Source: Glaciecola sp.
GTDB lineage: Bacteria > Pseudomonadota > Gammaproteobacteria > Enterobacterales > Alteromonadaceae
Reading direction: 5' to 3'
Length of the DNA: 64,000 nucleotides
Assembly (NCBI GenBank): GCA_018623155.1
Contig: JAAZVZ010000011.1
Location: 1 to 64,000, forward strand
The notes under the pieces were generated by a model that saw nothing but the letters and a program-made list of their open reading frames with translations, searched no databases and was not told where the DNA came from. How positions within the stretch are numbered: position 1 is the first letter of the stretch; each line of letters begins with the position of its first letter. Shown here one piece after another: positions 1 through 64,000 of this stretch. Both the position numbers and the translations under genes were made by a program.

Positions 1-329
1 CTCTCGTCTGGTAAGTTAGGTATACCTGCAACAACAGCATCGATTTGAGTGAGTACTGTTTCGAGTTCCGCTTTCGCAGCATCCAAATCATCGCCAAGTT
101 GTCCAACTTGAGCCAACAACGGCGCAATGTCTTCTCCAGCCGCTTTTGCCTTACCAATACTTTTAGAACGCACATTTCGCTCATTTTGTAATTCTTGAGT
201 TTTGACTTGTAATGACTTACGTGACTCTTCAAGTAATGCAAATCCAGCCGTATCAAGTTTGAATCCACGTTGAGCCAAACGCTTGGCTGTATTCTCTAAA
301 TCATCGCGCAATAATCTTGCATCTAGCAT
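1..329 (-). CDS. serS: Seryl-tRNA synthetase, N-terminal part (cut by window edge)
   Basis: This is the first ~109 codons of the class II seryl-tRNA synthetase, which charges tRNA-Ser and tRNA-Sec in the cytosol. The translation starts MLDARLLRDDLENTAKRL, a typical SerS N-terminus. It continues into the charged, heptad-rich segment expected for the long antiparallel coiled-coil tRNA-binding arm. The catalytic domain lies outside the window. The ATG is at 327-329, a few bases after the crcB stop, so the gene is the distal member of the ftsK-lolA-rarA-crcB-serS run. The serS position after rarA matches E. coli and relatives. Identification is firm despite truncation. Confidence 0.93.
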   Translation of the reverse strand, partial: MLDARLLRDDLENTAKRLAQRGFKLDTAGFALLEESRKSLQVKTQELQNERNVRSKSIGKAKAAGEDIAPLLAQVGQLGDDLDAAKAELETVLTQIDAVVAGIPNLPDE

Positions 330-336
330 GTTGTGC

Positions 337-708
337 TTATCCTTTCATAATGTGAAGCGCTAACCACGTCATGCTCAAGCAGCACACGAGGTTAAGTACG
401 ATATTAAGTATGGCTTTGCTGTACTGCTCTAGTTGCAACAAGGCAACGGTATCCAGTGAAAACGTTGAAAACGTGGTAAGAGCACCGAGCACTCCAACCA
501 TTACAAAGCCCTTGATAAAAGTATCGGAATTATCCGGAAGTTGGTGGGTATAAGCAAGTGCTATTCCCAATAAAAATGAGCCAATGACATTAACTGTTAG
601 TGTCCCATAGGGAAAGTCTTTACCCAAAACAGCCATAACTTGATTACTGATTATAAAACGCAATAAAGCACCTAATGCCCCACCTAACGCCACCCATACA
701 TACATCAT
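337..708 (-). CDS. crcB: Fluoride channel CrcB (Fluc)
   Basis: This is a 123-residue inner-membrane protein of the CrcB/Fluc family, dual-topology channels that expel cytoplasmic fluoride. Four hydrophobic segments are visible. The family signatures are the GGxxGALLRF start (about residues 9-18), the NVIGSFLLG segment (about 40-48) and GALTTFSTFS (about 75-84) with its pore Phe/Ser/Thr residues. Length is normal. The start overlaps the end of rarA by four bases, so it is co-translated with rarA. It sits inside an operon and has no leader of its own that could carry a fluoride riboswitch. Confidence 0.93.
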   Translation of the reverse strand: MMYVWVALGGALGALLRFIISNQVMAVLGKDFPYGTLTVNVIGSFLLGIALAYTHQLPDNSDTFIKGFVMVGVLGALTTFSTFSLDTVALLQLEQYSKAILNIVLNLVCCLSMTWLALHIMKG

Positions 709-1985
709 GACGATTTCCTCTTTGTGTCTAAATGTTCAAGATACGCTATTTTTTGAGAGAGCTTTTTTTCTAACCCGCGATCATTCGGTTGATAAAAATC
801 ACCTTTTACACCATCAGGTAAATACGTCTGGCCTGCTGAATATGCATTTGGCTCATTGTGTGCATAGCGATATCCTTCACCATGTTTTTGTTGTTTAGCG
901 AGTGCGGTCGGTGCATTGCGCAAGTGAAAAGGCACAGGTGTATTAGCACTCTCTTTAGCCGTGAGTTTAGCCTGCTTAAAGGCCGTATACAGTGCATTAC
1001 TTTTGGGTGCTAGAGCACAATATACACATGCTTGTGCAATGGCTCGTTCACCTTCAGCTGCTCCTACTCGATGATACGTGTCCCAAGCGTCTAAACACAA
1101 TGATAGTGCTTTTGGATCGGCTAAGCCAATGTCTTCTGAAGCTATCGCCAACAAACGTCGCATGATGGGAGTCGGATCTGTACTGGCTTGTAAGAATCGT
1201 GCAAACCAGTATAAGGCGCCATCACTGGAGGAGCCTCTGACTGATTTATGGAACGCGGATAGCATATCGTAGTAATGGTCCCCATCTTTATCAAAGCTGG
1301 GGATCGCTGAGCCAGCTGCCGCTTGAACATCTACAAACTCAATAACAGAGCCACTTTGTTTTGACACAGAGGCGAGTTCCAAACACATTAATGCCTTTCG
1401 TGCGTCACCATTAGCAACGTGTACTATTGCATCCGAGGCACTTTCTGATAACGATAACGATTGTTTAGATAAAATAATATCTGTTTGTAGTGCATGAATT
1501 AACACCGTTCGAATATCTTGTTCAGTCAACGCCTCTAGTACATATACACGCGTCCTCGATAACAAGGCGTTATTACAAGAAAAAGAAGGATTTTCAGTTG
1601 TCGCACCAATAAACGTAATTAAGCCAGACTCAATCGCTGGTAAAAACGCATCTTGCTGTGCTTTATTGAAACGATGCACCTCATCTACAAAAACTACTGT
1701 TGCGTATTGTTGAGCCTGAACAAGAGCTAGACGAATATCTTTGACACCAGCATCAATCGCTGAAAGCTTGATTAATTGAGCGTTGGCATATTGCGCCATA
1801 ATATCTGCTAAAGTGGTTTTGCCGGTACCAGGTGGTCCCCATAAAATACAAGAATGCAGTTCTCCTTGCTCGATCGCTCGGAACAAGGGTTGGTCTTTAG
1901 CAAGGATATGTTGTTGTCCAACATATGAATCCAATGTATGCGGGCGCATTCGCTCAGCGAGTGGGGCCACAGGTGGAGTAGTCAT
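705..1985 (-). CDS. rarA: Replication-associated recombination protein A (RarA/MgsA AAA+ ATPase)
   Basis: This 426-residue clamp-loader-like AAA+ ATPase acts at stalled replication forks. Visible features are a Walker A motif GPPGTGKTTL near residue 50, a Walker B motif VFVDEVHRF near residue 98, a sensor-1 segment IGATTENPSF and the C-terminal RarA/MgsA tetramerisation domain with ASEDIGLADP. The N-terminal PLAERMRP is the family start. The gene lies four bases after lolA and overlaps crcB, in the conserved lolA-rarA-serS neighbourhood of Gammaproteobacteria. Nothing looks broken. Confidence 0.96.
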   Translation of the reverse strand: MTTPPVAPLAERMRPHTLDSYVGQQHILAKDQPLFRAIEQGELHSCILWGPPGTGKTTLADIMAQYANAQLIKLSAIDAGVKDIRLALVQAQQYATVVFVDEVHRFNKAQQDAFLPAIESGLITFIGATTENPSFSCNNALLSRTRVYVLEALTEQDIRTVLIHALQTDIILSKQSLSLSESASDAIVHVANGDARKALMCLELASVSKQSGSVIEFVDVQAAAGSAIPSFDKDGDHYYDMLSAFHKSVRGSSSDGALYWFARFLQASTDPTPIMRRLLAIASEDIGLADPKALSLCLDAWDTYHRVGAAEGERAIAQACVYCALAPKSNALYTAFKQAKLTAKESANTPVPFHLRNAPTALAKQQKHGEGYRYAHNEPNAYSAGQTYLPDGVKGDFYQPNDRGLEKKLSQKIAYLEHLDTKRKSS

Positions 1986-1988
1986 AGG

Positions 1989-2660
1989 CTAGGAACCACT
2001 TTGATCGTCTATGACAAAATGTTCAGGCGCTAAAAATGTAAAGGTATCAGACGGCAATGGCTGGTCTTCTTTGATATTCTCAAAGTGAAATTGATTAGTA
2101 TTCCCTTGCCCATCATGCACACGTAACTCAATCAGTTGGTCATTAATAAACACTAATGTTACTTCATTATCATTTTTGTCATGCACAACATGATTCACGA
2201 TGAAGGTATATTTTGCATTATTAGGCTCGAAAGCAGCAGTGACCAAAAACCTATTCCACACTTCTTCGTCATTACTGCTTAGCAACATCATTGGATGATT
2301 GTCGATTAAATTGGATTGTTTATAAATTGACACTTGTTCTAAGAACATATCGGCGTACGTAATTTCGGTACCATTAGCGACCAATATCGTTTCATCCGGC
2401 GTCATCGCATGCCAGCGCAGTTGCTCAGGTCTGGCCATCTTTATTGTACCAACACTTTGTTGCACTACGTTTCCGTCTGAATTGCTAACCTCTTGGGTAA
2501 AATCCGCTTGATATGTCTTAAAGCGGTTTAAAACAGTTTGAAGTTGCTCTTTGGCATTCTTTTTTGGTGTATTAATGGTTAAGTTATTCTCTGTCGCCAT
2601 GTTTGCAAATGACACGAATAACAAAACAAATACCATAATGTGAAACTTTATATGACGCAT
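1989..2660 (-). CDS. lolA: Outer-membrane lipoprotein carrier protein LolA
   Basis: This periplasmic chaperone of 223 residues takes lipoproteins from the LolCDE complex and passes them to LolB at the outer membrane. The N-terminus is a Sec signal peptide with a basic start (MRHIKFH) and a hydrophobic core ending near residue 21. The mature part has the LolA/LolB beta-barrel pattern, including TYQADFTQEV near residue 49 and PEQLRWH near residue 78. The ATG at 2660 has an AAGGA element eight bases upstream that overlaps the ftsK stop region, suggesting coupled expression with ftsK. The position between ftsK and rarA is the conserved one. Confidence 0.93.
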   Translation of the reverse strand: MRHIKFHIMVFVLLFVSFANMATENNLTINTPKKNAKEQLQTVLNRFKTYQADFTQEVSNSDGNVVQQSVGTIKMARPEQLRWHAMTPDETILVANGTEITYADMFLEQVSIYKQSNLIDNHPMMLLSSNDEEVWNRFLVTAAFEPNNAKYTFIVNHVVHDKNDNEVTLVFINDQLIELRVHDGQGNTNQFHFENIKEDQPLPSDTFTFLAPEHFVIDDQSGS

Positions 2661-2671
2661 CCATCATTCCT

Positions 2672-5116
2672 TTAATCTTTTGGCGCAGGTGGTGCCAATA
2701 CTTCACGGTTACCATTATGACCTGGCGCAGAAACGACCCCATTTGCTTCCATCTGTTCGACAAGACGAGCTGCACGGTTATATCCAATTCGGAACTTGCG
2801 CTGTACACTGGAAACCGACGCTTTACGAGTTTCTGTCACAAACGCTACGGCTTCATCAAAAAACACATCAAGCTCTTGATCAGCGCCTTCAGGTTGTTCA
2901 CCAGGTAATAATGTATCCCCACTGGCTTCACCATTTAAGATCTCATCTATGTATTCAGGTTCACCACGTAATTTCCAATCCGCTACAACAGCATGAACTT
3001 CATGATCATCAACAAAAGCACCGTGCACCCGAGTTGGCACACCCGTACCAGGCGGTAAATACAGCATATCTCCCATGCCCAACAAAGTCTCAGCCCCTTG
3101 CTGGTCGAGGATCGTTCTTGAATCTATCTTGCCAGATACCTGAAACGCAATACGAGTAGGAATGTTGGCTTTAATCAAACCAGTGATCACATCAACAGAC
3201 GGACGCTGTGTAGCCAAAATAAGGTGAATACCTGCAGCACGCGCTTTTTGAGCAATTCGTGCAATAAGTTCCTCAACCTTCTTACCCACAATCATCATCA
3301 TGTCAGCAAATTCGTCAACAACAACTACAATAGAGGGTAATTTATTTAGTGCTGGCGGAGTTTCATCCATACTATCGCCAGGTTGCCATAACGGATCTGG
3401 GATGGGCTCTCCGGCCTCAATAGCCTCGGTGACTTTAGCATTGTAACCTTTAAGATTACGTACACCAAGCATAGCCATTAATCGATATCGGCGTTCCATT
3501 TCACCTACACACCAGCGCAGTGCATTAGCTGCATCTTTCATATCCGTAACAACTTCTGCTAACAAATGTGGGATCCCCTCATACACTGAGAGTTCAAGCA
3601 TTTTGGGATCAATCATGATCATGCGGACATCTTCAGGTGAGGACTTATACAATAACGAAAGGATCATGACATTAACCCCGACTGACTTACCGGAGCCAGT
3701 CGTACCTGCAACTAACAGATGGGGCATTTTGGCCAAGTCCACCACGACAGGTTTCCCAGAGATATCTGAACCCAACACCATAGTCAATGCACTGCTATTG
3801 GCTTGGAATGCATCGGAGCTAATCACTTCACTTAAGCGAACCATTTCGCGGTTTTTGTTTGGCAGTTCCAACCCGATGACCGACTTACCTGGGATGACCT
3901 CTACAACACGCACACTGATTGCAGACATAGCACGAGCTAAGTCTTTTGATAAAGACGTAATTTTGCTTACTTTGACACCCGGTGCTAAATCCAGTTCAAA
4001 GCGTGTAATAACTGGTCCTGGATAAACACCCACTACTTTAGCTTCAATATTAAAGTCCGCAAGTTTTGCTTCAACCAACCTTGCAATGCCTTCAAGCTCT
4101 TGTTGTGTAATTGGGTTTTTGACTTTATCTGGACGGTCTAACAGATCAAATGATGGTAACTCACCTTCGGGCATGGGCGTATTCGGATCGATTATTTTGC
4201 TTTTAACCAAAGGTGAGTTCACCGCCCCTTTAGGCTCAGAAATTGGAGTCTTGTATACGTTTTTAGATGGTTTTGATGCAGAAACTTCTTTATTTTCACC
4301 TGATACATCGTCAATTGTAAGTTCTGCAACATTATCTCGGGTAATGACAATGTTGGCCTGTTCATCTTCGTCATCCACTTTATAGAGTGTTTCATGTTTA
4401 ATATCAAACGAACTATCTTCTCCGGACGGTAATACTGGCTTAAACCGATTGATTTTGTGCTCAGTATTTCCATCTTCAGGCTCGGAGTTTCTCGATAAAC
4501 GAGGAATTGCAGGCAGTGATAAGTTCTGTATACGACCTGGAAGAAGTAACAAATGTTGTCCTGTCCACAAAGTACCCTCGCCCATCTTATCGACGATATT
4601 AAGCCATGAAATACCCGTGAGTAATGTAAAACCCGTGGCAAAAAAGCACAGTAATAACAACGTTGTGCCTATGAAGTTAAATTGAGGTGTTAGCGCACTC
4701 GCGATAATGTCACCAAACAAGCCACCAGCGGAGAAGTAGTACATATCATCAAAGTTAATACTAGCGATGCCCGTACATGCAATGATCAAAAACATTAAAC
4801 CAACAACTCGCAATGCAATGTTTAGATAATCTAGTTGCAGTAAATTTTTAACCTGTTTAAAACTAAACCATCCCAGGAATGCACAACCAAAAGGCATAAA
4901 ATAAGCGAGATAGCCAAAACTGAAAAACAACAGGTCAGCAACGTGAGCACCGATCGGTCCCATCCAGTTTTGAATATTTGGTTGTAATCCTGTTTGCGTC
5001 CAACCGGGATCGGCTTGGTGAAATGACATTAATGCTAAAAAAATGAACAGAGCTAGCATACAAAACACAATCATCAGTGTTTCGTAAATACGCTGTAAAC
5101 CTGTCATCTGCCCCAT
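2672..5116 (-). CDS. ftsK: DNA translocase FtsK
   Basis: This 814-residue septal DNA pump clears and aligns the terminus region and activates XerCD at dif. Residues ~15-190 hold several membrane segments. A short hydrophilic linker (~200-330) follows. The RecA-like motor has Walker [10 protein letters not shown] near residue 471 and Walker [12 protein letters not shown] near 595. The last ~65 residues form the winged-helix gamma domain that reads KOPS sequences. E. coli FtsK is much longer because of its extended linker; this short-linker form is common elsewhere. The gene is first of the ftsK-lolA-rarA-crcB-serS run and is preceded on the same strand by lrp, as in E. coli. Confidence 0.96.
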
Positions 5117-5198
5117 TTTATTTTACCCCTTACATCTCGTCTTCAGAGATTTATTTATATCTTAACACAGCCCTATCAAGATGCGTTACTTGCAATTT

Positions 5199-5690
5199 TT
5201 ATCGTTTTTTTAAATCAATTTTTATACGATGACTGTGTTTCACTTCTTCCATAACTACATAACTTCGTGATTCTCGTACCCCAGGTAAACGCAAAAGAGT
5301 ATCCCCAAGCAACTTGCGATAACTCGCCATGTCAGCGACACGAGTTTTGAGCAAAAAATCAAAATTCCCCGATACCAAATGACATTCTTGAATATCATCT
5401 TGTTGTTGGACGGCTGCTGAAAAATCCGCAAAGATATCAGGTGATGTTTTAGTGAGTGATATTTCGACAAACACCAACATACTCGCACCGAGTTTATTAG
5501 GATCGAGTTGGGCATAATAGCCTGTGATATACCCTTGCTCCTCAAGACGCTTTACTCTTTCTAAACAAGGGCTTGGACTTAATCCAACTTGTCTTGCCAA
5601 CTCAACATTGGCTATTCGCCCGTGGTGTTGCAATACATTTAGAATATTACGATCGATAGTATCTAGGTGTTTCGGCGTTTTAATAAGCAT
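5199..5690 (-). CDS. lrp: Leucine-responsive regulatory protein Lrp
   Basis: This global AsnC/Lrp-family regulator responds to leucine or alanine and controls amino-acid metabolism. An N-terminal helix-turn-helix (about residues 10-60, with LDTIDRNILN and LARQVGLSPSPCLERVKRL) is followed by a RAM ligand-binding/oligomerisation domain ending SYVVMEEVKHSHRI. The reading frame is open 15 codons further upstream, but the ATG at 5690 gives 163 residues, matching the ~164 of E. coli Lrp, and starts right at the conserved region. The gene is divergent from alanine dehydrogenase, a typical target of Lrp-type regulators, and shares a 124-bp control region with it. Confidence 0.94.
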   Translation of the reverse strand: MLIKTPKHLDTIDRNILNVLQHHGRIANVELARQVGLSPSPCLERVKRLEEQGYITGYYAQLDPNKLGASMLVFVEISLTKTSPDIFADFSAAVQQQDDIQECHLVSGNFDFLLKTRVADMASYRKLLGDTLLRLPGVRESRSYVVMEEVKHSHRIKIDLKKR

Positions 5691-5751
5691 AAAAGTCACT
5701 GAAATAATGGTTATTTGCCAAATAATATACCGCAAATTTTAAAAATAAGAA

Positions 5752-5780
5752 ATTTAATGACTGAAGCGATGCGCTATAAT
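5752..5780 (+). promoter_or_regulatory. Probable ald promoter (strong -10, weak -35)
   Basis: A perfect TATAAT lies at 5775-5780, 34 bases before the ald start codon. The hexamer 17 bases upstream (5752-5757) is a poor -35, which fits an activator-dependent promoter. Lrp, encoded divergently, is the obvious candidate activator, but this is inference. The surrounding DNA is AT-rich, as Lrp sites are, but no clear Lrp consensus was found. Confidence 0.4.
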
Positions 5781-5814
5781 TTGTCTATCGACAGAATAAT
5801 TATGGATAAACATC

Positions 5815-6942
5815 ATGAAAATAGGTGTGCCAAAAGAAATTAAAAATCACGAATATCGTGTGGGTTTAACCCCTGCGGCCGCAATGGAATATATAAATTA
5901 CGGCCATATCGTTTATGTGGAAACGCAAGCAGGTGCAGGTATTGGGTTCAGTGATGATGATTATATTAAAGTTGGCGCACAGATAGAACCGACTGCTTCG
6001 ATGGTCTATGAGAAAGCGGATATGATCGTCAAAGTTAAGGAGCCACAACCAAACGAATGTAAAATGCTGCGCGAAGGTCAAATTCTGTTTACATATTTAC
6101 ATCTCGCGCCCGATCCGGTGCAAACTCAATTACTTGTCGAATCAAACGCGACCTGTATCGCTTATGAAACGGTGACTGATAAAGAGGGTGGCTTGCCACT
6201 ACTGGCCCCAATGAGTGAAGTGGCTGGACGCATGGCGGTTCAAGCTGGAGCGCATTATCTTGAAAAAGCCCAGGGGGGTAATGGCACCTTACTTGGGGGC
6301 GTTCCAGGTGTACCACCAGGAAAAGTGCTGATTATTGGTGGCGGTGTAGTAGGCATAAATTCAGCCAAAATGGCACTTGGTTTAGGAGCTGAAGTCACAA
6401 TTATGGATCGTTCTTTACCGCGTTTACGTCAGCTTGACGACATCTTCCAAGGTCGTGTTAAGACCGTTTACTCCACCGCTGAGGGTATTACAGAATACTC
6501 AGCGACCGCTGATTTAGTAGTGGGTGCCGTATTGATCCCTGGCGCCGCTGCGCCTAAGTTACTTACCCACGAACATATCGCCAACATGAAAAAAGGCAGT
6601 GTGGTGGTTGATGTAGCCATTGATCAAGGAGGGTGTTTTGCTACTTCAAAAGCAACCACTCACCATGCACCTGTTTATCTCATTGATGATATAGTGCATT
6701 ATTGTGTTGCTAATATGCCAGGCGGTGTCGCGCGCACATCAACAATTGCTCTAAATAACGCAACTTTACCGTTTGGTTTAGCTATTGCGAATAAAGGCGC
6801 AAAACAAGCAATGATGGAAGATTTGCATTTACTCAATGGTCTGAACGTCCATCGAGGCATGGTAACCTATGAAGCAGTCGTTAACGCTCTAGGTAAGGAG
6901 CTGGGGCTAACTTATACCCCAGCCTTCGATGCACTTGCTTAG
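5815..6942 (+). CDS. ald: Alanine dehydrogenase
   Basis: This 375-residue NAD-dependent enzyme interconverts L-alanine with pyruvate and ammonium. The AlaDh/PNT N-terminal domain begins [17 protein letters not shown] and carries the substrate Lys in KVKEPQ (~75) and the His in YLHLAP (~96). The Rossmann domain has the glycine-rich [15 protein letters not shown] near residue 171. The active-site Asp segment [11 protein letters not shown] lies near 268. Length equals the family norm. The divergent neighbour is lrp, which suggests amino-acid-responsive control of alanine use as a carbon and nitrogen source. Confidence 0.96.
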
Positions 6943-6955
6943 CTAAATAAATCGT

Positions 6956-7666
6956 CTAAACGAGTATTGAGGCATTGATTTGCTTCAATACGGCTAAAGG
7001 GTCAGTGGCTTGTGTAATTGGCCGTCCAATCACCATATAATCGACCCCCGCTAGGATAGCGTCTGGTGGGGTCATTATTCTCACTTGATCCCCTGTATCT
7101 GAACCAACCGGTCGTATACCGGGTGTGACTACAGTAAAGTCAGTTCCGCACAATTCCTTGATGCGCTTTACTTCGTGTGCGGAACTCACGACGCCGTCAA
7201 AGCCCGAATCAGCGGACAATTTTGCTAACCGCCCTACTTGAGTTGGGATACTCGTATCAGGCACAACGCCTTGTAATTGTGCCTCGTCCATCGAGGTCAA
7301 TACGGTTACGGCAATCAACAATGGTCTATCATGGCCAAGTGGCTCAAGAAGCTCGCGCGTATGCAACATCATTTTAGCCCCACCACTAGCATGAACGTTC
7401 ACCATCCACACACCTAAATCTGCAGCAGCCAAACACGCTTTAGCAACTGTGTTTGGTATATCGTGAAATTTTAGGTCCAAAAACACTGAAAAGCCTTTTG
7501 CAATAAGAGGCTTTACTACTTCAGGCCCAAAATACGTAAACATTTCTTTACCTATTTTTAACTTACAGAGCGACGGATCCACTTGGTCAACAAAATTATG
7601 TAAGTCGGATAAGTTGTTAAAGTCACACGCAACGATGACTTTAGAGTCTAAATTGGATTGAGACAT
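6956..7666 (-). CDS. pyrF: Orotidine 5'-phosphate decarboxylase
   Basis: This 236-residue TIM-barrel enzyme performs the last step of UMP synthesis, decarboxylating OMP. The active-site signature [11 protein letters not shown] (about residues 63-73) holds the catalytic Lys and paired Asp residues. The phosphate-binding end contains TPGIRP and the Gly-Arg of MVIGRPIT. The gene is the last of the lapA-lapB-pyrF run, as in E. coli and relatives, starting 16 bases after the lapB stop. It converges with ald, with only 13 bases between their stop codons. Confidence 0.96.
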
Positions 7667-7682
7667 ATTAGTTTCTTCTTGA

Positions 7683-8852
7683 TTACTCCCCGTCCAATCC
7701 TTTGATGGGTTTTACAACACTCCAATGTTTGCATGATGGACACAACCAGTATACTTGTCGCCCAGAGAACCCACATCGGGTACAACGATATTTGGGGCGA
7801 GCTTTTATTTGTTCAGAGACAAGTTGTTTTAACAACTCAAGACTTTCTTTGACATTATTGTCTTGCTGACGCTCAACAAATAATCCAAGCAAGGTGTTAA
7901 AACCGCGCATGGTTGGGCGTTTTTGCAACTGTTCTAATAAGATTTCTGAGGCAGCTTCGTCACCGACCTCTTTGGCTAATAACGTTACTTTGGCAAGATA
8001 AGAAGTCGCACACACATCCCAATGTGGCTCAATACTGTCTCTTAAAACTTCATCATCAGATAAAGCATGAGCGCACTGTTCAAGTAATGGAACCGCTTCG
8101 GAAAACCATGACATATCTCGATCAGGTACTTTATTCAGCGCATCAACAGCTTCACGATATTGTTCTTGTTCAATATACACACGCCCTAGCATCAACCATG
8201 GGCGAACAGCAGTTTTATCAATATCGACGGCTTTACGCAAATATGCATAGGCTTCAGAAAGATCCGACACTTTAATGTATTGGTTGGCCATTTCACAATA
8301 AAAATGAGCTAATTGAGTACGCACAAGTTCATTGTCAGTCTGAATGATTAATATGTTTTGAGCAAGTTCTACGGCTTTATTCCATTCTTTAGTCGTCTGA
8401 TAAATCTCAAACAGATACTCTTGAGCCTGTGAACGGTGTTTTTCACTGTCAATAAGCTTAATGAACGCACTTTCAGCACGTTCCAAAAATCCAGCCAGCA
8501 TATAGTCACGGCCTAACTCGGCCAATGCATTTTCTCTTGGAGTGCCTTGTAACTCATCCCTTGAAACGAGGTTTTGATGAATGCGGATTGCTCGGTCTAA
8601 CTCACCCCGATGACGAAAAAAATTCCCCATTGCAATGTGAGTTTCCACGGTATCATTATTCAGTGAGATCATTTTAATAAAGGTATCAACTGCTTTGTCA
8701 GGTTGATCGGACAACAAAAAATTCAAACCTTTATAGTAATGTCGTGAGAGGATACTGGATTCTTTTCTTTGTGCTTTGCGCACACTATTGCGGCCCATAA
8801 TCCAGCCATACCAGACGGTGACGGGTAACAGTAAAAAAACCAATTCAGGCAT
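7683..8852 (-). CDS. lapB: Lipopolysaccharide assembly protein B (LapB/YciM)
   Basis: This inner-membrane-anchored TPR protein delivers LpxC to FtsH and so limits lipid A synthesis. The N-terminal helix ([17 protein letters not shown]) anchors it. A tandem set of TPR motifs fills ~40-330. The C-terminus has the rubredoxin-type zinc site, with paired CxxC motifs in CTRCGF and CPSCKHW. The ATG at 8850-8852 is preferred over a TTG one codon upstream because E. coli LapB starts at the equivalent point. The lapA stop lies only three bases upstream of this start, so the genes are coupled. Confidence 0.95.
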
Positions 8853-8855
8853 CAA

Positions 8856-9113
8856 TTAGTCTTCTTTTTGTAATCTTTTGACTTGGCTTTTAAGGCTACT
8901 CACTTGCCAGGATAACTTCAACCAATTTACAAACATTGTCAACATCCCAATGACAACCCCAGCCCCTAATGTAATTGCCATCAATGTCGATTCACGCATC
9001 TCAGATTGCGCAATCAAGTAATTGATAGTGATAACGTCTTGGTTACGTGACCCCATCACAATGGCAAACACCAACACAACTACTAATAACAAAAAGGTCA
9101 ACAATCCTTTCAT
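8856..9113 (-). CDS. lapA: Lipopolysaccharide assembly protein A (LapA/YciS, DUF1049)
   Basis: This small inner-membrane protein works with LapB in controlling LPS assembly. It has two hydrophobic segments, one at the extreme N-terminus (MKGLLTFLLLVVVLVFAIV) and one near residues 42-63, then a charged coiled tail. The frame is open 12 codons further upstream, but ATG at 9111-9113 has a GGAG six bases before it and starts directly with the membrane segment, giving 85 residues, close to the family norm. The lapA-lapB pair is conserved. Confidence 0.9.
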   Translation of the reverse strand: MKGLLTFLLLVVVLVFAIVMGSRNQDVITINYLIAQSEMRESTLMAITLGAGVVIGMLTMFVNWLKLSWQVSSLKSQVKRLQKED

Positions 9114-9163
9114 TTTACACTCCATTCCTGAATTGAACTCATTTGACACGAATTGAATCAGGT

Positions 9164-9442
9164 CTAAAGATCAACTCGGTCGCGTAACTCTTTGCCCGGC
9201 TTAAAGTGCGGGACATATTTACCTTCAAGCTGTACTGACTCACCTGTTTTGGGGTTACGCCCAACACGAGGCTCTCGATAATGTAATGAAAAACTGCCAA
9301 AACCACGGATTTCAATGCGTTCGCCACGCTGAAGGGTCTGCGCCATGTACTCAAGTAACTCTTTAACTGCTACTTCAATATCTCGACTCTGCATAGATGA
9401 AGAAACATCTATTAAACGTTCAATTAACTCAGATTTAGTCAT
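9164..9442 (-). CDS. ihfB: Integration host factor subunit beta
   Basis: This is a 92-residue DNA-bending protein of the HU/IHF family, the partner of IhfA in recombination, replication and transcription. It begins [10 protein letters not shown] and carries the beta-arm signature GRNPKTGE (~residues 61-68) that intercalates DNA, plus [11 protein letters not shown]. The gene follows rpsA, as in most enterics and Alteromonadales. A terminator hairpin lies between the two, so ihfB probably has its own promoter in the ~100-bp gap. Confidence 0.96.
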
Positions 9443-9486
9443 ATACCGTCTCTCGCACTTTTATCATGTATAAGACTTGCAGAAAA

Positions 9487-9523
9487 AAAGGTGTAACGCA
9501 AGTTATGTTAACGTTACACCTTT
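9487..9523 (-). terminator. Intrinsic terminator after rpsA
   Basis: A perfect 12-bp stem (arms 9487-9498 and 9512-9523) encloses a 13-base loop and is flanked by A/T runs on both sides, so it can work in either direction. It sits 23 bases past the rpsA stop and before ihfB, so it should separate the abundant rpsA message from ihfB. Confidence 0.85.
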
Positions 9524-9545
9524 GTTTTTTTACAAGATAATAGTA

Positions 9546-11213
9546 TTACTCGCCTTTAGCAGCCTTAAATGCTTCTGCCATAGCGTTAGTACTAACGTCA
9601 TCTTGTTGATTGACTTTATCAAGTGCTTCTTTTTCTTCGGCTTGATCTTTCGCCTTCACTGATAAGCTCACTACGCGGTTTTTACGATCCACACCAGTAA
9701 ACTTAGCTTCGATAACGTCACCAACCGATACTTCCTCAGAGGCATCTTCGATGCGATCACGTGATAAATCAGCAACACGAATGTAACCTTCAACTTCTTC
9801 TGCAAGACTTACAGTTACACCTTTCGCGTCTACCGCAACAACAGTACCGTTAACGATGCTGCCTTTAGCAGTAGAAGTGGTGTATGACGTGAATGGGTCT
9901 TCATCAATTTGCTTAACGCCTAGCGAGATACGCTCACGCTCAGGGTCAACCTGAAGTACGACTGCAGAAATTTCATCGCCCTTCTTGAATTCACGAACCG
10001 CTTCTTCGCCAGTCTTATTCCAAGAAATGTCAGATAAGTGAACCAAACCATCGATACCACCGTCAAGACCAATAAAGATACCAAAGTCAGTGATTGATTT
10101 GATCTTACCTGAAACTTTGTCTCCTTTATTATAAGACTTCGCAAACTCTTCCCATGGATTCGCTTTACATTGCTTAAGACCAAGAGAAATACGACGACGT
10201 TCTTCATCAATTTCAAGAACCATTACTTCAACAACGTCACCTAAGTTAACCACTTTAGATGGGTGGATGTTCTTGTTCGTCCAATCCATTTCAGAAACGT
10301 GTACTAGACCTTCAACACCGTCTTCAATTTCAACGAAACAACCGTAGTCAGTAAGGTTAGTCACAGCACCAGAAAGTTTTTGACCTTCAGGGAAACGCTC
10401 AGCAATTTCAGCCCATGGATCGTTGCCCATTTGCTTCATACCAAGAGATACACGAGATTTTTCTTTGTCGAACTTCAATACTTTAACATTGATTTCGTCA
10501 CCAACATTAACTACTTCGCTCGGATGCTTAACGCGTTTCCAAGCCATGTCAGTGATGTGAAGAAGACCGTCTACGCCGCCTAAGTCAACGAACGCACCGT
10601 AATCGGTAAGGTTCTTAACGATACCCTTAACTTCATGACCTTCTTCAAGATTAGCAAGCAATTCATCGCGCTCAGCACTGCTTTCTGCTTCGATGACCGC
10701 GCGACGAGAAACAACAACGTTGTTACGCTTAGCGTCAAGCTTGATAACTTTAAATTCTAATTCTTTGCCTTCTAAATGCGCCGTCTCGCGCACAGGGCGT
10801 ACATCGACCAATGAGCCAGGTAAGAACGCGCGAACAGTGTTGATTTCCACTGTGAAGCCGCCTTTAACTTTACCATTGATAAGACCTTTGATGGTCTCTT
10901 TTTCTTCGTAAGCTTTTTCAAGCTCAACCCATGCTTCGTGACGTTTTGCTTTTTCACGAGATAGGATAGTTTCACCGAAACCGTCTTCAACAGCATCAAG
11001 TGCCACATCGACAAAATCACCAACGGCCACTTCAAGGCTACCATCAGCCGCTTTGAATTGGTCAGCAGGGATTGCACTTTCAGATTTTAGGCCAGCGTCG
11101 ACAAGAACAATGTCTTTCTCGATAGCTACGATTTCGCCACGAACGATGGCACCAGGACGGGTTTCAAGTTGTTGTAAGCTTTCTTCAAAAAGCTGTGCAA
11201 AATTTTCAGACAT
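9546..11213 (-). CDS. rpsA: 30S ribosomal protein S1
   Basis: This 555-residue RNA-binding ribosomal protein brings mRNA to the 30S subunit. Six S1 (OB-fold) repeats are visible at roughly 21-87, 105-171, 192-260, 277-347, 364-434 and 451-520, with repeats 3-6 the most regular ([26 protein letters not shown]). The N-terminus [13 protein letters not shown] is typical. Length matches E. coli (557). It lies between cmk and ihfB in the conserved order. The 96-base gap to cmk includes only short imperfect repeats. Confidence 0.97.
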
Positions 11214-11309
11214 ATAAATGTTTTCTATTTAGGTTATATCCACAATGCATCCGAGTACTGTGGGGTTATGGTTCAAAGTCCAAACATCCTTATTTGAACA
11301 TAGTGAAAA

Positions 11310-11996
11310 CTAGCCCGGAAAAATCTCCGCGCTAGTTAAAATAGCTTTTGCTTGTGCAAAGACTTCCTCAATTGACAAAGAAGTCGAATCGAGAAGGTGT
11401 GCATCGGTAGCAGGCACTAATGGTGCCGTGCTGCGATTCGAATCACGCTCATCACGTGATTGTATATCGCTCAAAAGGTGCGCAATATTAACATCATGCC
11501 CTTTGGCTTGCAACTGCAAAAAACGGCGCTCAGCCCTTGCTTCTGCTGAGGCCGTTAAAAAAATCTTGACGGGGGCATGAGGAAATACAACCGTCCCCAT
11601 ATCACGCCCATCGGCCACTAAGCCTGGGGTTTGAGCAAAACCTCTTTGACGACGTAACAACGCTTCACGAATACTCGGAAAAGCAGCAACCTTTGATGCC
11701 GCAGCACCTACTTTTTCGGTACGAATGATGTCGGTGACATCTTCACCTTCAAGAATAATTCGCACCTGACCATCTTCGTTCGGAAATGTCACGTCTAAAC
11801 TTGCTGCCAATGGCGCGATAGAGGCCTCATCGCCTAAATCTATACCGTGATGTAAGCATGCCACAGCAAGTACTCGATAAATCGCTCCAGAATCAAGAAA
11901 ATGCCATCCTAAGTATTCTGCAATTAATTGACTCAAGGTACCCTTTCCTGCTCCGCTCGGTCCATCCACTGTGACTATTGGGATATCTTGCTGCAT
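11310..11996 (-). CDS. cmk: Cytidylate kinase
   Basis: This enzyme phosphorylates CMP and dCMP with ATP. The P-loop is [13 protein letters not shown] near residues 10-22, followed by the NMP-binding [10 protein letters not shown] and [10 protein letters not shown]. Length is ~228 residues, as in E. coli. The ATG at 11994-11996 is chosen; a GTG three codons upstream (12003-12005) is also possible, and both have purine-rich stretches before them. The gene lies upstream of rpsA, in the canonical order. Confidence 0.95.
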
Positions 11997-12042
11997 TAAA
12001 TACACTCGCTCATGGTTTTATATTTTACTTTCACAAAATTTA

Positions 12043-12063
12043 AGGGGCGCATTATACGCCCCT
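12043..12063 (-). terminator. Probable terminator between cmk and aroA
   Basis: A 7-bp GC-rich stem (12043-12049 with 12057-12063) with a 7-base loop is read on the minus strand after aroA would begin its approach to cmk. As aroA ends at 12107, this hairpin lies 44 bases downstream of its stop. The T-tract is interrupted (TTAAATTTT), so termination may be partial. Confidence 0.6.
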
Positions 12064-12106
12064 CAAGAGTAATTGACAAAATTATCGATGTAACGTCACA
12101 AATATG

Positions 12107-13393
12107 TCATCCATTCTCACAAATTGTGGCAAATCGTGTGAAGTAATCAGGAAATGTTTTGGCTGTACAGCGCGGATCATTAATCGTAACTGGAGTATCA
12201 CTAAGTGCTACCAAACTAAAACACATGGCTACACGATGATCATTGTATGTATCAATCTGAGCATGTTGCAATTGCTCAGGAGGGGTGACTTTGATGTAAT
12301 CGTGCCCTTCTTCGACAACCGCTCCCACTTTGCGAAGCTCAGTGGCCATGGCTGCTAGACGATCTGTTTCTTTGACTCGCCAGTTATAAATATTGGTCAT
12401 CACTGTGGTACCTTTTGCGAACAACGCTGTCGTAGCAATCGTCATGGCGGCATCTGGAATGTGATTCATATCCATCTGAATGGCTGTTAGTGGTGCACCA
12501 GTAACGGTAATAGAGCCCGGTGTATATTCAACTTGTGCCCCCATTGCTTTGAGTACTTCAGCAAATTTAACATCACCCTGAATGGAGTCTGAGCCAACAC
12601 CTGTTACTGTTACACTGCCCCCCTTAATCGCTCCAGCAGCCAAGAAATATGAGGCTGATGATGCATCTCCTTCCACCATATACTCGCCTGGACTGGTATA
12701 AGTTTGATTGCCTTTTATAGTGAATGTTTTGTATTGATTATGCGTCACTTCCACACCGAATTTACTCATGATATCGAGAGTAATATCAATGTAGGGTTTA
12801 GACACTAACTCGCCTTTGATCGCAATAGTACTATCAGTTGTTAGCAAAGGGGCAGCCATCAGAAGAGCAGTCAAAAATTGCGAGGAAACTGAGCCGTCTA
12901 CGGTCATTTGACCACCCTGAAGACGTTTGCCTTTAATCAATAAAGCTGGATATCCAGGTTCATCCAAATAAGTAATATCAGCGTGAATATCCTTTAATGC
13001 ATCCACCAAATCACCAATAGGACGCTCCTTCATTCGCGGTTCGCCTGTAAGTATGGAATTGACTGGCGATACGGCAAGCACTGCGCACAAGGGACGCATC
13101 GCAGTACCGGCGTTACCGAGAAACAATTCATCTGCTGGTGATTGTGTAAAAACATCCCCTAATCCATCAATTTCACACACAGTGTTATTTTGTGATAAAC
13201 GATATTGAACACCAAGTTGCTCTAAAGCTCCTAGCATAAAACGAATATCATCACTGTCTAATAAATTAGTTAACGTTGTGGTACCTTTAGCGAGGGCTGC
13301 AATTAACAGTGCTCTATTTGATAGTGATTTGGAGCCTGGGACATTAACCGTACCAGAGACCGTCGAGATTGGGGATAAAGTAAGCTGTTCCAT
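12107..13393 (-). CDS. aroA: 3-phosphoshikimate 1-carboxyvinyltransferase (EPSP synthase)
   Basis: This enzyme transfers enolpyruvate from PEP to shikimate-3-phosphate on the chorismate pathway. Conserved motifs are [13 protein letters not shown] near residue 20, [12 protein letters not shown] near 90, [10 protein letters not shown] near 120 and [12 protein letters not shown] near 340. The open frame extends 16 codons upstream, but ATG at 13391-13393 has AAGGAAGG five bases before it and gives 428 residues, matching E. coli (427). This start leaves a 10-base gap after serC instead of an overlap. The serC-aroA pairing is classical. The glyphosate-site GNAGTAMRP is of the usual sensitive class I type. 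Confidence 0.96.
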
Positions 13394-13403
13394 CATACCT
13401 TCC

Positions 13404-14501
13404 TTATCCATTTTTACGTGAAAATTCACGCATAAATTCAACTAATGTCATGACACCTTGTAATGGCATTGCATTGTAAATACTTGCGCGCATACCACCA
13501 ACACTGCGGTGCCCTTTTAATGCGTGCAAACCAGCAGCTTCTGCTTCAGCCAAAAACTGCTTATCAAGTGATGCATCTGCCAGGGTAAATGGCACATTCA
13601 TAATGGAACGGTGCGCATCGGCAACGTTATTATGATAAAAATCATCGCTATCAATCGCTTGGTAAAGTGTCTGGGCCTTTGCATGATTAAGTTTTGCAAT
13701 TTCAGCAACACCGCCATGATTTTTTAACCACTGAAAAACTAATCCAGCAAGATACCAAGAATAGGTGGGTGGTGTGTTGTACATCGAATCATGCTCAGCA
13801 GCTAGGGTATAATTGACAAATGATGGAGTCACTGACTGAGCTTTACCTAGAAGATCTTCACGTACAATTACTACCGCAAGACCAGAGGGGCCAATATTTT
13901 TTTGCGCACCAGCATATATCACCCCATAATCTTGCACATTAATAGGAACAGACAAAATATTTGACGACATGTCTGCAACCAAATCAAGATTGTTGAATCG
14001 TGGTGGTGTGTGCAATGCCAGACCATCGACTGTTTCATTCGGACAATAATGTAAATACGCAGCATTACTTAAGACATCGTCGGGTGCGTCCCATGTTGTT
14101 GTATCTGGAACATATCGTTTACTTTCAGAGTTTAATGCATCGTGAGCAACAATATGTGTCTGAGAGTATTTTGCCGCTTCAGTAACTGCTCCTTTTGACC
14201 AGGAACCAGTGACTAAATGCAATGTTGTCTGGTCTGGAGAAGCGATATTAAGAGGCACTGCAGCGAACTGCCCTCGACCGCCACCTTGTAAAAACAAAAC
14301 TTTGTAATTTTGTGGGACATTGAGTAACTCTCGCAAATCTTCTTCAGCTTGTTGAGCAACCTCGATGAAAGGCGCTGAGCGGTGCGAAATTTCCATAACA
14401 GATGAACCAGAACCTCGCCAATCAAGCATTTCTGCTTGAGCTTGTTGCATTACTTCGACTGGTAACATGGCCGGACCGGCGCAAAAATTAAAATGTTGCA
14501 C
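13404..14501 (-). CDS. serC: Phosphoserine aminotransferase
   Basis: This 365-residue class V PLP aminotransferase converts 3-phosphohydroxypyruvate to phosphoserine and also serves pyridoxine synthesis. It begins [11 protein letters not shown], the family start. The PLP lysine lies in [11 protein letters not shown] near residue 195, and [16 protein letters not shown] is near the C-terminus. It is cotranscribed with aroA, as in E. coli. Length is normal. Confidence 0.96.
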
Positions 14502-14561
14502 GATTTTTTCCTAAAACATGGGCTAAACAATATTCCACAACAAACGTTTGTATGGAAACAA

Positions 14562-14596
14562 AAACAGCGACACCATGTATTCGGGCATCGCTGTTT
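14562..14596 (-). terminator. Intrinsic terminator after gyrA
   Basis: A 9-bp stem (14562-14570 with 14588-14596) surrounds a 17-base loop. On the minus strand the stem is followed by a T-rich run. It begins 25 bases past the gyrA stop codon and upstream of serC, separating the two units. Confidence 0.7.
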
Positions 14597-14620
14597 AACA
14601 AACACTAAAATAACTTACGA

Positions 14621-17257
14621 TTACGCGTCACTGTTGTTATCTGAAGTGTTTTCTTGCTCTGTCATTGTATTGTTATTATTAGATGTATCTTCATCGGCGT
14701 CACCAGATTCTTCTTCCAAATCTGCTACACCTTCAATTTCATCAATGCGTTGCAATCCTACCACATGTTCGTTTTCAGCGGTACGGATTAAGGTAACACC
14801 TTGAGTATTTCGACCTACCGTTGAAACCTCAGCAGCACGAGTACGAACCAATGTGCCAGCGTCAGAAATAAGCATAATTTCGTCTTCTTCAGAAACCTGA
14901 ACAGCACCAACAACTTTGCCGTTTCGCTCTGACACCTTGATTGATACAACCCCTTTGGTCGCTCGAGATTTAGCCGGATATTCCTCTAATACTGTACGTT
15001 TACCATAGCCGTTCTCGGTAGCGGTTAAAATAGCCCCTTCGCCTTGCGGTACGATCAGTGAGACAACCTTCTGTTGTTCTTCAAGTCGGATGCCACGCAC
15101 ACCTGTTGCGGTTCTTCCCATGGGGCGAACTTGGCCTTCATTAAAACGAACCACTTTTCCTTCATCGGAGAATAACATGATTTCGCTATTACCATCAGTT
15201 AGATCAACTCCAACTAAACTATCACCTTCATTGAGATTGACCGCGATGATGCCACTCGCTCTGGGGCGCGAATATTGAGTAAGCTCAGTCTTCTTCACTG
15301 TGCCATTAGCTGTTGCCATAAATACATACTTACCTTCGACAAACTCTTGGATTGGTAAAATGGCTGTAATGCGTTCATTGTCCTCTAATGGTAGGATATT
15401 CACAATTGGACGACCACGGGCATTGCGAGACGCTAAAGGTAATTGATAGACCTTCAACCAGTACATTCGCCCTCTAGTCGAGAAACACAATATATGGTCA
15501 TGAGTATTGGCCACCAAAAGCTTCTCGATAAAATCCTCATCTTTCATCTTTGTCGCAGATTTACCTTTACCACCGCGTCTTTGAGCTTCGTAATCTGATA
15601 GCTTTTGATATTTGACATACCCTTCATGAGAAAGTGTGACCACCACATCTTCTCGTTCGATTAAATCTTCAATATCAATATCGTGACTTGCAGCTGTAAT
15701 CTCAGTACGCCGCTCATCACCAAATTCATCGCGAATCGCTTCAAGCTCCTCTCGGATGACTTCCATTAGTCGCTCTGAACTCCCCAAGATATGGAGTAAC
15801 TCTGCAATCACATCAAGCAATTCTTTGTATTCAGCTATGATCTTGTCTGACTCTAGACCGGTCAACTTATGCAAACGCAAATCCAAAATCGCCTGGGCTT
15901 GCTGTTCAGTCAGATAGTACTGACCTTCACGAATACCAAATTCAGGCGTTAACCAATCTGGACGTGCTGCATCGTCGCCCGCGCGTTCAAGCATTTCTTG
16001 AACATGGCCAAGTGCCCAGCCTTGAGAAACAAGCGCTTGTTTTGCTTCTGCTGGTGATGGAGATGCTTTGATAAGCTCGATAATTGGGTCAATATTTGCT
16101 AAGGCAACCGCTAAACCTTCTAAGATGTGTGCGCGATCACGTGCTTTTCGCAACTCAAACACAGTTCGTCGTGTTACAACTTCACGACGGTGCAGTATAA
16201 AGGCTTCGAGGGTCTGCTTTAAATTAAATACTTTAGGTTGGTTGTTATCCAGAGCCACCATATTGATACCAAACACCGTTTGTAACTGTGTATTGGCATA
16301 AAGATGATTGAGCAGTACTTCTGCTGATTCATTGCGTTTCACTTCAATGACAATGCGCATACCATCTTTATCAGATTCATCGCGTAAGGCAGAAATGCCT
16401 TCAACTCGTTTTTCTTTAACAAGTTCAGCAATTTTCTCTATTAACTTTGCTTTGTTAACCTGATACGGGATCTCGTTAATAATAATGGTTTCTTTTCCAT
16501 TATCTTCCGTTTCAATATCAGCTTTTGCCCGTAAGTAAATTTTACCACGACCAGTACGATACGCTTCTTCAATGCCTTTACGACCACTGATTAAAGCGGC
16601 TGTTGGGAAGTCAGGTCCTGGAATGTGCGTCATTAGCTCATCCACTTCAATGGCAGGGTTTTCAATCAATGCCACACAACCATTAATAACCTCTGTCAGA
16701 TTATGCGGCGGTATATTCGTCGCCATACCAACAGCAATACCTGATGAACCGTTGACTAATAAGTTGGGAACTTTGGTTGGAAGAACTTCAGGGATCTTTT
16801 CAGTACCATCGTAGTTTGGTACAAAATTAACCGTCTCTTTATCCAAGTCTGCAAGAAGTTCATGTGCAATTTTAGCCATACGCACTTCGGTGTAACGCAT
16901 AGCGGCGGCTGAGTCACCATCAACAGAACCAAAATTACCTTGTCCATCCACTAGCATGTAACGCAATGAAAAGGGTTGTGCCATTCGAACAATGGTATCG
17001 TAGACGGCAGAGTCACCATGTGGATGGTATTTACCAATCACATCGCCCACTACACGTGCAGATTTTTTGTAGGGCTTATTAAAATCGTTTTTAAGTTCAT
17101 TCATGGCGAATAATACGCGACGATGAACCGGTTTTAGACCATCTCTAACATCGGGTAAGGCGCGACCAACGATTACACTCATCGCATAATCGAGATAGGA
17201 ATTTTTCAGCTCTTCTTCGATATTAATCGGTAATATTTCTTTGGCGCGCTCGCTCAT
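14621..17257 (-). CDS. gyrA: DNA gyrase subunit A
   Basis: This 878-residue breakage-reunion subunit of DNA gyrase introduces negative supercoils with GyrB. The catalytic tyrosine is in [10 protein letters not shown] (Y122 by direct alignment with E. coli). The quinolone-resistance region reads [11 protein letters not shown], with Ser83 and Asp87 of the susceptible type. The GyrA-box QRRGGKG needed for DNA wrapping is present near 560, followed by the beta-pinwheel repeats. The tail is acidic and Asn/Glu/Asp-rich. The gene is upstream of serC and divergent from ubiG, a common Gammaproteobacterial arrangement. Confidence 0.97.
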
Positions 17258-17517
17258 AAACTAGCTAGTCCCCTACTTGTTGTTTTAGAAAATCGCTTAG
17301 AAGCGCATTCTCTTTCTTATATGGGTTATAAATGATTTATAATACTATCACTTTCGTTCTGCAATATATACTAAAAGCCGTTGCAAAAACATCTTTTGCA
17401 CAAAAGATAACCAAGGTCATTTTCAAGCGAATATTTTGCAGGATTGTGAAGTCATCTTCACCTCTGGTATTATCAGGCCATCACAACAACTCCCCAATCC
17501 TTTAAAGAGACATCAGA

Positions 17518-18219
17518 ATGAATGTGGATCACAACGAAATCGCGAAATTTACGGCCATAGCAGAGCGCTGGTGGGATCTGGATGGAGAGTTCAAGCCGCT
17601 TCACCAAATCAATCCATTACGAGTGACTTACATCATCGAACAAGCCGGTGGCATTCAAGATGCACAGACACTTGATATTGGCTGTGGCGGGGGAATATTG
17701 TCTGAAGCGTTAGCCAAATGTGGCGCAATAGTAACGGGCATTGATTTAGCCAAAGAGTCACTTGAAGTCGCGAAACTCCATGGTCTTGAATCAGGTATTA
17801 AAGTCAAATATGAGTGTCTTTCTGCAGAAGACATGGCACAACAGCAACCTAAGCAGTATGATGTGGTCACTTGTCTCGAAATGCTCGAACACGTACCTGA
17901 TCCAGCCAGTGTCGTTCGTGCTGCTGCAAAATGTGTGAAGCCCGGTGGAAAAGTGTTTTTTTCCACGCTCAATAGAAATCCAAAGTCGTATCTGATGGCG
18001 ATACTCGGTGCGGAATATCTCTTAAATTTAGTACCAAAAGGCACTCATGACTACAAGAAATTCATCAAACCTTCTGAATTAATGCGCATGATTGATGAAA
18101 CTGAGCTGGTCATAGACGATACAACTGGACTTCATTTCAATCCTCTTAGTAACGATTACTTTTTATCCAATCGCAATATTGATGTCAATTACATCGTCAG
18201 TTGTTCGATGCCTAAGTAG
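17518..18219 (+). CDS. ubiG: Ubiquinone biosynthesis O-methyltransferase UbiG
   Basis: This 233-residue SAM-dependent methyltransferase makes both O-methylations of ubiquinone synthesis at the membrane surface. It starts with VDHNEIAKF and the AERWWD motif. The SAM-binding motif I is [15 protein letters not shown] near residue 55, and the UbiG motif [11 protein letters not shown] is near 120. The ATG is preceded by AAAGAGA at suitable spacing. The gene is divergent from gyrA, with 260 bases between them; that gap has a TATAAT at 17338-17343 but no convincing -35. Confidence 0.96.
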
Positions 18220-18220
18220 C

Positions 18221-18229
18221 TGTGGATAA
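18221..18229 (-). promoter_or_regulatory. Perfect DnaA box upstream of nrdA
   Basis: TTATCCACA (read on the minus strand) matches the high-affinity DnaA-box consensus at all nine positions. It lies two bases after the ubiG stop and 416 bases upstream of the nrdA start. In E. coli, nrdAB transcription is known to be controlled by DnaA, but those boxes are closer to the promoter, so function here is inferred and a chance match is possible. Confidence 0.45.
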
Positions 18230-18432
18230 GTTTTGCAAGCAAGCACAAGATGTAGTGGTGCGAAACTTCAAGACTTTCCATATATCGTGTTTGAATAAAC
18301 ACATTCAAATTATTCATAAAAAATTATTTTCTTATTTTGCGCCAAATACGACATATGCGATCGTCTACAAGTAAGCTATAGCAAGGCTTGTAGCATGGTG
18401 TTTTATTGAGTGTACAGTTTTTAACCATTAAA

Positions 18433-18481
18433 ACACATCATCTAGTGGTTGCATTCACTATAAAACCACATTATCTTGTGC
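18433..18481 (+). promoter_or_regulatory. Tandem NrdR-like boxes
   Basis: Two 16-bp imperfect palindromes, ACACATCATCTAGTGG (18433-18448) and CCACATTATCTTGTGC (18466-18481), resemble the NrdR consensus acaCwATATwTwGTGt. Their start-to-start distance is 33 bp, about three helical turns, which is the known paired arrangement of NrdR sites. They lie ~165 bases upstream of nrdA and overlap a TATAAA hexamer, consistent with ATP/dATP-dependent repression of the ribonucleotide reductase operon. The NrdR gene itself is not in the window. Confidence 0.75.
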
Positions 18482-18546
18482 TTAACTTTCTATAACGCAC
18501 TATTGAGAACGGAATAATCATTCGATCAGTCAAGGATGGCAGTTTA

Positions 18547-18648
18547 ATGCATTCATCTCTGTTCGGCATAGAAGGCAAGTTGTTAGCGATTGCAATGGAC
18601 GCGAACGCTATTTGCACTAATTATAATAAACGGCATCTCTCATTATGA
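18547..18648 (+). CDS. Putative 33-codon leader ORF overlapping nrdA
   Basis: An ATG at 18547 opens 33 codons (MHSSLFGIEGKLLAIAMDAN at the start) and ends at a TGA that overlaps the nrdA ATG in an ATGA arrangement. An AAGGA lies ten bases before its ATG, whereas nrdA has no Shine-Dalgarno sequence (GGCATCTCTCATT precedes its ATG). An internal ATG at 18595 could also start it. This suggests nrdA is translated by coupling to the leader. No similarity to a known peptide is recognised and the ORF could be fortuitous. Confidence 0.4.
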   Translation: MHSSLFGIEGKLLAIAMDANAICTNYNKRHLSL

Positions 18649-20969
18649 ATAAACAACTACAAGTCACCAAGCGCACCGGTGAACTCGAGCAGATTGATTT
18701 AGATAAAATTCACAAAGTCATTACCTGGGCTGCAAAAGGCCTCAACAACGTGTCCGTTTCACAAGTCGAAATTAAAGCCCATATCCAATTTTATGATGGC
18801 ATTAAAACCGAAGACATTCATGAAACACTGATAAAATCTGCTGCCGATTTGATCTCAACTGACTCGCCAGATTACCAATACCTTGCCGCGCGCCTAGCAA
18901 TTTTCCACTTGCGTAAGAAAGCTTATGGCCAATTCGAGCCACCTAAATTATATGACCATGTTAAACACATGGTTGAACTAGGCAAATACGACGAACACTT
19001 GCTCGCCGACTACAGCATCGAAGAGTTCGAACAAATGGAAGGCTTTTTGGATCATTGGCGCGATATGGATTTCTCTTATGCTGCGGTTAAGCAGTTGGAG
19101 GGTAAATATCTTGTACAAAACCGAGTGACAGGTGAGATTTTTGAATCAGCGCAGTTTTTATATGTTTTGGTCGCAGCTTGTTTATTTGCAAATTACCCGA
19201 AAGAAACTCGCTTAGATTACGTGAAGCGATTTTATGATGCCGTGTCACAATTTAAGATTTCATTACCCACACCGATTATGGCAGGTGTCCGCACCCCTAC
19301 CCGACAATTCAGTAGTTGTGTATTAATTGAAACTGGTGATAGCTTGGATTCAATTAATGCCAGCGCATCAGCAATCGTAAAATATGTGTCGCAACGAGCT
19401 GGTATCGGTGTAAACGCTGGCCGTATCCGTGCATTAGGTTCTGAGATCCGTGGTGGTGAAGCCTTCCACACAGGTTGTATCCCGTTCTATAAATATTTTC
19501 AAACCGCTGTCAAAAGTTGTTCACAAGGCGGCGTTCGCGGTGGTGCTGCCACTCTTTTCTATCCGATTTGGCATTTGGAAGTTGAATCATTACTTGTATT
19601 GAAAAATAATCGCGGCGTTGAAGAAAACCGTGTTCGTCACCTCGACTACGGTGTTCAATTCAACAAACTCATGTATACAAGACTGATCAAAGGCCAGGAC
19701 ATCACCTTGTTTAGCCCGTCTGATGTTCCAGGTTTGTACGACGCATTTTTCGCGGATCAGGACAAGTTCGAACAACTCTATGTCCAATATGAGCAAGACG
19801 AGTCGATCCGTAAAAAGACAATCAAGGCGATGGAACTAGTCAGCTTGTTTATGCAAGAACGTGCGTCGACCGGCCGTATTTATCTACAAAATGTCGACCA
19901 TTGCAATACGCACTCACCCTTCAATCCTGAAGTTGCGCCAGTACGTCAGTCTAACTTGTGTCTAGAGATAGCTCTGCCCACTAAGCCACTAGAACATGTG
20001 AATGACGAAAATGGCGAAATTGCGTTATGTACCCTATCGGCGTTTAATTTAGGCGCAATTAAGTCATTAGATGAACTTGAAGAACTTGCAGAACTCGCAG
20101 TACGCGCTCTAGACAGCCTATTAGATTATCAAGACTACCCGGTTCCTGCTGCATTAAATGCTACCATGGGGCGTCGTACCTTAGGTATTGGCGTAATTAA
20201 CTTTGCTTATTATCTGGCAAAAAATGGTGTTAAATACTCTGATCACTCAGCGAATGGGTTAGTCCACCGCACATTTGAAGCAATTCAATACTACTTATTA
20301 AAAGCATCAAATGAATTAGCCAAAGAACAAGGTGCTTGTCCTAAGTTTAATGAGACAACCTATTCTCAGGGTTTGATGCCCACTGACACCTATAAAAAGG
20401 ACTTAGACAAAATCTGTGATGAGCCATTGCACCTAGACTGGGATGGACTGCGTGAAAGCATTGTGAAACACGGCTTGCGCAATTCTACGCTTTCTGCGTT
20501 AATGCCATCAGAGACCTCTTCACAAATCTCAAATGCGACCAACGGTATTGAACCACCACGTGGCCACATTAGTATAAAATCTAGTAAAGACGGTGTATTA
20601 AAGCAGGTCGTGCCGGATTACGAAAATCTCAAAGACGCATACGAGTTGTTATGGGATATTCCATCAAATGATGGTTATTTACAGCTTGTTGGCATCATGC
20701 AGAAATTCGTTGATCAAACCATCTCTGCTAACACCAATTACGATCCAAGTAAATTTGAAGGGGGGAAAGTTCCAATGAAGCTACTCATTAAAGACTTACT
20801 CACTACTTATAAACTTGGTATCAAAACACTATACTACCATAACACTCGTGATGGTGCAGGTAACAGTGATGATTTAGAAGTCAAAGCCGCAACACAAGGC
20901 ACCCAAGCCCAAGCAGTTGTTGAGCAAGATGACGATGATGGATGTGCTGGCGGCGCGTGTAAAATATAA
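18645..20969 (+). CDS. nrdA: Class Ia ribonucleoside-diphosphate reductase, alpha subunit
   Basis: This 774-residue catalytic subunit reduces ribonucleoside diphosphates to deoxy forms. The N-terminal ATP cone (QVTKRTGELEQI...) gives dATP feedback. Active-site cysteines appear in RQFSSCVL (~225), SNLCLEIALP (~439) and ALCTLSAFN (~462), with the loop PSETSSQISNATNG further on. The C-terminal redox pair is in CAGGACKI. The start is fixed: an in-frame TAA lies 18 bases upstream and only this ATG follows. No Shine-Dalgarno is visible. It is followed by nrdB and a 2Fe-2S ferredoxin, the E. coli nrdAB-yfaE order. Confidence 0.97.
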   Translation: MNKQLQVTKRTGELEQIDLDKIHKVITWAAKGLNNVSVSQVEIKAHIQFYDGIKTEDIHETLIKSAADLISTDSPDYQYLAARLAIFHLRKKAYGQFEPPKLYDHVKHMVELGKYDEHLLADYSIEEFEQMEGFLDHWRDMDFSYAAVKQLEGKYLVQNRVTGEIFESAQFLYVLVAACLFANYPKETRLDYVKRFYDAVSQFKISLPTPIMAGVRTPTRQFSSCVLIETGDSLDSINASASAIVKYVSQRAGIGVNAGRIRALGSEIRGGEAFHTGCIPFYKYFQTAVKSCSQGGVRGGAATLFYPIWHLEVESLLVLKNNRGVEENRVRHLDYGVQFNKLMYTRLIKGQDITLFSPSDVPGLYDAFFADQDKFEQLYVQYEQDESIRKKTIKAMELVSLFMQERASTGRIYLQNVDHCNTHSPFNPEVAPVRQSNLCLEIALPTKPLEHVNDENGEIALCTLSAFNLGAIKSLDELEELAELAVRALDSLLDYQDYPVPAALNATMGRRTLGIGVINFAYYLAKNGVKYSDHSANGLVHRTFEAIQYYLLKASNELAKEQGACPKFNETTYSQGLMPTDTYKKDLDKICDEPLHLDWDGLRESIVKHGLRNSTLSALMPSETSSQISNATNGIEPPRGHISIKSSKDGVLKQVVPDYENLKDAYELLWDIPSNDGYLQLVGIMQKFVDQTISANTNYDPSKFEGGKVPMKLLIKDLLTTYKLGIKTLYYHNTRDGAGNSDDLEVKAATQGTQAQAVVEQDDDDGCAGGACKI

Positions 20970-21019
20970 CACGCGTTTGCATGCTTCAACGATAACGATA
21001 ACTTAAGAAGTACTATCAC

Positions 21020-22150
21020 ATGAGATACACAACATTTAATCAAGAAAACAACGACTTCATGACCGAGCCAATGTTCTTTGGTAACCCTGTGAATGTTGCT
21101 CGTTATGACCAACAAAAACATGCTATTTTTGAGAAGCTTATTGAAAAACAGATCTCTTTTTTCTGGCGTCCTGAAGAAGTCGATGTCAGTAAGGACAGAG
21201 CCGACTTTCAAGCCTTAAGTGATGCTGAAAAACATATTTTCATCTCGAACTTGAAATATCAAACGCTACTAGATTCGGTTCAAGGTCGCAGTCCAAACAT
21301 AGCATTTTTACCAATTATTTCTATCCCTGAATTAGAAACCTGGGTGGAGACTTGGTCGTTCTTTGAAACCATACATTCTCGCTCCTACACACATATTTTG
21401 CGTAACTTGTTTACTGATCCTTCCTCAGTATTTGGTGACATTGTTGATAATGAGCAAATCAAGCAGCGCGCAACCGACATTTCAAAATATTACGATGATT
21501 TGATTTTTGCGACTCAAGTTTGGCAAACCCATGGGGAAGGCACTCACAATATTAATGGTGAGTCCATAACCATTAGTATGCGTGAACTAAAGAAAAAGCT
21601 TTATCTGTGCATGAATTCTGTCAACGCATTAGAAGCTATCCGTTTTTATGTGTCCTTTGCATGTACATTTGCCTTTGCAGAGCGCGAACTCATGGAAGGG
21701 AATTCAAAAATCATTCGTCTCATCGCACGTGATGAAAACCTTCACTTGACTTCTACTCAACATATCTTAAATCTTTGGGCGAAAGGCAAAGATGATCCTG
21801 AAATGGCGGAGATTGCCAAAGAATGTGAGGCAGAGGCTCGTGAAATATTTTTAAAAGCGGTAGATCAGGAGAAGCAATGGGCGGCGTATTTGTTTGCCAA
21901 TGGCTCAATGATTGGCTTAAATGAAGAAATCCTGTGCCAATACGTTGAGTATATTGCCAATCAACGAATGGCGGCGATTGGCTTAGGTCAACCATTTGAT
22001 ATCAGCAGTAACCCATTACCATGGATGAACAATTATCTGCATTCTGACAATGTACAAGTTGCTCCTCAAGAAGCCGAGATCAGTTCGTACCTTGTAGGTC
22101 AAATTGACTCTGAGGTTTCTGCAGAAGACTTCGACGAGTTCGAACTCTAA
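21020..22150 (+). CDS. nrdB: Class Ia ribonucleoside-diphosphate reductase, beta subunit
   Basis: This 376-residue radical-generating subunit carries a diferric-tyrosyl cofactor. The radical tyrosine is Y123 in HSRSYTHI (Y122 in E. coli). The iron ligands include D85, E116 and H119, and later the E/H pair in RDENLHLT. The C-terminal tail ([12 protein letters not shown]) is the NrdA-docking peptide. It sits 50 bases after nrdA and is followed seven bases later by the ferredoxin that maintains its cofactor. Confidence 0.97.
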
Positions 22151-22156
22151 ACTAAC

Positions 22157-22420
22157 ATGAGTGACCTAACAAAAGGTTGTGTTGTGACATTGCGTGACGG
22201 CACAACCTTTTCTACTTCTAAAGACACCCTACTGGAAGACCTCGAAGCACACAATATATCAATTGAGTATCATTGTCGCGAAGGATTTTGTGGTGCATGT
22301 CGCTGCAAGATCGTCTCTGGAGAGGTTGACTATACAACAGACCCCCTCGCCTTCATTGATGATGATGAAATATTGCCTTGTTGTACTGTAGCGGTATCGG
22401 ATCTAACACTTGATATTTAG
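22157..22420 (+). CDS. 2Fe-2S ferredoxin, YfaE-type cofactor maintenance protein
   Basis: This 87-residue plant-type [2Fe-2S] ferredoxin has cluster cysteines C40, C45, C48 and C75 or C76 in the pattern Cx4Cx2C...C (CREGFCGAC and LPCC). In E. coli, YfaE next to nrdB supplies electrons to rebuild the NrdB diferric-tyrosyl radical, and the same gene order here supports that job. It starts seven bases after the nrdB stop. Its stop is only four bases from the converging VWA gene, leaving no room for a separate terminator. Confidence 0.9.
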   Translation: MSDLTKGCVVTLRDGTTFSTSKDTLLEDLEAHNISIEYHCREGFCGACRCKIVSGEVDYTTDPLAFIDDDEILPCCTVAVSDLTLDI

Positions 22421-22424
22421 CTCG

Positions 22425-23600
22425 TTACTTTTGTAATAATTTTGCCATAGCATCCCCTAAACCGTTTAGAGTCAGTGGATACATTTTATCATCCAGAATT
22501 TCTCGAATGAGGTGTATCGAGTGATGATACTCCCAATATGTTTGCGGCTGAGGATTGAGCCACACCGAATTGGAAAAATGATTGAGCAACAGTCGTAACC
22601 AATATTCTCCTGTTTGCTCGTTCCAATGTTCCACACTGCCTCCTGGATACGTTATTTCATAAGGCCCCATGGTCGCATCACCCACAAAAATACATTTGTA
22701 GTCACGCCCGTAAGTGCGCAAAATTTCAAATATGGTCTGCACTTTATGACGGCGCGAATTATCTTCCCAAACCCCCTCATAAATGCAATTGTGAAAATAA
22801 TAATAACGTAGGTGTTTGAATTCAGCGTGCACTGCCGAGAATAACTCTTCAATTTGCTGAATATGCATATCCATTGAACCGCCCACATCAAAGAACATAA
22901 TGACTTTAACAGCATTGTGACGCTCTGGACGCATTTTTAAATCCAATAACCCTGCGTTTTTAGCTGTTGCCCCAATCGTATCATCAATATCCAGTTCTTC
23001 TGCTGCACCGGTTCGGGCAAAGCGACGGAGTTTCCGAAGGGCAACTTGCATATTACGAGAGGATAAACGCTCATCATTAGATAAGTTTTTAAATTCACGC
23101 TTATCCCATACTTTAACCGCAGAATAATTGCGATTACTGTCCTGCCCCATACGTATCCCTTCAGGATTAGCGCCATAGGCACCAAAGGGAGATGTCCCGC
23201 CCGTACCAATCCATTTATTTCCTCCTTGATGACGCTTTTGTTGCTCAGCAAGTCGTTCCTTTAGAGTCGTCATTAATTCATCGAGCCCACCAAGCTTCTC
23301 AATTTTGTTTCGCTCTTCTAGTGACAAACGTTTTTCAATCTCTTTCCGAAGCCAATCGGATGGAAGCTCATCTCTAAATAACTGAAGTTGGCTTACCCCT
23401 TCAAAATAATGCGCAAAGGCTCTATCAAACTTATCAAAATGCGCTTCGTCTTTTATCAAAATCACTCGTGAAATTCGATAAAACGTCTCCCAATCTGCGT
23501 ATACTAATTCCTTGTCCAGTGCATTAAGCAAATCCAGATGCTCTCGAAGAGAAACGGGTACTTGAAATCTTTTTAAGGTCAGAAAAAACTCGATGAGCAT
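22425..23600 (-). CDS. CoxE-like VWA-domain protein
   Basis: This 391-residue soluble protein has a C-terminal von Willebrand A domain. The metal-site motif appears as FFDVGGSMD near residue 240, a Gly replacing the usual Ser as is typical for this CoxE branch, and IFVGDATMGPYE lies near 305. The N-terminal half is charged and helical. It follows a MoxR ATPase by 14 bases. MoxR-VWA pairs act as chaperones for metal-enzyme or complex assembly. The substrate here is unknown; nothing in the neighbourhood identifies it. Confidence 0.85.
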   Translation of the reverse strand: MLIEFFLTLKRFQVPVSLREHLDLLNALDKELVYADWETFYRISRVILIKDEAHFDKFDRAFAHYFEGVSQLQLFRDELPSDWLRKEIEKRLSLEERNKIEKLGGLDELMTTLKERLAEQQKRHQGGNKWIGTGGTSPFGAYGANPEGIRMGQDSNRNYSAVKVWDKREFKNLSNDERLSSRNMQVALRKLRRFARTGAAEELDIDDTIGATAKNAGLLDLKMRPERHNAVKVIMFFDVGGSMDMHIQQIEELFSAVHAEFKHLRYYYFHNCIYEGVWEDNSRRHKVQTIFEILRTYGRDYKCIFVGDATMGPYEITYPGGSVEHWNEQTGEYWLRLLLNHFSNSVWLNPQPQTYWEYHHSIHLIREILDDKMYPLTLNGLGDAMAKLLQK

Positions 23601-23614
23601 ATGAAGGCGCTCTC

Positions 23615-24451
23615 TTAACGGCGTGCCATAAATAAGAGCTTTTCAAACAAGTGCATATCCTGCTCATTTTTTAATAACGCTCCATACAATGGTGGCATCG
23701 CATTAGCATTATCTTTGTTTTGTAAAACGTCTAAAGGAATATCTTCTGCAACCAAAAGCTTCAACCAATCAATCAACTCTGAGGTGGATGGTTTTTTCTT
23801 AATTCCTGGGACATCTCTTACCTCAAAAAATCGTTCCAATGCCAACTCGAGTAAACGAGGTTTAAGATTTGGAAAATGTACATCAACAATTTGCTTGAGT
23901 TCTTCGGCATTTGGAAATTGTATATAATGAAAGAAACAGCGGCGCAAAAAGGCATCTGGTAATTCTTTTTCGTTATTAGATGTAATAATCACAATCGGTC
24001 GATGCTCAGCTTTGACCCATTCTTGCGTTTCAGGCACATAAAATGACATTTTATCCAGCTCTAATAATAGGTCATTGGGAAATTCAATGTCCGCTTTATC
24101 GATTTCATCAATCAGTAAAATACAACGCTTAGCACTGGTAAATGCCTGCCATAAAGCGCCTTTTTTAATGTAATTAGCAATATCATGTACCTTATCGTCA
24201 CCAAGCTGTGAATCTCTCAAACGAGAAACCGCATCGTACTCATACAAGCCTTGTATGGCCTTAGTCGTGGATTTAATGTGCCATTGAAAAAGCTCTTTAT
24301 CCATCGCTTGTGCCAATTGTTCAGCGAGCATGGTTTTACCAGTACCTGGCTCGCCCTTGATTAATAAAGGTTTTTCCAAGGTCATGGCCGCATTAACGGC
24401 GAGTTGTAATTCATCGCTCGCAATATAGTCTTGGGTTCCTGTGAACTTCAT
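23615..24451 (-). CDS. MoxR-family AAA+ ATPase
   Basis: This 278-residue ATPase has Walker A GEPGTGKTMLAEQ near residue 37, Walker B CILLIDEIDKAD near 106 and the sensor segment IVIITSNNEKELPDAFLRRCFF near 150-170. MoxR proteins work with a VWA partner as an assembly chaperone, and the partner gene follows directly. The cognate client protein is not evident. The same two-gene cassette is common in Alteromonadales and other proteobacteria, so it is treated as housekeeping, not as a defence system. Confidence 0.88.
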   Translation of the reverse strand: MKFTGTQDYIASDELQLAVNAAMTLEKPLLIKGEPGTGKTMLAEQLAQAMDKELFQWHIKSTTKAIQGLYEYDAVSRLRDSQLGDDKVHDIANYIKKGALWQAFTSAKRCILLIDEIDKADIEFPNDLLLELDKMSFYVPETQEWVKAEHRPIVIITSNNEKELPDAFLRRCFFHYIQFPNAEELKQIVDVHFPNLKPRLLELALERFFEVRDVPGIKKKPSTSELIDWLKLLVAEDIPLDVLQNKDNANAMPPLYGALLKNEQDMHLFEKLLFMARR

Positions 24452-24540
24452 TGTTTACCTCGAAAGTGTAATTTTATTGTTAATGCATCTATCTTATAAC
24501 GAAAGAGTACTTTAAAAAAACAACGCCATGATAAATGATA

Positions 24541-24586
24541 TAGGTATAACTGAATAGTATACCTAAATAGCTAATAAGTATTTAGG
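24541..24586 (+). promoter_or_regulatory. Two overlapping LysR-type inverted repeats before cysK
   Basis: Repeat A has arms TAGGTATA (24541-24548) and TATACCTA (24558-24565). Repeat B has arms CCTAAATA (24562-24569) and TATTTAGG (24579-24586). Both have perfect 8-bp arms and a 9-base spacer, both contain the T-N11-A core of LysR-family sites, and their centres are 21 bp apart. CysB, a LysR regulator encoded at 59682-60656, is the known regulator of cysK in enterics, so these are candidate CysB sites. They could alternatively form mutually exclusive RNA hairpins. Confidence 0.55.
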
Positions 24587-24613
24587 CTGACACTCCCAAC
24601 AAAAGGAATCATT

Positions 24614-25579
24614 ATGCGCGTATTTGACGATAACGCTTTGGCCATTGGTAACACCCCACTTGTAAAATTAAACCGCGTAACTGGCGGAAACGTTTATGCA
24701 AAAATAGAGTCTCGTAACCCATCTTTTTCAGTCAAATGTCGTATTGGCGCAAATATGATTTGGGATGCCGAGAAGCGCGGAGTGTTAAGTGAAGGCAAGG
24801 AATTGGTTGAGCCAACATCTGGCAATACAGGCATTGCATTGGCATTTGTAGCAGCAGCAAAAGGTTATCCTCTTACTTTAACGATGCCTAGCTCTATGTC
24901 TTTAGAACGTCGTAAACTGCTAAAATCTTTAGGTGCTAAATTGGTTTTAACGGAGCCAGCTAAAGGCATGAAAGGTGCGGTTGCGACTGCTCAAGAAATT
25001 GTGGCAACGGATCCAGATAAATTTGTCTTATTACAGCAATTTGATAACCCTGCCAACCCTGAGATCCACGTTAAAACAACCGGCCCAGAGATTTGGAATG
25101 ACACTGATGGGACCATTGATACATTTGTTGCGGGTGTTGGTACAGGTGGTACTATCACTGGCGTTTCTCGCTACATCAAAGAAGTCCAAGGTAAAGCGAT
25201 TACGACGGTTGCAGTAGAACCAACAGATTCACCTGTCATTACTCAAGCAAAAGCGGGTGAAGAACTGACTCCTGGCCCACACAAAATCCAAGGAATTGGT
25301 GCTGGCTTTATCCCAGGTAATCTGGATTTGGATTTGATCGATGAAGTTGAGCAAGTTTCTAATGAAGAATGTATGGAGATGGCCAAGCGCTTAATGAAAG
25401 AAGAAGGTATCCTAGCCGGTATATCCTCTGGTGCTGCTGTGGTTGCGGCTAAGCGTTATGCTGAGCGCCCAGAAAATAAAGATAAGGTGGTGGTCGTTAT
25501 TTTAGCTTCAGGAACAGAACGTTATTTATCAAGCCCAATGTTTGCGGGTGAATTTAGCGATTTGGAAGAAGTTCAGTAA
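24614..25579 (+). CDS. cysK: Cysteine synthase A (O-acetylserine sulfhydrylase)
   Basis: This 321-residue PLP enzyme makes cysteine from O-acetylserine and sulfide. The PLP lysine lies in [11 protein letters not shown] near residue 42, the substrate loop is [11 protein letters not shown] near 71, and the phosphate-cup [14 protein letters not shown] is near 180. Length is standard. A good Shine-Dalgarno (AAAAGGA) precedes the ATG. It has its own control region with two inverted repeats and a strong terminator, so it is monocistronic. Confidence 0.96.
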
Positions 25580-25602
25580 TTCATTTTTTATAAATGAATG
25601 AT

Positions 25603-25634
25603 GGGGAGTCTATATGTATAGACTCCCCTTTTTT
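25603..25634 (+). terminator. Strong intrinsic terminator after cysK
   Basis: A perfect 12-bp stem (25603-25614 with 25617-25628), with only two bases between the arms so that the loop opens slightly, is followed by six T residues. It lies 24 bases after the cysK stop and before the converging enoyl-CoA hydratase-like gene. Confidence 0.92.
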
Positions 25635-25674
25635 GTATGCGAACAATAATGAAATTGTGCTAAAAATTACCTAC

Positions 25675-26421
25675 TTAATTACGTTGAACAAACGCGTTAA
25701 ATGCCTGTTTTGCCTCTTCGGACTGCATTGCTTCGATAAATATTTTAAGTTCAGCGTACATATGCTCATTGATTGCCAGAGCATTCGTTTTCATTAGTTG
25801 CTTTGATTGTCGGAGCGCCACCTGAGGCAAAGATGCAAGTTTTTGTGCTGTTTGTGCTACTTTTTCACTCAGTGTTTCGGCTTCAAACACATCGTTGACC
25901 ATGCCCATTTCTTTTGCCGCGTCAGCAGTGATTGACTCACCCAACAATAGCCACTCTGCAGCTCTTATATGTCCCATTAAACGAGGCATGATGTAACTTG
26001 ATGCATATTCTGGCACTAAGCCTAAGTTGATAAATGGCGTTCTCAAAACGGTATTTTTCGAACAATACACAAAATCACAATGAAGTAACATCGTCGCACC
26101 AATACCGATCGCGAGTCCGTCTACTTGTGCAATAACCGGTAATTTACATTCCATCAATGCACGCATGAACTGCTCAGTCTCATTAACTTCAGTATCAGTT
26201 TGCTGCGTTGCTGAGATAAAATCATGCATATCATTGCCCGCAGTAAATACCCCATCGCTACCTTTGATTACGATGACTCTTGCCTCTTCATCTTGACCTG
26301 CGTAATTAATAGCATTAGCCAAACTCAAATACATCTCACGGGTAAGTGCGTTTTTTTTCTCAGGGCGGTTGATGGTGAGTGTTATGATATGCTCATTTTG
26401 TTCAATTGCGATATGTTGCAT
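25675..26421 (-). CDS. Enoyl-CoA hydratase/isomerase family protein
   Basis: This ~248-residue crotonase-fold protein probably hydrates or isomerises an enoyl-CoA. It has the family start (HIITLTINRPEKKNALT), the oxyanion-hole segments GSDGVFTAGNDMHDF and DGLAIGIGATMLLHCD, and LGLVPEYASSY. ATG at 26419-26421 (MQHIAIEQ) is preferred over an upstream in-frame start because the conserved domain begins there. The substrate cannot be told from sequence. It is divergent from the rhombosortase gene. Confidence 0.87.
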   Translation of the reverse strand: MQHIAIEQNEHIITLTINRPEKKNALTREMYLSLANAINYAGQDEEARVIVIKGSDGVFTAGNDMHDFISATQQTDTEVNETEQFMRALMECKLPVIAQVDGLAIGIGATMLLHCDFVYCSKNTVLRTPFINLGLVPEYASSYIMPRLMGHIRAAEWLLLGESITADAAKEMGMVNDVFEAETLSEKVAQTAQKLASLPQVALRQSKQLMKTNALAINEHMYAELKIFIEAMQSEEAKQAFNAFVQRN

Positions 26422-26449
26422 ATAGAAACCCAATTTTATATTTGTTGCA

Positions 26450-26462
26450 TGTTGTAACAACA
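26450..26462. promoter_or_regulatory. Small palindrome in divergent promoter region
   Basis: TGTTGTAACAACA is a perfect 6-1-6 palindrome, centred 35 bases before the enoyl-CoA hydratase start and 43 before the rhombosortase start. It could be an operator for either gene. No named regulator consensus is recognised, and chance cannot be excluded. Confidence 0.25.
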
Positions 26463-26498
26463 CGTATCATATACCAAAACTATCAGCATGTTACATAA

Positions 26499-27104
26499 AT
26501 GTTAAAAAACTTTCCCACTGATCGTCAACATATCACCGTACTAATATTGATTAGTGTTACTGCCTTTTTGTGCTCTGTCATTTTTTCTAGCGATATTGAT
26601 ATGTTTAATTTTCAACATGATGCCTTCGAGCAAGGTCAATGGTATCGCTTAGTCACTCATGCCTTTTGGCATACAAACACTAATCATTTTCTTCTAAATA
26701 TTTCTGGAATATTATTGCTGTGGGCGTTGCATGGTGAATATTACAACTATCACAACGTCTTGGGTGTGATCGTGTTTGGGATCCTGATAAGCGGAATTAT
26801 GGTTTGGTGTTTTAGCCCAAATATTAATCACTATGTAGGTTTATCTGCAACTTTACATGGATTATTTGTATGGGGTGCATGTTATGACATTATTAAGCAA
26901 AGACGCTCAGGCTGGCTTTTACTAATAGGTCTTTTCATAAAATTGATACAAGAACAATTGTTTGAAGACACAATAACAGCCGAGCTCATTAATGCTTCCG
27001 TAGCCACTATGGCACATATATATGGTGCATTGGCCGGAGCATGTTATTTTTTGCTAGAACAAAAATGGTCACGACAAACACGTCGTGACCGCTTTAATAA
27101 TTAA
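26499..27104 (+). CDS. Rhombosortase-like rhomboid intramembrane protease
   Basis: This 201-residue polytopic membrane protein has about six hydrophobic segments. Rhomboid residues are visible: H63xxxN67 in TM2, the nucleophile Ser116 in VGLSATLHG, and His173 in MAHIYGALAG. The VGLSxxLHG and HxYGA pattern is that of rhombosortases (RrtA), which process GlyGly-CTERM proteins at the cell surface. The usual GLSG is GLSA here. No GlyGly-CTERM substrate is encoded in the window. It is divergent from the enoyl-CoA hydratase gene and converges with the S9 peptidase gene. Confidence 0.82.
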   Translation: MLKNFPTDRQHITVLILISVTAFLCSVIFSSDIDMFNFQHDAFEQGQWYRLVTHAFWHTNTNHFLLNISGILLLWALHGEYYNYHNVLGVIVFGILISGIMVWCFSPNINHYVGLSATLHGLFVWGACYDIIKQRRSGWLLLIGLFIKLIQEQLFEDTITAELINASVATMAHIYGALAGACYFLLEQKWSRQTRRDRFNN

Positions 27105-27107
27105 CGT

Positions 27108-29603
27108 TCACAGGTGTTGCTCAAAGAGTTTAAAAATCCGGCGATATTCATCTAGCCAAGAACTTGGTTGCACAAAACCGTGCGGTTCAACTGGATAAAT
27201 CGCTGTTTCAAAGTCTTCTTTTTCTAATTCTATTAATCGCTGAACAAGTCTTACCACGTCAACAAAAAACACATTATCATCTACCATAGGTGCGTTGATG
27301 AGCAATGGCTTTTGTAGACCTTCAGCAAAGTAAATCGGTGAAGATCGCTCGTAAGCTATAGGATCTACATCTGGATGGTTTAGAATATTTGCTGTATACG
27401 GCGTATTGTAGTGCGCCCAATCCGATACTGGACGCAGAGCAGCCCCCGCTTGAAACAAGTCTGGCTCAGTAAATAACGCCATAAAAGTCATGAAGCCACC
27501 ATAGGAACCTCCATACGTACCAATTCGGTCGCGATCCACGTTGGCATTTGCCACCAGCCAGTTGACTCCATCCCGTAGATCTTGAATTTCGGGTGTTCCC
27601 ATCTGACGATAAATCGCCGTTCGCCAATCACGCCCATAGCCTTTAGATGCGCGATAATCCATATCTAATACAACATAACCTTGCTCAACGAGGAAATTGT
27701 GGAACATATACTCACGAAAATACCCTGACCAACCCATATGTGAGTTCTGTAAATACCCGGCCCCATGATTAAAAATCACCGCGCGTTTTGGCTCACCAGA
27801 CAATGCATCATCGGCCAAATACAAACGAGAATAAATCGGCCTATCCACATGCGTTGAAGGTACCTCGATGATGCTTGGAGCAATAAAATTTAGTGCCATA
27901 TATTCATCTGAAATCGTATTAGTCACCTTTTGTGCTGCGGTTTTCTCTTTGGCAGAGGTAAGGAATAATTCAGGTGGTCGAGTCATGGTTGAATGAGTCA
28001 ACAGTAACTGTTCTCCAGATGGACTTAAGACATAATCAGTCATGCCATTAAGATCTGTTAGCTCAATGGCATTTCCACCTCCAACAGGGACTTTGTAAAT
28101 TTCGTAGATCCCAGGATGTTTTTTGTTGGCTTTATAAAACATGTAGCGCCCATCAGGGCTGAGCGTAATTTGGTCTACGACATATTGCCCTTTAGTCAAC
28201 TGTCGCGCATTTCCAGATACTGGCTTTACGTAAAGATGTGAATACCCATCTTCTTCAGAAAGATAATATAAAGCCACCTCATCGCGTAACCAACCAAATC
28301 GATTAAACGCGTAATTAATCCAAGCCTCATCAGACAAGCGATGTTGGGTGATAAGTTCTCTTTGTGCAAAGTCGACGGTTACTATCCAGCGGTCTTTATT
28401 ATCCCAAGCTTCCAGCATGATACCAACCTCATTGGCTTCAGGATGCCAATATATAGGTGACTCACGCCAGTACCAGCTACTAAACAAGGTAATATCTCGG
28501 GGTAATCGATTGACTTCATAGGTTGCATTGTTCCGCATTGCATTTTCTGTTTTGACGTTGGCAAGCACATCATCGTTATATCCTGGCAATGTTTGATAGC
28601 TTAATGCATGTCGTGAACCTTCAGATAGATTAAGTAAATACAACTCGTCATTTTGAGGGTGTGAGTCAGCAACGCGTTGACGCACCGCCTTTGATGCGAT
28701 ACGTCCATCTTCTTGAATATAGTGTGGCATGATATCAGTATCATCACGCATCGCTTGTATCTCGCGAATTGCTACAATCGCCCATTCACCATTAGGTGAC
28801 ACACTCACAGCACTTAAACGATGTCCGGGTGAAAAATAAAACTCAGGGGCAAAAACGGTGCTCTGTGCTGACTTAACACGTTGTGTATAATCCATTTTTA
28901 CTTGTCTGTCATCACGTTTATTTGCGATATAATCGATGAGTTTTATCTGCTCCTGTGCAATATAATCTGACGCAGGCTGAACCGCTTTAGGACGATGTGC
29001 AAAATGCCAGGTAAACAAATGAGTTTGTTGCATGGTTTGAGGGTCCACGGCATACATTGCGTCATCATGCACAAAACTGATGCGGTTATCATGCATAAAG
29101 CGAATAACACTCACCCCATCCTTATGCGCGGTAAGTTGTTTGACTTGTCCTGTTTGCGCATCATGCGCAAACAAATATCCTTTATATAACCACGCAGTCC
29201 AACGCCTGTCATGACTCACTATGCGTTCATTGATTTCAGCTAAAAAGTGTTTTGAAAGTGGCAGCAAAGCACCGTTTATATTTTGTGGCGAGGCAGCGAA
29301 CCACACATCGCGAAGTGGCTTGCCTTCTTGTTTACGATCGTACATGACATTGTCGCTAAACGGATGCCAGCGAGCATTTTCAGGTTGACGGCCAAGCCAA
29401 TCAGGATCTGACATAATTTTGTTTAACGTGATTCCCTCTGGGGACGCGCTTTGCATTAATGAGATATCGTTTAGCTTCATCTCACTGGCCACGGTTGCAG
29501 CTGACGGCGATGAATATGAGGGTTTATCAAGCTCTGATGTTGCAGTGCACGCTGTGATTGCACACATACTTGAAACGATGAAAAGTTTAGAAAATTGATT
29601 CAT
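27108..29603 (-). CDS. S9 family prolyl oligopeptidase-type lipoprotein
   Basis: This ~831-residue secreted peptidase has a lipoprotein signal (FIVSSMCAITAC, lipobox ITAC), so it is probably anchored in an envelope membrane. The middle region (~100-560) has beta-propeller-like WD/PD40 repeats such as LSPDGRYMFY. The C-terminal alpha/beta-hydrolase domain has the nucleophile in GTYGGSYGGFMTF, with Asp and His expected in APMVDDNVFF and VEPHGF. It likely cleaves oligopeptides. ATG at 29601-29603 is chosen since it begins directly with the signal peptide; an in-frame start lies six codons upstream. Confidence 0.9.
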   Translation of the reverse strand: MNQFSKLFIVSSMCAITACTATSELDKPSYSSPSAATVASEMKLNDISLMQSASPEGITLNKIMSDPDWLGRQPENARWHPFSDNVMYDRKQEGKPLRDVWFAASPQNINGALLPLSKHFLAEINERIVSHDRRWTAWLYKGYLFAHDAQTGQVKQLTAHKDGVSVIRFMHDNRISFVHDDAMYAVDPQTMQQTHLFTWHFAHRPKAVQPASDYIAQEQIKLIDYIANKRDDRQVKMDYTQRVKSAQSTVFAPEFYFSPGHRLSAVSVSPNGEWAIVAIREIQAMRDDTDIMPHYIQEDGRIASKAVRQRVADSHPQNDELYLLNLSEGSRHALSYQTLPGYNDDVLANVKTENAMRNNATYEVNRLPRDITLFSSWYWRESPIYWHPEANEVGIMLEAWDNKDRWIVTVDFAQRELITQHRLSDEAWINYAFNRFGWLRDEVALYYLSEEDGYSHLYVKPVSGNARQLTKGQYVVDQITLSPDGRYMFYKANKKHPGIYEIYKVPVGGGNAIELTDLNGMTDYVLSPSGEQLLLTHSTMTRPPELFLTSAKEKTAAQKVTNTISDEYMALNFIAPSIIEVPSTHVDRPIYSRLYLADDALSGEPKRAVIFNHGAGYLQNSHMGWSGYFREYMFHNFLVEQGYVVLDMDYRASKGYGRDWRTAIYRQMGTPEIQDLRDGVNWLVANANVDRDRIGTYGGSYGGFMTFMALFTEPDLFQAGAALRPVSDWAHYNTPYTANILNHPDVDPIAYERSSPIYFAEGLQKPLLINAPMVDDNVFFVDVVRLVQRLIELEKEDFETAIYPVEPHGFVQPSSWLDEYRRIFKLFEQHL

Positions 29604-29702
29604 TTTATGAACACTCGTCATTATTTTTTCGTATTATACTCAGTATTAACAAAGTATATTCCAACATATTTGCAATCTATTTACTATACAAAGGAAACCC
29701 AC

Positions 29703-30245
29703 ATGAAAAGAATCATCCTTAGCCTTTTATTTGTACTTGGCAGCGTACCTGTAAGTGCACAATCTTGTCCTGATGTACTGAAATTTATGAAACGCAAATT
29801 GAATTCACAAGAGACGGTGAATTTTTGTGAAGCATATCAAGACAAGGCGATTTTGTTCGTGAATACCGCTAGCAAATGCGGTTTCACACCTCAATTTGAA
29901 GGCCTAGAAACACTTTATGAGCAGTATAAAGACCAAAACTTTGTGATTCTTGGGTTTCCTTCTGACAGTTTTAATCAGGAGTATTCAGACGAAGGCAAAA
30001 CAGCCGAAGTATGTGAGCTAACTTATGGCGTCAATTTCCCAATGTTTGAGCCGATTTCTGTGCGTGGGGACGATGCCGATCCTCTGTATCGCAAACTCAC
30101 AGAAATGGCGGACAAGTCCCCCAAATGGAATTTCTATAAATACCTAGTGGACCGCAAAGGGAACCTAGTTGATTCCTACTCATCATTTACCAAGCCAAAT
30201 GATGAAGATTTAATTGCAGACATAAAAAAAGCCATTCAACCTTAA
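29703..30245 (+). CDS. Exported glutathione-peroxidase-family thiol peroxidase
   Basis: This 180-residue protein has a Sec signal (MKRIILSLLF..., cleavage after VSA ~19). The peroxidatic Cys59 is in NTASKCGFTPQ, a likely resolving Cys104 is in EVCELTYG, and Trp142-Asn143 are in PKWNFYKY. The usual FPCNQF motif is replaced by FPSDSF (86-90), so the tetrad Gln is missing. It probably reduces peroxides in the periplasm using thioredoxin-like partners. ATG at 29703 has an AAAGGA upstream and starts the signal peptide; the open frame before it is not needed. Confidence 0.85.
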   Translation: MKRIILSLLFVLGSVPVSAQSCPDVLKFMKRKLNSQETVNFCEAYQDKAILFVNTASKCGFTPQFEGLETLYEQYKDQNFVILGFPSDSFNQEYSDEGKTAEVCELTYGVNFPMFEPISVRGDDADPLYRKLTEMADKSPKWNFYKYLVDRKGNLVDSYSSFTKPNDEDLIADIKKAIQP

Positions 30246-30276
30246 ATATCAAGCTCTTAATTCACTCCCAAAAAAA

Positions 30277-30296
30277 GCCCCAGTTTTCACTGGGGC
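30277..30296 (-). terminator. Hairpin after glutathione peroxidase gene (terminator-like)
   Basis: A perfect 8-bp GC-rich stem (30277-30284 with 30289-30296) has a 4-base loop and lies 32 bases past the stop of the peroxidase gene. The T-tract exists only when read on the minus strand (seven A before the stem on plus); on the plus strand it is followed by CTAAAC. It may still stop or stabilise the peroxidase transcript. Confidence 0.45.
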
Positions 30297-30459
30297 CTAA
30301 ACACACTAGACTAAACATAGGAACACAAGTTATCAGTACTTGCATAATGTATGAGGATTGACACACTTAAAAGTTCAAAATTCGTTCAATCCTGATCTAA
30401 AAAAAATCATCTCACGTAACGAGCATTGACCCTTAAATATAATATAACAAGGATATTCT

Positions 30460-31830
30460 ATGCGTTACTTTAAACTTTTCACTGCGAGTGTTGCAGTATT
30501 AGCACTCACCGCGTGTTTGGACTCTGATAATGATTCACCCCCGTTCCCTGATACAGTGGTGACAACAGGTCAGGTTCGTGTAGTACATGCATCTGCCGAT
30601 GCACCGTTGGTCAACATCAAGGTCGACGGTTCAGTTTTTAATAATCTCACGGATGTAGATTACCAAGTGGCCTCTGGTTTGATAGAAGTAAACCGTGGCA
30701 CCTACACTTTGGGTGTTGAAGCCATCACACCTGCGGGTACTGCAGATGTGTTATCTCGCCTTGCCTCAATTGATACAGACAAAAATTATAATGTCGTGGC
30801 ATTAGGAAGTGTGGCAGCTGGCACATTAGAATTGGCCATCGTATCTGCTGACGACCCAGTGGTCGGCGATGATATGGTAGCCGTACAAATCCTGCATGGC
30901 GCTCCGGAAGTACCTATGGTAGATATATATGTGACGGCGCCTGATGCTGACTTAGCTTCAGCACAACCACTTGCTACTGCAAGTTATCTTGACAATACTG
31001 GTCTTGTCGAAGTTGCATCCGGTGATTACCAGATCCGTATAACACTTGCAGGTACTCAGACTGTAGCGTTTGATTCTGGTACAGTCACATTACCTGGCGG
31101 AGAGAACTTATTCGTTACCGCAGTACCAACAATTGTGCCTGGTGATTCACCAGTCCAATTACTCGTAGCGACAAGTGGAACAAGTTTTGTCATCAATGAT
31201 ATAAATACTAGAGCAGCATTGCGCGCCATTCATGCAGTTGCCGATGCACCTGTAGTAGATGTTATCGCTAACAATGCTCTAACCTTGTTTGATGGCGCAC
31301 CCTTCCTAGGTGTTACCGACTACGCCAATGTAGACGCAGGAACCTATCTAGTTGACATTGCAGCAGATGCAGATAACAGTGTTGTCGTGGTTGACGATGC
31401 AAGCATCATGCTCGAAGCGGGTAAGTTCTATACAGCTATTGCACATAATGACTTAGCAAACATCGCTGTTGATTTACCTATAGATATGCCTCGTCGAGTG
31501 GCTACTGAAGCTAAGGTACGTATTTTTCATGCATCGCCTGCGGCAGGCCCTGTCGATATATATGTGACTGCAACAAGTGATTTAACGGGTGCAACTCCTG
31601 CTTTCACCAATGTGCCATTTGCATCGCCTGATTTAGCTGAAACCGGTTATGTGCCACTTACCCCTGGTGACTACGTAGTCACCGTTACGCCAACAGGCAC
31701 CACCGATATTGCACTGCAAACGGGGACGTTGTCATTGATGGGGGGAATGATTTATACCGCGCTGGCAGTAGACTCAACTGGCGGAGGTGCTCCAGTACAA
31801 CTCATCTTAGCAGACGATTTTGTCAACTAA
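30460..31830 (+). CDS. DUF4397 repeat lipoprotein
   Basis: This 456-residue envelope lipoprotein has signal FTASVAVLALTAC with lipobox LTAC, then an acidic Asp/Ser linker. The mature part has four DUF4397 repeats of ~105-115 residues, each opening with a VRVVHASADAP-like motif (at about residues 43, 145, 259 and 356) followed by VDIYV-like strands, i.e. tandem immunoglobulin-like beta domains. Function is unknown; surface or adhesion roles are speculation. It has its own 214-base upstream region and a good terminator. Confidence 0.85.
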   Translation: MRYFKLFTASVAVLALTACLDSDNDSPPFPDTVVTTGQVRVVHASADAPLVNIKVDGSVFNNLTDVDYQVASGLIEVNRGTYTLGVEAITPAGTADVLSRLASIDTDKNYNVVALGSVAAGTLELAIVSADDPVVGDDMVAVQILHGAPEVPMVDIYVTAPDADLASAQPLATASYLDNTGLVEVASGDYQIRITLAGTQTVAFDSGTVTLPGGENLFVTAVPTIVPGDSPVQLLVATSGTSFVINDINTRAALRAIHAVADAPVVDVIANNALTLFDGAPFLGVTDYANVDAGTYLVDIAADADNSVVVVDDASIMLEAGKFYTAIAHNDLANIAVDLPIDMPRRVATEAKVRIFHASPAAGPVDIYVTATSDLTGATPAFTNVPFASPDLAETGYVPLTPGDYVVTVTPTGTTDIALQTGTLSLMGGMIYTALAVDSTGGGAPVQLILADDFVN

Positions 31831-31854
31831 ATAACAATAATACATCTACACGAC

Positions 31855-31890
31855 AAACAGTCTTGATATCATCCAATCAAGGCTGTTTGT
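31855..31890 (+). terminator. Intrinsic terminator after DUF4397 gene
   Basis: A 13-bp stem with one G-U pair (31855-31867 with 31876-31888) and an 8-base loop is followed by a short T-containing stretch. It begins 24 bases after the stop and lies in the gap to the converging PLP-enzyme gene. Confidence 0.75.
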
Positions 31891-31917
31891 TTATGTTAAA
31901 TTATAAATCTGAGTATG

Positions 31918-33159
31918 CTATTGCACTGAATCTAGCGCTTGCGCGAGATCAGCCAACAAATCTTGCACATCTTCAATACCAACGGACAATCTCACACATG
32001 CATCAGAAATTCCCATCGCATCTCGCTCTGCTTGAGCAAATTCAAAAAAGATGGTTTCAGCCACGGGTAATGCCAACGTTCTCGTATCGCCTAAGTGGGT
32101 CGCACACAGTATCGTCTTCAACGCATTTATAAACTCCACTGGACTGACCCCATTGGCCAAATCAAAGGCCAAAATTGCCCCTGTTGTCAAAAATTGTGAT
32201 TGGGCTAGAAGATACTGAGGATGAGTTTCAAGTGAAGGATGATATATTTTTTTGATTCCAGCGTGGGAGCTAAGAAAACACACAATCTTTTCTGCGTTGT
32301 CACATGCTTTAGCGTATCGTAGAGCAAGGGTTTCTTGACCCAGCATGACTTGACTTGCCGAAGTTGGATCAAGGGTTGCACCTATATCACGCAAGCCTTT
32401 TTTACGTATTTGAGTCAAGCCCCACATGCGAGTATCGGCTACTTTATAAAGTTCATCGATATGCGCAAATTGAGTCCAATCATAAACGCCCATATCCAAT
32501 ACTGCCCCCCCCATAGCTTGACCGTGCCCGGCAATATATTTCGTTAAAGACGTAAACACTAAGCTGATAGGAAATCGTGACACTTCGCACATGACATGGG
32601 GAGTCATCGTAGTGTCCACAGCAAATAAAATATGATGGGCAAGGCACAATTCTCCAAGCTCATCCAAATTAGGGATTTGCGTAAGGGGATTGGCCAAACT
32701 TTCGCAAAACAACAAACGGGTATTGGGTTTAATGGACTTCTTGACCGCTTCAATATTTGTCACATCCACAAAATCAACATTAATTCCGAAGCCTGACAAC
32801 TGATGAAAGAAGCTACGCGTATTACCGAATAAAAACTGACTTACTAAAATGTGATCACCGGCTTTGAGTAAAGCAAATAATGTTGAGCTAATCGCAGCCA
32901 TACCGGTACTAAAGGTGACGCACCCTAGGGCTTTGTGTTGATGGGCAAGCATCTGCTGTAAAGCACTGGTTGTAGGCGATGAAGAGCGACCATACACGTG
33001 CGCAATTTTTTTACCTTGAAAGGCATCCACAATACCTTGGGCATCGACAAAATGATATAGCACACCGGTATTGATAGGAGTGTGAACAGCGCCATCTTGC
33101 TGTGGATTGACCAAGCGGTCTTGGTGAACTAACTGTGTGGTTGAGCCAAGATTTTTCAC
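31918..33159 (-). CDS. Trans-sulfuration-type PLP enzyme (Cys/Met metabolism family)
   Basis: This 413-residue PLP-dependent enzyme belongs to the cystathionine gamma-synthase family. It has YGRSSSPTTSALQ near residue 56, the cofactor-stacking region VTFSTGMAAISS near 82, the Asp in AVDTTMTPH and the PLP lysine in SLTKYIAGHGQ near 208. It could be a cystathionine gamma-synthase, O-acylhomoserine sulfhydrylase or methionine gamma-lyase; sequence alone does not decide. It is divergent from the TANGO2/NRDE gene. Confidence 0.85.
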   Translation of the reverse strand: MKNLGSTTQLVHQDRLVNPQQDGAVHTPINTGVLYHFVDAQGIVDAFQGKKIAHVYGRSSSPTTSALQQMLAHQHKALGCVTFSTGMAAISSTLFALLKAGDHILVSQFLFGNTRSFFHQLSGFGINVDFVDVTNIEAVKKSIKPNTRLLFCESLANPLTQIPNLDELGELCLAHHILFAVDTTMTPHVMCEVSRFPISLVFTSLTKYIAGHGQAMGGAVLDMGVYDWTQFAHIDELYKVADTRMWGLTQIRKKGLRDIGATLDPTSASQVMLGQETLALRYAKACDNAEKIVCFLSSHAGIKKIYHPSLETHPQYLLAQSQFLTTGAILAFDLANGVSPVEFINALKTILCATHLGDTRTLALPVAETIFFEFAQAERDAMGISDACVRLSVGIEDVQDLLADLAQALDSVQ

Positions 33160-33240
33160 AAGTTTTTACTTAAAATAGATTTACTTTTGCATATAATGTA
33201 CCACAAATATCATATAATTTAGCCAGACATAGGTTCTAGA

Positions 33241-33268
33241 TTGTGAATTATTTGGAATTAGGTATACT
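33241..33268 (+). promoter_or_regulatory. Possible promoter of the TANGO2/NRDE gene
   Basis: A -10 hexamer TATACT (33263-33268) lies 16 bases downstream of TTGTGA (33241-33246). The predicted start is ~35 bases before the ATG at 33309. The match is moderate. Confidence 0.35.
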
Positions 33269-33308
33269 CAAAACATTATCAAACCCTTCCTAGCACACAC
33301 GGATTGTT

Positions 33309-34067
33309 ATGTGTATATTGTTTATTGCCGTCAAACAACATCCAGATTTCCCTTTAATCATTGCCGCCAACAGAGATGAATATCATGCGCGTATGACCTC
33401 TCCTTCACACGTTTGGACAGATAACCCTAAAATATTTGCAGGCAGAGACGAACAAGCGGGTGGAACATGGATGGGCATACACACATCGGGACGCATTGCG
33501 GCTCTCACTAATATCAGAGCACCTCAACGTGAAAAATTAGATGCCAAAACTCGAGGGGAACTGGTTGTAAGAGCCCTTGAGACAAAGGAAAACGATGCAT
33601 TTTTAGATTCCTTGCGCAGAACAGCTGATGATTACAATGGTTATAATTTAGTCTATGGTGATGCTGATTCATTATCTGTATTCAACAGTCACTCGTTAGA
33701 ACATCATCGTCTAACCCAAGGGGTGTACGGCTTATCCAATGCCTCGTTGAATACCCCTTGGCCTAAGGTAGAACTGGGTGTTGAATCCTTAAATTATGCT
33801 TGTCAGCAAAGTGATGATTTGGATATAGACGATTTATTTGCGATTTTACACAATCGTGACACCGCTTCTGACGAACATTTGCCGGACACAGGTATTGCTA
33901 AACCATGGGAAAAAATGCTTTCGTCTATTTTTATCTGTTCACCTGATTATGGTACGCGCAGCTCAACAATACTGACTATAGATAATATTGGAAAGTTGAA
34001 TTGGCAAGAACGTAGTTATGATGCCAATGGGGTTGAAACAGGACGGGTACATCAAACGTTTTGTTAA
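33309..34067 (+). CDS. TANGO2/NRDE family protein
   Basis: This 252-residue cytosolic protein of the TANGO2/NRDE family has the N-terminal Cys (MCILF) and the defining NRDE motif (IIAANRDEYHARMTSP, about residues 17-32), followed by GGTWMGI and LTNIRAP. The N-terminal Cys suggests Ntn-hydrolase-like chemistry after Met removal. Eukaryotic and bacterial relatives have been linked to haem or lipid handling, but the biochemical function here is unknown. It is not clearly part of an operon; the next gene downstream is a pseudogene on the other strand. Confidence 0.85.
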   Translation: MCILFIAVKQHPDFPLIIAANRDEYHARMTSPSHVWTDNPKIFAGRDEQAGGTWMGIHTSGRIAALTNIRAPQREKLDAKTRGELVVRALETKENDAFLDSLRRTADDYNGYNLVYGDADSLSVFNSHSLEHHRLTQGVYGLSNASLNTPWPKVELGVESLNYACQQSDDLDIDDLFAILHNRDTASDEHLPDTGIAKPWEKMLSSIFICSPDYGTRSSTILTIDNIGKLNWQERSYDANGVETGRVHQTFC

Positions 34068-34091
34068 CACATGGCAAAACCCCATCTCTAG

Positions 34092-34323
34092 TTATAAATT
34101 ACGCTCTTGACTAAGTGCGTTGCCAGTAATAGCAATGATGGGTAACTTATCGTTTTGTCCTCTTAATCTTTCAAATAGTTCTAAGCCATCCATGTCTGGC
34201 ATCTGAATATCTGTCAATACAACGTCAAAGGTATGTTTCTAATGCACTGGTCGTATGTGCACAAAAATTCAGTTCACAGAATCCAAAAAACTGGCATAAT
34301 ACGGCCTTTATTGTAATGTCACT
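34092..34323 (-). pseudogene. Decayed response-regulator receiver domain
   Basis: Minus-strand translation gives FDVVLTDIQMPDMDGLELF, then LPIIAITGNALSQERNL and a stop at 34092-34094. This is the core of a CheY-like receiver: phospho-Asp in LTDIQMP and the switch Thr in AITG. The conserved Lys region beyond is lost. Upstream the frame breaks at 34239-34241, and the sequence continues in another frame as VLCQFFG...TTSALETY to about 34323, matching the receiver's first helices. It is a frameshifted, doubly truncated remnant of a hybrid kinase or response regulator, abutting the aminotransferase gene. Confidence 0.82.
34273..34300 (+). promoter_or_regulatory. Predicted promoter of the aminotransferase gene
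   Basis: TTCACA (34273-34278) and CATAAT (34295-34300) each match the sigma-70 consensus at five of six positions and are separated by 16 bases. Initiation would give a ~30-base leader before the GTG at 34337. The promoter lies inside the receiver-domain relic. Confidence 0.45.
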
Positions 34324-34336
34324 TTAGGAATTTACT

Positions 34337-35527
34337 GTGTTTGAAGTTCTCCCAGCCCTTTCTCCCGATCCGATTCTTGGCTTATCTGCTGCATTTAAAG
34401 CAGATACCAACCCCAATAAAATCGATTTAGGTGTTGGTGTTTATAAAGATGAAGCGGGTAAAACTCCAATTGTTAAGGCTGTTGCCGAGGCACAAACCCG
34501 CCTACTTGCGGTAGAAGACTCCAAAACCTACATCACACCGCAAGGTGTACAGGGTTTTATTGATGGCATGTTGGGTCTGTTACTTGGCTCGGCACACCCA
34601 GCACTCATTGCTGATCGTGTGGCTGCAGTTCAAGCGCCTGGCGGTTGTGGTGCTTTGCGTATTTTGGCTGAGTTGCTGACGCGCTGTGACAAAAATACCA
34701 CCGTTTGGGTATCGGACCCGACGTGGGCGAACCATATTCCGTTAATCGGCAACGCTGGGCTCGAGTTAAAAACGTACCCTTATTTTGACAAAGCAAATGC
34801 ATCGATTCGTTTTGAGGCGATGCTTGAACAACTCAAAACCATTCCTAAAGGAGATGTCGTGTTATTACACGCATGCTGTCATAATCCAACTGGTGCTGAT
34901 TTGTCTCAGGCACAATGGCGAGAAATTACCGAGGTTGCGCAACAGCAAGGCTGGATACCCTTTATTGATAGTGCGTACCTAGGCTTTGGTGATGATTTGG
35001 AAACAGATGCCTACGGCATGCGCTACATGACAGAGCATTTACCTGAAGTCATGATTGCGGCTTCTTGTTCAAAGAACTTTGGCTTATATCGTGAGCGTGT
35101 AGGGATGGCAGCAATCATTACCAATGACAGCGCTAACAAAGCCATTGCGCAGTCTCAAATTCAAAACGTCGCTCGTGGTATCTATTCAATGCCACCATCA
35201 TACGGCGGTGCGCTAGTTGACATCATTTTGCATGATGAGCAGCTAAAGCAAATGTGGGTCAATGAAGTGGATGAAATGCGTGAGCGTATGAAGCAGCTTC
35301 GTGCCATGTTAGTTAGCAAAATGGCTGAATACGGCGCCAACAAAGACTTTAGCTTTGTTAACGAGCAGAAAGGCATGTTCTCGTTTTTGTGTATCACACC
35401 GGAGCAAGTACAAAAAGTACGTGCAGAGCACAGTGTATATTTTGTGGATTCTTCGCGTGTAAATATTGCAGGTATCAACCAGTCTAACGTAGATACATTA
35501 GCCAAAGCGCTTGTGAGTGTATTGTAA
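34337..35527 (+). CDS. Aspartate/aromatic amino-acid aminotransferase
   Basis: This 396-residue class I PLP aminotransferase is of the AspC/TyrB type, transferring amino groups between aspartate or aromatic amino acids and 2-oxoglutarate. It begins MFEVLPALSPDPILGL and has NPNKIDLGVGVYKDE. The binding Asn is in HNPTGADLS, and the PLP lysine is in SCSKNFGLYRERVG near residue 247 with its Arg. The start codon is GTG, preceded by AGGA at seven bases. AspC versus TyrB specificity cannot be set. It ends in a bidirectional terminator. Confidence 0.93.
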   Translation: MFEVLPALSPDPILGLSAAFKADTNPNKIDLGVGVYKDEAGKTPIVKAVAEAQTRLLAVEDSKTYITPQGVQGFIDGMLGLLLGSAHPALIADRVAAVQAPGGCGALRILAELLTRCDKNTTVWVSDPTWANHIPLIGNAGLELKTYPYFDKANASIRFEAMLEQLKTIPKGDVVLLHACCHNPTGADLSQAQWREITEVAQQQGWIPFIDSAYLGFGDDLETDAYGMRYMTEHLPEVMIAASCSKNFGLYRERVGMAAIITNDSANKAIAQSQIQNVARGIYSMPPSYGGALVDIILHDEQLKQMWVNEVDEMRERMKQLRAMLVSKMAEYGANKDFSFVNEQKGMFSFLCITPEQVQKVRAEHSVYFVDSSRVNIAGINQSNVDTLAKALVSVL

Positions 35528-35551
35528 ATTACACTGACTCTAAGTTAAAGA

Positions 35552-35584
35552 AACCCGAACGCTTGTCTTATCGTTCGGGTTTTC
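35552..35584. terminator. Bidirectional terminator between aminotransferase and SDR genes
   Basis: A perfect 10-bp stem (35552-35561 with 35572-35581) and 10-base loop, followed by T residues on the plus strand and a broken T-run on the minus strand, separates two converging genes. Confidence 0.85.
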
Positions 35585-35602
35585 CATATCTAATGACTCA
35601 AA

Positions 35603-36340
35603 TTAAGCCGTCATACCACCATCCAAGGTCATTGTATGTCCTGTCATAAAGCTTGATTCATTTGATGCTAACCACACAATCGCATTAGCGATTTCATCAA
35701 CCTCCCCTAATCGCTTCATTGGATTTGCTCCCACAATAGCACGCTGGCCTGTTTCATCCATTAGCGACAAGGTTCTACGCACCATATCCGTATCAATAAA
35801 ACTTGGACAGACAGCATTGATCCGGATATTTTTACGAGCATATTCCACAGCAGCTGATTTGGTGATCCCAATCACTGCATGTTTGGTGGCTGAGTAAGCG
35901 GCGATCATTGGCGCAGAACGCAAGCCCGCCACAGAAGCAATATTAATAATGTTCCCCTGCCCTTGAGCAAGCATCTTATGTAATGCCTGTTGCATACACC
36001 ACCATAACCCCTTCACATTAATGTTTAAATTCTTATCCAACATTTCATCGCTCACTAAATGCATGGGCGTTGGGATATGCTCAACCCCTGCGTTGTTCAC
36101 CAACACATCAATCTTTTCTATGCTGGCAAACACCTTTAGCACTGAGGATTTGTCAGCCACATCTAGTACATGTGTCGTGACTTTATCTGAGCCTAGTGTT
36201 TGGGCAGTATCAGCAAGTGATTGCGCGTTGATATCAAGTAAAATTACATTATCACCCAACGCAACAAAGTGCTTTGCGACCGCAGCGCCAATGCCTGCGC
36301 CGGCACCGGTAATGACGATGGTTCTTTTATTATTAGCCAT
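35603..36340 (-). CDS. Short-chain dehydrogenase/reductase (SDR)
   Basis: This 245-residue classical SDR has the cofactor motif TGAGAGIGAAVA near residue 12, NNAG near 87, catalytic Ser in NIASVAG and YSATKHA (Tyr and Lys) near 150-154. An Asp after the second strand (LLDINAQS) suggests NAD preference. It begins 22 bases after the acyl-CoA dehydrogenase stop on the same strand, so a role in acyl-CoA or hydroxyacid catabolism is likely. The exact substrate is unknown; 3-hydroxyacyl-CoA or 3-hydroxybutyrate are candidates. Confidence 0.88.
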   Translation of the reverse strand: MANNKRTIVITGAGAGIGAAVAKHFVALGDNVILLDINAQSLADTAQTLGSDKVTTHVLDVADKSSVLKVFASIEKIDVLVNNAGVEHIPTPMHLVSDEMLDKNLNINVKGLWWCMQQALHKMLAQGQGNIINIASVAGLRSAPMIAAYSATKHAVIGITKSAAVEYARKNIRINAVCPSFIDTDMVRRTLSLMDETGQRAIVGANPMKRLGEVDEIANAIVWLASNESSFMTGHTMTLDGGMTA

Positions 36341-36362
36341 TGTTTATCCCCTCAATTCTTTA

Positions 36363-38117
36363 TTAAAACCATGATACTTGGGTATCTGAGCATGTCGAAT
36401 CGGCTTTCACTAACAGCTCCCATGCCTGTTGCATGGCAGGCATTTCCCAATCAGCATAATATTGCGCCGCATGTATTTTACCTTGATAGAAGTCGTGCTT
36501 ATCACCTTGTGCGTCAGTGATTAGGGCATAAGCTACATTGGCCTGTCTTAACCACATCCATCCAATCACAAGGTGCCCACAATACTTCATCATATTATCG
36601 GCATTAGATAACATCGCGCTTTGTTGGTCTGATTGCAGTATTTGCGCAAACATGGGCAACCCATCATTCAGTTGGGTTAATGCGTCGCCTAATTTTTTGG
36701 CTAATTTAAGCGATACAGTGCCATGTGCAGCTTGAATATCTTGCATCATACGCTGGGCTAACAACTGACAACCTGCCCCATTAGCTTGCCACAATTTTCG
36801 TCCCAACAAATCCAATGCTTGAATGCCGTTGGTACCCTCGTGGATAGGGTTGAGGCGATTATCACGCCAGTACTGCTCAACAGGGTATTCTCTGGTATAA
36901 CCTGACCCACCAAGGACTTGGATCGCCAAATCGTTTGCTTTAGGCCCATATTCACTGGGCCAAGCCTTAATGATCGGGGTAAGCAGATCCAACAGTAAAG
37001 CAACGTCTTTGCCCTGCTCTGGGGAACATGTCTTTTGTTCATCCAATAACGATGCTCCGTAAAAACACAACGCCATAGCACCTTCGGTATAAGCTTTTTG
37101 CGCCAGCAACATACGCTTTACATCACCGTATTCAACAATCGCTTGCCCACCTTGTATTCGGTCTTTAGCGTAATCCAAAGCGTAACGATAACCCTGATAA
37201 CCAATCATCGCCGCGCCAAACCCCACTCCGATACGCGCTTCATTCATCATCATAAACATATAACGCAAGCCCTGATGAGGCTCACCAACAAGGTAACCAT
37301 GGCAATCACCATTTTCACCGAAGGTCAAAGCGGTTGACGTTGTTCCTCGATAACCCAACTTGTGAATGAGTCCGGCTAACGTCACATCGTTACGCATAGA
37401 CCAAGCCCCTTGTTCGTCTTGTCTATACTTTGGGACAATAAATAGTGAAATACCTTTGACTCCATCAGGTCCGCCTGGGATCTTAGCCAAAACTAAATGC
37501 ACTATGTTTTCGGTTAATTCGTGTTCACCACCGCTAATATAGAGTTTAGAACCTTTAATTCGGTAACTGCCATCTTCTGTATGATGGGCACTGGTCGTGA
37601 TCTCAGCCAAACTTGAACCCGCATGAGGCTCAGTCAATGCCATCGTCCCACTGAATCGACCAGTGAGCATTGGTTCGAGAAACTGGCCTTGCAAGGACTC
37701 ACACGCACAATGCGCAATGACATTTGCTGCAGCACTGGTCAAAAAAGGATAGGCCGTCGTACTGGGGTTGGCCGCCATAAAATAACTCGCACAAGCCGTT
37801 GTAATCGTTTCGGGAAGTTGCATTCCACCTATCTCAAAAGGAAATTTTGCAGCAATAAACCCCGCGTCGGCATAATGTTGGTAAGCGGTTTTCACTTCAT
37901 CAAGCATATGAACACGCTCCCCATCAAACTTGGGCTCATTCGAGTCTGCCGTGTGGTTGTGAGGCGCAAAATACTCTTTTGCAATGGTTTCAGCAGTGCG
38001 TATTACATCATTAAATGTGCCAATATCATGTTCACCAAATACTTCTGTTTTGGTTAATTCACTCGTCGCTAAACACTCATATATTTGAAATGGGATCTCG
38101 TGTGGGTTAAACAGCAT
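36363..38117 (-). CDS. Acyl-CoA dehydrogenase with C-terminal extension
   Basis: This ~584-residue flavoenzyme of the larger ACAD type (DmdC/FadE5-like) has N-terminal, middle (MALTEPHAGSSLAEI) and C-terminal ACAD domains, plus the ACAD C-terminal extension. The catalytic region is NPIHEGTNGIQALDLLGRKL near 410-430. It oxidises an acyl-CoA and passes electrons to ETF, whose genes are ~7 kb away. ATG at 38115-38117 (MLFNPHEIP) with a purine-rich leader is chosen over an upstream in-frame start. Substrate chain length cannot be told. It forms a probable operon with the SDR. Confidence 0.9.
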   Translation of the reverse strand: MLFNPHEIPFQIYECLATSELTKTEVFGEHDIGTFNDVIRTAETIAKEYFAPHNHTADSNEPKFDGERVHMLDEVKTAYQHYADAGFIAAKFPFEIGGMQLPETITTACASYFMAANPSTTAYPFLTSAAANVIAHCACESLQGQFLEPMLTGRFSGTMALTEPHAGSSLAEITTSAHHTEDGSYRIKGSKLYISGGEHELTENIVHLVLAKIPGGPDGVKGISLFIVPKYRQDEQGAWSMRNDVTLAGLIHKLGYRGTTSTALTFGENGDCHGYLVGEPHQGLRYMFMMMNEARIGVGFGAAMIGYQGYRYALDYAKDRIQGGQAIVEYGDVKRMLLAQKAYTEGAMALCFYGASLLDEQKTCSPEQGKDVALLLDLLTPIIKAWPSEYGPKANDLAIQVLGGSGYTREYPVEQYWRDNRLNPIHEGTNGIQALDLLGRKLWQANGAGCQLLAQRMMQDIQAAHGTVSLKLAKKLGDALTQLNDGLPMFAQILQSDQQSAMLSNADNMMKYCGHLVIGWMWLRQANVAYALITDAQGDKHDFYQGKIHAAQYYADWEMPAMQQAWELLVKADSTCSDTQVSWF

Positions 38118-38322
38118 TATGACACTCTTAAAATCATTAAAATAATAGGTTGATTGTGACATAAATGTTAACAAAACCCACAATCATTTTGTTGAATGTA
38201 TAACTCTTTGTAGAGTGAATGAAAATGGCAAAAAAGATTTGTAGAATAATTCGGCACTAACCAATATAATCCGCGCGTTTCATATAATAAATTCAATTTC
38301 AATTAACTTTTTAGGTGAACAC

Positions 38323-40611
38323 ATGACTGCTTTTAACAAGGCTGCTGTTGCGTTAGCTGTGGCATTGGCATTTGGTCAAGCCCAAGCTGATGAAGTAACT
38401 AACGACGAATCTGCATTGGAGACCATTACGGTCACCGCACAAAAACGTACTCAATCTATACAAGAAGTACCGATTTCAATCGCTACTCTAAACGGTGAGC
38501 GTTTTGAAAGTTTATTCTCTGCCGGCGATGACATCTTATCACTTGCCGTTCGCGTACCCGGTTTGTACGCAGAAAGTTCCAACGGCCGTGTTGCGCCACG
38601 TTTTTACATGCGTGGTATAGGAAACACTGACTTTGATTTGGCTGCGTCTCAACCTGTATCTATCGTTATGGATAATGTGGTAATGGAAAACGTGGTGCTT
38701 AAAAGCACGCCATTATTTGATATCGAGCAAGTAGAGGTGATTCGTGGTCCACAAGGTACCTTATTCGGTCGCAATACCACTGCGGGTATCGTGAAGTTTG
38801 ATTCCGTTAAACCCTCTGAAGATTTTAATGCTTATGCCAAAGTAGGGTTTGCCTCAATGGGCACGCGTAACATTGAAGCAGCAATTGGCGGTGGCTTAAC
38901 CGATACAGTTTCTGCACGTGTGTCAGTGTTAAATCAAACACGTGACGATTGGATCGATAATGGTTTCTCAGGACAAGATGACGCGTTCGGCGGATACGAT
39001 GAAACGGCCTATCGCTTACAGTTTTTATACGATAATGGGGATGATTTATCTGCTCTATTACGCGTTCATGGTCGTGAATTAGACGGTACTGCATCGGTAT
39101 TCCGTGCCAACATCCTATCTCGTGGCTCACGTACGCTTAATCAAAACTACGACCGCAATACCGTTTGGTATGATGCAAACCTTTTGGGTAACGGCTTCGA
39201 CAACAACCCGCAAGAATATGAAGGTAATGGCGTATCTTTAACCGTTGAATATGACATGGGTGCAGTGTCATTCACCTCAATCTCCGCATTAGAAACTGCT
39301 GAAGGATATTCTTTAGGCGACGTAGATGGCGGTGTCGTGTTAAGTGAAGCTGCGGACATCAATGGAGATGGTTTCGTAGAAACAACTTTCCCGGGCTTTG
39401 TTCCATTTGGTGCAGTCACTCAAGATTTGTTAAACGATCTGGAACAGTTTACCCAAGAAATTCGCTGGGCAAGTAATAACGACGGTCCTTACAACTGGCA
39501 AGCAGGTGCATTCTTCTTTGATTCATCATTTAACGTGACTTCAGTCGATGGTTTTTTTGGCGCATCAACGGTGTTTCATGAGAACACAACCTGGGCTGTT
39601 TTTGGTCAATCAACCTATGCAATCAATGATAAATTAACTATCACTGGTGGTTTGCGTTATACCTACGATGAAAAGTCACTTGTTGTGGGTGAGCAAAATG
39701 TTGATGGCTTCGCGGTTGTTATTGGTGCAGCTAGCGTGCAGGACTATCAAGATATTAATGTCGACGATGGCAAGTTAAGCTACGAAGTAAGCTTACATTA
39801 TGCTGTTGACAGCGATACAGCATTGTTTGCACGTTATGCAAATGGTTTCCGTGCACAGACCATTCAAGGTCGTGATGTAGCATTTGAAGGCGCACCTTCA
39901 GTGGCTGATGCAGAAACCATTAACTCAATTGAAGTGGGTTTCAAATCTGACTTGCTAGAAGATACATTACGCTTAAACGCCGCAGCGTTCTACTATGTAA
40001 TTGATGATTTACAATTGTCAGCAATTGGTGGTGGAGCAAACAACACTGCGCTGATTAATGCAGAGCAAGCACGTGGTTATGGCTTTGAAGTGGATGCACA
40101 ATATGTCCCTCACGATCAGCTGCTATTTACTGCAGGGTACAGCTACAACAACACGTCGATTAACGACCGTGCATTATCAGTTTTCCCTTGTGGCGCGAAC
40201 GCAACGTTTGCTGGTAACTGTAACGTCCGTGACCCACGCACTGTTGATAATCGTGCGTTAATTGATGGTAATCCATTCCCACAAGCACCTGAAACGGTAT
40301 TTACCTTTACAGCACGCTTTGCTCAACCGGTTGGTGACAATGCTGAAGTATTTGTCTTTACCGATTGGGCGGTTCAAGGTGAAACGAACTTGTTCCTATA
40401 TGAATCAGATGAATTCAGAAGCGATCAAAACTTTGAAGGTGGTATTCGCATCGGTTATCAAGATTTTGAAAATAACTATTCTGTAGCGTTATTTGGTCGT
40501 AACATCACTGATGAAGACAACCTCAAAGGCGGTATCGACTTCAATAACCTAACGGGATTTGTTAATGACCCAGCAGTTTGGGGTGTTGAATTTAAGACTG
40601 AGTTTTTCTAA
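38323..40611 (+). CDS. TonB-dependent outer-membrane receptor
   Basis: This 762-residue outer-membrane transporter has a signal peptide ending at AQA (~22), a TonB-box-like ETITVTAQKRTQSIQEVP at 32-49, a plug domain (VEVIRGPQGTLFGRNTTAGIV near 130-150) and a long beta-barrel ending in a terminal Phe (VEFKTEFF), the usual signal for the BAM machinery. The plug resembles the large iron-complex/vitamin/carbohydrate family, but no substrate can be assigned. It stands alone and ends with a terminator shared with the RND pump genes. Confidence 0.92.
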   Translation: MTAFNKAAVALAVALAFGQAQADEVTNDESALETITVTAQKRTQSIQEVPISIATLNGERFESLFSAGDDILSLAVRVPGLYAESSNGRVAPRFYMRGIGNTDFDLAASQPVSIVMDNVVMENVVLKSTPLFDIEQVEVIRGPQGTLFGRNTTAGIVKFDSVKPSEDFNAYAKVGFASMGTRNIEAAIGGGLTDTVSARVSVLNQTRDDWIDNGFSGQDDAFGGYDETAYRLQFLYDNGDDLSALLRVHGRELDGTASVFRANILSRGSRTLNQNYDRNTVWYDANLLGNGFDNNPQEYEGNGVSLTVEYDMGAVSFTSISALETAEGYSLGDVDGGVVLSEAADINGDGFVETTFPGFVPFGAVTQDLLNDLEQFTQEIRWASNNDGPYNWQAGAFFFDSSFNVTSVDGFFGASTVFHENTTWAVFGQSTYAINDKLTITGGLRYTYDEKSLVVGEQNVDGFAVVIGAASVQDYQDINVDDGKLSYEVSLHYAVDSDTALFARYANGFRAQTIQGRDVAFEGAPSVADAETINSIEVGFKSDLLEDTLRLNAAAFYYVIDDLQLSAIGGGANNTALINAEQARGYGFEVDAQYVPHDQLLFTAGYSYNNTSINDRALSVFPCGANATFAGNCNVRDPRTVDNRALIDGNPFPQAPETVFTFTARFAQPVGDNAEVFVFTDWAVQGETNLFLYESDEFRSDQNFEGGIRIGYQDFENNYSVALFGRNITDEDNLKGGIDFNNLTGFVNDPAVWGVEFKTEFF

Positions 40612-40634
40612 GACATCGTTTTAATACTTATAAT

Positions 40635-40670
40635 AAAAAAGGGTAATGCTTCATGCACTACCCTTTTTTT
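40635..40670. terminator. Bidirectional terminator between TonB receptor and RND genes
   Basis: A 9-bp stem with one mismatch (GGGTAATGC at 40641-40649 with GCACTACCC at 40655-40663) is flanked by A6 upstream and T7 downstream, so it can end transcription from both sides. Confidence 0.85.
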
Positions 40671-40690
40671 GTTATCCAGATAACAGTAAA

Positions 40691-43600
40691 TTAGATCTGT
40701 TGCTCTACCATTTCAGCTTGCCTTTGCGCAGCATAGCTTTTACTAAAGAACGCCTTAATGTCATCCAGTATCAGATACAAAGATGGCACTAATAACAAGG
40801 TGATTACAGTCGCAAACAAAATACCAAAGGCTAATGAAATTGCCATAGGAATGACTACTTGCGCTTGTAATGACCGCTCAAAAATAATCGGTAACAATCC
40901 CATAAAGGTGGTTAAAGAGGTCAATATAATAGCTCTAAAACGTTGTCCTCCAGCCTGCATTGCGGCTTCAATAAGTGAGGCGCCTTCTTTACGCGCACGA
41001 TTCACAAAATCCACCATAATCAAACTGTCATTTACCACAACACCAGACAACGCAATAATGCCACAAATTGACAACACACTGACTGCTTGTCCTAGAACTA
41101 GATGGCCAATAATAGCACCGACCATACCAAATGGAATCACTGACATGATAATCAAAGGCTGTGAATAGGATTTTAAAGGGATCGCCATCAATGCATAAAT
41201 AGCAAACAGTGCAAATAAAAACCCTTGTAATAGCGACACCAGCGCATCACCCTGCTCTTTGGTATTCCCTTGAAGTTTAAATTCCACTCCAGGATACCGT
41301 TTAAGATAATCTGGAATCGCTTTGGTCATCAAATCACTCACAATGGTATTGGGCTCGATAATGTCTGGATTGACTTTGGCTATAACGCTTACCGAGCGTT
41401 TACCATCCACGCGATTAATGCTTGCATATCCTTTTCCTATATCGATATCCGCAACTTGCGCAAAGGGAATTTCTTCACCATTGTTGGTTCGTACACGCAT
41501 CGTTTCAAGGTGACCAATTGAACTGCGTTCCTCTTTGGGATATCGCACCATGACCTTAATTTCTTCATCATCACGTTGCATACGTTGCGCTTCAGCGCCA
41601 TAGAAACCGTAACGTACTTGCTGTGCCAAAGAGGCCAAAGACAGTCCTAATGCTTCGCCTTCAGGACGAATGTTAATTTGAATCTCATCACTGCCTTGAC
41701 TAAAACTGTCATTAATATCTGAGACTCCATCATATTGCTCCAAGAAACTTTGTAATTCTTGTGCAACCATTCGCAACTGCTCAACGTCTTTGCCGCTGAA
41801 CTCAAAATTCAAGTCAGATCCACCACCAGGACCACCTGGGTTACCGACATTAAGGGATTTGACCCCAGCCATTTCTGGTAGATATTGTCGCCAAATATCC
41901 GCTAGTTCGGTGTCTTTTATTTCTCGTTCTTCCCCTTTGGATAACTCAACAAATACTTGTCCACCCAAGCTGCCTTGGTCAAAAGCGATCGCATGCTTGA
42001 CTGCATCTTCGCCGGTTTTGTCACGTACTTCTCGGTTCATTTGGTCCAAGCCATTCATCAACATACGAATCGCTTGGTCGCGTTGCGCCAAGGTTGAACC
42101 TTGCTCCAATTCTACTGAAGCAAACATAAAGTCAGACGGAATTGATGGAAAAAATACAAAGCGCACCACTCCGCCTTGGAATAAGCCAATGGTGACGATG
42201 AAGGCTGCAATAAAACTCGCTAACGTGGTATAGCGATTTTTAATCGCTTTGCGCAAGAATGGCTGGTAAGTATTCGTGATAAAAGATTTGATCCCTTCGG
42301 CAAATATATCGCGAAAACGCTGGAAGGCATTAGCCTTACTGGGATCATAAGGCGCTAACTTCATATGCGCCAAATGTGCTGGCAATATTAACTTAGACTC
42401 AATAAGAGAAAACACCAAACACACAATGACCACACCACCAATCGTTTTCCAAATCACGCCGAACGTGCCCGAAACCATCATCATTGGAGAAAAAGCTGCG
42501 ATAGTCGTCAGGACGCCAAAGGTCGCCGGCATAGCTACTCGCTTGACCCCTTTGATAACGTTATCTACCGAATGACCGTCTTTATCAATTGCCGAGTATG
42601 CGGACTCCCCCATTATGATGGCATCATCCACGACGATCCCCAATACGAGGATAAAAGCAAAGAGTGAGATCATGTTAATAGATACGCTCAAAAACTCCAT
42701 GGGCAATACAGCGAGGGTCCCCATAAAGCATACTGGCAACCCCCAGATGACCCAGAATGCAAGACGGATTTTTAAGAACAACGATAACACCAAGAATACA
42801 AGCAATGCTCCAAAGCCCATGTTTTCCAGCATCATATTCAGACGATCAGCCAAATAAAATGAACTGTCCCCCCAAGTATCTGCTTGAATATTTGGCGGGA
42901 ACTGGTCTCGTTGCTTTGCTAAATACGCATTGACTGCTTTAGAGATTTCTAAGGAGTTTTGATCTCCCACAGCTCTAACGCGGATACTTATGGCGGGCTT
43001 ACCATCAAAATAGGCAAAATTATTGTCTTCAATAAACCCATCGTTAATCGTAGCAATATCGCCAAGATAAAGTCTCGTCCCATCTGGACGGGAAATCAGG
43101 ACTAAATTGGCAAAATCATACGCGTCATACGCTTGACCTTTTGCTCTAAGCAATATGTTACCGTTATCTGACCGAATGGCACCACCTGGCACATCAATAG
43201 ACGAACGCCGAACAGCATTTACGACCTGGTCAAATGTCAGATTATATTGCTGTAAGGTCGCTTCAGAAACTTCAATTGCAACCTCATAAGGACGAGCCCC
43301 TAACACCTGAACGTCTGACACCCCAGGTAAATTAGCAATATCATCACGTAAACGCTTGGTGAATTCTTTGAGCTCTCGCTCTGAAGCATCACCATATGCT
43401 GATACCCACAAAACATCTTGAGGCGCTTTAATGCGATAAACAACTGGTTTTTCTGTATTTGCAGGAAACGTCGGAATAGCATCTACCTGAACTTTAACTT
43501 CATCTAATAAGGTTTGAACATCATAATCGTCTTCCACTTCAATCGTGACAGTGCCAAGCCCTTCTACAGCACGAGAAGAAAGTTTTTTTATGCCTTCGAG

Positions 43601-43843
43601 ATCTTTAATCGCCTCTTCTAATTTTAAAATGACACCTTGCTCAACTTCTTCAGGCGCAGCACCTAAATATGGCACACGGACTGAGATGACATTAAGCTCA
43701 AAGGTAGGAAAGACTTGTTTTTGTATTTGAATAATGCCAAACACACCGCCAAATAACAAAATCCACATTAACAGGTTTGCCGCAACATTATTTCGAGCAA
43801 ACCAGGCAATGATACCTTTATGGGTATTGATTGTTTCGGCCAT
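40691..43843 (-). CDS. RND-family efflux pump, inner-membrane permease
   Basis: This 1050-residue proton-driven transporter of the AcrB/hydrophobe-amphiphile superfamily has twelve membrane segments in two halves, each with a large periplasmic loop. It begins with GIIAWFARNNVAANLLM. The proton-relay region in TM4 is VLGIVVDDAIIM near 390-401, with two adjacent Asp residues. The C-terminal half has SGVVVNDSLIMVDFVN. It pairs with the adaptor immediately upstream. Substrates are unknown; no outer-membrane channel is linked. Confidence 0.93.
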   Translation of the reverse strand: MAETINTHKGIIAWFARNNVAANLLMWILLFGGVFGIIQIQKQVFPTFELNVISVRVPYLGAAPEEVEQGVILKLEEAIKDLEGIKKLSSRAVEGLGTVTIEVEDDYDVQTLLDEVKVQVDAIPTFPANTEKPVVYRIKAPQDVLWVSAYGDASERELKEFTKRLRDDIANLPGVSDVQVLGARPYEVAIEVSEATLQQYNLTFDQVVNAVRRSSIDVPGGAIRSDNGNILLRAKGQAYDAYDFANLVLISRPDGTRLYLGDIATINDGFIEDNNFAYFDGKPAISIRVRAVGDQNSLEISKAVNAYLAKQRDQFPPNIQADTWGDSSFYLADRLNMMLENMGFGALLVFLVLSLFLKIRLAFWVIWGLPVCFMGTLAVLPMEFLSVSINMISLFAFILVLGIVVDDAIIMGESAYSAIDKDGHSVDNVIKGVKRVAMPATFGVLTTIAAFSPMMMVSGTFGVIWKTIGGVVIVCLVFSLIESKLILPAHLAHMKLAPYDPSKANAFQRFRDIFAEGIKSFITNTYQPFLRKAIKNRYTTLASFIAAFIVTIGLFQGGVVRFVFFPSIPSDFMFASVELEQGSTLAQRDQAIRMLMNGLDQMNREVRDKTGEDAVKHAIAFDQGSLGGQVFVELSKGEEREIKDTELADIWRQYLPEMAGVKSLNVGNPGGPGGGSDLNFEFSGKDVEQLRMVAQELQSFLEQYDGVSDINDSFSQGSDEIQINIRPEGEALGLSLASLAQQVRYGFYGAEAQRMQRDDEEIKVMVRYPKEERSSIGHLETMRVRTNNGEEIPFAQVADIDIGKGYASINRVDGKRSVSVIAKVNPDIIEPNTIVSDLMTKAIPDYLKRYPGVEFKLQGNTKEQGDALVSLLQGFLFALFAIYALMAIPLKSYSQPLIIMSVIPFGMVGAIIGHLVLGQAVSVLSICGIIALSGVVVNDSLIMVDFVNRARKEGASLIEAAMQAGGQRFRAIILTSLTTFMGLLPIIFERSLQAQVVIPMAISLAFGILFATVITLLLVPSLYLILDDIKAFFSKSYAAQRQAEMVEQQI

Positions 43844-43846
43844 AAC

Positions 43847-45034
43847 TTACTCCACGGAGGTGTTAGTTGAAGTATTTTCAGTAGTTGATGCCTCACCAGC
43901 AATACGAACCGGCATTTGTGCAAAGGCATTTGGTACGGCACTCGTAATAATGTGTTCACCTACCTGTAACCCAGCACTGATATAAATATCGTCATCATCT
44001 GCCCGCTGGACTTCCACATCCCGGATCTCAATGCGGTTATCATCATCAACCAATAACACAGTACCATCTAAACGCACGAGGTTTCGTGGCAGTACCACCA
44101 TGTTCTCAGCGCTTAACCCAGTAATTTCAGCTCTAACAAACGCCCCAAAGCGTAATACTTTGTGCGTGGTATCTGCATCACGAGTATAAGGATCAAGTAC
44201 TTCAGCGATAGCATAAATGACTCGATTTTGGCTATTCAATACGCCTTCATCTCGGGTAAGACGTGCCGGCCACTGGGTTAATCCACCACCCACATTTGCG
44301 TACAAAATCACGTTACCGACTTCTGATGAAGCCAAATTCAGATACGCTAAATCACTATCAGTCAATGGCAAACGTACTTCAGCAACATCTGTACTAGCAA
44401 GTTGTGCTAGGACCATACCGGTATTCACAAATTGGCCTATATCGACATTTTTCTGTGTAATCATGCCATTATACGGCGCTCTGATTACCGTGCGTTCAAG
44501 GTTTCGTTGCGCACGTTCAAGATTTGCTTGCGCGGCTTTTAAGTTGGCTTTTTCACTATCTAATTGAGGTTTACGTAAACCAAGTTCTGGTGCGGCAGAG
44601 GCACTGCGGCCAACACTGCGCCATTCTTCTTCTGCGACTTTTCCCCGAGCGAGCTCTAGTTCGTAAGCCGCCTCTGCGCGTGCTAATTCCGCTTGGGCTA
44701 ATTTTAATTCTGTTTTGCGATCCGCCTGTTCTAGTGTGACCAGTATATCCCCAGCTTCATACATACCGCCTGTTACAAATACATCAGACACCGATTCAAT
44801 AATGCCAGAGACTTGACTGGTTAATGCGCTTTGCACTTTGGGAACAACTGTGCCCTGAGAGCGAACGGTATAAGTGATGTCAGTGATTTCTACAGGAATC
44901 ACGTCAACCAAAAACGCTTTCTCTTCGACCTCTTTGATTTCTGGTTTAGGCTTATTCATAATCAAAACAACCATCACCACGACAGCTGCTAGCAAAATAA
45001 TAATCGGTAACCCACTTTTGCGAATAAAACTCAT
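43847..45034 (-). CDS. RND efflux periplasmic adaptor (membrane-fusion protein)
   Basis: This 395-residue adaptor has an N-terminal membrane anchor (PIIILLAAVVVMVVLIM), a split biotinyl-lipoyl domain (VSGIIESVSDVFVTGG and RAPYNGMITQKNVDIGQFV), a long alpha-hairpin between (~100-180, Ala/Glu-rich) and a beta-barrel region. It bridges the permease and an outer-membrane TolC-like channel. It precedes the permease by three bases, so the two are translationally linked. An inverted repeat 43 bases upstream may be an operator. Confidence 0.92.
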   Translation of the reverse strand: MSFIRKSGLPIIILLAAVVVMVVLIMNKPKPEIKEVEEKAFLVDVIPVEITDITYTVRSQGTVVPKVQSALTSQVSGIIESVSDVFVTGGMYEAGDILVTLEQADRKTELKLAQAELARAEAAYELELARGKVAEEEWRSVGRSASAAPELGLRKPQLDSEKANLKAAQANLERAQRNLERTVIRAPYNGMITQKNVDIGQFVNTGMVLAQLASTDVAEVRLPLTDSDLAYLNLASSEVGNVILYANVGGGLTQWPARLTRDEGVLNSQNRVIYAIAEVLDPYTRDADTTHKVLRFGAFVRAEITGLSAENMVVLPRNLVRLDGTVLLVDDDNRIEIRDVEVQRADDDDIYISAGLQVGEHIITSAVPNAFAQMPVRIAGEASTTENTSTNTSVE

Positions 45035-45076
45035 TAAATCCTCCCTATCTCACAACACATATATTACAACGAGGGG

Positions 45077-45105
45077 TACCTAGTGAGTACCATTTCAACT
45101 AGGTA
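45077..45105. promoter_or_regulatory. Inverted repeat upstream of RND operon
   Basis: Perfect 8-bp arms TACCTAGT (45077-45084) and ACTAGGTA (45098-45105) are separated by 13 bases, 43-71 bases upstream of the adaptor start. The size and symmetry suit an operator for a dimeric or tetrameric repressor such as TetR, but no regulator gene is adjacent. Confidence 0.4.
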
Positions 45106-45247
45106 AACTTGTTAGCAAATGTAAACAAAATACATACCTATTCACTGAAATTAAATTACAAAAATACAGGAGTTACGTCTAATAATTTAATCTTTGACGA
45201 TAACTCTATTGTGGAAGTTTGATCTTCTTAGCAAAACGCATAAAAAA

Positions 45248-45268
45248 GGCTCACACAGTGAGCCTTTT
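45248..45268 (-). terminator. Intrinsic terminator after etfA
   Basis: A perfect 7-bp stem (45248-45254 with 45258-45264) and 3-base loop, followed on the minus strand by six T residues, lies 21 bases beyond the etfA stop. Confidence 0.85.
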
Positions 45269-45284
45269 AATGTAATAAAAATTG

Positions 45285-46211
45285 TTATAATGATTTTTCA
45301 AGTTCGGGCAGTATCTCAAACAAATCACCCACCAATCCATAATCAGCCACTTGAAAAATTGGCGCCTCCTCATCTTTATTGATCGCCACAATAATCTTAG
45401 ATTCTTTCATGCCAGCCAGGTGTTGGATTGCACCAGAAATACCCACCGCAATATATAGGTCTGGCGCAATGATTTTGCCTGTCTGCCCCACTTGCATATC
45501 GTTGGGTACAAATCCTGCGTCTACTGCAGCACGTGAAGCACCAATGGCACCATTTAACTTATCTGCAACGCCTTCAAGAAGGGCAAAATTTTCGCCATTT
45601 TGCATGCCACGGCCACCAGAAACAACCACGCTAGCTGCGGTTAGCTCTGGTCGTTCAGATTCAGTCAGCTCAGCACTGATAAATGATGAGTTTTCCGAAA
45701 TAAAAACAGAATCAATGACGACGACATCAGCATTGCCATTATGTTCGATCGCATCAAAAGCACTGGCTCGCACTGTCAGTATGTGCTTGATTGCACTGCT
45801 TTGAACGGTAGCAATCGCATTACCTGCATAAATCGGCCTGACAAAAGTGTCACTTGATTCAATTGCAATGACATCAGAAAGTTGTGGGACATCGCAAAGT
45901 GCCGCTACACGCGGGAGAAAGTTTTTACCAGTAGTCGTAGCAGGGGCTAATACATGACTGTATTCTCCCGATAGGGAATGTACTAACAACGCAAGATTTT
46001 CGGCTAATTGTGCAGAGTATTCTGCAGCATCAGCCACTAATACTCTTTCAACATAAGATAGCTTCTTAGCCTCGGCAACAACTGCCTCAAGGTTATACCC
46101 AGCAACCAAGACATCCACAGGAGCATTGAGCGCTTGTGCCGCCCCGACCACTTTAGCCGTTTCTCCTTTCAAATGTTGATTGTCATGTTCAGCAAAAACG
46201 AGTGTTCTCAT
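45285..46211 (-). CDS. etfA: Electron transfer flavoprotein, alpha subunit
   Basis: This 308-residue FAD-binding subunit of ETF takes electrons from acyl-CoA and related dehydrogenases. The C-terminal FAD signature is [20 protein letters not shown] near 258-277, and VVSGGRGM is near 200. Its start overlaps the etfB stop by four bases (ATGA), so translation is coupled. The divergent ETF-ubiquinone oxidoreductase receives the electrons. Confidence 0.96.
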
Positions 46212-46960
46212 GCGATCACCTTAGCTTCATTTTTTAATTTATCAATTAGCTCAGCTACATTATCAACCTTGATCCCCGCTTTCCGCTGCGTAGGGGGGCT
46301 CACTTTGATCACCGTCAAACTTGAGTGAGGCGTCACCCCTACATCTGCAATATCAAGTGACTCTAAAGGCTTTCGTTTTGCTTTCATAATATTGGGTAAT
46401 GTAGCATATCTAGGCTCATTAAGACGCAAATCAGTGGTTACAATCGCCGGCAACTTCAACGCTAACGTTTGTAAACCGCCATCGACTTCTCGAGTGACAT
46501 GTAATCCCCCATCTTGGAAGAACACTTTGGAAGCAAAAGTGGCTTGAGACATGCCCGTTAATGCACCTAACATTTGTCCAGTTTGGTTATTATCCGAATC
46601 AATTGCTTGCTTACCCAATATCACAACATCAGGGGACTCTTTTTCCACAACATACTTGAGGACTTTTGCTACATCAAGCGAATCAAGTTGTTCGAAACTA
46701 TTAATGTGAATAGCCCGATCAGCACCTAAAGCAAGCGCCGTTCGCAACTGTTCAACGACCTCTGAGCTTCCAATAGATACGACAACGACTTCTGACACAG
46801 CTCCAGTCTCTTTTAAACGTATCGCCTCTTCCACAGCAATTTCACAAAATGGATTCATCGACATTTTGACATTATTCAAATCTACGGCGGTCTGTTCATT
46901 GTTTACTTTAATTTTGACGTTGTAATCAACAACTCGTTTGATCGGAACCAATACTTTCAA
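46208..46960 (-). CDS. etfB: Electron transfer flavoprotein, beta subunit
   Basis: This 250-residue AMP-binding subunit of ETF begins [17 protein letters not shown]. The conserved region [16 protein letters not shown] lies near 37-52, and the beta-subunit signature is [21 protein letters not shown] near 155. It lies first in an etfB-etfA unit transcribed away from etfQO. The shared 140-bp divergent region has two palindromes. Confidence 0.96.
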
Positions 46961-47007
46961 TCTATCTATCCTCTCCAGACATGCGTTATTAATACGCTAA
47001 CCAAATG

Positions 47008-47021
47008 TTACATTAATGTAA
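47008..47021. promoter_or_regulatory. Perfect palindrome in etfB/etfQO divergent region
   Basis: TTACATTAATGTAA is a perfect 14-bp palindrome, 48 bases from the etfB start and 80 from the etfQO start. It is AT-rich and could be an operator or simply promoter DNA; no regulator is recognised with confidence. Confidence 0.35.
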
Positions 47022-47032
47022 TTTACTTATAG

Positions 47033-47048
47033 TTTACGTTAACGTCAA
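47033..47048. promoter_or_regulatory. LiuR-like operator between etfB and etfQO
   Basis: TTTACGTTAACGTCAA is a near-perfect 16-bp palindrome (one mismatched pair). It resembles, from memory, the operator of LiuR, the MerR-family regulator of branched-chain amino-acid and fatty-acid genes in Gammaproteobacteria, whose regulon often includes etf genes. It lies 53 bases before the etfQO start. LiuR itself is not in the window. Confidence 0.6.
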
Positions 47049-47100
47049 CCTGTATTACATTATGAATAATAGTTTGTGGTGTTCAACAAAGAGAGAAGTC

Positions 47101-48741
47101 ATGACTCGAGAAATCATGGAATTTGACGTCGTCATCATCGGTGCCGGACCGGCAGGATTAGCTTGTGCAATCAAGCTTCAACAACTTGCTCAAGCCTCGG
47201 ACAAAGAGCTTATGGTTTGTATCGTAGAAAAAGGCTCTGAAGTCGGTGCTCATATTCTGTCTGGCGCTGTATTAGAAACTAGAGCATTAGATGAATTGAT
47301 TCCCAATTGGCGAGAACAGGATGCGCCAATTAATACCCAAGTCACATCAGACGAAATTTACTTATTAAATAGTGCCGGAAAATCGACTCAGTTACCCAAT
47401 TTTTTAACACCCGGTACTATGCATAACCATGGCAATTACATTGTCTCAATGGGAAATGTCTGTCGCTGGTTAGCACAACAGGCTGAACAATTAGGCGTGG
47501 AAATTTTTCCAGGCTTTGCAGCGGCTGAAACAATCATCGAAGACGGAGAAGTTAAAGGGATAATTACCTCTGAGATGGGACGTTCACGAACTGGTGAAGA
47601 GAAATCAAATTTTGTTCCAGCTATAGAGCTTCGAGCTAAATACACGGTATTTGCAGAAGGATGTAGAGGACATTTAGGGAAGAAACTAATTTATGAATTT
47701 GGTTTAGATCACGATGTTAAACAGCCACAACATTACGCAATTGGCTTCAAAGAAGTGTGGGAGGTGCCAGCTGAACAGCACCATCCTGGCTTAGTTGTGC
47801 ATTCTGCTGGATGGCCATTAAACGAATCAAGTGGAGGTGGTTACCTCTATCATGGTGAGAATAATCAGGTCTATGTTGGACTGATAGTAGATTTAAATTA
47901 CACCAATCCCTATTTAAGTCCATTTGATGAGTTTCAAAAATTAAAAACCCATCCTGTTTATTCTAAGCATCTACAAAACGGACTGCGCGTTTCTTATGGC
48001 GCAAGAGCAATTGCGAAAGGTGGCTTTCACTCACTGCCAAAAATGACGATGCCGGGTGGCATTCTGGTTGGTTGTGAAGCTGGAACGCTTAACTTTAGTA
48101 AAATAAAAGGTAATCATACTGCAATGAAGTCTGGGATGCTAAGTGCTGAGGCAATTATGTTAGCGCTATCCGAAGAAAAAAACATTGCAAATATTCATAA
48201 TCAATTATTTAAAGATTCTTGGTTGTATGAGGAACTGTATCAATCTCGTAATTTTGGAAGTGCAATACACAAATTTGGTAATGTGATAGGCGGCGCTTTT
48301 AATACCTTTGAACAAAATATATTAAAAGGAAAATTACCATTTAATATTTATGACCTCATTCCAGATCATGAATCACTTAAACTCGCGAATAAATATAATG
48401 TAATTGATTACCCAAAACCCGATAATCAACTCACTTTTGATAAGCTAACTTCTGTTTATATTAGCAATACTAACCATGAAGAAGATCAGCCCTGTCATTT
48501 ACGATTAAGTGATCCAAACTTACCCATTTCATTTACTCTGGAACACTATGCAGAACCTGCACAAAGATATTGCCCTGCTGGCGTGTATGAAGTCATCAAA
48601 AATGAGTCCGGAAATAATGAATTTAAAATCAATAGTCAAAACTGTATTCATTGTAAAACATGCGACATTAAAGAGCCCAGTCAAAATATAACCTGGGTCA
48701 CACCTGAAGGCGGTGGAGGCCCAAATTATCCCAACATGTAA
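47101..48741 (+). CDS. Electron transfer flavoprotein-ubiquinone oxidoreductase
   Basis: This ~546-residue membrane-associated enzyme passes electrons from reduced ETF to ubiquinone. The FAD-binding start is VVIIGAGPAGLACAI near residue 10. The C-terminus has the 4Fe-4S cysteines in CPAGVYEV and CIHCKTCDIK, then WVTPEGGGGPNYPNM. An upstream in-frame ATG at 47062 exists, but 47101 has GAGAGAAG just before it and gives the family length; the longer form would start only 14 bases from the LiuR-like operator. Homologs are called etfD or fixC-like. Confidence 0.93.
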   Translation: MTREIMEFDVVIIGAGPAGLACAIKLQQLAQASDKELMVCIVEKGSEVGAHILSGAVLETRALDELIPNWREQDAPINTQVTSDEIYLLNSAGKSTQLPNFLTPGTMHNHGNYIVSMGNVCRWLAQQAEQLGVEIFPGFAAAETIIEDGEVKGIITSEMGRSRTGEEKSNFVPAIELRAKYTVFAEGCRGHLGKKLIYEFGLDHDVKQPQHYAIGFKEVWEVPAEQHHPGLVVHSAGWPLNESSGGGYLYHGENNQVYVGLIVDLNYTNPYLSPFDEFQKLKTHPVYSKHLQNGLRVSYGARAIAKGGFHSLPKMTMPGGILVGCEAGTLNFSKIKGNHTAMKSGMLSAEAIMLALSEEKNIANIHNQLFKDSWLYEELYQSRNFGSAIHKFGNVIGGAFNTFEQNILKGKLPFNIYDLIPDHESLKLANKYNVIDYPKPDNQLTFDKLTSVYISNTNHEEDQPCHLRLSDPNLPISFTLEHYAEPAQRYCPAGVYEVIKNESGNNEFKINSQNCIHCKTCDIKEPSQNITWVTPEGGGGPNYPNM

Positions 48742-48822
48742 AAATTATTGAAATCAAAATTTAAATTACTATAATTATATTCGTTAGAGTGTTATTTATA
48801 ATTAAACAAAAGGAAAGTTTAG

Positions 48823-49224
48823 ATGAACGATTTTATCAATATTTTGACTCACGGACGTCGCTTACAAGGTGCAACAAAATCACTGAGCATTGATGAGTTA
48901 TTAGATGTTCAAGAAAAATTAGAATCTGTAATTGACAAGCGTCGGGAACAACTTGCGGCCCAACAAGCTGAGTTGGAAGAGAAAAAAGCTAAAATTGCAG
49001 CCATTCGTCAGCAAATGCTTGATGCAGGTTTAGATATTACTGACTTTGATGCTGAACATAGCCTCAAGCCAAAGCAGTCTCGTCGAAAAGGGCAAAAACG
49101 CCCGATTCGTTACACTATTATCAAAGACGGTATAGAAACTAAATGGACTGGTATTGGTAGGATGCCAGTGGTTTTCCGTGAGGCATTAGAAGCAGGCGAT
49201 TCTTTAGAAAACTACGCTGTTTAG
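48823..49224 (+). CDS. H-NS-family nucleoid protein
   Basis: This 133-residue histone-like protein has an N-terminal coiled-coil dimerisation region (~20-65, rich in Glu, Lys, Gln and Ala), a basic linker KPKQSRRKGQKR (~85-96) and a C-terminal DNA-binding domain with the core motif KWTGIGRMP (~107-115). It silences AT-rich and foreign DNA. An AAAGGAAAG precedes the ATG. It stands alone between etfQO and an esterase. It is H-NS-like, not one of the shorter Hha partners. Confidence 0.9.
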   Translation: MNDFINILTHGRRLQGATKSLSIDELLDVQEKLESVIDKRREQLAAQQAELEEKKAKIAAIRQQMLDAGLDITDFDAEHSLKPKQSRRKGQKRPIRYTIIKDGIETKWTGIGRMPVVFREALEAGDSLENYAV

Positions 49225-49254
49225 TTTTTAGTAATATAACCATAATTCTCTTCT

Positions 49255-50034
49255 ATGCATTTATGTCATACTCAAACAATGGCCCATTCATCCTCTGATG
49301 AGTGGGTTATTCTTATACACGGGTTATTTGGTGATTCAGATAACCTAAAGAACCTTGCTAAAACGCTCAACTGTTTTGCCAACGTATTATTAGTCGATTT
49401 ACCTGATCATGGACAATCACCAGAGACTGAATCATTTGATTTTGTTGATTACGCAAAAATGATTACAAATACGATAATCAGAGCGAATATTCAAAACCCC
49501 CATATTGTTGGTCATTCACTAGGTGGAAAAATGGCTATGGTGATGGCATTGAATAACATGCTTACCATTCGTTCATTAGTCATTGCTGATATCGCACCTG
49601 TAGCCTATCCACCAAGACATGATGCGGTCTTTAATGCACTTAACCAAATTGAACTTGATAAGATCCAAAACCGGACTGAGGTCAAATCTATTTTTGATCA
49701 GGCATTGCAAGACGAAGGTACAAGACAATTTTTGCTCAAATCCCTCAAACAAAGAGATAGCAAATGGGACTGGGCGTTTAATTTAACCCTGTTAGAGCGA
49801 GATTATATAAAGTTAATTGATTGGCCATTTGATGATTTAAGCTCAAACGTACCTACGTTGTTTATTAAAGGCGGTGACTCAGAGTATATCCAATCCTCCA
49901 TGCAAAATGCCATCAGAGCAAGTTTCCCCAAAGCTAAAGCTCATATCATTGAAGGTGCCGGCCACTGGTTACATGCTCAAAAACCGTTAGTATTTAATCG
50001 AGTTGTTGCGAGATTCTTACAGTCTCAAACTTAA
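49255..50034 (+). CDS. Alpha/beta-hydrolase, YbfF-type esterase
   Basis: This 259-residue alpha/beta-hydrolase has the oxyanion segment LIHGLFGDSDNL near residue 20, the nucleophile elbow GHSLGGKMAM near 86, and the catalytic His in GAGHWLHAQKP near 240. These match E. coli YbfF, an esterase of uncertain physiological substrate (it acts on short acyl thioesters in vitro). The ATG at 49255 lacks a clear Shine-Dalgarno; a second ATG at 49279 is also possible. It precedes the DUF2788, flavodoxin and fur genes, the ybfF-fldA-fur neighbourhood seen in relatives. Confidence 0.88.
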   Translation: MHLCHTQTMAHSSSDEWVILIHGLFGDSDNLKNLAKTLNCFANVLLVDLPDHGQSPETESFDFVDYAKMITNTIIRANIQNPHIVGHSLGGKMAMVMALNNMLTIRSLVIADIAPVAYPPRHDAVFNALNQIELDKIQNRTEVKSIFDQALQDEGTRQFLLKSLKQRDSKWDWAFNLTLLERDYIKLIDWPFDDLSSNVPTLFIKGGDSEYIQSSMQNAIRASFPKAKAHIIEGAGHWLHAQKPLVFNRVVARFLQSQT

Positions 50035-50132
50035 TTTAGATTATGTTTTGCTTTATTAAGGCTAACATCTAGTGCGTATCGGTCTCGGCTTATGCTAAAA
50101 TACGCCTAATAAATTTTAACTTTTTATCACAG

Positions 50133-50354
50133 ATGTTAGCAGAGCATTTTGAATTAATCGAAAGTGTCATGATGAACTTGGGTTTATTGATCCTGTTTTT
50201 ATTAATGGGGTTTGCCGTTCATGATGTGCTCAAAAAGAACGACGTCCCACTCATAGGTCGCGCTGTTGCATACGGTGTTCTCGGCCTTGGAGCTTTAGGT
50301 TTTGTCGCTAAAGGGTTAATTCAAATATTCTGGGTATCCAGTGGTGTCAATTAA
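50133..50354 (+). CDS. DUF2788 small membrane protein
   Basis: This 73-residue protein has two hydrophobic segments (about residues 14-28 and 44-66) separated by a charged turn (HDVLKKNDVP). It matches the DUF2788 family of small membrane proteins found before fldA in Alteromonadales and Vibrio relatives. Function is unknown. It ends 20 bases before the flavodoxin start, so the two probably share a transcript. Confidence 0.8.
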   Translation: MLAEHFELIESVMMNLGLLILFLLMGFAVHDVLKKNDVPLIGRAVAYGVLGLGALGFVAKGLIQIFWVSSGVN

Positions 50355-50374
50355 GTCTTGGAGTAAAGTAAATA

Positions 50375-50899
50375 ATGGCAAGTGTCGGTTTATTTTTTGG
50401 TAGTGATACAGGCAACACCGAGCATGTTGCAAAGATGATTCAAAAAGAGCTCGGAAAAAATCTAATTGACGTGCATGACATCGCCAAAAGTACGAAAGAA
50501 GAGATTGCGGAATTTGACTTGCTCCTCTTCGGGATCCCAACTTGGTATTACGGTGAAGCACAATGTGACTGGGATGATTTTTTTCCTGAGCTAGAAGAAA
50601 TTGATTTTAACGATAAGTTAGTTGCTATTTTTGGCTGTGGTGATCAAGAAGACTATGCTGAATACTTCTTAGATGCCATGGGTATGGTCCGTGATATTGT
50701 TGAGGCGAAAGGTGCTATTCTGATCGGGCAATGGTCTACTGATGGATATGATTTTGAAGCATCAAAGGGTATGGCAGACGACGCTCACTTTGTTGGTCTA
50801 GGCATTGACGAAGACCGCCAGCCAGAGTTGACAGAAGAACGCGTCAAAAACTGGTGTGCTCAGATTCGTGAAGAGATGTGTTTATCTGAATTAGCTTAA
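50375..50899 (+). CDS. fldA: Flavodoxin, long-chain type
   Basis: This 174-residue FMN electron carrier donates electrons to radical-SAM and other anaerobic or biosynthetic enzymes. The phosphate-binding loop is GSDTGNTEHVAK near residues 9-20. The aromatic FMN contacts are W in PTWYYGE (~57) and Y in DQEDYAEYF (~94-101). The inserted loop typical of long-chain flavodoxins is present. It is followed by a terminator and then fur, as in E. coli (fldA-uof-fur). Confidence 0.95.
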   Translation: MASVGLFFGSDTGNTEHVAKMIQKELGKNLIDVHDIAKSTKEEIAEFDLLLFGIPTWYYGEAQCDWDDFFPELEEIDFNDKLVAIFGCGDQEDYAEYFLDAMGMVRDIVEAKGAILIGQWSTDGYDFEASKGMADDAHFVGLGIDEDRQPELTEERVKNWCAQIREEMCLSELA

Positions 50900-50920
50900 T
50901 CTCTAACCAATTTTTTAGTG

Positions 50921-50946
50921 AGGCACGGCATTAGCTGTGCCTTTTT
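50921..50946 (+). terminator. Intrinsic terminator after fldA
   Basis: A 9-bp stem with one G-U pair (50921-50929 with 50934-50942) and a 4-base loop, followed by TTTTATTTTT, lies 21 bases past the fldA stop and separates it from fur. Confidence 0.88.
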
Positions 50947-51013
50947 ATTTTTGAGGTGAAATTTGTGGTAAGTTTGCTTATACTCTTTCAAAAGAATATT
51001 TGGGGTTGCCAAC

Positions 51014-51439
51014 ATGGATCAAAATAAAGAATTAAAAAAAGCTGGTTTAAAAGTCACCCTCCCACGTCTGAAAATCCTTGAAATTTTGCAACAGCCCAAC
51101 AATCAGCATATCAGTGCTGAAGATGTATACAAAATTCTTCTGGAGCAAGAAGAAGATATTGGCTTAGCAACGGTTTATCGAGTTCTCAATCAATTCGATG
51201 ATGCGGGTATCTTGATCCGCCACCATTTTGAAGGTGGAAAGTCCGTATTTGAGATCAGCCAAAAAGAACACCACGACCATTTAGTCTGTTTAACTTGCGG
51301 TAAGGTCGTTGAATTTGAAGATCCTATCATTGAACAACGACAAATCGAAGTAGCAAAAGAAAACGATATGTCTTTAACACACCACTCGTTGTATCTTTAC
51401 GGTGAATGCAACAAAGACAACTGCGAAAATAATAGTTAA
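51014..51439 (+). CDS. fur: Ferric uptake regulator Fur
   Basis: This 141-residue iron-responsive repressor has an N-terminal winged helix (LKVTLPRLKIL, DIGLATVYRVLNQF near 53-66), the regulatory-metal region EHHDHLVCLTCGKVVEF near 88-104, and a C-terminal Cys pair region. It uses Fe2+ as corepressor to control iron-uptake genes. It begins MDQNKELKKAGLKVT, normal. It converges with pxpC; the two stop codons overlap in a shared TTAA. Confidence 0.96.
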   Translation: MDQNKELKKAGLKVTLPRLKILEILQQPNNQHISAEDVYKILLEQEEDIGLATVYRVLNQFDDAGILIRHHFEGGKSVFEISQKEHHDHLVCLTCGKVVEFEDPIIEQRQIEVAKENDMSLTHHSLYLYGECNKDNCENNS

Positions 51440-52359
51440 GTTCCCGACTCTAACATAGCTTTGTCCTGTATCAACTGCGTTTGCCAATTGGCCAGCGCAC
51501 CTTCAGGTGCAATCCAATCAAACTCAATAGACCCTGACATTTGAACCAGCTGTGCAATTCCCAACTGGGATAAACAGCCAATGATAGGATAGCCTCCAGT
51601 CGTTTGCTTATCAGCAAGCAACACAATCGGCATACCATCTTGCGGTATCTGTATTGCACCTAGCGCAATCGGTTGTGACTCGTTAATAATCGGCGCAGAA
51701 AGAGGCGTATCACTGAATAACCGATATCCCATTCTGTCAGCATGACTAGAAATTGTGTAAGGTATTGAAATAAATTTCATCCTATTGACGACATCAAACT
51801 GTGCGTATTGGTACGCTGGAATTACTGTTAATTTGGGCTCGATAGATGTTTGCCAAAATGGCGTGAAATTCGTTTTGCTATGAGGCAAAACAGTCGGTTC
51901 TACCATTGCACAAGAATACGGTGCTCGCAACATCCTTCCATCTTGATATTCACCGCCAAACTCTTCTCTACCAACAGAGCAGACACTGCCTAATATCTTG
52001 GGCAATGAAAATTGAGTCGTAAATCCCAGATAAATGATTTTGCCCTGATTTGGGATCCCAATTGTGACGGTTTGATTGGGTAATATAGGGATTATTTCGT
52101 AGCTTGAGAAGGATTTATGTGCAACTTTTACATCAACCTTTGCCCCAGTAACACAAAGGCTTACAGGTTTGCTCGCTGTGAATCTAAGGCCACCTCGACT
52201 TTCAAGCTGAACCTGTGCGTAGGCACCGATAAGATATTCATTATGTCGGAAGCTTAGCTCATCTATTGGACCTGACAGGGTGACAGCCATATGGCCAACC
52301 ATATGACGATGGCGATCGACCCAAAGTGATGGTGTGTTAATCATTGAAAAATCAAGCAT
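51436..52359 (-). CDS. pxpC: 5-oxoprolinase subunit C (PxpC)
   Basis: This ~307-residue protein is the biotin-dependent-carboxyltransferase/AHS2-like subunit of the ATP-dependent 5-oxoprolinase, which recycles pyroglutamate to glutamate. It has PFWQTS, SHADRMGYRLF and ADKQTTGGYPIIGCL, typical of the AHS2 family. The start ATG at 52357-52359 overlaps the pxpB stop by eight bases, typical of the coupled pxpB-pxpC pair. Upstream in-frame codons are less likely. Confidence 0.9.
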   Translation of the reverse strand: MLDFSMINTPSLWVDRHRHMVGHMAVTLSGPIDELSFRHNEYLIGAYAQVQLESRGGLRFTASKPVSLCVTGAKVDVKVAHKSFSSYEIIPILPNQTVTIGIPNQGKIIYLGFTTQFSLPKILGSVCSVGREEFGGEYQDGRMLRAPYSCAMVEPTVLPHSKTNFTPFWQTSIEPKLTVIPAYQYAQFDVVNRMKFISIPYTISSHADRMGYRLFSDTPLSAPIINESQPIALGAIQIPQDGMPIVLLADKQTTGGYPIIGCLSQLGIAQLVQMSGSIEFDWIAPEGALANWQTQLIQDKAMLESGT

Positions 52360-52993
52360 GGCAACCCACAAAATCAAAGCGAACTTTGTCCCCTAATTGC
52401 AACAAGCTTGGTGGATGTGATGCAAGATCAAATAACATTTGTTCACAGTGCCCAAGCAAATACCAACCTCCTGGAGATTCTTTAGGATAAATCGCAGCAT
52501 ATTCGCTTGCAATGGCAAAACTTCCAGCGGGTATGGCCGTTCGTGGCGTTGCTTTTCTCGGTAATTGCAGTGATTGAGGTATACCCGATAAATAAGAAAA
52601 ACCTGGCGCAAAGCCATTTGCACTCACCACAAATTCTATGCTGCTCAATGTTTGATAAAGCGCTTTCGCATTCATTGAAACACGACTAAGCACTTCATCC
52701 AAATCTAATGCAAGTGCTGTGTCAATCGTAAGACGATGATGATTTATTTGGTATGAATCGCTGGTCTCAAAATTAAGAGTTAGTGCTACAAAACGGCGTA
52801 TTTGCCACGGATCAAACTCTTCATGAGCCACCAACATGACACTGTTGGCAACCATAACACAATCACGAAGCCAAAATGGAGGACGAGATGTTAATCCCCT
52901 TACCCATGATGTAATAGGATGTGACGATTTAAGTGGTGTACAAAGCCATGATTGCTCATTCAAACGCGTAATGGATAAATCCGTTATTTGCAT
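52352..52993 (-). CDS. pxpB: 5-oxoprolinase subunit B (PxpB, KipI-like)
   Basis: This 213-residue AHS1/KipI-family subunit has the signature NGFAPGFSYLSGIP near 123-136, the RKATPRTAIPAGSFAIA stretch and PKESPGGWYLLG. It acts with PxpA and PxpC to hydrolyse 5-oxoproline. Its start overlaps the pxpA end by ten bases. The three-gene set in the order A-B-C is complete. Confidence 0.92.
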   Translation of the reverse strand: MQITDLSITRLNEQSWLCTPLKSSHPITSWVRGLTSRPPFWLRDCVMVANSVMLVAHEEFDPWQIRRFVALTLNFETSDSYQINHHRLTIDTALALDLDEVLSRVSMNAKALYQTLSSIEFVVSANGFAPGFSYLSGIPQSLQLPRKATPRTAIPAGSFAIASEYAAIYPKESPGGWYLLGHCEQMLFDLASHPPSLLQLGDKVRFDFVGCHA

Positions 52994-53709
52994 TTTCGAT
53001 GAACCGCTTTAATCAACTCAAGCGCGTTTGGCGTGTCCGAATGCACACATAAGGTATCGGCATGGAGCAAAATTTCGGTGCCTTCAAGAGTAGTAATTGA
53101 TGAGCCTACTGCAATTTTCTGGGCTTGAGTTTCTGCTTCAGGTAAAGTTAAAACTGCATTTGGTTGTGCACGGCCTACCAGTTCTCCTGTGTGATGGTAT
53201 GCACGATCGGCAAAGGCTTCAAATTGTAAACTCAGACCTATCTGTTCTGCATCAGCCACCATTTCACTTGACTGAATATATGCAGGAACCATACAGAATA
53301 AATCCTGTTCAAAGTCTTTTATCACTTTAAATATTGTTTTGCGAATCTCAGTATCGCTGACCATATCGTGATACAAGGCACCATGAGGCTTAACATAACT
53401 CAAGGCACAGTTGTACCGCTGACACAGACCGTAAAGCAAAGCTATTTGATAGGTCAGGCAATCCGCCAACTCTTTCGCTGACATTCGCATATGACGACGG
53501 CCAAACCCTTGACGATCAGGGTAACTAGGGTGAGCACCAATCATCACATTGTGTTGTTTGGCTAACTCAATTGTGCGAATGGTTTCTACGGGATCGCCTG
53601 CGTGCATCCCACATGCGATATTGGCTTGATGAATAAATGGCATAATAGCTTCCGTGTCACAAAGCTGATACCGACCAAAGCCTTCTCCTAAATCACAATT
53701 TATCTTCAC
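52984..53709 (-). CDS. pxpA: 5-oxoprolinase subunit A (PxpA, LamB/YcsF family)
   Basis: This 241-residue metal-dependent-fold protein has the LamB/YcsF signature INCDLGEGFGRY at the N-terminus, NIACGMHAGDP near 32, GAHPSYPDRQGFGRR near 59 and the catalytic region VKPHGALYHDM near 118. It is the first gene of the pxpABC operon that degrades the cell's spontaneously formed pyroglutamate. It diverges from the CvfB-like gene with 70 bases between. Confidence 0.93.
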   Translation of the reverse strand: MKINCDLGEGFGRYQLCDTEAIMPFIHQANIACGMHAGDPVETIRTIELAKQHNVMIGAHPSYPDRQGFGRRHMRMSAKELADCLTYQIALLYGLCQRYNCALSYVKPHGALYHDMVSDTEIRKTIFKVIKDFEQDLFCMVPAYIQSSEMVADAEQIGLSLQFEAFADRAYHHTGELVGRAQPNAVLTLPEAETQAQKIAVGSSITTLEGTEILLHADTLCVHSDTPNALELIKAVHRKCK

Positions 53710-53779
53710 GAGATTCCCATTAATGAATATTTTCAGGTAATATAAACGATTATATTACCCTAAACCATAAGCAGAATGT

Positions 53780-54433
53780 ATGAACCATCCATTTACCTCT
53801 CTTATCGGAACGATCGTTCGTCGACCAGTTAAACATATCACAGAGTTTGGGGTATTTTTAGCAATGAATGAAGAAGATGATTTGCTTATTCCTGAACGAC
53901 ATTTACAGCAACCAGTAAACGTCGGTGACATGCTATTTGTTTACGTCTTTCATGAAGAGAATACGGATCGTATTTTGGGGAGCACTAAGTTATCTCATTA
54001 TTTCCCTGAACAAGATACGGCTGGTCAGTTTACAGCAAAGCAAAGTGTTTCTTTGCAAGTGTTTGCAGTATCGGATCTGGGTTACAAAGTCATAGTTGAT
54101 GGAACGCACCTAGGGTTGTTATTCAAGTCCGATGTTCTTGGTACCAAACGCATCGGAGACGAGTGTCAGGGCTTTATTAAACAGATCAGAGAGGATGGAA
54201 AAATCGATGTCTGTTTGCAGATCCACACACCTAATGCGCGAAAGTCCCTAGAATCAAAAATCTTAGATGCGCTCAATGCGCATAATGGATTACTGACCAT
54301 CACGGACAAAAGCAGCCCTGAAGAAATACAACACGCTTTTAATGTCAGTAAAGGTAGCTATAAAAAAGCCATTGGTGCCCTGTACAAACAAAAGAAAATA
54401 TTACTCAATCCCGAATTTATCAAGCTAATCTAG
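53780..54433 (+). CDS. Short CvfB/YitL-like S1 RNA-binding protein
   Basis: This 217-residue protein has two S1/OB-type domains (about 8-70, with FGVFLAMNEEDDLLIPERHL, and 80-145, with SDLGYKVIVDGTHLGLLF) and a C-terminal winged-helix end (ITDKSSPEEIQHAFNVSKG, then KAIGALYKQKKI). Full-length CvfB/YitL proteins are about 280-300 residues with another S1 domain at the N-terminus; that domain is absent here, with no trace in the 70 bases upstream. It probably binds RNA. It may be a natural short form. Confidence 0.82.
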   Translation: MNHPFTSLIGTIVRRPVKHITEFGVFLAMNEEDDLLIPERHLQQPVNVGDMLFVYVFHEENTDRILGSTKLSHYFPEQDTAGQFTAKQSVSLQVFAVSDLGYKVIVDGTHLGLLFKSDVLGTKRIGDECQGFIKQIREDGKIDVCLQIHTPNARKSLESKILDALNAHNGLLTITDKSSPEEIQHAFNVSKGSYKKAIGALYKQKKILLNPEFIKLI

Positions 54434-54506
54434 GTACTCAGATGCCCGTAACGGTCTAATTGTGGGCTCGTTTATCATCATAAAAGAATAAAATTGAGGC
54501 AAAAAA

Positions 54507-54535
54507 AAATGCACTGAATAAATTTCAGTGCATTT
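54507..54535 (-). terminator. Intrinsic terminator after fumarase gene
   Basis: A perfect 12-bp stem (54507-54518 with 54524-54535) and 5-base loop, followed on the minus strand by nine T residues, lies 18 bases past the fumarase stop. It may also end the CvfB-like transcript from the other side. Confidence 0.9.
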
Positions 54536-54552
54536 CTATTGATTAATGCTAA

Positions 54553-56067
54553 TTAGTTTTTTTCAGCGATTTTGACTTTCCAAATATCCGGACCAATTGC
54601 ATGTGCATTTTGCCCTTCTGAGTCAACGGCAACGGTCACTGGCATATCTTCTACTTCAAACTCGTAGATCGCTTCCATACCTAAGTCTTCAAACGCAACC
54701 ACACGAGCTTTTTTGATTGCTTTTGATACCAGATATGCAGCTCCGCCAACTGCCATTAAGTAGGCTGATTTATGTTTGGCAATACTCTCAACAGTAGCTG
54801 GACCACGTTCAGCTTTACCAATCATACCGAGCAAACCTGTCTGCTCTAACATCATGTCAGTAAACTTGTCCATCCGAGTAGCCGTTGTAGGACCCGCTGG
54901 GCCAACTACCTCGTTACCAACGGCATCAACTGGGCCAACGTAGTAAATGAATTTATTCGTTAAATCCACACCCTCAGGTAAGCCTTCACCATTATCGAAC
55001 ATGGTTTGAATACGCTTATGGGCAGCATCACGTCCTGTCAGCATCTTACCATTCAGTAACAAAGTTTCTCCCACTTTCCACTCTTGAATCGCTTCTGGAG
55101 TTAACTCATCTAAGTTTACACGGCGAGTATTCTCTCCTACTTCCCATGTTACTTCTGGCCAGTCTTCTAATTTTGGCGTTTGTAATTCAGCAGGACCAGA
55201 GCCGTCTAGATGAAAATGTGCATGACGGGTAGCAGCACAGTTTGGAATCATCACAACAGGTTTAGAAGCAGCATGTGTAGGTACCGATTTGACTTTGATA
55301 TCCACAACCGTCGTTAACCCACCTAGCCCTTGAGCACCAATTCCTAATGCATTCACACGATTAAAGATCTCAACTCGTAGTTTCTCTTCAGTCGTTTCTG
55401 GACCTCGTGCAATTAACTCTTGGATATCAACTGGATCCATTAAGCTTTCTTTTGCAAGTACTGCAGCTTTCTCAGCCGTCCCGCCGATACCAAGACCTAA
55501 CATACCTGGAGGACACCAGCCAGCTCCCATTGTAGGAACCGTTTTAGCCACCCACTCTGCAATATCATCAGAAGGATTTAACATCACCATCTTAGATTTG
55601 TTTTCTGAACCGCCACCTTTAGCCGCAATCATGACTTCAACTTGATTACCTGGCACCATATCGATGTGAACCACAGCCGGCGAATTGTCTTTGGTATTAA
55701 TTCGTTTTCCAGCCGGATCGGCCACAATTGATGCACGCAACGGGTTGTCTTGATTGTTATATGCTTGACGAGTACCTTCATCGACCATTTGTTGAACAGT
55801 CAAATCGTGCTTGTCCCATTGAACTTCCATACCAATTTTGACAAAACACGTGACAATCCCCGTATCTTGACAAATAGGACGTTTGCCTTCAGCAGACATG
55901 CGAGAGTTGATTAATATTTGAGCCATTGCATCTTTAGCGGCTTGGCTTTCTTCACGGTTGTAAGCCTCTTCAACGGCTTTGATATAGTCAAGTGGGTGGT
56001 AATAAGAGATAAACTGCAACGCATCTGCGATGCTTTCAATAAAATCTGCTTGGCGAATAACCGTCAT
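54553..56067 (-). CDS. Class I fumarate hydratase (4Fe-4S)
   Basis: This 504-residue iron-sulfur fumarase is of the FumA/FumB type, interconverting fumarate and malate in the TCA cycle. The N-terminal alpha domain has the cluster cysteine in ICQDTGIV near 65, further cysteines in GWCPPGMLGLGIGG near 184 and in IPNCAATRH near 276, and the C-terminal beta domain carries VGPAGPTTATRMDKF. It is oxygen-sensitive by family. It is divergent from pabB; the intergenic region has a TATAAT at 56109-56114 without a good -35. Confidence 0.94.
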   Translation of the reverse strand: MTVIRQADFIESIADALQFISYYHPLDYIKAVEEAYNREESQAAKDAMAQILINSRMSAEGKRPICQDTGIVTCFVKIGMEVQWDKHDLTVQQMVDEGTRQAYNNQDNPLRASIVADPAGKRINTKDNSPAVVHIDMVPGNQVEVMIAAKGGGSENKSKMVMLNPSDDIAEWVAKTVPTMGAGWCPPGMLGLGIGGTAEKAAVLAKESLMDPVDIQELIARGPETTEEKLRVEIFNRVNALGIGAQGLGGLTTVVDIKVKSVPTHAASKPVVMIPNCAATRHAHFHLDGSGPAELQTPKLEDWPEVTWEVGENTRRVNLDELTPEAIQEWKVGETLLLNGKMLTGRDAAHKRIQTMFDNGEGLPEGVDLTNKFIYYVGPVDAVGNEVVGPAGPTTATRMDKFTDMMLEQTGLLGMIGKAERGPATVESIAKHKSAYLMAVGGAAYLVSKAIKKARVVAFEDLGMEAIYEFEVEDMPVTVAVDSEGQNAHAIGPDIWKVKIAEKN

Positions 56068-56216
56068 TGTAACCTCAATGTTAAGATTTAAATTGGAATG
56101 TATTGCGTTATAATACTATTTTGTTAATACAGTTACCAAGCCAAATGGCTACAACTTTGGCCTAGGCTCTATCCTAAGCAACCAATAACAAATTTGAGAA
56201 CAATTAAAAGAGTGAT

Positions 56217-57623
56217 ATGAAACGCACCTTATTTATTGAGCCATTGCCCCACCTAAATCATCTCACGCCACAAGATGTCTTTGCGCAGTTTGCGCACTTG
56301 CCCTATCACATGTTCTTCGATAGTGCCCAACACCCAAGTGGAGGTTTTGATCTGATATTGTTTGCGCCCAATGCGGTGTTAACAGCTCACAATCAACAAT
56401 TGGAATATACTCCACTCAATACGCACAGTGACACCTTCGTACCTCAAGGGTCTTTATTCGACAACTTGACCAGACTTCAAGAGCACTTTTTTGCACAAAC
56501 TGATATTGTAATACCCAGCAACATAAAGCCTCTTTATCAAAAGCTACCTTTTGTCATCGGTATTGCAGGCAGTTTTGGTTATGAGCTGAATGCGTTTTTA
56601 GAAACGTTACCTGCTCCCAAAAATATCTATCAAACCCCAGATATGATTGCTGGCGTGTTTACTCAATCGATTATTTATGACCGCTCAGCAAAGTGTTATT
56701 ACCATTGTTATCTCGGCCCCGAGCAGTCTGTAGCACCTCATTTTGATAGCCCGATTATCAAGGCATCTGAATTTACATTGACCAGTGATTGGTCTGCAGA
56801 CAAAACACAAGATGAATATGTACAAAGCATTAATACAATTCAAGAGTACATTTTAAGTGGTGATTGTTATCAGGTAAATTTTGCCATGCGTTTTGCCGCT
56901 CGCTACAGCGGCGATGAATATGCTGCGTATTGCTTATTAAGTGAGCATAACCAAGCGCCGTTCTCGAGTTTCATTCGCACTGAGCAAGGCGCAATTCTAT
57001 CCATTTCACCGGAACGATTTATCCAAATTAACGATAAACAAGTCAATACCAAGCCAATTAAAGGTACGATGCCGCGCTTTACTGACCCAGAGCAAGATAA
57101 AGCATCCGCAAATACACTTCTTGATTCTGATAAAGACCGCGCCGAAAACTTGATGATTGTGGATTTACTGCGCAATGACTTATCCAAACACTGTGAACCA
57201 CATAGTGTCAAAGTGCCCAAATTATTTGCATTAGAATCTTACCCTGCCGTGCATCATCTCGTCAGTACCATTGAAGGAAAACTACAAAAGGATGTCCCTC
57301 CTTGGCGACTTTTCTCTGGTGCTTTTCCTGGAGGATCCATCACAGGCGCCCCCAAAGTCCGCGCAATGGAAGTCATTCATGAACTTGAGGATACTGCTCG
57401 CCATATCTACTGTGGGAGCATTGGCTATGTCGGGGTCAAACACGATATGGACAGCAACATTGCGATTCGCACCTTATTATGCGAACAAGGTCATATTTAT
57501 TGTTGGGCGGGAGGTGGTATCGTGCTTGATTCAAACGCACAAGCTGAGTATAGAGAATTACATGCTAAAGTCAGTAAAATATTGCCACTTCTAAAGGAAC
57601 AGACTTCTCATGCAACCTGCTGA
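56217..57623 (+). CDS. pabB: Aminodeoxychorismate synthase component I
   Basis: This 468-residue chorismate-using enzyme of folate synthesis makes 4-amino-4-deoxychorismate with the PabA glutaminase. The key signature with catalytic Lys is TKPIKGTMPRF near residue 278. GSITGAPKVRAMEVI near 373 and YCGSIGYVG near 397 are also present. An N-terminal anthranilate-synthase-I-like domain is present. The stop overlaps the start of the Nudix gene by 14 bases, as in the E. coli pabB-nudL pair. Confidence 0.94.
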   Translation: MKRTLFIEPLPHLNHLTPQDVFAQFAHLPYHMFFDSAQHPSGGFDLILFAPNAVLTAHNQQLEYTPLNTHSDTFVPQGSLFDNLTRLQEHFFAQTDIVIPSNIKPLYQKLPFVIGIAGSFGYELNAFLETLPAPKNIYQTPDMIAGVFTQSIIYDRSAKCYYHCYLGPEQSVAPHFDSPIIKASEFTLTSDWSADKTQDEYVQSINTIQEYILSGDCYQVNFAMRFAARYSGDEYAAYCLLSEHNQAPFSSFIRTEQGAILSISPERFIQINDKQVNTKPIKGTMPRFTDPEQDKASANTLLDSDKDRAENLMIVDLLRNDLSKHCEPHSVKVPKLFALESYPAVHHLVSTIEGKLQKDVPPWRLFSGAFPGGSITGAPKVRAMEVIHELEDTARHIYCGSIGYVGVKHDMDSNIAIRTLLCEQGHIYCWAGGGIVLDSNAQAEYRELHAKVSKILPLLKEQTSHATC

Positions 57624-58233
57624 GTTCATCGCTCGGTTTCAATCTCCGACAACTCTATCACCACAGAGAGATTTTCCAAATTTACAGATTACAAGACAAG
57701 CTGCGGTTTTGATTAATTTGGTTCCTTTATTATGTCCTTCAGACGATGGGGCACCAGGGTCAGCAGAACCCATGCTACATGCATTATTCACACGCCGATC
57801 AGTGCATCTTAAACATCACGGAGGTCAAATTAGTTTTCCTGGCGGAAAACACGAAAGCCTTGATCCAAGTTTAATGCATACGGCAATAAGAGAGACTCAC
57901 GAAGAAGTCGGCTTTGTTGTTCGTGAACAAAATATCGTTGGTTCTCTATCTCAATACCCAACTATCTCAGGGTTTAGTGTCACACCTTACGTCGCCATAC
58001 TCGAATCAGCCCCCACAGTCATCATTGACCATAATGAGGTCAGCGAATTCTTCTATGTCCCGCTAAAATACCTTCTGAACCGGGATAATTACTTTTCACA
58101 TACAGTTACGCGTAACGGCAAAAACTATCCAATCTACTTTTTACCTTGGCAGAATACCTACATTTGGGGTGCGACTGCAGGGATGTTAATCAACCTTTGT
58201 TCAGCCACTAAAAACCCATCTAGTGTTGATTAA
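57610..58233 (+). CDS. nudL: CoA pyrophosphatase NudL-like Nudix hydrolase
   Basis: This 207-residue Nudix hydrolase has the family box GGKHESLDPSLMHTAIRET followed by HEEVGF (about 76-100), with the E-to-D change typical of the CoA-pyrophosphatase (NudL/YeaB) subfamily, and the UPF0035 upstream motif HHGGQISFPGG. It probably splits CoA or acyl-CoA into 3',5'-ADP and acyl-phosphopantetheine. The start is within the last codons of pabB, a conserved linkage. Confidence 0.9.
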   Translation: MQPAEFIARFQSPTTLSPQRDFPNLQITRQAAVLINLVPLLCPSDDGAPGSAEPMLHALFTRRSVHLKHHGGQISFPGGKHESLDPSLMHTAIRETHEEVGFVVREQNIVGSLSQYPTISGFSVTPYVAILESAPTVIIDHNEVSEFFYVPLKYLLNRDNYFSHTVTRNGKNYPIYFLPWQNTYIWGATAGMLINLCSATKNPSSVD

Positions 58234-58321
58234 AAATTTTTATATAAACAATAAAATTTAATCAATTGTTAAATATATTATTTTGCAACATCATTAATAT
58301 TAAGTTTACAAGGAGATTATC

Positions 58322-59680
58322 ATGCTCAGTGTTTTTGATGTGTTCAGTATTGGAATTGGTCCGTCGAGTTCACATACAGTCGGCCCAATGAAGGCAGCGT
58401 TTGATTTTGCTCAATCACTAGGCGATGCTCTGCACAATGTCACTCACATTCATATTGAATTGTTTGGCTCGCTTGGACAAACGGGTATCGGCCACGGTAC
58501 TGGTAAAGCCATCATACTCGGCTTATCAGGATTCCAGCCAGAACAAATCGAGATCGACATTGTTGAACGCATAATGAAAAACGTTACAGATACGGGTCAC
58601 CTTAACGTCTTACAAAATCACCGAATTCCATTTCAACAATCAGAAGCAATTCTATTTCATCGACGCAAAACATTACCGCAACACTCAAACGCATTAACCA
58701 TCAGTGCATTTAATGGTGACAAGTTAATTAGTAGTGAAACCTATTACAGTGTTGGAGGCGGGGTTATTGTTAAAGATAGGGAATTTACAACCAGCGAACT
58801 CACTCAACATGCAATACAGCCCGTTTATCCATTTTCCACCGCGGAAGAACTCATTGCTCAATGCCAGGCAAACGGTCTAACTATATCAGGTCTCATGCTA
58901 GCAAACGAAATTCAAATGCGCACAAAAGACCAAATCAAAAGCCAGTGTGCTCACCTTTGGTATGTGATGCGTTCGTGCATCGAACGAGGACTTCAAAACG
59001 AAGGCATTCTTCCAGGTGGCTTAAAGGTTTCGCGCCGAGCTCCAGCTCTATATCGTCGTTTAAAAACTGAAAGGACTGCTGATCCTATGGCGGCAATGGA
59101 TTGGGTGAATCTCTATGCCTTGGCAGTAAACGAAGAAAATGCCGCAGGTGGTCGTGTTGTCACGGCGCCAACGAATGGCGCTGCGGGTATCATTCCTGCT
59201 GTATTGAGCTATTACGATAAATTTATCGAACCTGTTTCAGATGAAATTGCTATGCGATTTTTGTTAACTGCAGCCGCGATTGGTATTTTGTATAAAAAAA
59301 ATGCTTCTATCTCTGGCGCAGAAGTGGGTTGCCAAGGTGAAGTCGGTGTTGCCTGTTCCATGGCGGCCGGTGCGTTAACCGAAACCATGGGTGGTACCGT
59401 ACAGGCTGTCGAAAACGCAGCCGAAATCGGCATGGAACATAATTTGGGTTTAACCTGTGACCCTGTGGGTGGTTTAGTTCAAGTGCCTTGTATAGAACGC
59501 AACGCAATGGGGGCCATCAAAGCGATAAATGCCTCACGCCTAGCCCTTCGAGGTAATGGTCAACACAAAGTATCCTTAGATAAAGTGATTAAAACCATGC
59601 GTGAAACAGGGAAAGATATGAAAGACAAATACAAAGAAACCGCACGTGGTGGTCTTGCAGTCAACATCATTGAGTGCTGA
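58322..59680 (+). CDS. sdaA: L-serine dehydratase (4Fe-4S, SdaA type)
   Basis: This 452-residue enzyme deaminates L-serine to pyruvate. It opens [20 protein letters not shown], the family start. The cluster cysteines lie in [16 protein letters not shown] near 339-354 and in [17 protein letters not shown] near 380-396. An N-terminal beta domain and C-terminal alpha domain are fused, as in the single-chain form. A strong AAGGAG precedes the ATG. It is convergent with cysB, with one base between stop codons. The upstream region is very AT-rich. Confidence 0.95.
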
Positions 59681-59681
59681 G

Positions 59682-60683
<1,002 letters not shown>

Positions 60684-60802
60684 TCATAAATTTATAATGA
60701 GTAAAAAAAAATAGCAACTGATTTAACTTTTTTTATAACCGCAATAACCCGTAGATAAGAGCAAAAGCCATCAGCCATTAGCATTAAACAGATAGCTCGA
60801 GT

Positions 60803-61699
60803 TTAACAAAATGTAGTCGTTACACGTTGTTGCATAAACTGCCAAAAAGCATCTCCTAAAACCGATAAACCAACATGTTTCGATCTTACCATTCCCATCT
60901 GGCGAGAAATTTCACGTCTGGGTAAACTGACACAATGCAAACCCAAATCCAGCATATGTTGACGAGCCAAATCGGGTAAAATAGAAATTCCCAATCCAGC
61001 TTGAATCATGTGTCCAATGGTAGCAATCTGACTTGCTTGAGCGATTTGGTTCAACTCAATCCCTGCATGCTCAGCCGCTTTATCGACATAAATTCGTAAA
61101 CTTGCTTGATGATCCATGGCGATAAATGGTTCATGAGATAGATCTTTCAGAGATATATTTTCATGTACATGAAACCTGTGTTCAGGAGGTGTGACGACCA
61201 TGAAACCATCATTGAATAGGGGCAAAAATATGATATCCAAAATGGTTTCCGGTTCAAATGTGAACGCAATTTCGACTTTTTCAGTCAATACTGCGTTAAT
61301 TGCGTGCTCCACAACCATGTCCTGTATATGCAAATGAATTTTAGGATATAGCTTAAGAAACGCCTTGAGATGTTTAGCTAAACCACCTTGTGCAAAAGAT
61401 GGGATACAAGCAATATGTAACATGCCTTGTTCTTTGGCAAACACCTCTTTGACGTGCTGATTTAACCCGACATATTCCCGATAGTACTGCAGTGCTTTAG
61501 GATAAAACCACTGACCTTCTTTGGTTAAAGAGACTTGACGAGTGGTTCTTTCAAAAAGCTGGCCACCGAGCAGCGCCTCACATTTTTTTATCGTAGCCGA
61601 TAATGCAGGTTGAGATACAAAGAGTTTTTCCGAGGCTAGAGCAAAACTTTGACACTCTGCAAGGGTGATAAACGCTTGGAGTTGTTTGAATGAAAGCAT
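60803..61699 (-). CDS. LysR-family transcriptional regulator (candidate regulator of scoAB)
   Basis: This 298-residue LysR regulator has an N-terminal helix-turn-helix (LKQLQAFITLAECQSF-like start, VSQPALSATIKKCEALLG near 28-45) and a C-terminal effector-binding domain (~90-290). It diverges from scoAB across a 111-base gap, the usual arrangement of a LysR protein and its target; the gap contains TTAAC-N5-GTTAT (61713-61727), a weak inverted repeat that could be its site. Effector unknown; acetoacetate or acetoacetyl-CoA are guesses. Confidence 0.86.
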   Translation of the reverse strand: MLSFKQLQAFITLAECQSFALASEKLFVSQPALSATIKKCEALLGGQLFERTTRQVSLTKEGQWFYPKALQYYREYVGLNQHVKEVFAKEQGMLHIACIPSFAQGGLAKHLKAFLKLYPKIHLHIQDMVVEHAINAVLTEKVEIAFTFEPETILDIIFLPLFNDGFMVVTPPEHRFHVHENISLKDLSHEPFIAMDHQASLRIYVDKAAEHAGIELNQIAQASQIATIGHMIQAGLGISILPDLARQHMLDLGLHCVSLPRREISRQMGMVRSKHVGLSVLGDAFWQFMQQRVTTTFC

Positions 61700-61748
61700 A
61701 ACATCTTAATTATTAACAAAAAGTTATTAATACATAAATTAAATCAAT

Positions 61749-61776
61749 TTTACAAATAATTAAACCTTTTTATACT
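61749..61776 (+). promoter_or_regulatory. Predicted scoAB promoter
   Basis: TTTACA (61749-61754) and TATACT (61771-61776) match the sigma-70 -35 and -10 at five of six positions each, with a 16-base spacer. The start point would lie ~28 bases before the scoA ATG and just beyond the LysR-gene side of the intergenic region. Confidence 0.45.
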
Positions 61777-61810
61777 AGAGTTAATGACCTTACAGCTTGA
61801 AGGAGCAAAC

Positions 61811-62509
61811 ATGGCTGGTTTTGATAAAGTAGTGACAAGTTACGCCGATGCAATGGCGGGGCTAAACAACAATATGACAATAATCGCAGGTGGATTTGGG
61901 TTATGTGGGATCCCAGAAGGACTCATTGCACAAATCAAAACAATGAGAACCACTGGGTTAACCATTGTTTCAAATAACTGTGGTGTAGATAATTTCGGTC
62001 TTGGCATTTTGTTGGAAGACAAACAAGTCAAAAAGATGGTGTCCTCTTACGTAGGCGAAAACGCCTTATTTGAGCAACAACTGCTCAATGGAGAATTAGA
62101 AGTTGAATTAACCCCTCAGGGCACATTGGCCGAAAAGATGCGCGCCGGTGGTGCAGGCATTCCTGCATTTTACACCGCAACTGGCTATGGCACACCTGTC
62201 GGTGAAGGCAAAGAAGTCAAAGAGTTTAATGGCCGTCCTTATATACTCGAAGAAAGCATTACCGGTGATTTTGCAATTGTCAAAGCATGGAAAGCAGACC
62301 GTTACGGCAACTGTATCTATCGTCACACCGCACAAAATTTTAATCCAATGGCTGCAACTGCTGGAAAGGTAACCGTCGTTGAAGTAGAAGAAATCGTTGA
62401 GCCAGGCGAACTTGACCCCGCTCATATCCATACCCCTGGTATCTACGTTGACCGCGTCATTCTAGGCACATTTGAAAAACGCATCGAACGTCGCGTCTTG
62501 GCTAAATAA
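61811..62509 (+). CDS. scoA: 3-oxoacid CoA-transferase subunit A
   Basis: This ~232-residue subunit of succinyl-CoA:3-oxoacid CoA-transferase (or acetate CoA-transferase) activates acetoacetate for breakdown. The family-I CoA-transferase start is [18 protein letters not shown] near 24-41, then [12 protein letters not shown]. The ATG at 61811 has AAGGAG seven bases upstream, so an in-frame ATG nine codons earlier is unlikely. The B subunit starts 11 bases after the stop. Confidence 0.92.
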
Positions 62510-62520
62510 GGAGAATTACT

Positions 62521-63177
62521 ATGGCGTTAACTCGAGATCAAATCGCAACACGTGTCGCACAAGAATTCAAAGACGGTGATTACGTAAACTTAGGCATAGG
62601 GATCCCTACCCTTGCTGCTAATTTTGTTCCTAATGGTATATCGGTGATGCTCCAATCAGAAAACGGTTTACTTGGCATGGGGCCTAATCCAACTGAGGAG
62701 CAGCTAGATGCTGACATGATCAATGCCGGCAAAGAAACCGTTACTGCGGTAACCGGTGCCAGTATCTTTAGCTCGGCAGAGAGCTTTGCCATGATCCGAG
62801 GTGGTCATGTAGATATAACGGTATTAGGCGCTTTTGAGGTCGATGTAAACGGTAATATTGCATCGTGGATGATCCCCAATAAACTCATCAAAGGCATGGG
62901 CGGTGCGATGGATTTAGTGGCTGGTGCTAAGAACATTATTGTCACCATGACCCACGCTGATAAACACGGTAATTCAAAGCTTCTGGCTGAATGCACCTTA
63001 CCGTTGACTGGCGTGAACTGCATCACCAAGATCATCACTGATTTAGCGGTGTTGGAAGTCAAAAATAAAGCTTACTATTTATTAGAACGAGCACCTGGTG
63101 TGACGGTAGAAGAAATCAAAGAAAAGACTGCAGGTGAGTTGGTTGTGCCAGACAATGTGCCTGAAATGCAATTCTAA
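62521..63177 (+). CDS. scoB: 3-oxoacid CoA-transferase subunit B
   Basis: This 218-residue partner of ScoA carries the catalytic glutamate in SENGLLGMGP (E51 or nearby) that forms the acyl-enzyme thioester. Other family blocks are YVNLGIGIPTLAANF near 20-35 and GGHVDITVLGAFEVD near 94-108. With the acyl-CoA dehydrogenase, hydratase and ETF genes it fits ketone-body or branched-chain degradation. AAGGAG precedes the ATG. Confidence 0.93.
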   Translation: MALTRDQIATRVAQEFKDGDYVNLGIGIPTLAANFVPNGISVMLQSENGLLGMGPNPTEEQLDADMINAGKETVTAVTGASIFSSAESFAMIRGGHVDITVLGAFEVDVNGNIASWMIPNKLIKGMGGAMDLVAGAKNIIVTMTHADKHGNSKLLAECTLPLTGVNCITKIITDLAVLEVKNKAYYLLERAPGVTVEEIKEKTAGELVVPDNVPEMQF

Positions 63178-63187
63178 CTAGGTCGGT

Positions 63188-63238
63188 AAGCGTGTTTTTG
63201 ATACAATTAAATTTGTTAATTATATCAGAGACACGCTT
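63188..63238 (+). promoter_or_regulatory. Hairpin abutting the helicase start codon
   Basis: An 8-bp outer stem (AAGCGTGT 63188-63195 with ACACGCTT 63231-63238) and a 5-bp inner stem (TGATA 63199-63203 with TATCA 63223-63227) form an extended hairpin ending one base before the TTG start. It could be a scoB terminator (T-rich 3' end) or could mask the helicase start. Promoter-like TTGATA (63198-63203) and TATATC (63221-63226), 17 bases apart, lie in it and would give a nearly leaderless mRNA. Confidence 0.4.
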
Positions 63239-64000
63239 TTGTTATTTTCCGAACTTGGCCTAGACAATCGTATTGTTCAGGCACTTGAAAACCAAAAACT
63301 CACTGAAACCACGCCTATTCAGCGTCAAGCTATTCCCTATGCAGCACATGGACGAGATATTCTTGGCTGTGCTAAAACCGGTTCAGGCAAAACCTTAGCG
63401 TTTGTCATTCCTATCATTGCTCGTCTTATCTCTCAAAAAGCGATGACTAAACGCGATCCTCGGGCGATGATTTTGGCGCCTACTCGTGAACTAGCCAAAC
63501 AAGTTTTTCAAGTCACACGAGATATGGCTCGTGCGTTAAATTTAAAAACAGCGTTAATTGTCGGGGGAGATAACTACAACGACCAAGCCAAAGTATTGCG
63601 CAAAGACCCTCACATCCTTGTCGGAACGCCAGGACGGGTGGCCGATCACCTGTCTGATCGTAGTTTTTTCTTAAACGGATTAGAGATCTTAGTCTACGAT
63701 GAAGCTGACCGTATGTTAGACTTGGGCTTTAGCGAACAATTACTGGCAATTCATCGACAAGCCGATCACCGTAAACGACAAACATTACTGTTTTCAGCCA
63801 CGTTGGATGATCCAAAGCTCAGACATTTGTTAGACAGTCTTCTTAATAATCCACAAGAAATAATGCTCGATGCCAGTTATGAGCTTCATACAGATATTAG
63901 ACAGTCTTTGTTCTATTCTGATCATGTTGAGCACAAACAAGCTTTACTAAAACATGAATTAGCAACACAGCAGTACAATCAGGCCATTGTGTTTGTTGCG
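63239..64000 (+). CDS. DEAD-box RNA helicase, SrmB-like (cut by window edge)
   Basis: The first 254 codons of a DEAD-box helicase are visible. It has the Q motif (TPIQRQAIP), motif I GCAKTGSGKT near 44-53, motif Ia APTRELAKQ, GTPGR, motif II YDEADRMLD, motif III LFSATLDD and the start of the second RecA domain. The sequence resembles SrmB, which helps early 50S subunit assembly. The start must be TTG at 63239: an in-frame TAG lies at 63179-63181 and no ATG, GTG or CTG start follows that is plausible. A weak GAGA lies before the TTG. Confidence 0.88.
   Translation, partial: MLFSELGLDNRIVQALENQKLTETTPIQRQAIPYAAHGRDILGCAKTGSGKTLAFVIPIIARLISQKAMTKRDPRAMILAPTRELAKQVFQVTRDMARALNLKTALIVGGDNYNDQAKVLRKDPHILVGTPGRVADHLSDRSFFLNGLEILVYDEADRMLDLGFSEQLLAIHRQADHRKRQTLLFSATLDDPKLRHLLDSLLNNPQEIMLDASYELHTDIRQSLFYSDHVEHKQALLKHELATQQYNQAIVFVA

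Follow-up and report, generated by a model that had tools for sequence, protein, structure and literature searches.

Overlapping inverted repeats before cysK in a Glaciecola genome: a possible lineage-specific leader hairpin beside a putative CysB-activated promoter

The region upstream of cysK in the 64,000-nucleotide stretch of Glaciecola sp. DNA analysed here (hereafter, the window) carries two overlapping inverted repeats with perfect arms, IR1 and IR2. Our results indicate that the repeats are real, whereas their assignment is doubtful; the most probable reading, which we hold tentatively, is a lineage-specific leader hairpin lying beside an ordinary CysB-activated promoter. The pair would then constitute the local form of a fast-evolving cysK leader hairpin, made here by IR2, and the alternatives to be weighed against it include an additional CysB operator, chance, the operator of another repressor and an RNA switch.

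Results

Gene context and statistics of the paired repeats

The cys genes of the window and the two repeats are the following:

24614..25579, plus strand: cysK, cysteine synthase A (TIGR01139, 456.2 bits, cut-off 350.95)
59682..60656, minus strand: cysB (NF009326, 604.8 bits, cut-off 436)
24541-24565, no strand assigned: IR1, TAGGTATA-ACTGAATAG-TATACCTA, perfect arms in an 8-N9-8 arrangement, centre at 24553, straddling the putative transcription start
24562-24586, no strand assigned: IR2, CCTAAATA-GCTAATAAG-TATTTAGG, perfect arms in an 8-N9-8 arrangement, centre at 24574, candidate for the leader hairpin

The presence of cysB in the same window, which a preliminary description of this DNA had pointed out, was confirmed by the NF009326 match, and its product aligned over its whole length with the solved CysB chain 1al3 (residues 1-324, 538 bits). 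The closest named CysK proteins are those of Alteromonas and its neighbours, with 88% identity at best. The intergenic region before cysK is divergent, and the MoxR-like gene on its other side starts at 24451; a VWA/CoxE-like gene (PF05762) and this AAA ATPase gene together occupy 22425-24451, in divergent orientation to cysK. A second LysR-family gene (60803-61699) adjoins cysB, and among the 25 NCBIfam matches shown none above cut-off was found for it. Directly 3' of cysK, at 25579-25628, there are two other inverted repeats with 8-bp arms (25579 and 25603), which are possibly the cysK terminator. No Rfam matches were obtained in the window at gathering scores.

The letters, overlap and spacing of IR1 and IR2 agreed with the earlier claim, that is, two perfect 8-N9-8 repeats with centres 21 bp apart and a common CCTA segment at 24562-24565; 27 bases separate the end of IR2 from the cysK ATG (24614). 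When the 162-bp intergenic region was shuffled 20,000 times by dinucleotides, a test chosen after the repeats had been seen, any 8-N9-8 repeat occurred in 0.58% of the shuffles, two distinct 8-N(3-15)-8 repeats in 0.06%, and a same-spacer pair in none (0/20,000). Across the whole window, four perfect 8-N9-8 repeats were observed against a mean of 1.6 per shuffled window, and IR1 plus IR2 constituted the sole same-spacer pair within 30 bp, with none in 60 shuffled windows; repeat pairs with any spacers were found at three places, compared with a mean of 0.18 pairs in the shuffles. From these intergenic and window counts, a single 8-N9-8 repeat is unremarkable, while the pair exceeds local chance. 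The T-N11-A dyad cores that had been taken as a mark of LysR-type sites are indeed present (ATAA-N7-GTAT in IR1 and ATAG-N7-GTAT in IR2), but their diagnostic weight did not hold: they say little, since the window contains about as many cores of this kind as its shuffles do (28 occurrences of the related core ATAC-N7-GTAT at up to one mismatch, vs 25.7 expected).

A conserved CysB-type block and the cysK promoter

Upstream of the repeats and within IR1, the following promoter elements were assigned:

24472..24514, plus strand: conserved CysB-type activation block before cysK, with a TATAAC-N7-TACTT core from 24495, aligned by eye and by matrix
24533..24539, plus strand: putative cysK -10 element, in the frame AAATGA/AATGAT and 20-21 nt past ACTT; a weak hexamer here
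24545..24546, plus strand: putative transcription start, placed from the -10 position and the enteric activation-site spacing

The block reads CTTATAACGAAAGAGTACTTT at 24493-24513. It was matched at 24482-24516 by R1, a sequence-only, 40-column model of 28 boxes, with E values of 1e-5 in the window and 2.1e-4 in the genome; furthermore, the cysK-upstream block was the best R1 match in all 10 genomes of the genus set (the window genome and G001-G009), with 4 of the 28 training boxes coming from this same genus. A weight matrix was derived from 85 sequences lying upstream of cysK in this family and its neighbours, a set with some duplicates, and matched 82 of the very regions from which it was built; these 85 are part of 174 family genomes with a match, and the enteric and other loci L050-L110 lie outside them and were compared by eye alone. 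Many relatives have a -10-like hexamer about 20 nt past ACTT, and so, as judged by eye, do the enteric loci L099 and L100, where it reads TATGCT; in the genus of the window genome it is poor.

At cysJIH, cysK and cysP, CysB activation sites have their centres 50-60 bp before the start, as given in the excerpt of PMC11329422, and the block at 24472-24514 lies at about -52 relative to the putative start. Because this spacing fits a start near 24545, and R1 selects the block in 10/10 genomes, the CysB activating site of cysK is likely this block, upstream of the repeats, as far as sequence comparison can tell. A start near 24545 would place IR1 across the start and IR2 within the transcribed leader; a start at about 24557 is possible if TATAAC (24545-24550) is the real -10. 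A sigma-70 scan returned a single site, at 24587-24615, a count within chance (1 vs a mean of 1.3 in shuffles), and this site was rejected as the cysK promoter, as transcription would start inside cysK.

IR1 and IR2 had been proposed as the site at which CysB activates cysK, a role that fits the upstream block instead. Their centres would lie at about +9 and +30, unlike the 50-60 bp upstream of the known sites, and R1 gave 3.0 bits at 24558-24571 and 2.3 and 1.7 bits at the IR1 edge, in other registers. Thus, given the fit of the upstream block, the weak R1 scores on the repeats and the narrow species range described below, an activating role of the repeats is unsupported. None of the papers searched combined cysK, CysB and Alteromonas.

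Across the family, a candidate CysB box before cysK was observed, with the consensus ATATGATATAGCnAAAAAGCACTTT and a near-fixed distance to the -10 (24472-24514 in the window, and L010, L016, L032, L040, L143 and L151); the block of the window, with this spacing, makes a well-defined candidate for the CysB box of cysK in the family. In several relatives the ATPase start seems, by eye, to adjoin the CysB block, and therefore the cysK and the divergent ATPase promoters may use one common block.

Neither the region upstream of cysJ (TIGR01931) nor that of cysB in the window genome contained a convincing match to the cysK box (the highest matrix scores, both strands considered, were 1.6 and 0.9, respectively, vs 20.9 for the main box) or paired repeats comparable to IR1 and IR2. 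The R1 matches listed for the genus comprise 57 rows, 10 of which are the cysK sites; weaker matches were read in seven loci, most of them inside or away from sulfur genes. A weak R1 match in G002 (L176:1501-1528, 14.2 bits, E 0.13) lies about 190 bases before trmJ, followed by cysE (TIGR01172), and may serve cysE in that genome, and locus L182 of the window genome has an R1 match with E 0.83 after genes that resemble cysI and cysH (named by eye). Given the L176 and L182 matches, we make no claim that cysK alone carries the box.

Distribution of the repeats

Both dyads were found in 3 of the 10 genus genomes, namely the window genome, G004 and G008. Of 193 loci compared, those of the window genome and its two nearest relatives alone had exact copies of the repeats. 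In G004 and G008 the arms of IR1 are kept, and a T to C change at 24579 alters one base of an IR2 arm and thereby breaks one IR2 pair. In the remaining seven genus members the arms of IR1 and IR2 are not kept, except for the IR1 left arm in G002. When the three closest species are compared, the arms vary at 1/28 positions vs 10/53 for the flanks (p 0.087), and the spacers at 3/18, giving p 0.105 when they are added to the flanks.

A search of the whole genome (56 contigs, 98.84% complete) yielded no second copy of either dyad at up to 2 mismatches; at up to 3 mismatches the counts were 11 and 15, own site included, and those of the reversed-pattern controls 22 and 17. Since no other copy exists in the genome within 2 mismatches, and the counts are not above the controls, an operator shared by a cys regulon is disfavoured. 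The preliminary description had looked to the same pattern before other cys genes, and had regarded its absence there and from the cysK regions of relatives as evidence against its proposal; with no second copy at up to 2 mismatches, none before cysJ or cysB, and exact copies in the three closest species only, most of that absence was found.

Folding of the cysK leader

According to the preferred reading, CysB would bind the block at 24472-24514 and activate the cysK promoter, transcription would begin near 24545, and IR2, at about +18 to +42, would fold in the RNA of the cell, with IR1 spanning the start as DNA. The probable role of the hairpin would be to protect the 5' part of the mRNA or to determine how it folds, by analogy with 5' stem-loops in other bacteria. 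IR2 alone has a predicted energy of -6.3 kcal/mol, and folds that start at 24545-24549 include it; a fold of 24541-24600 favours IR1 (0.97 vs 0.03), and a longer fold from 24541 forms IR2, not IR1. RNA folding leaves IR1 unexplained.

Of the 82 matrix-matched leaders, 66 remained once redundant and short ones had been removed, and folds were computed for 65; in eight loci (L022-L025, L027-L030) an offset of 3-6 bases in the marked start codon was taken into account. The first 50 nt were more stable than shuffles (p<=0.05) in 4 of 7 non-redundant genus leaders vs 7 of 58 from other genera, which amounts to 11/65 for all leaders, compared with 3/64 for control stretches upstream of the box and 1/36 for later leader stretches. 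The family-wide excess of hairpins is weak, and we do not claim a hairpin for the whole family. The leader of the window itself did not fold better than its shuffles (z -1.09, p 0.145), and that of G004 reached z -2.72.

A 12-pair stem at the same leader position was identified in G003, G006, G001 and G005, with 93.8% of cells paired, a share as high in 3/500 shuffles; G001 is without two of the 12 pairs and G005 without one. Its covariation, drawn from these four sequences, is modest: the score of 0.236 was as high in 13/500 shuffles, and two pairs are changed on both sides, which 63/500 shuffles also reach. When the partner strand was slid by 1-3 columns, 19-42% of cells were paired and no pair was changed on both sides. 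Furthermore, G002 has its own 8-bp hairpin at the leader position, and two of the ten genus members, G007 and G009, have short leaders and no hairpin. Because the hairpin of the window is unlike those of the sister species in sequence, their covariation has no direct bearing on it. If the leader hairpin is the correct reading, these leaders suggest that the cysK leaders of the genus retain a hairpin while its letters change. A CGACAGA-like motif was also seen by eye to recur in cysK leaders of the family (L010, L042, L129, L139, L143, L150 and L153).

Discussion

The chief rival to the leader hairpin is an extra CysB-like operator downstream of the activating block, which we consider somewhat unlikely. 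It would consist of two additional CysB-type (T-N11-A) boxes provided by the cores of the repeats, in direct repeat 21 bp apart and spanning the start together with the initial turns of the transcribed region; by binding them, a CysB tetramer would block cysK or modulate its expression, as at the CBS-B site of enteric cysB. The cores are as follows:

24545..24560, plus strand: CysB-box-like core TATAAC-N7-TAT, lying 50 bp past the main core and ranked 312 of 127,960 by the matrix
24567..24581, plus strand: second CysB-box-like core ATAGC-N7-TAT, 21 bp further, matrix rank 22 of 127,960

This rival stands foremost because the cores, ATAACTGAATAGTAT and ATAGCTAATAAGTAT, form CysB-box-like direct repeats, in the same register at 21 bp, at a genus-conserved element. 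Both fit ATARC-N7-YAY, as the main box does, a pattern shaped after they had been seen. The ranks above, among all window sites, were obtained with a 21-column matrix trained on 42 boxes outside the genus, and changed to 281 and 26 when a stricter selection of 37 boxes was used; an in-register 21-bp pair scoring as high arose in 1/5000 leader shuffles, but the score of the second core alone was matched in 116/5000. The +50 TATAAC is present in 9/10 genus members and the TAT in 10/10, with the intervening 7 bases variable, although TATAAC followed by TAT could be simply the -10 and the start, with the same conservation. The +50 sequence is more strongly CysB-like in G009 and G007 (6 and 44 window sites score higher), but middling in G002 and G003 (428 and 594) and poor in G001 and G005 (2787 and 21,653). 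The second core was observed in the three closest species only: the window genome has it in the form given above and G004 and G008 read ATAGC-N7-CAT, the T to C change at 24579 in these two matching variation between main boxes. A CysB site across the start of cysB, CBS-B, offers a precedent (excerpt of PMC11329422). Conversely, the arrangement was noticed after the fact, R1 makes no call of the cores in that register, leaders outside the genus have no clear excess of boxes (5/56 at p<0.05), and perfect symmetry is left unexplained by a CysB operator, since the CysB box does not include the TAGG/CCTA arms; the repeats, if a second CysB site, would be unusually symmetrical for sites of this regulator. 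It is improbable, in our estimation, that cysK of this clade has, next to its ordinary activating CysB site, a second, perfectly symmetrical tandem CysB operator across the transcription start, whose letters also make the leader hairpin. With such an operator, one regulator would both activate and throttle the final reaction of cysteine synthesis.

Chance in an AT-rich leader, in which the promoter would fix the IR1 left arm and drift would have produced the rest, appears unlikely to us: single 8-N9-8 repeats are to be expected at the frequency seen in shuffled windows (mean 1.6), exact copies were found in three close species only and the conservation of the arms is not significant (p 0.087), but a same-spacer pair was absent from the 20,000 local shuffles, and hairpins are predicted at the same place in sister species. 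Perfect dyads on one face of the helix and across a start are the classic layout of an operator. The dyads lie in this layout within a divergent intergenic region, and could serve some dimeric repressor of cysK or of the MoxR-like gene starting at 24451; however, with no second copy of the dyads in the genome at up to 2 mismatches, counts at up to 3 mismatches (11 and 15) not above those of the reversed patterns (22 and 17), and no conservation of the arms in the seven remaining genus members, we regard such an operator as very improbable. Least probable of all is an attenuation-like RNA switch between mutually exclusive IR1 and IR2 hairpins, which had been raised earlier as an alternative. 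The arms do overlap by CCTA, and a transcript from 24541 would favour IR1 in the 24541-24600 fold (0.97 vs 0.03); yet the longer fold from 24541 gives IR2 rather than IR1, and the likely ribosome site, AAAGGA at 24602-24607, is covered by neither repeat. A two-hairpin switch is disfavoured, since the left arm of IR1 appears to contain the start (about 24545) and a search of 24400-24640 for terminator-like sites (a hairpin with a T run) gave none.

The leader hairpin beside a CysB-activated promoter remains, tentatively, the preferred reading, and its parts may be compared with known systems. The block and -10 spacing of the window align by eye with the CysB-activated cysK promoter of enterics, whose CysB site is named CBS-K1. 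In the excerpt of PMC11329422, the activation site of enteric cysK lies 50-60 bp before the start, and so would the block of the window if the start is at about 24545, whereas paired palindromes at the start and leader are a feature of the window, outside the enteric cysK layout described in that excerpt. Like IR1 under the proposed start, CBS-B, through which CysB represses cysB, extends across the transcription start; it is described there as two divergent half-sites, whereas the cores of the window form a direct repeat and constitute a candidate site. Finally, 5' stem-loops that stabilise mRNA, such as those of ompA and papA (cited in PMC3997798), are hairpins close to the 5' end, as IR2 would be; IR2 starts 17 nt from the putative 5' end, vs 4 nt for the hairpin of G003, and would be a candidate stabiliser of the message.
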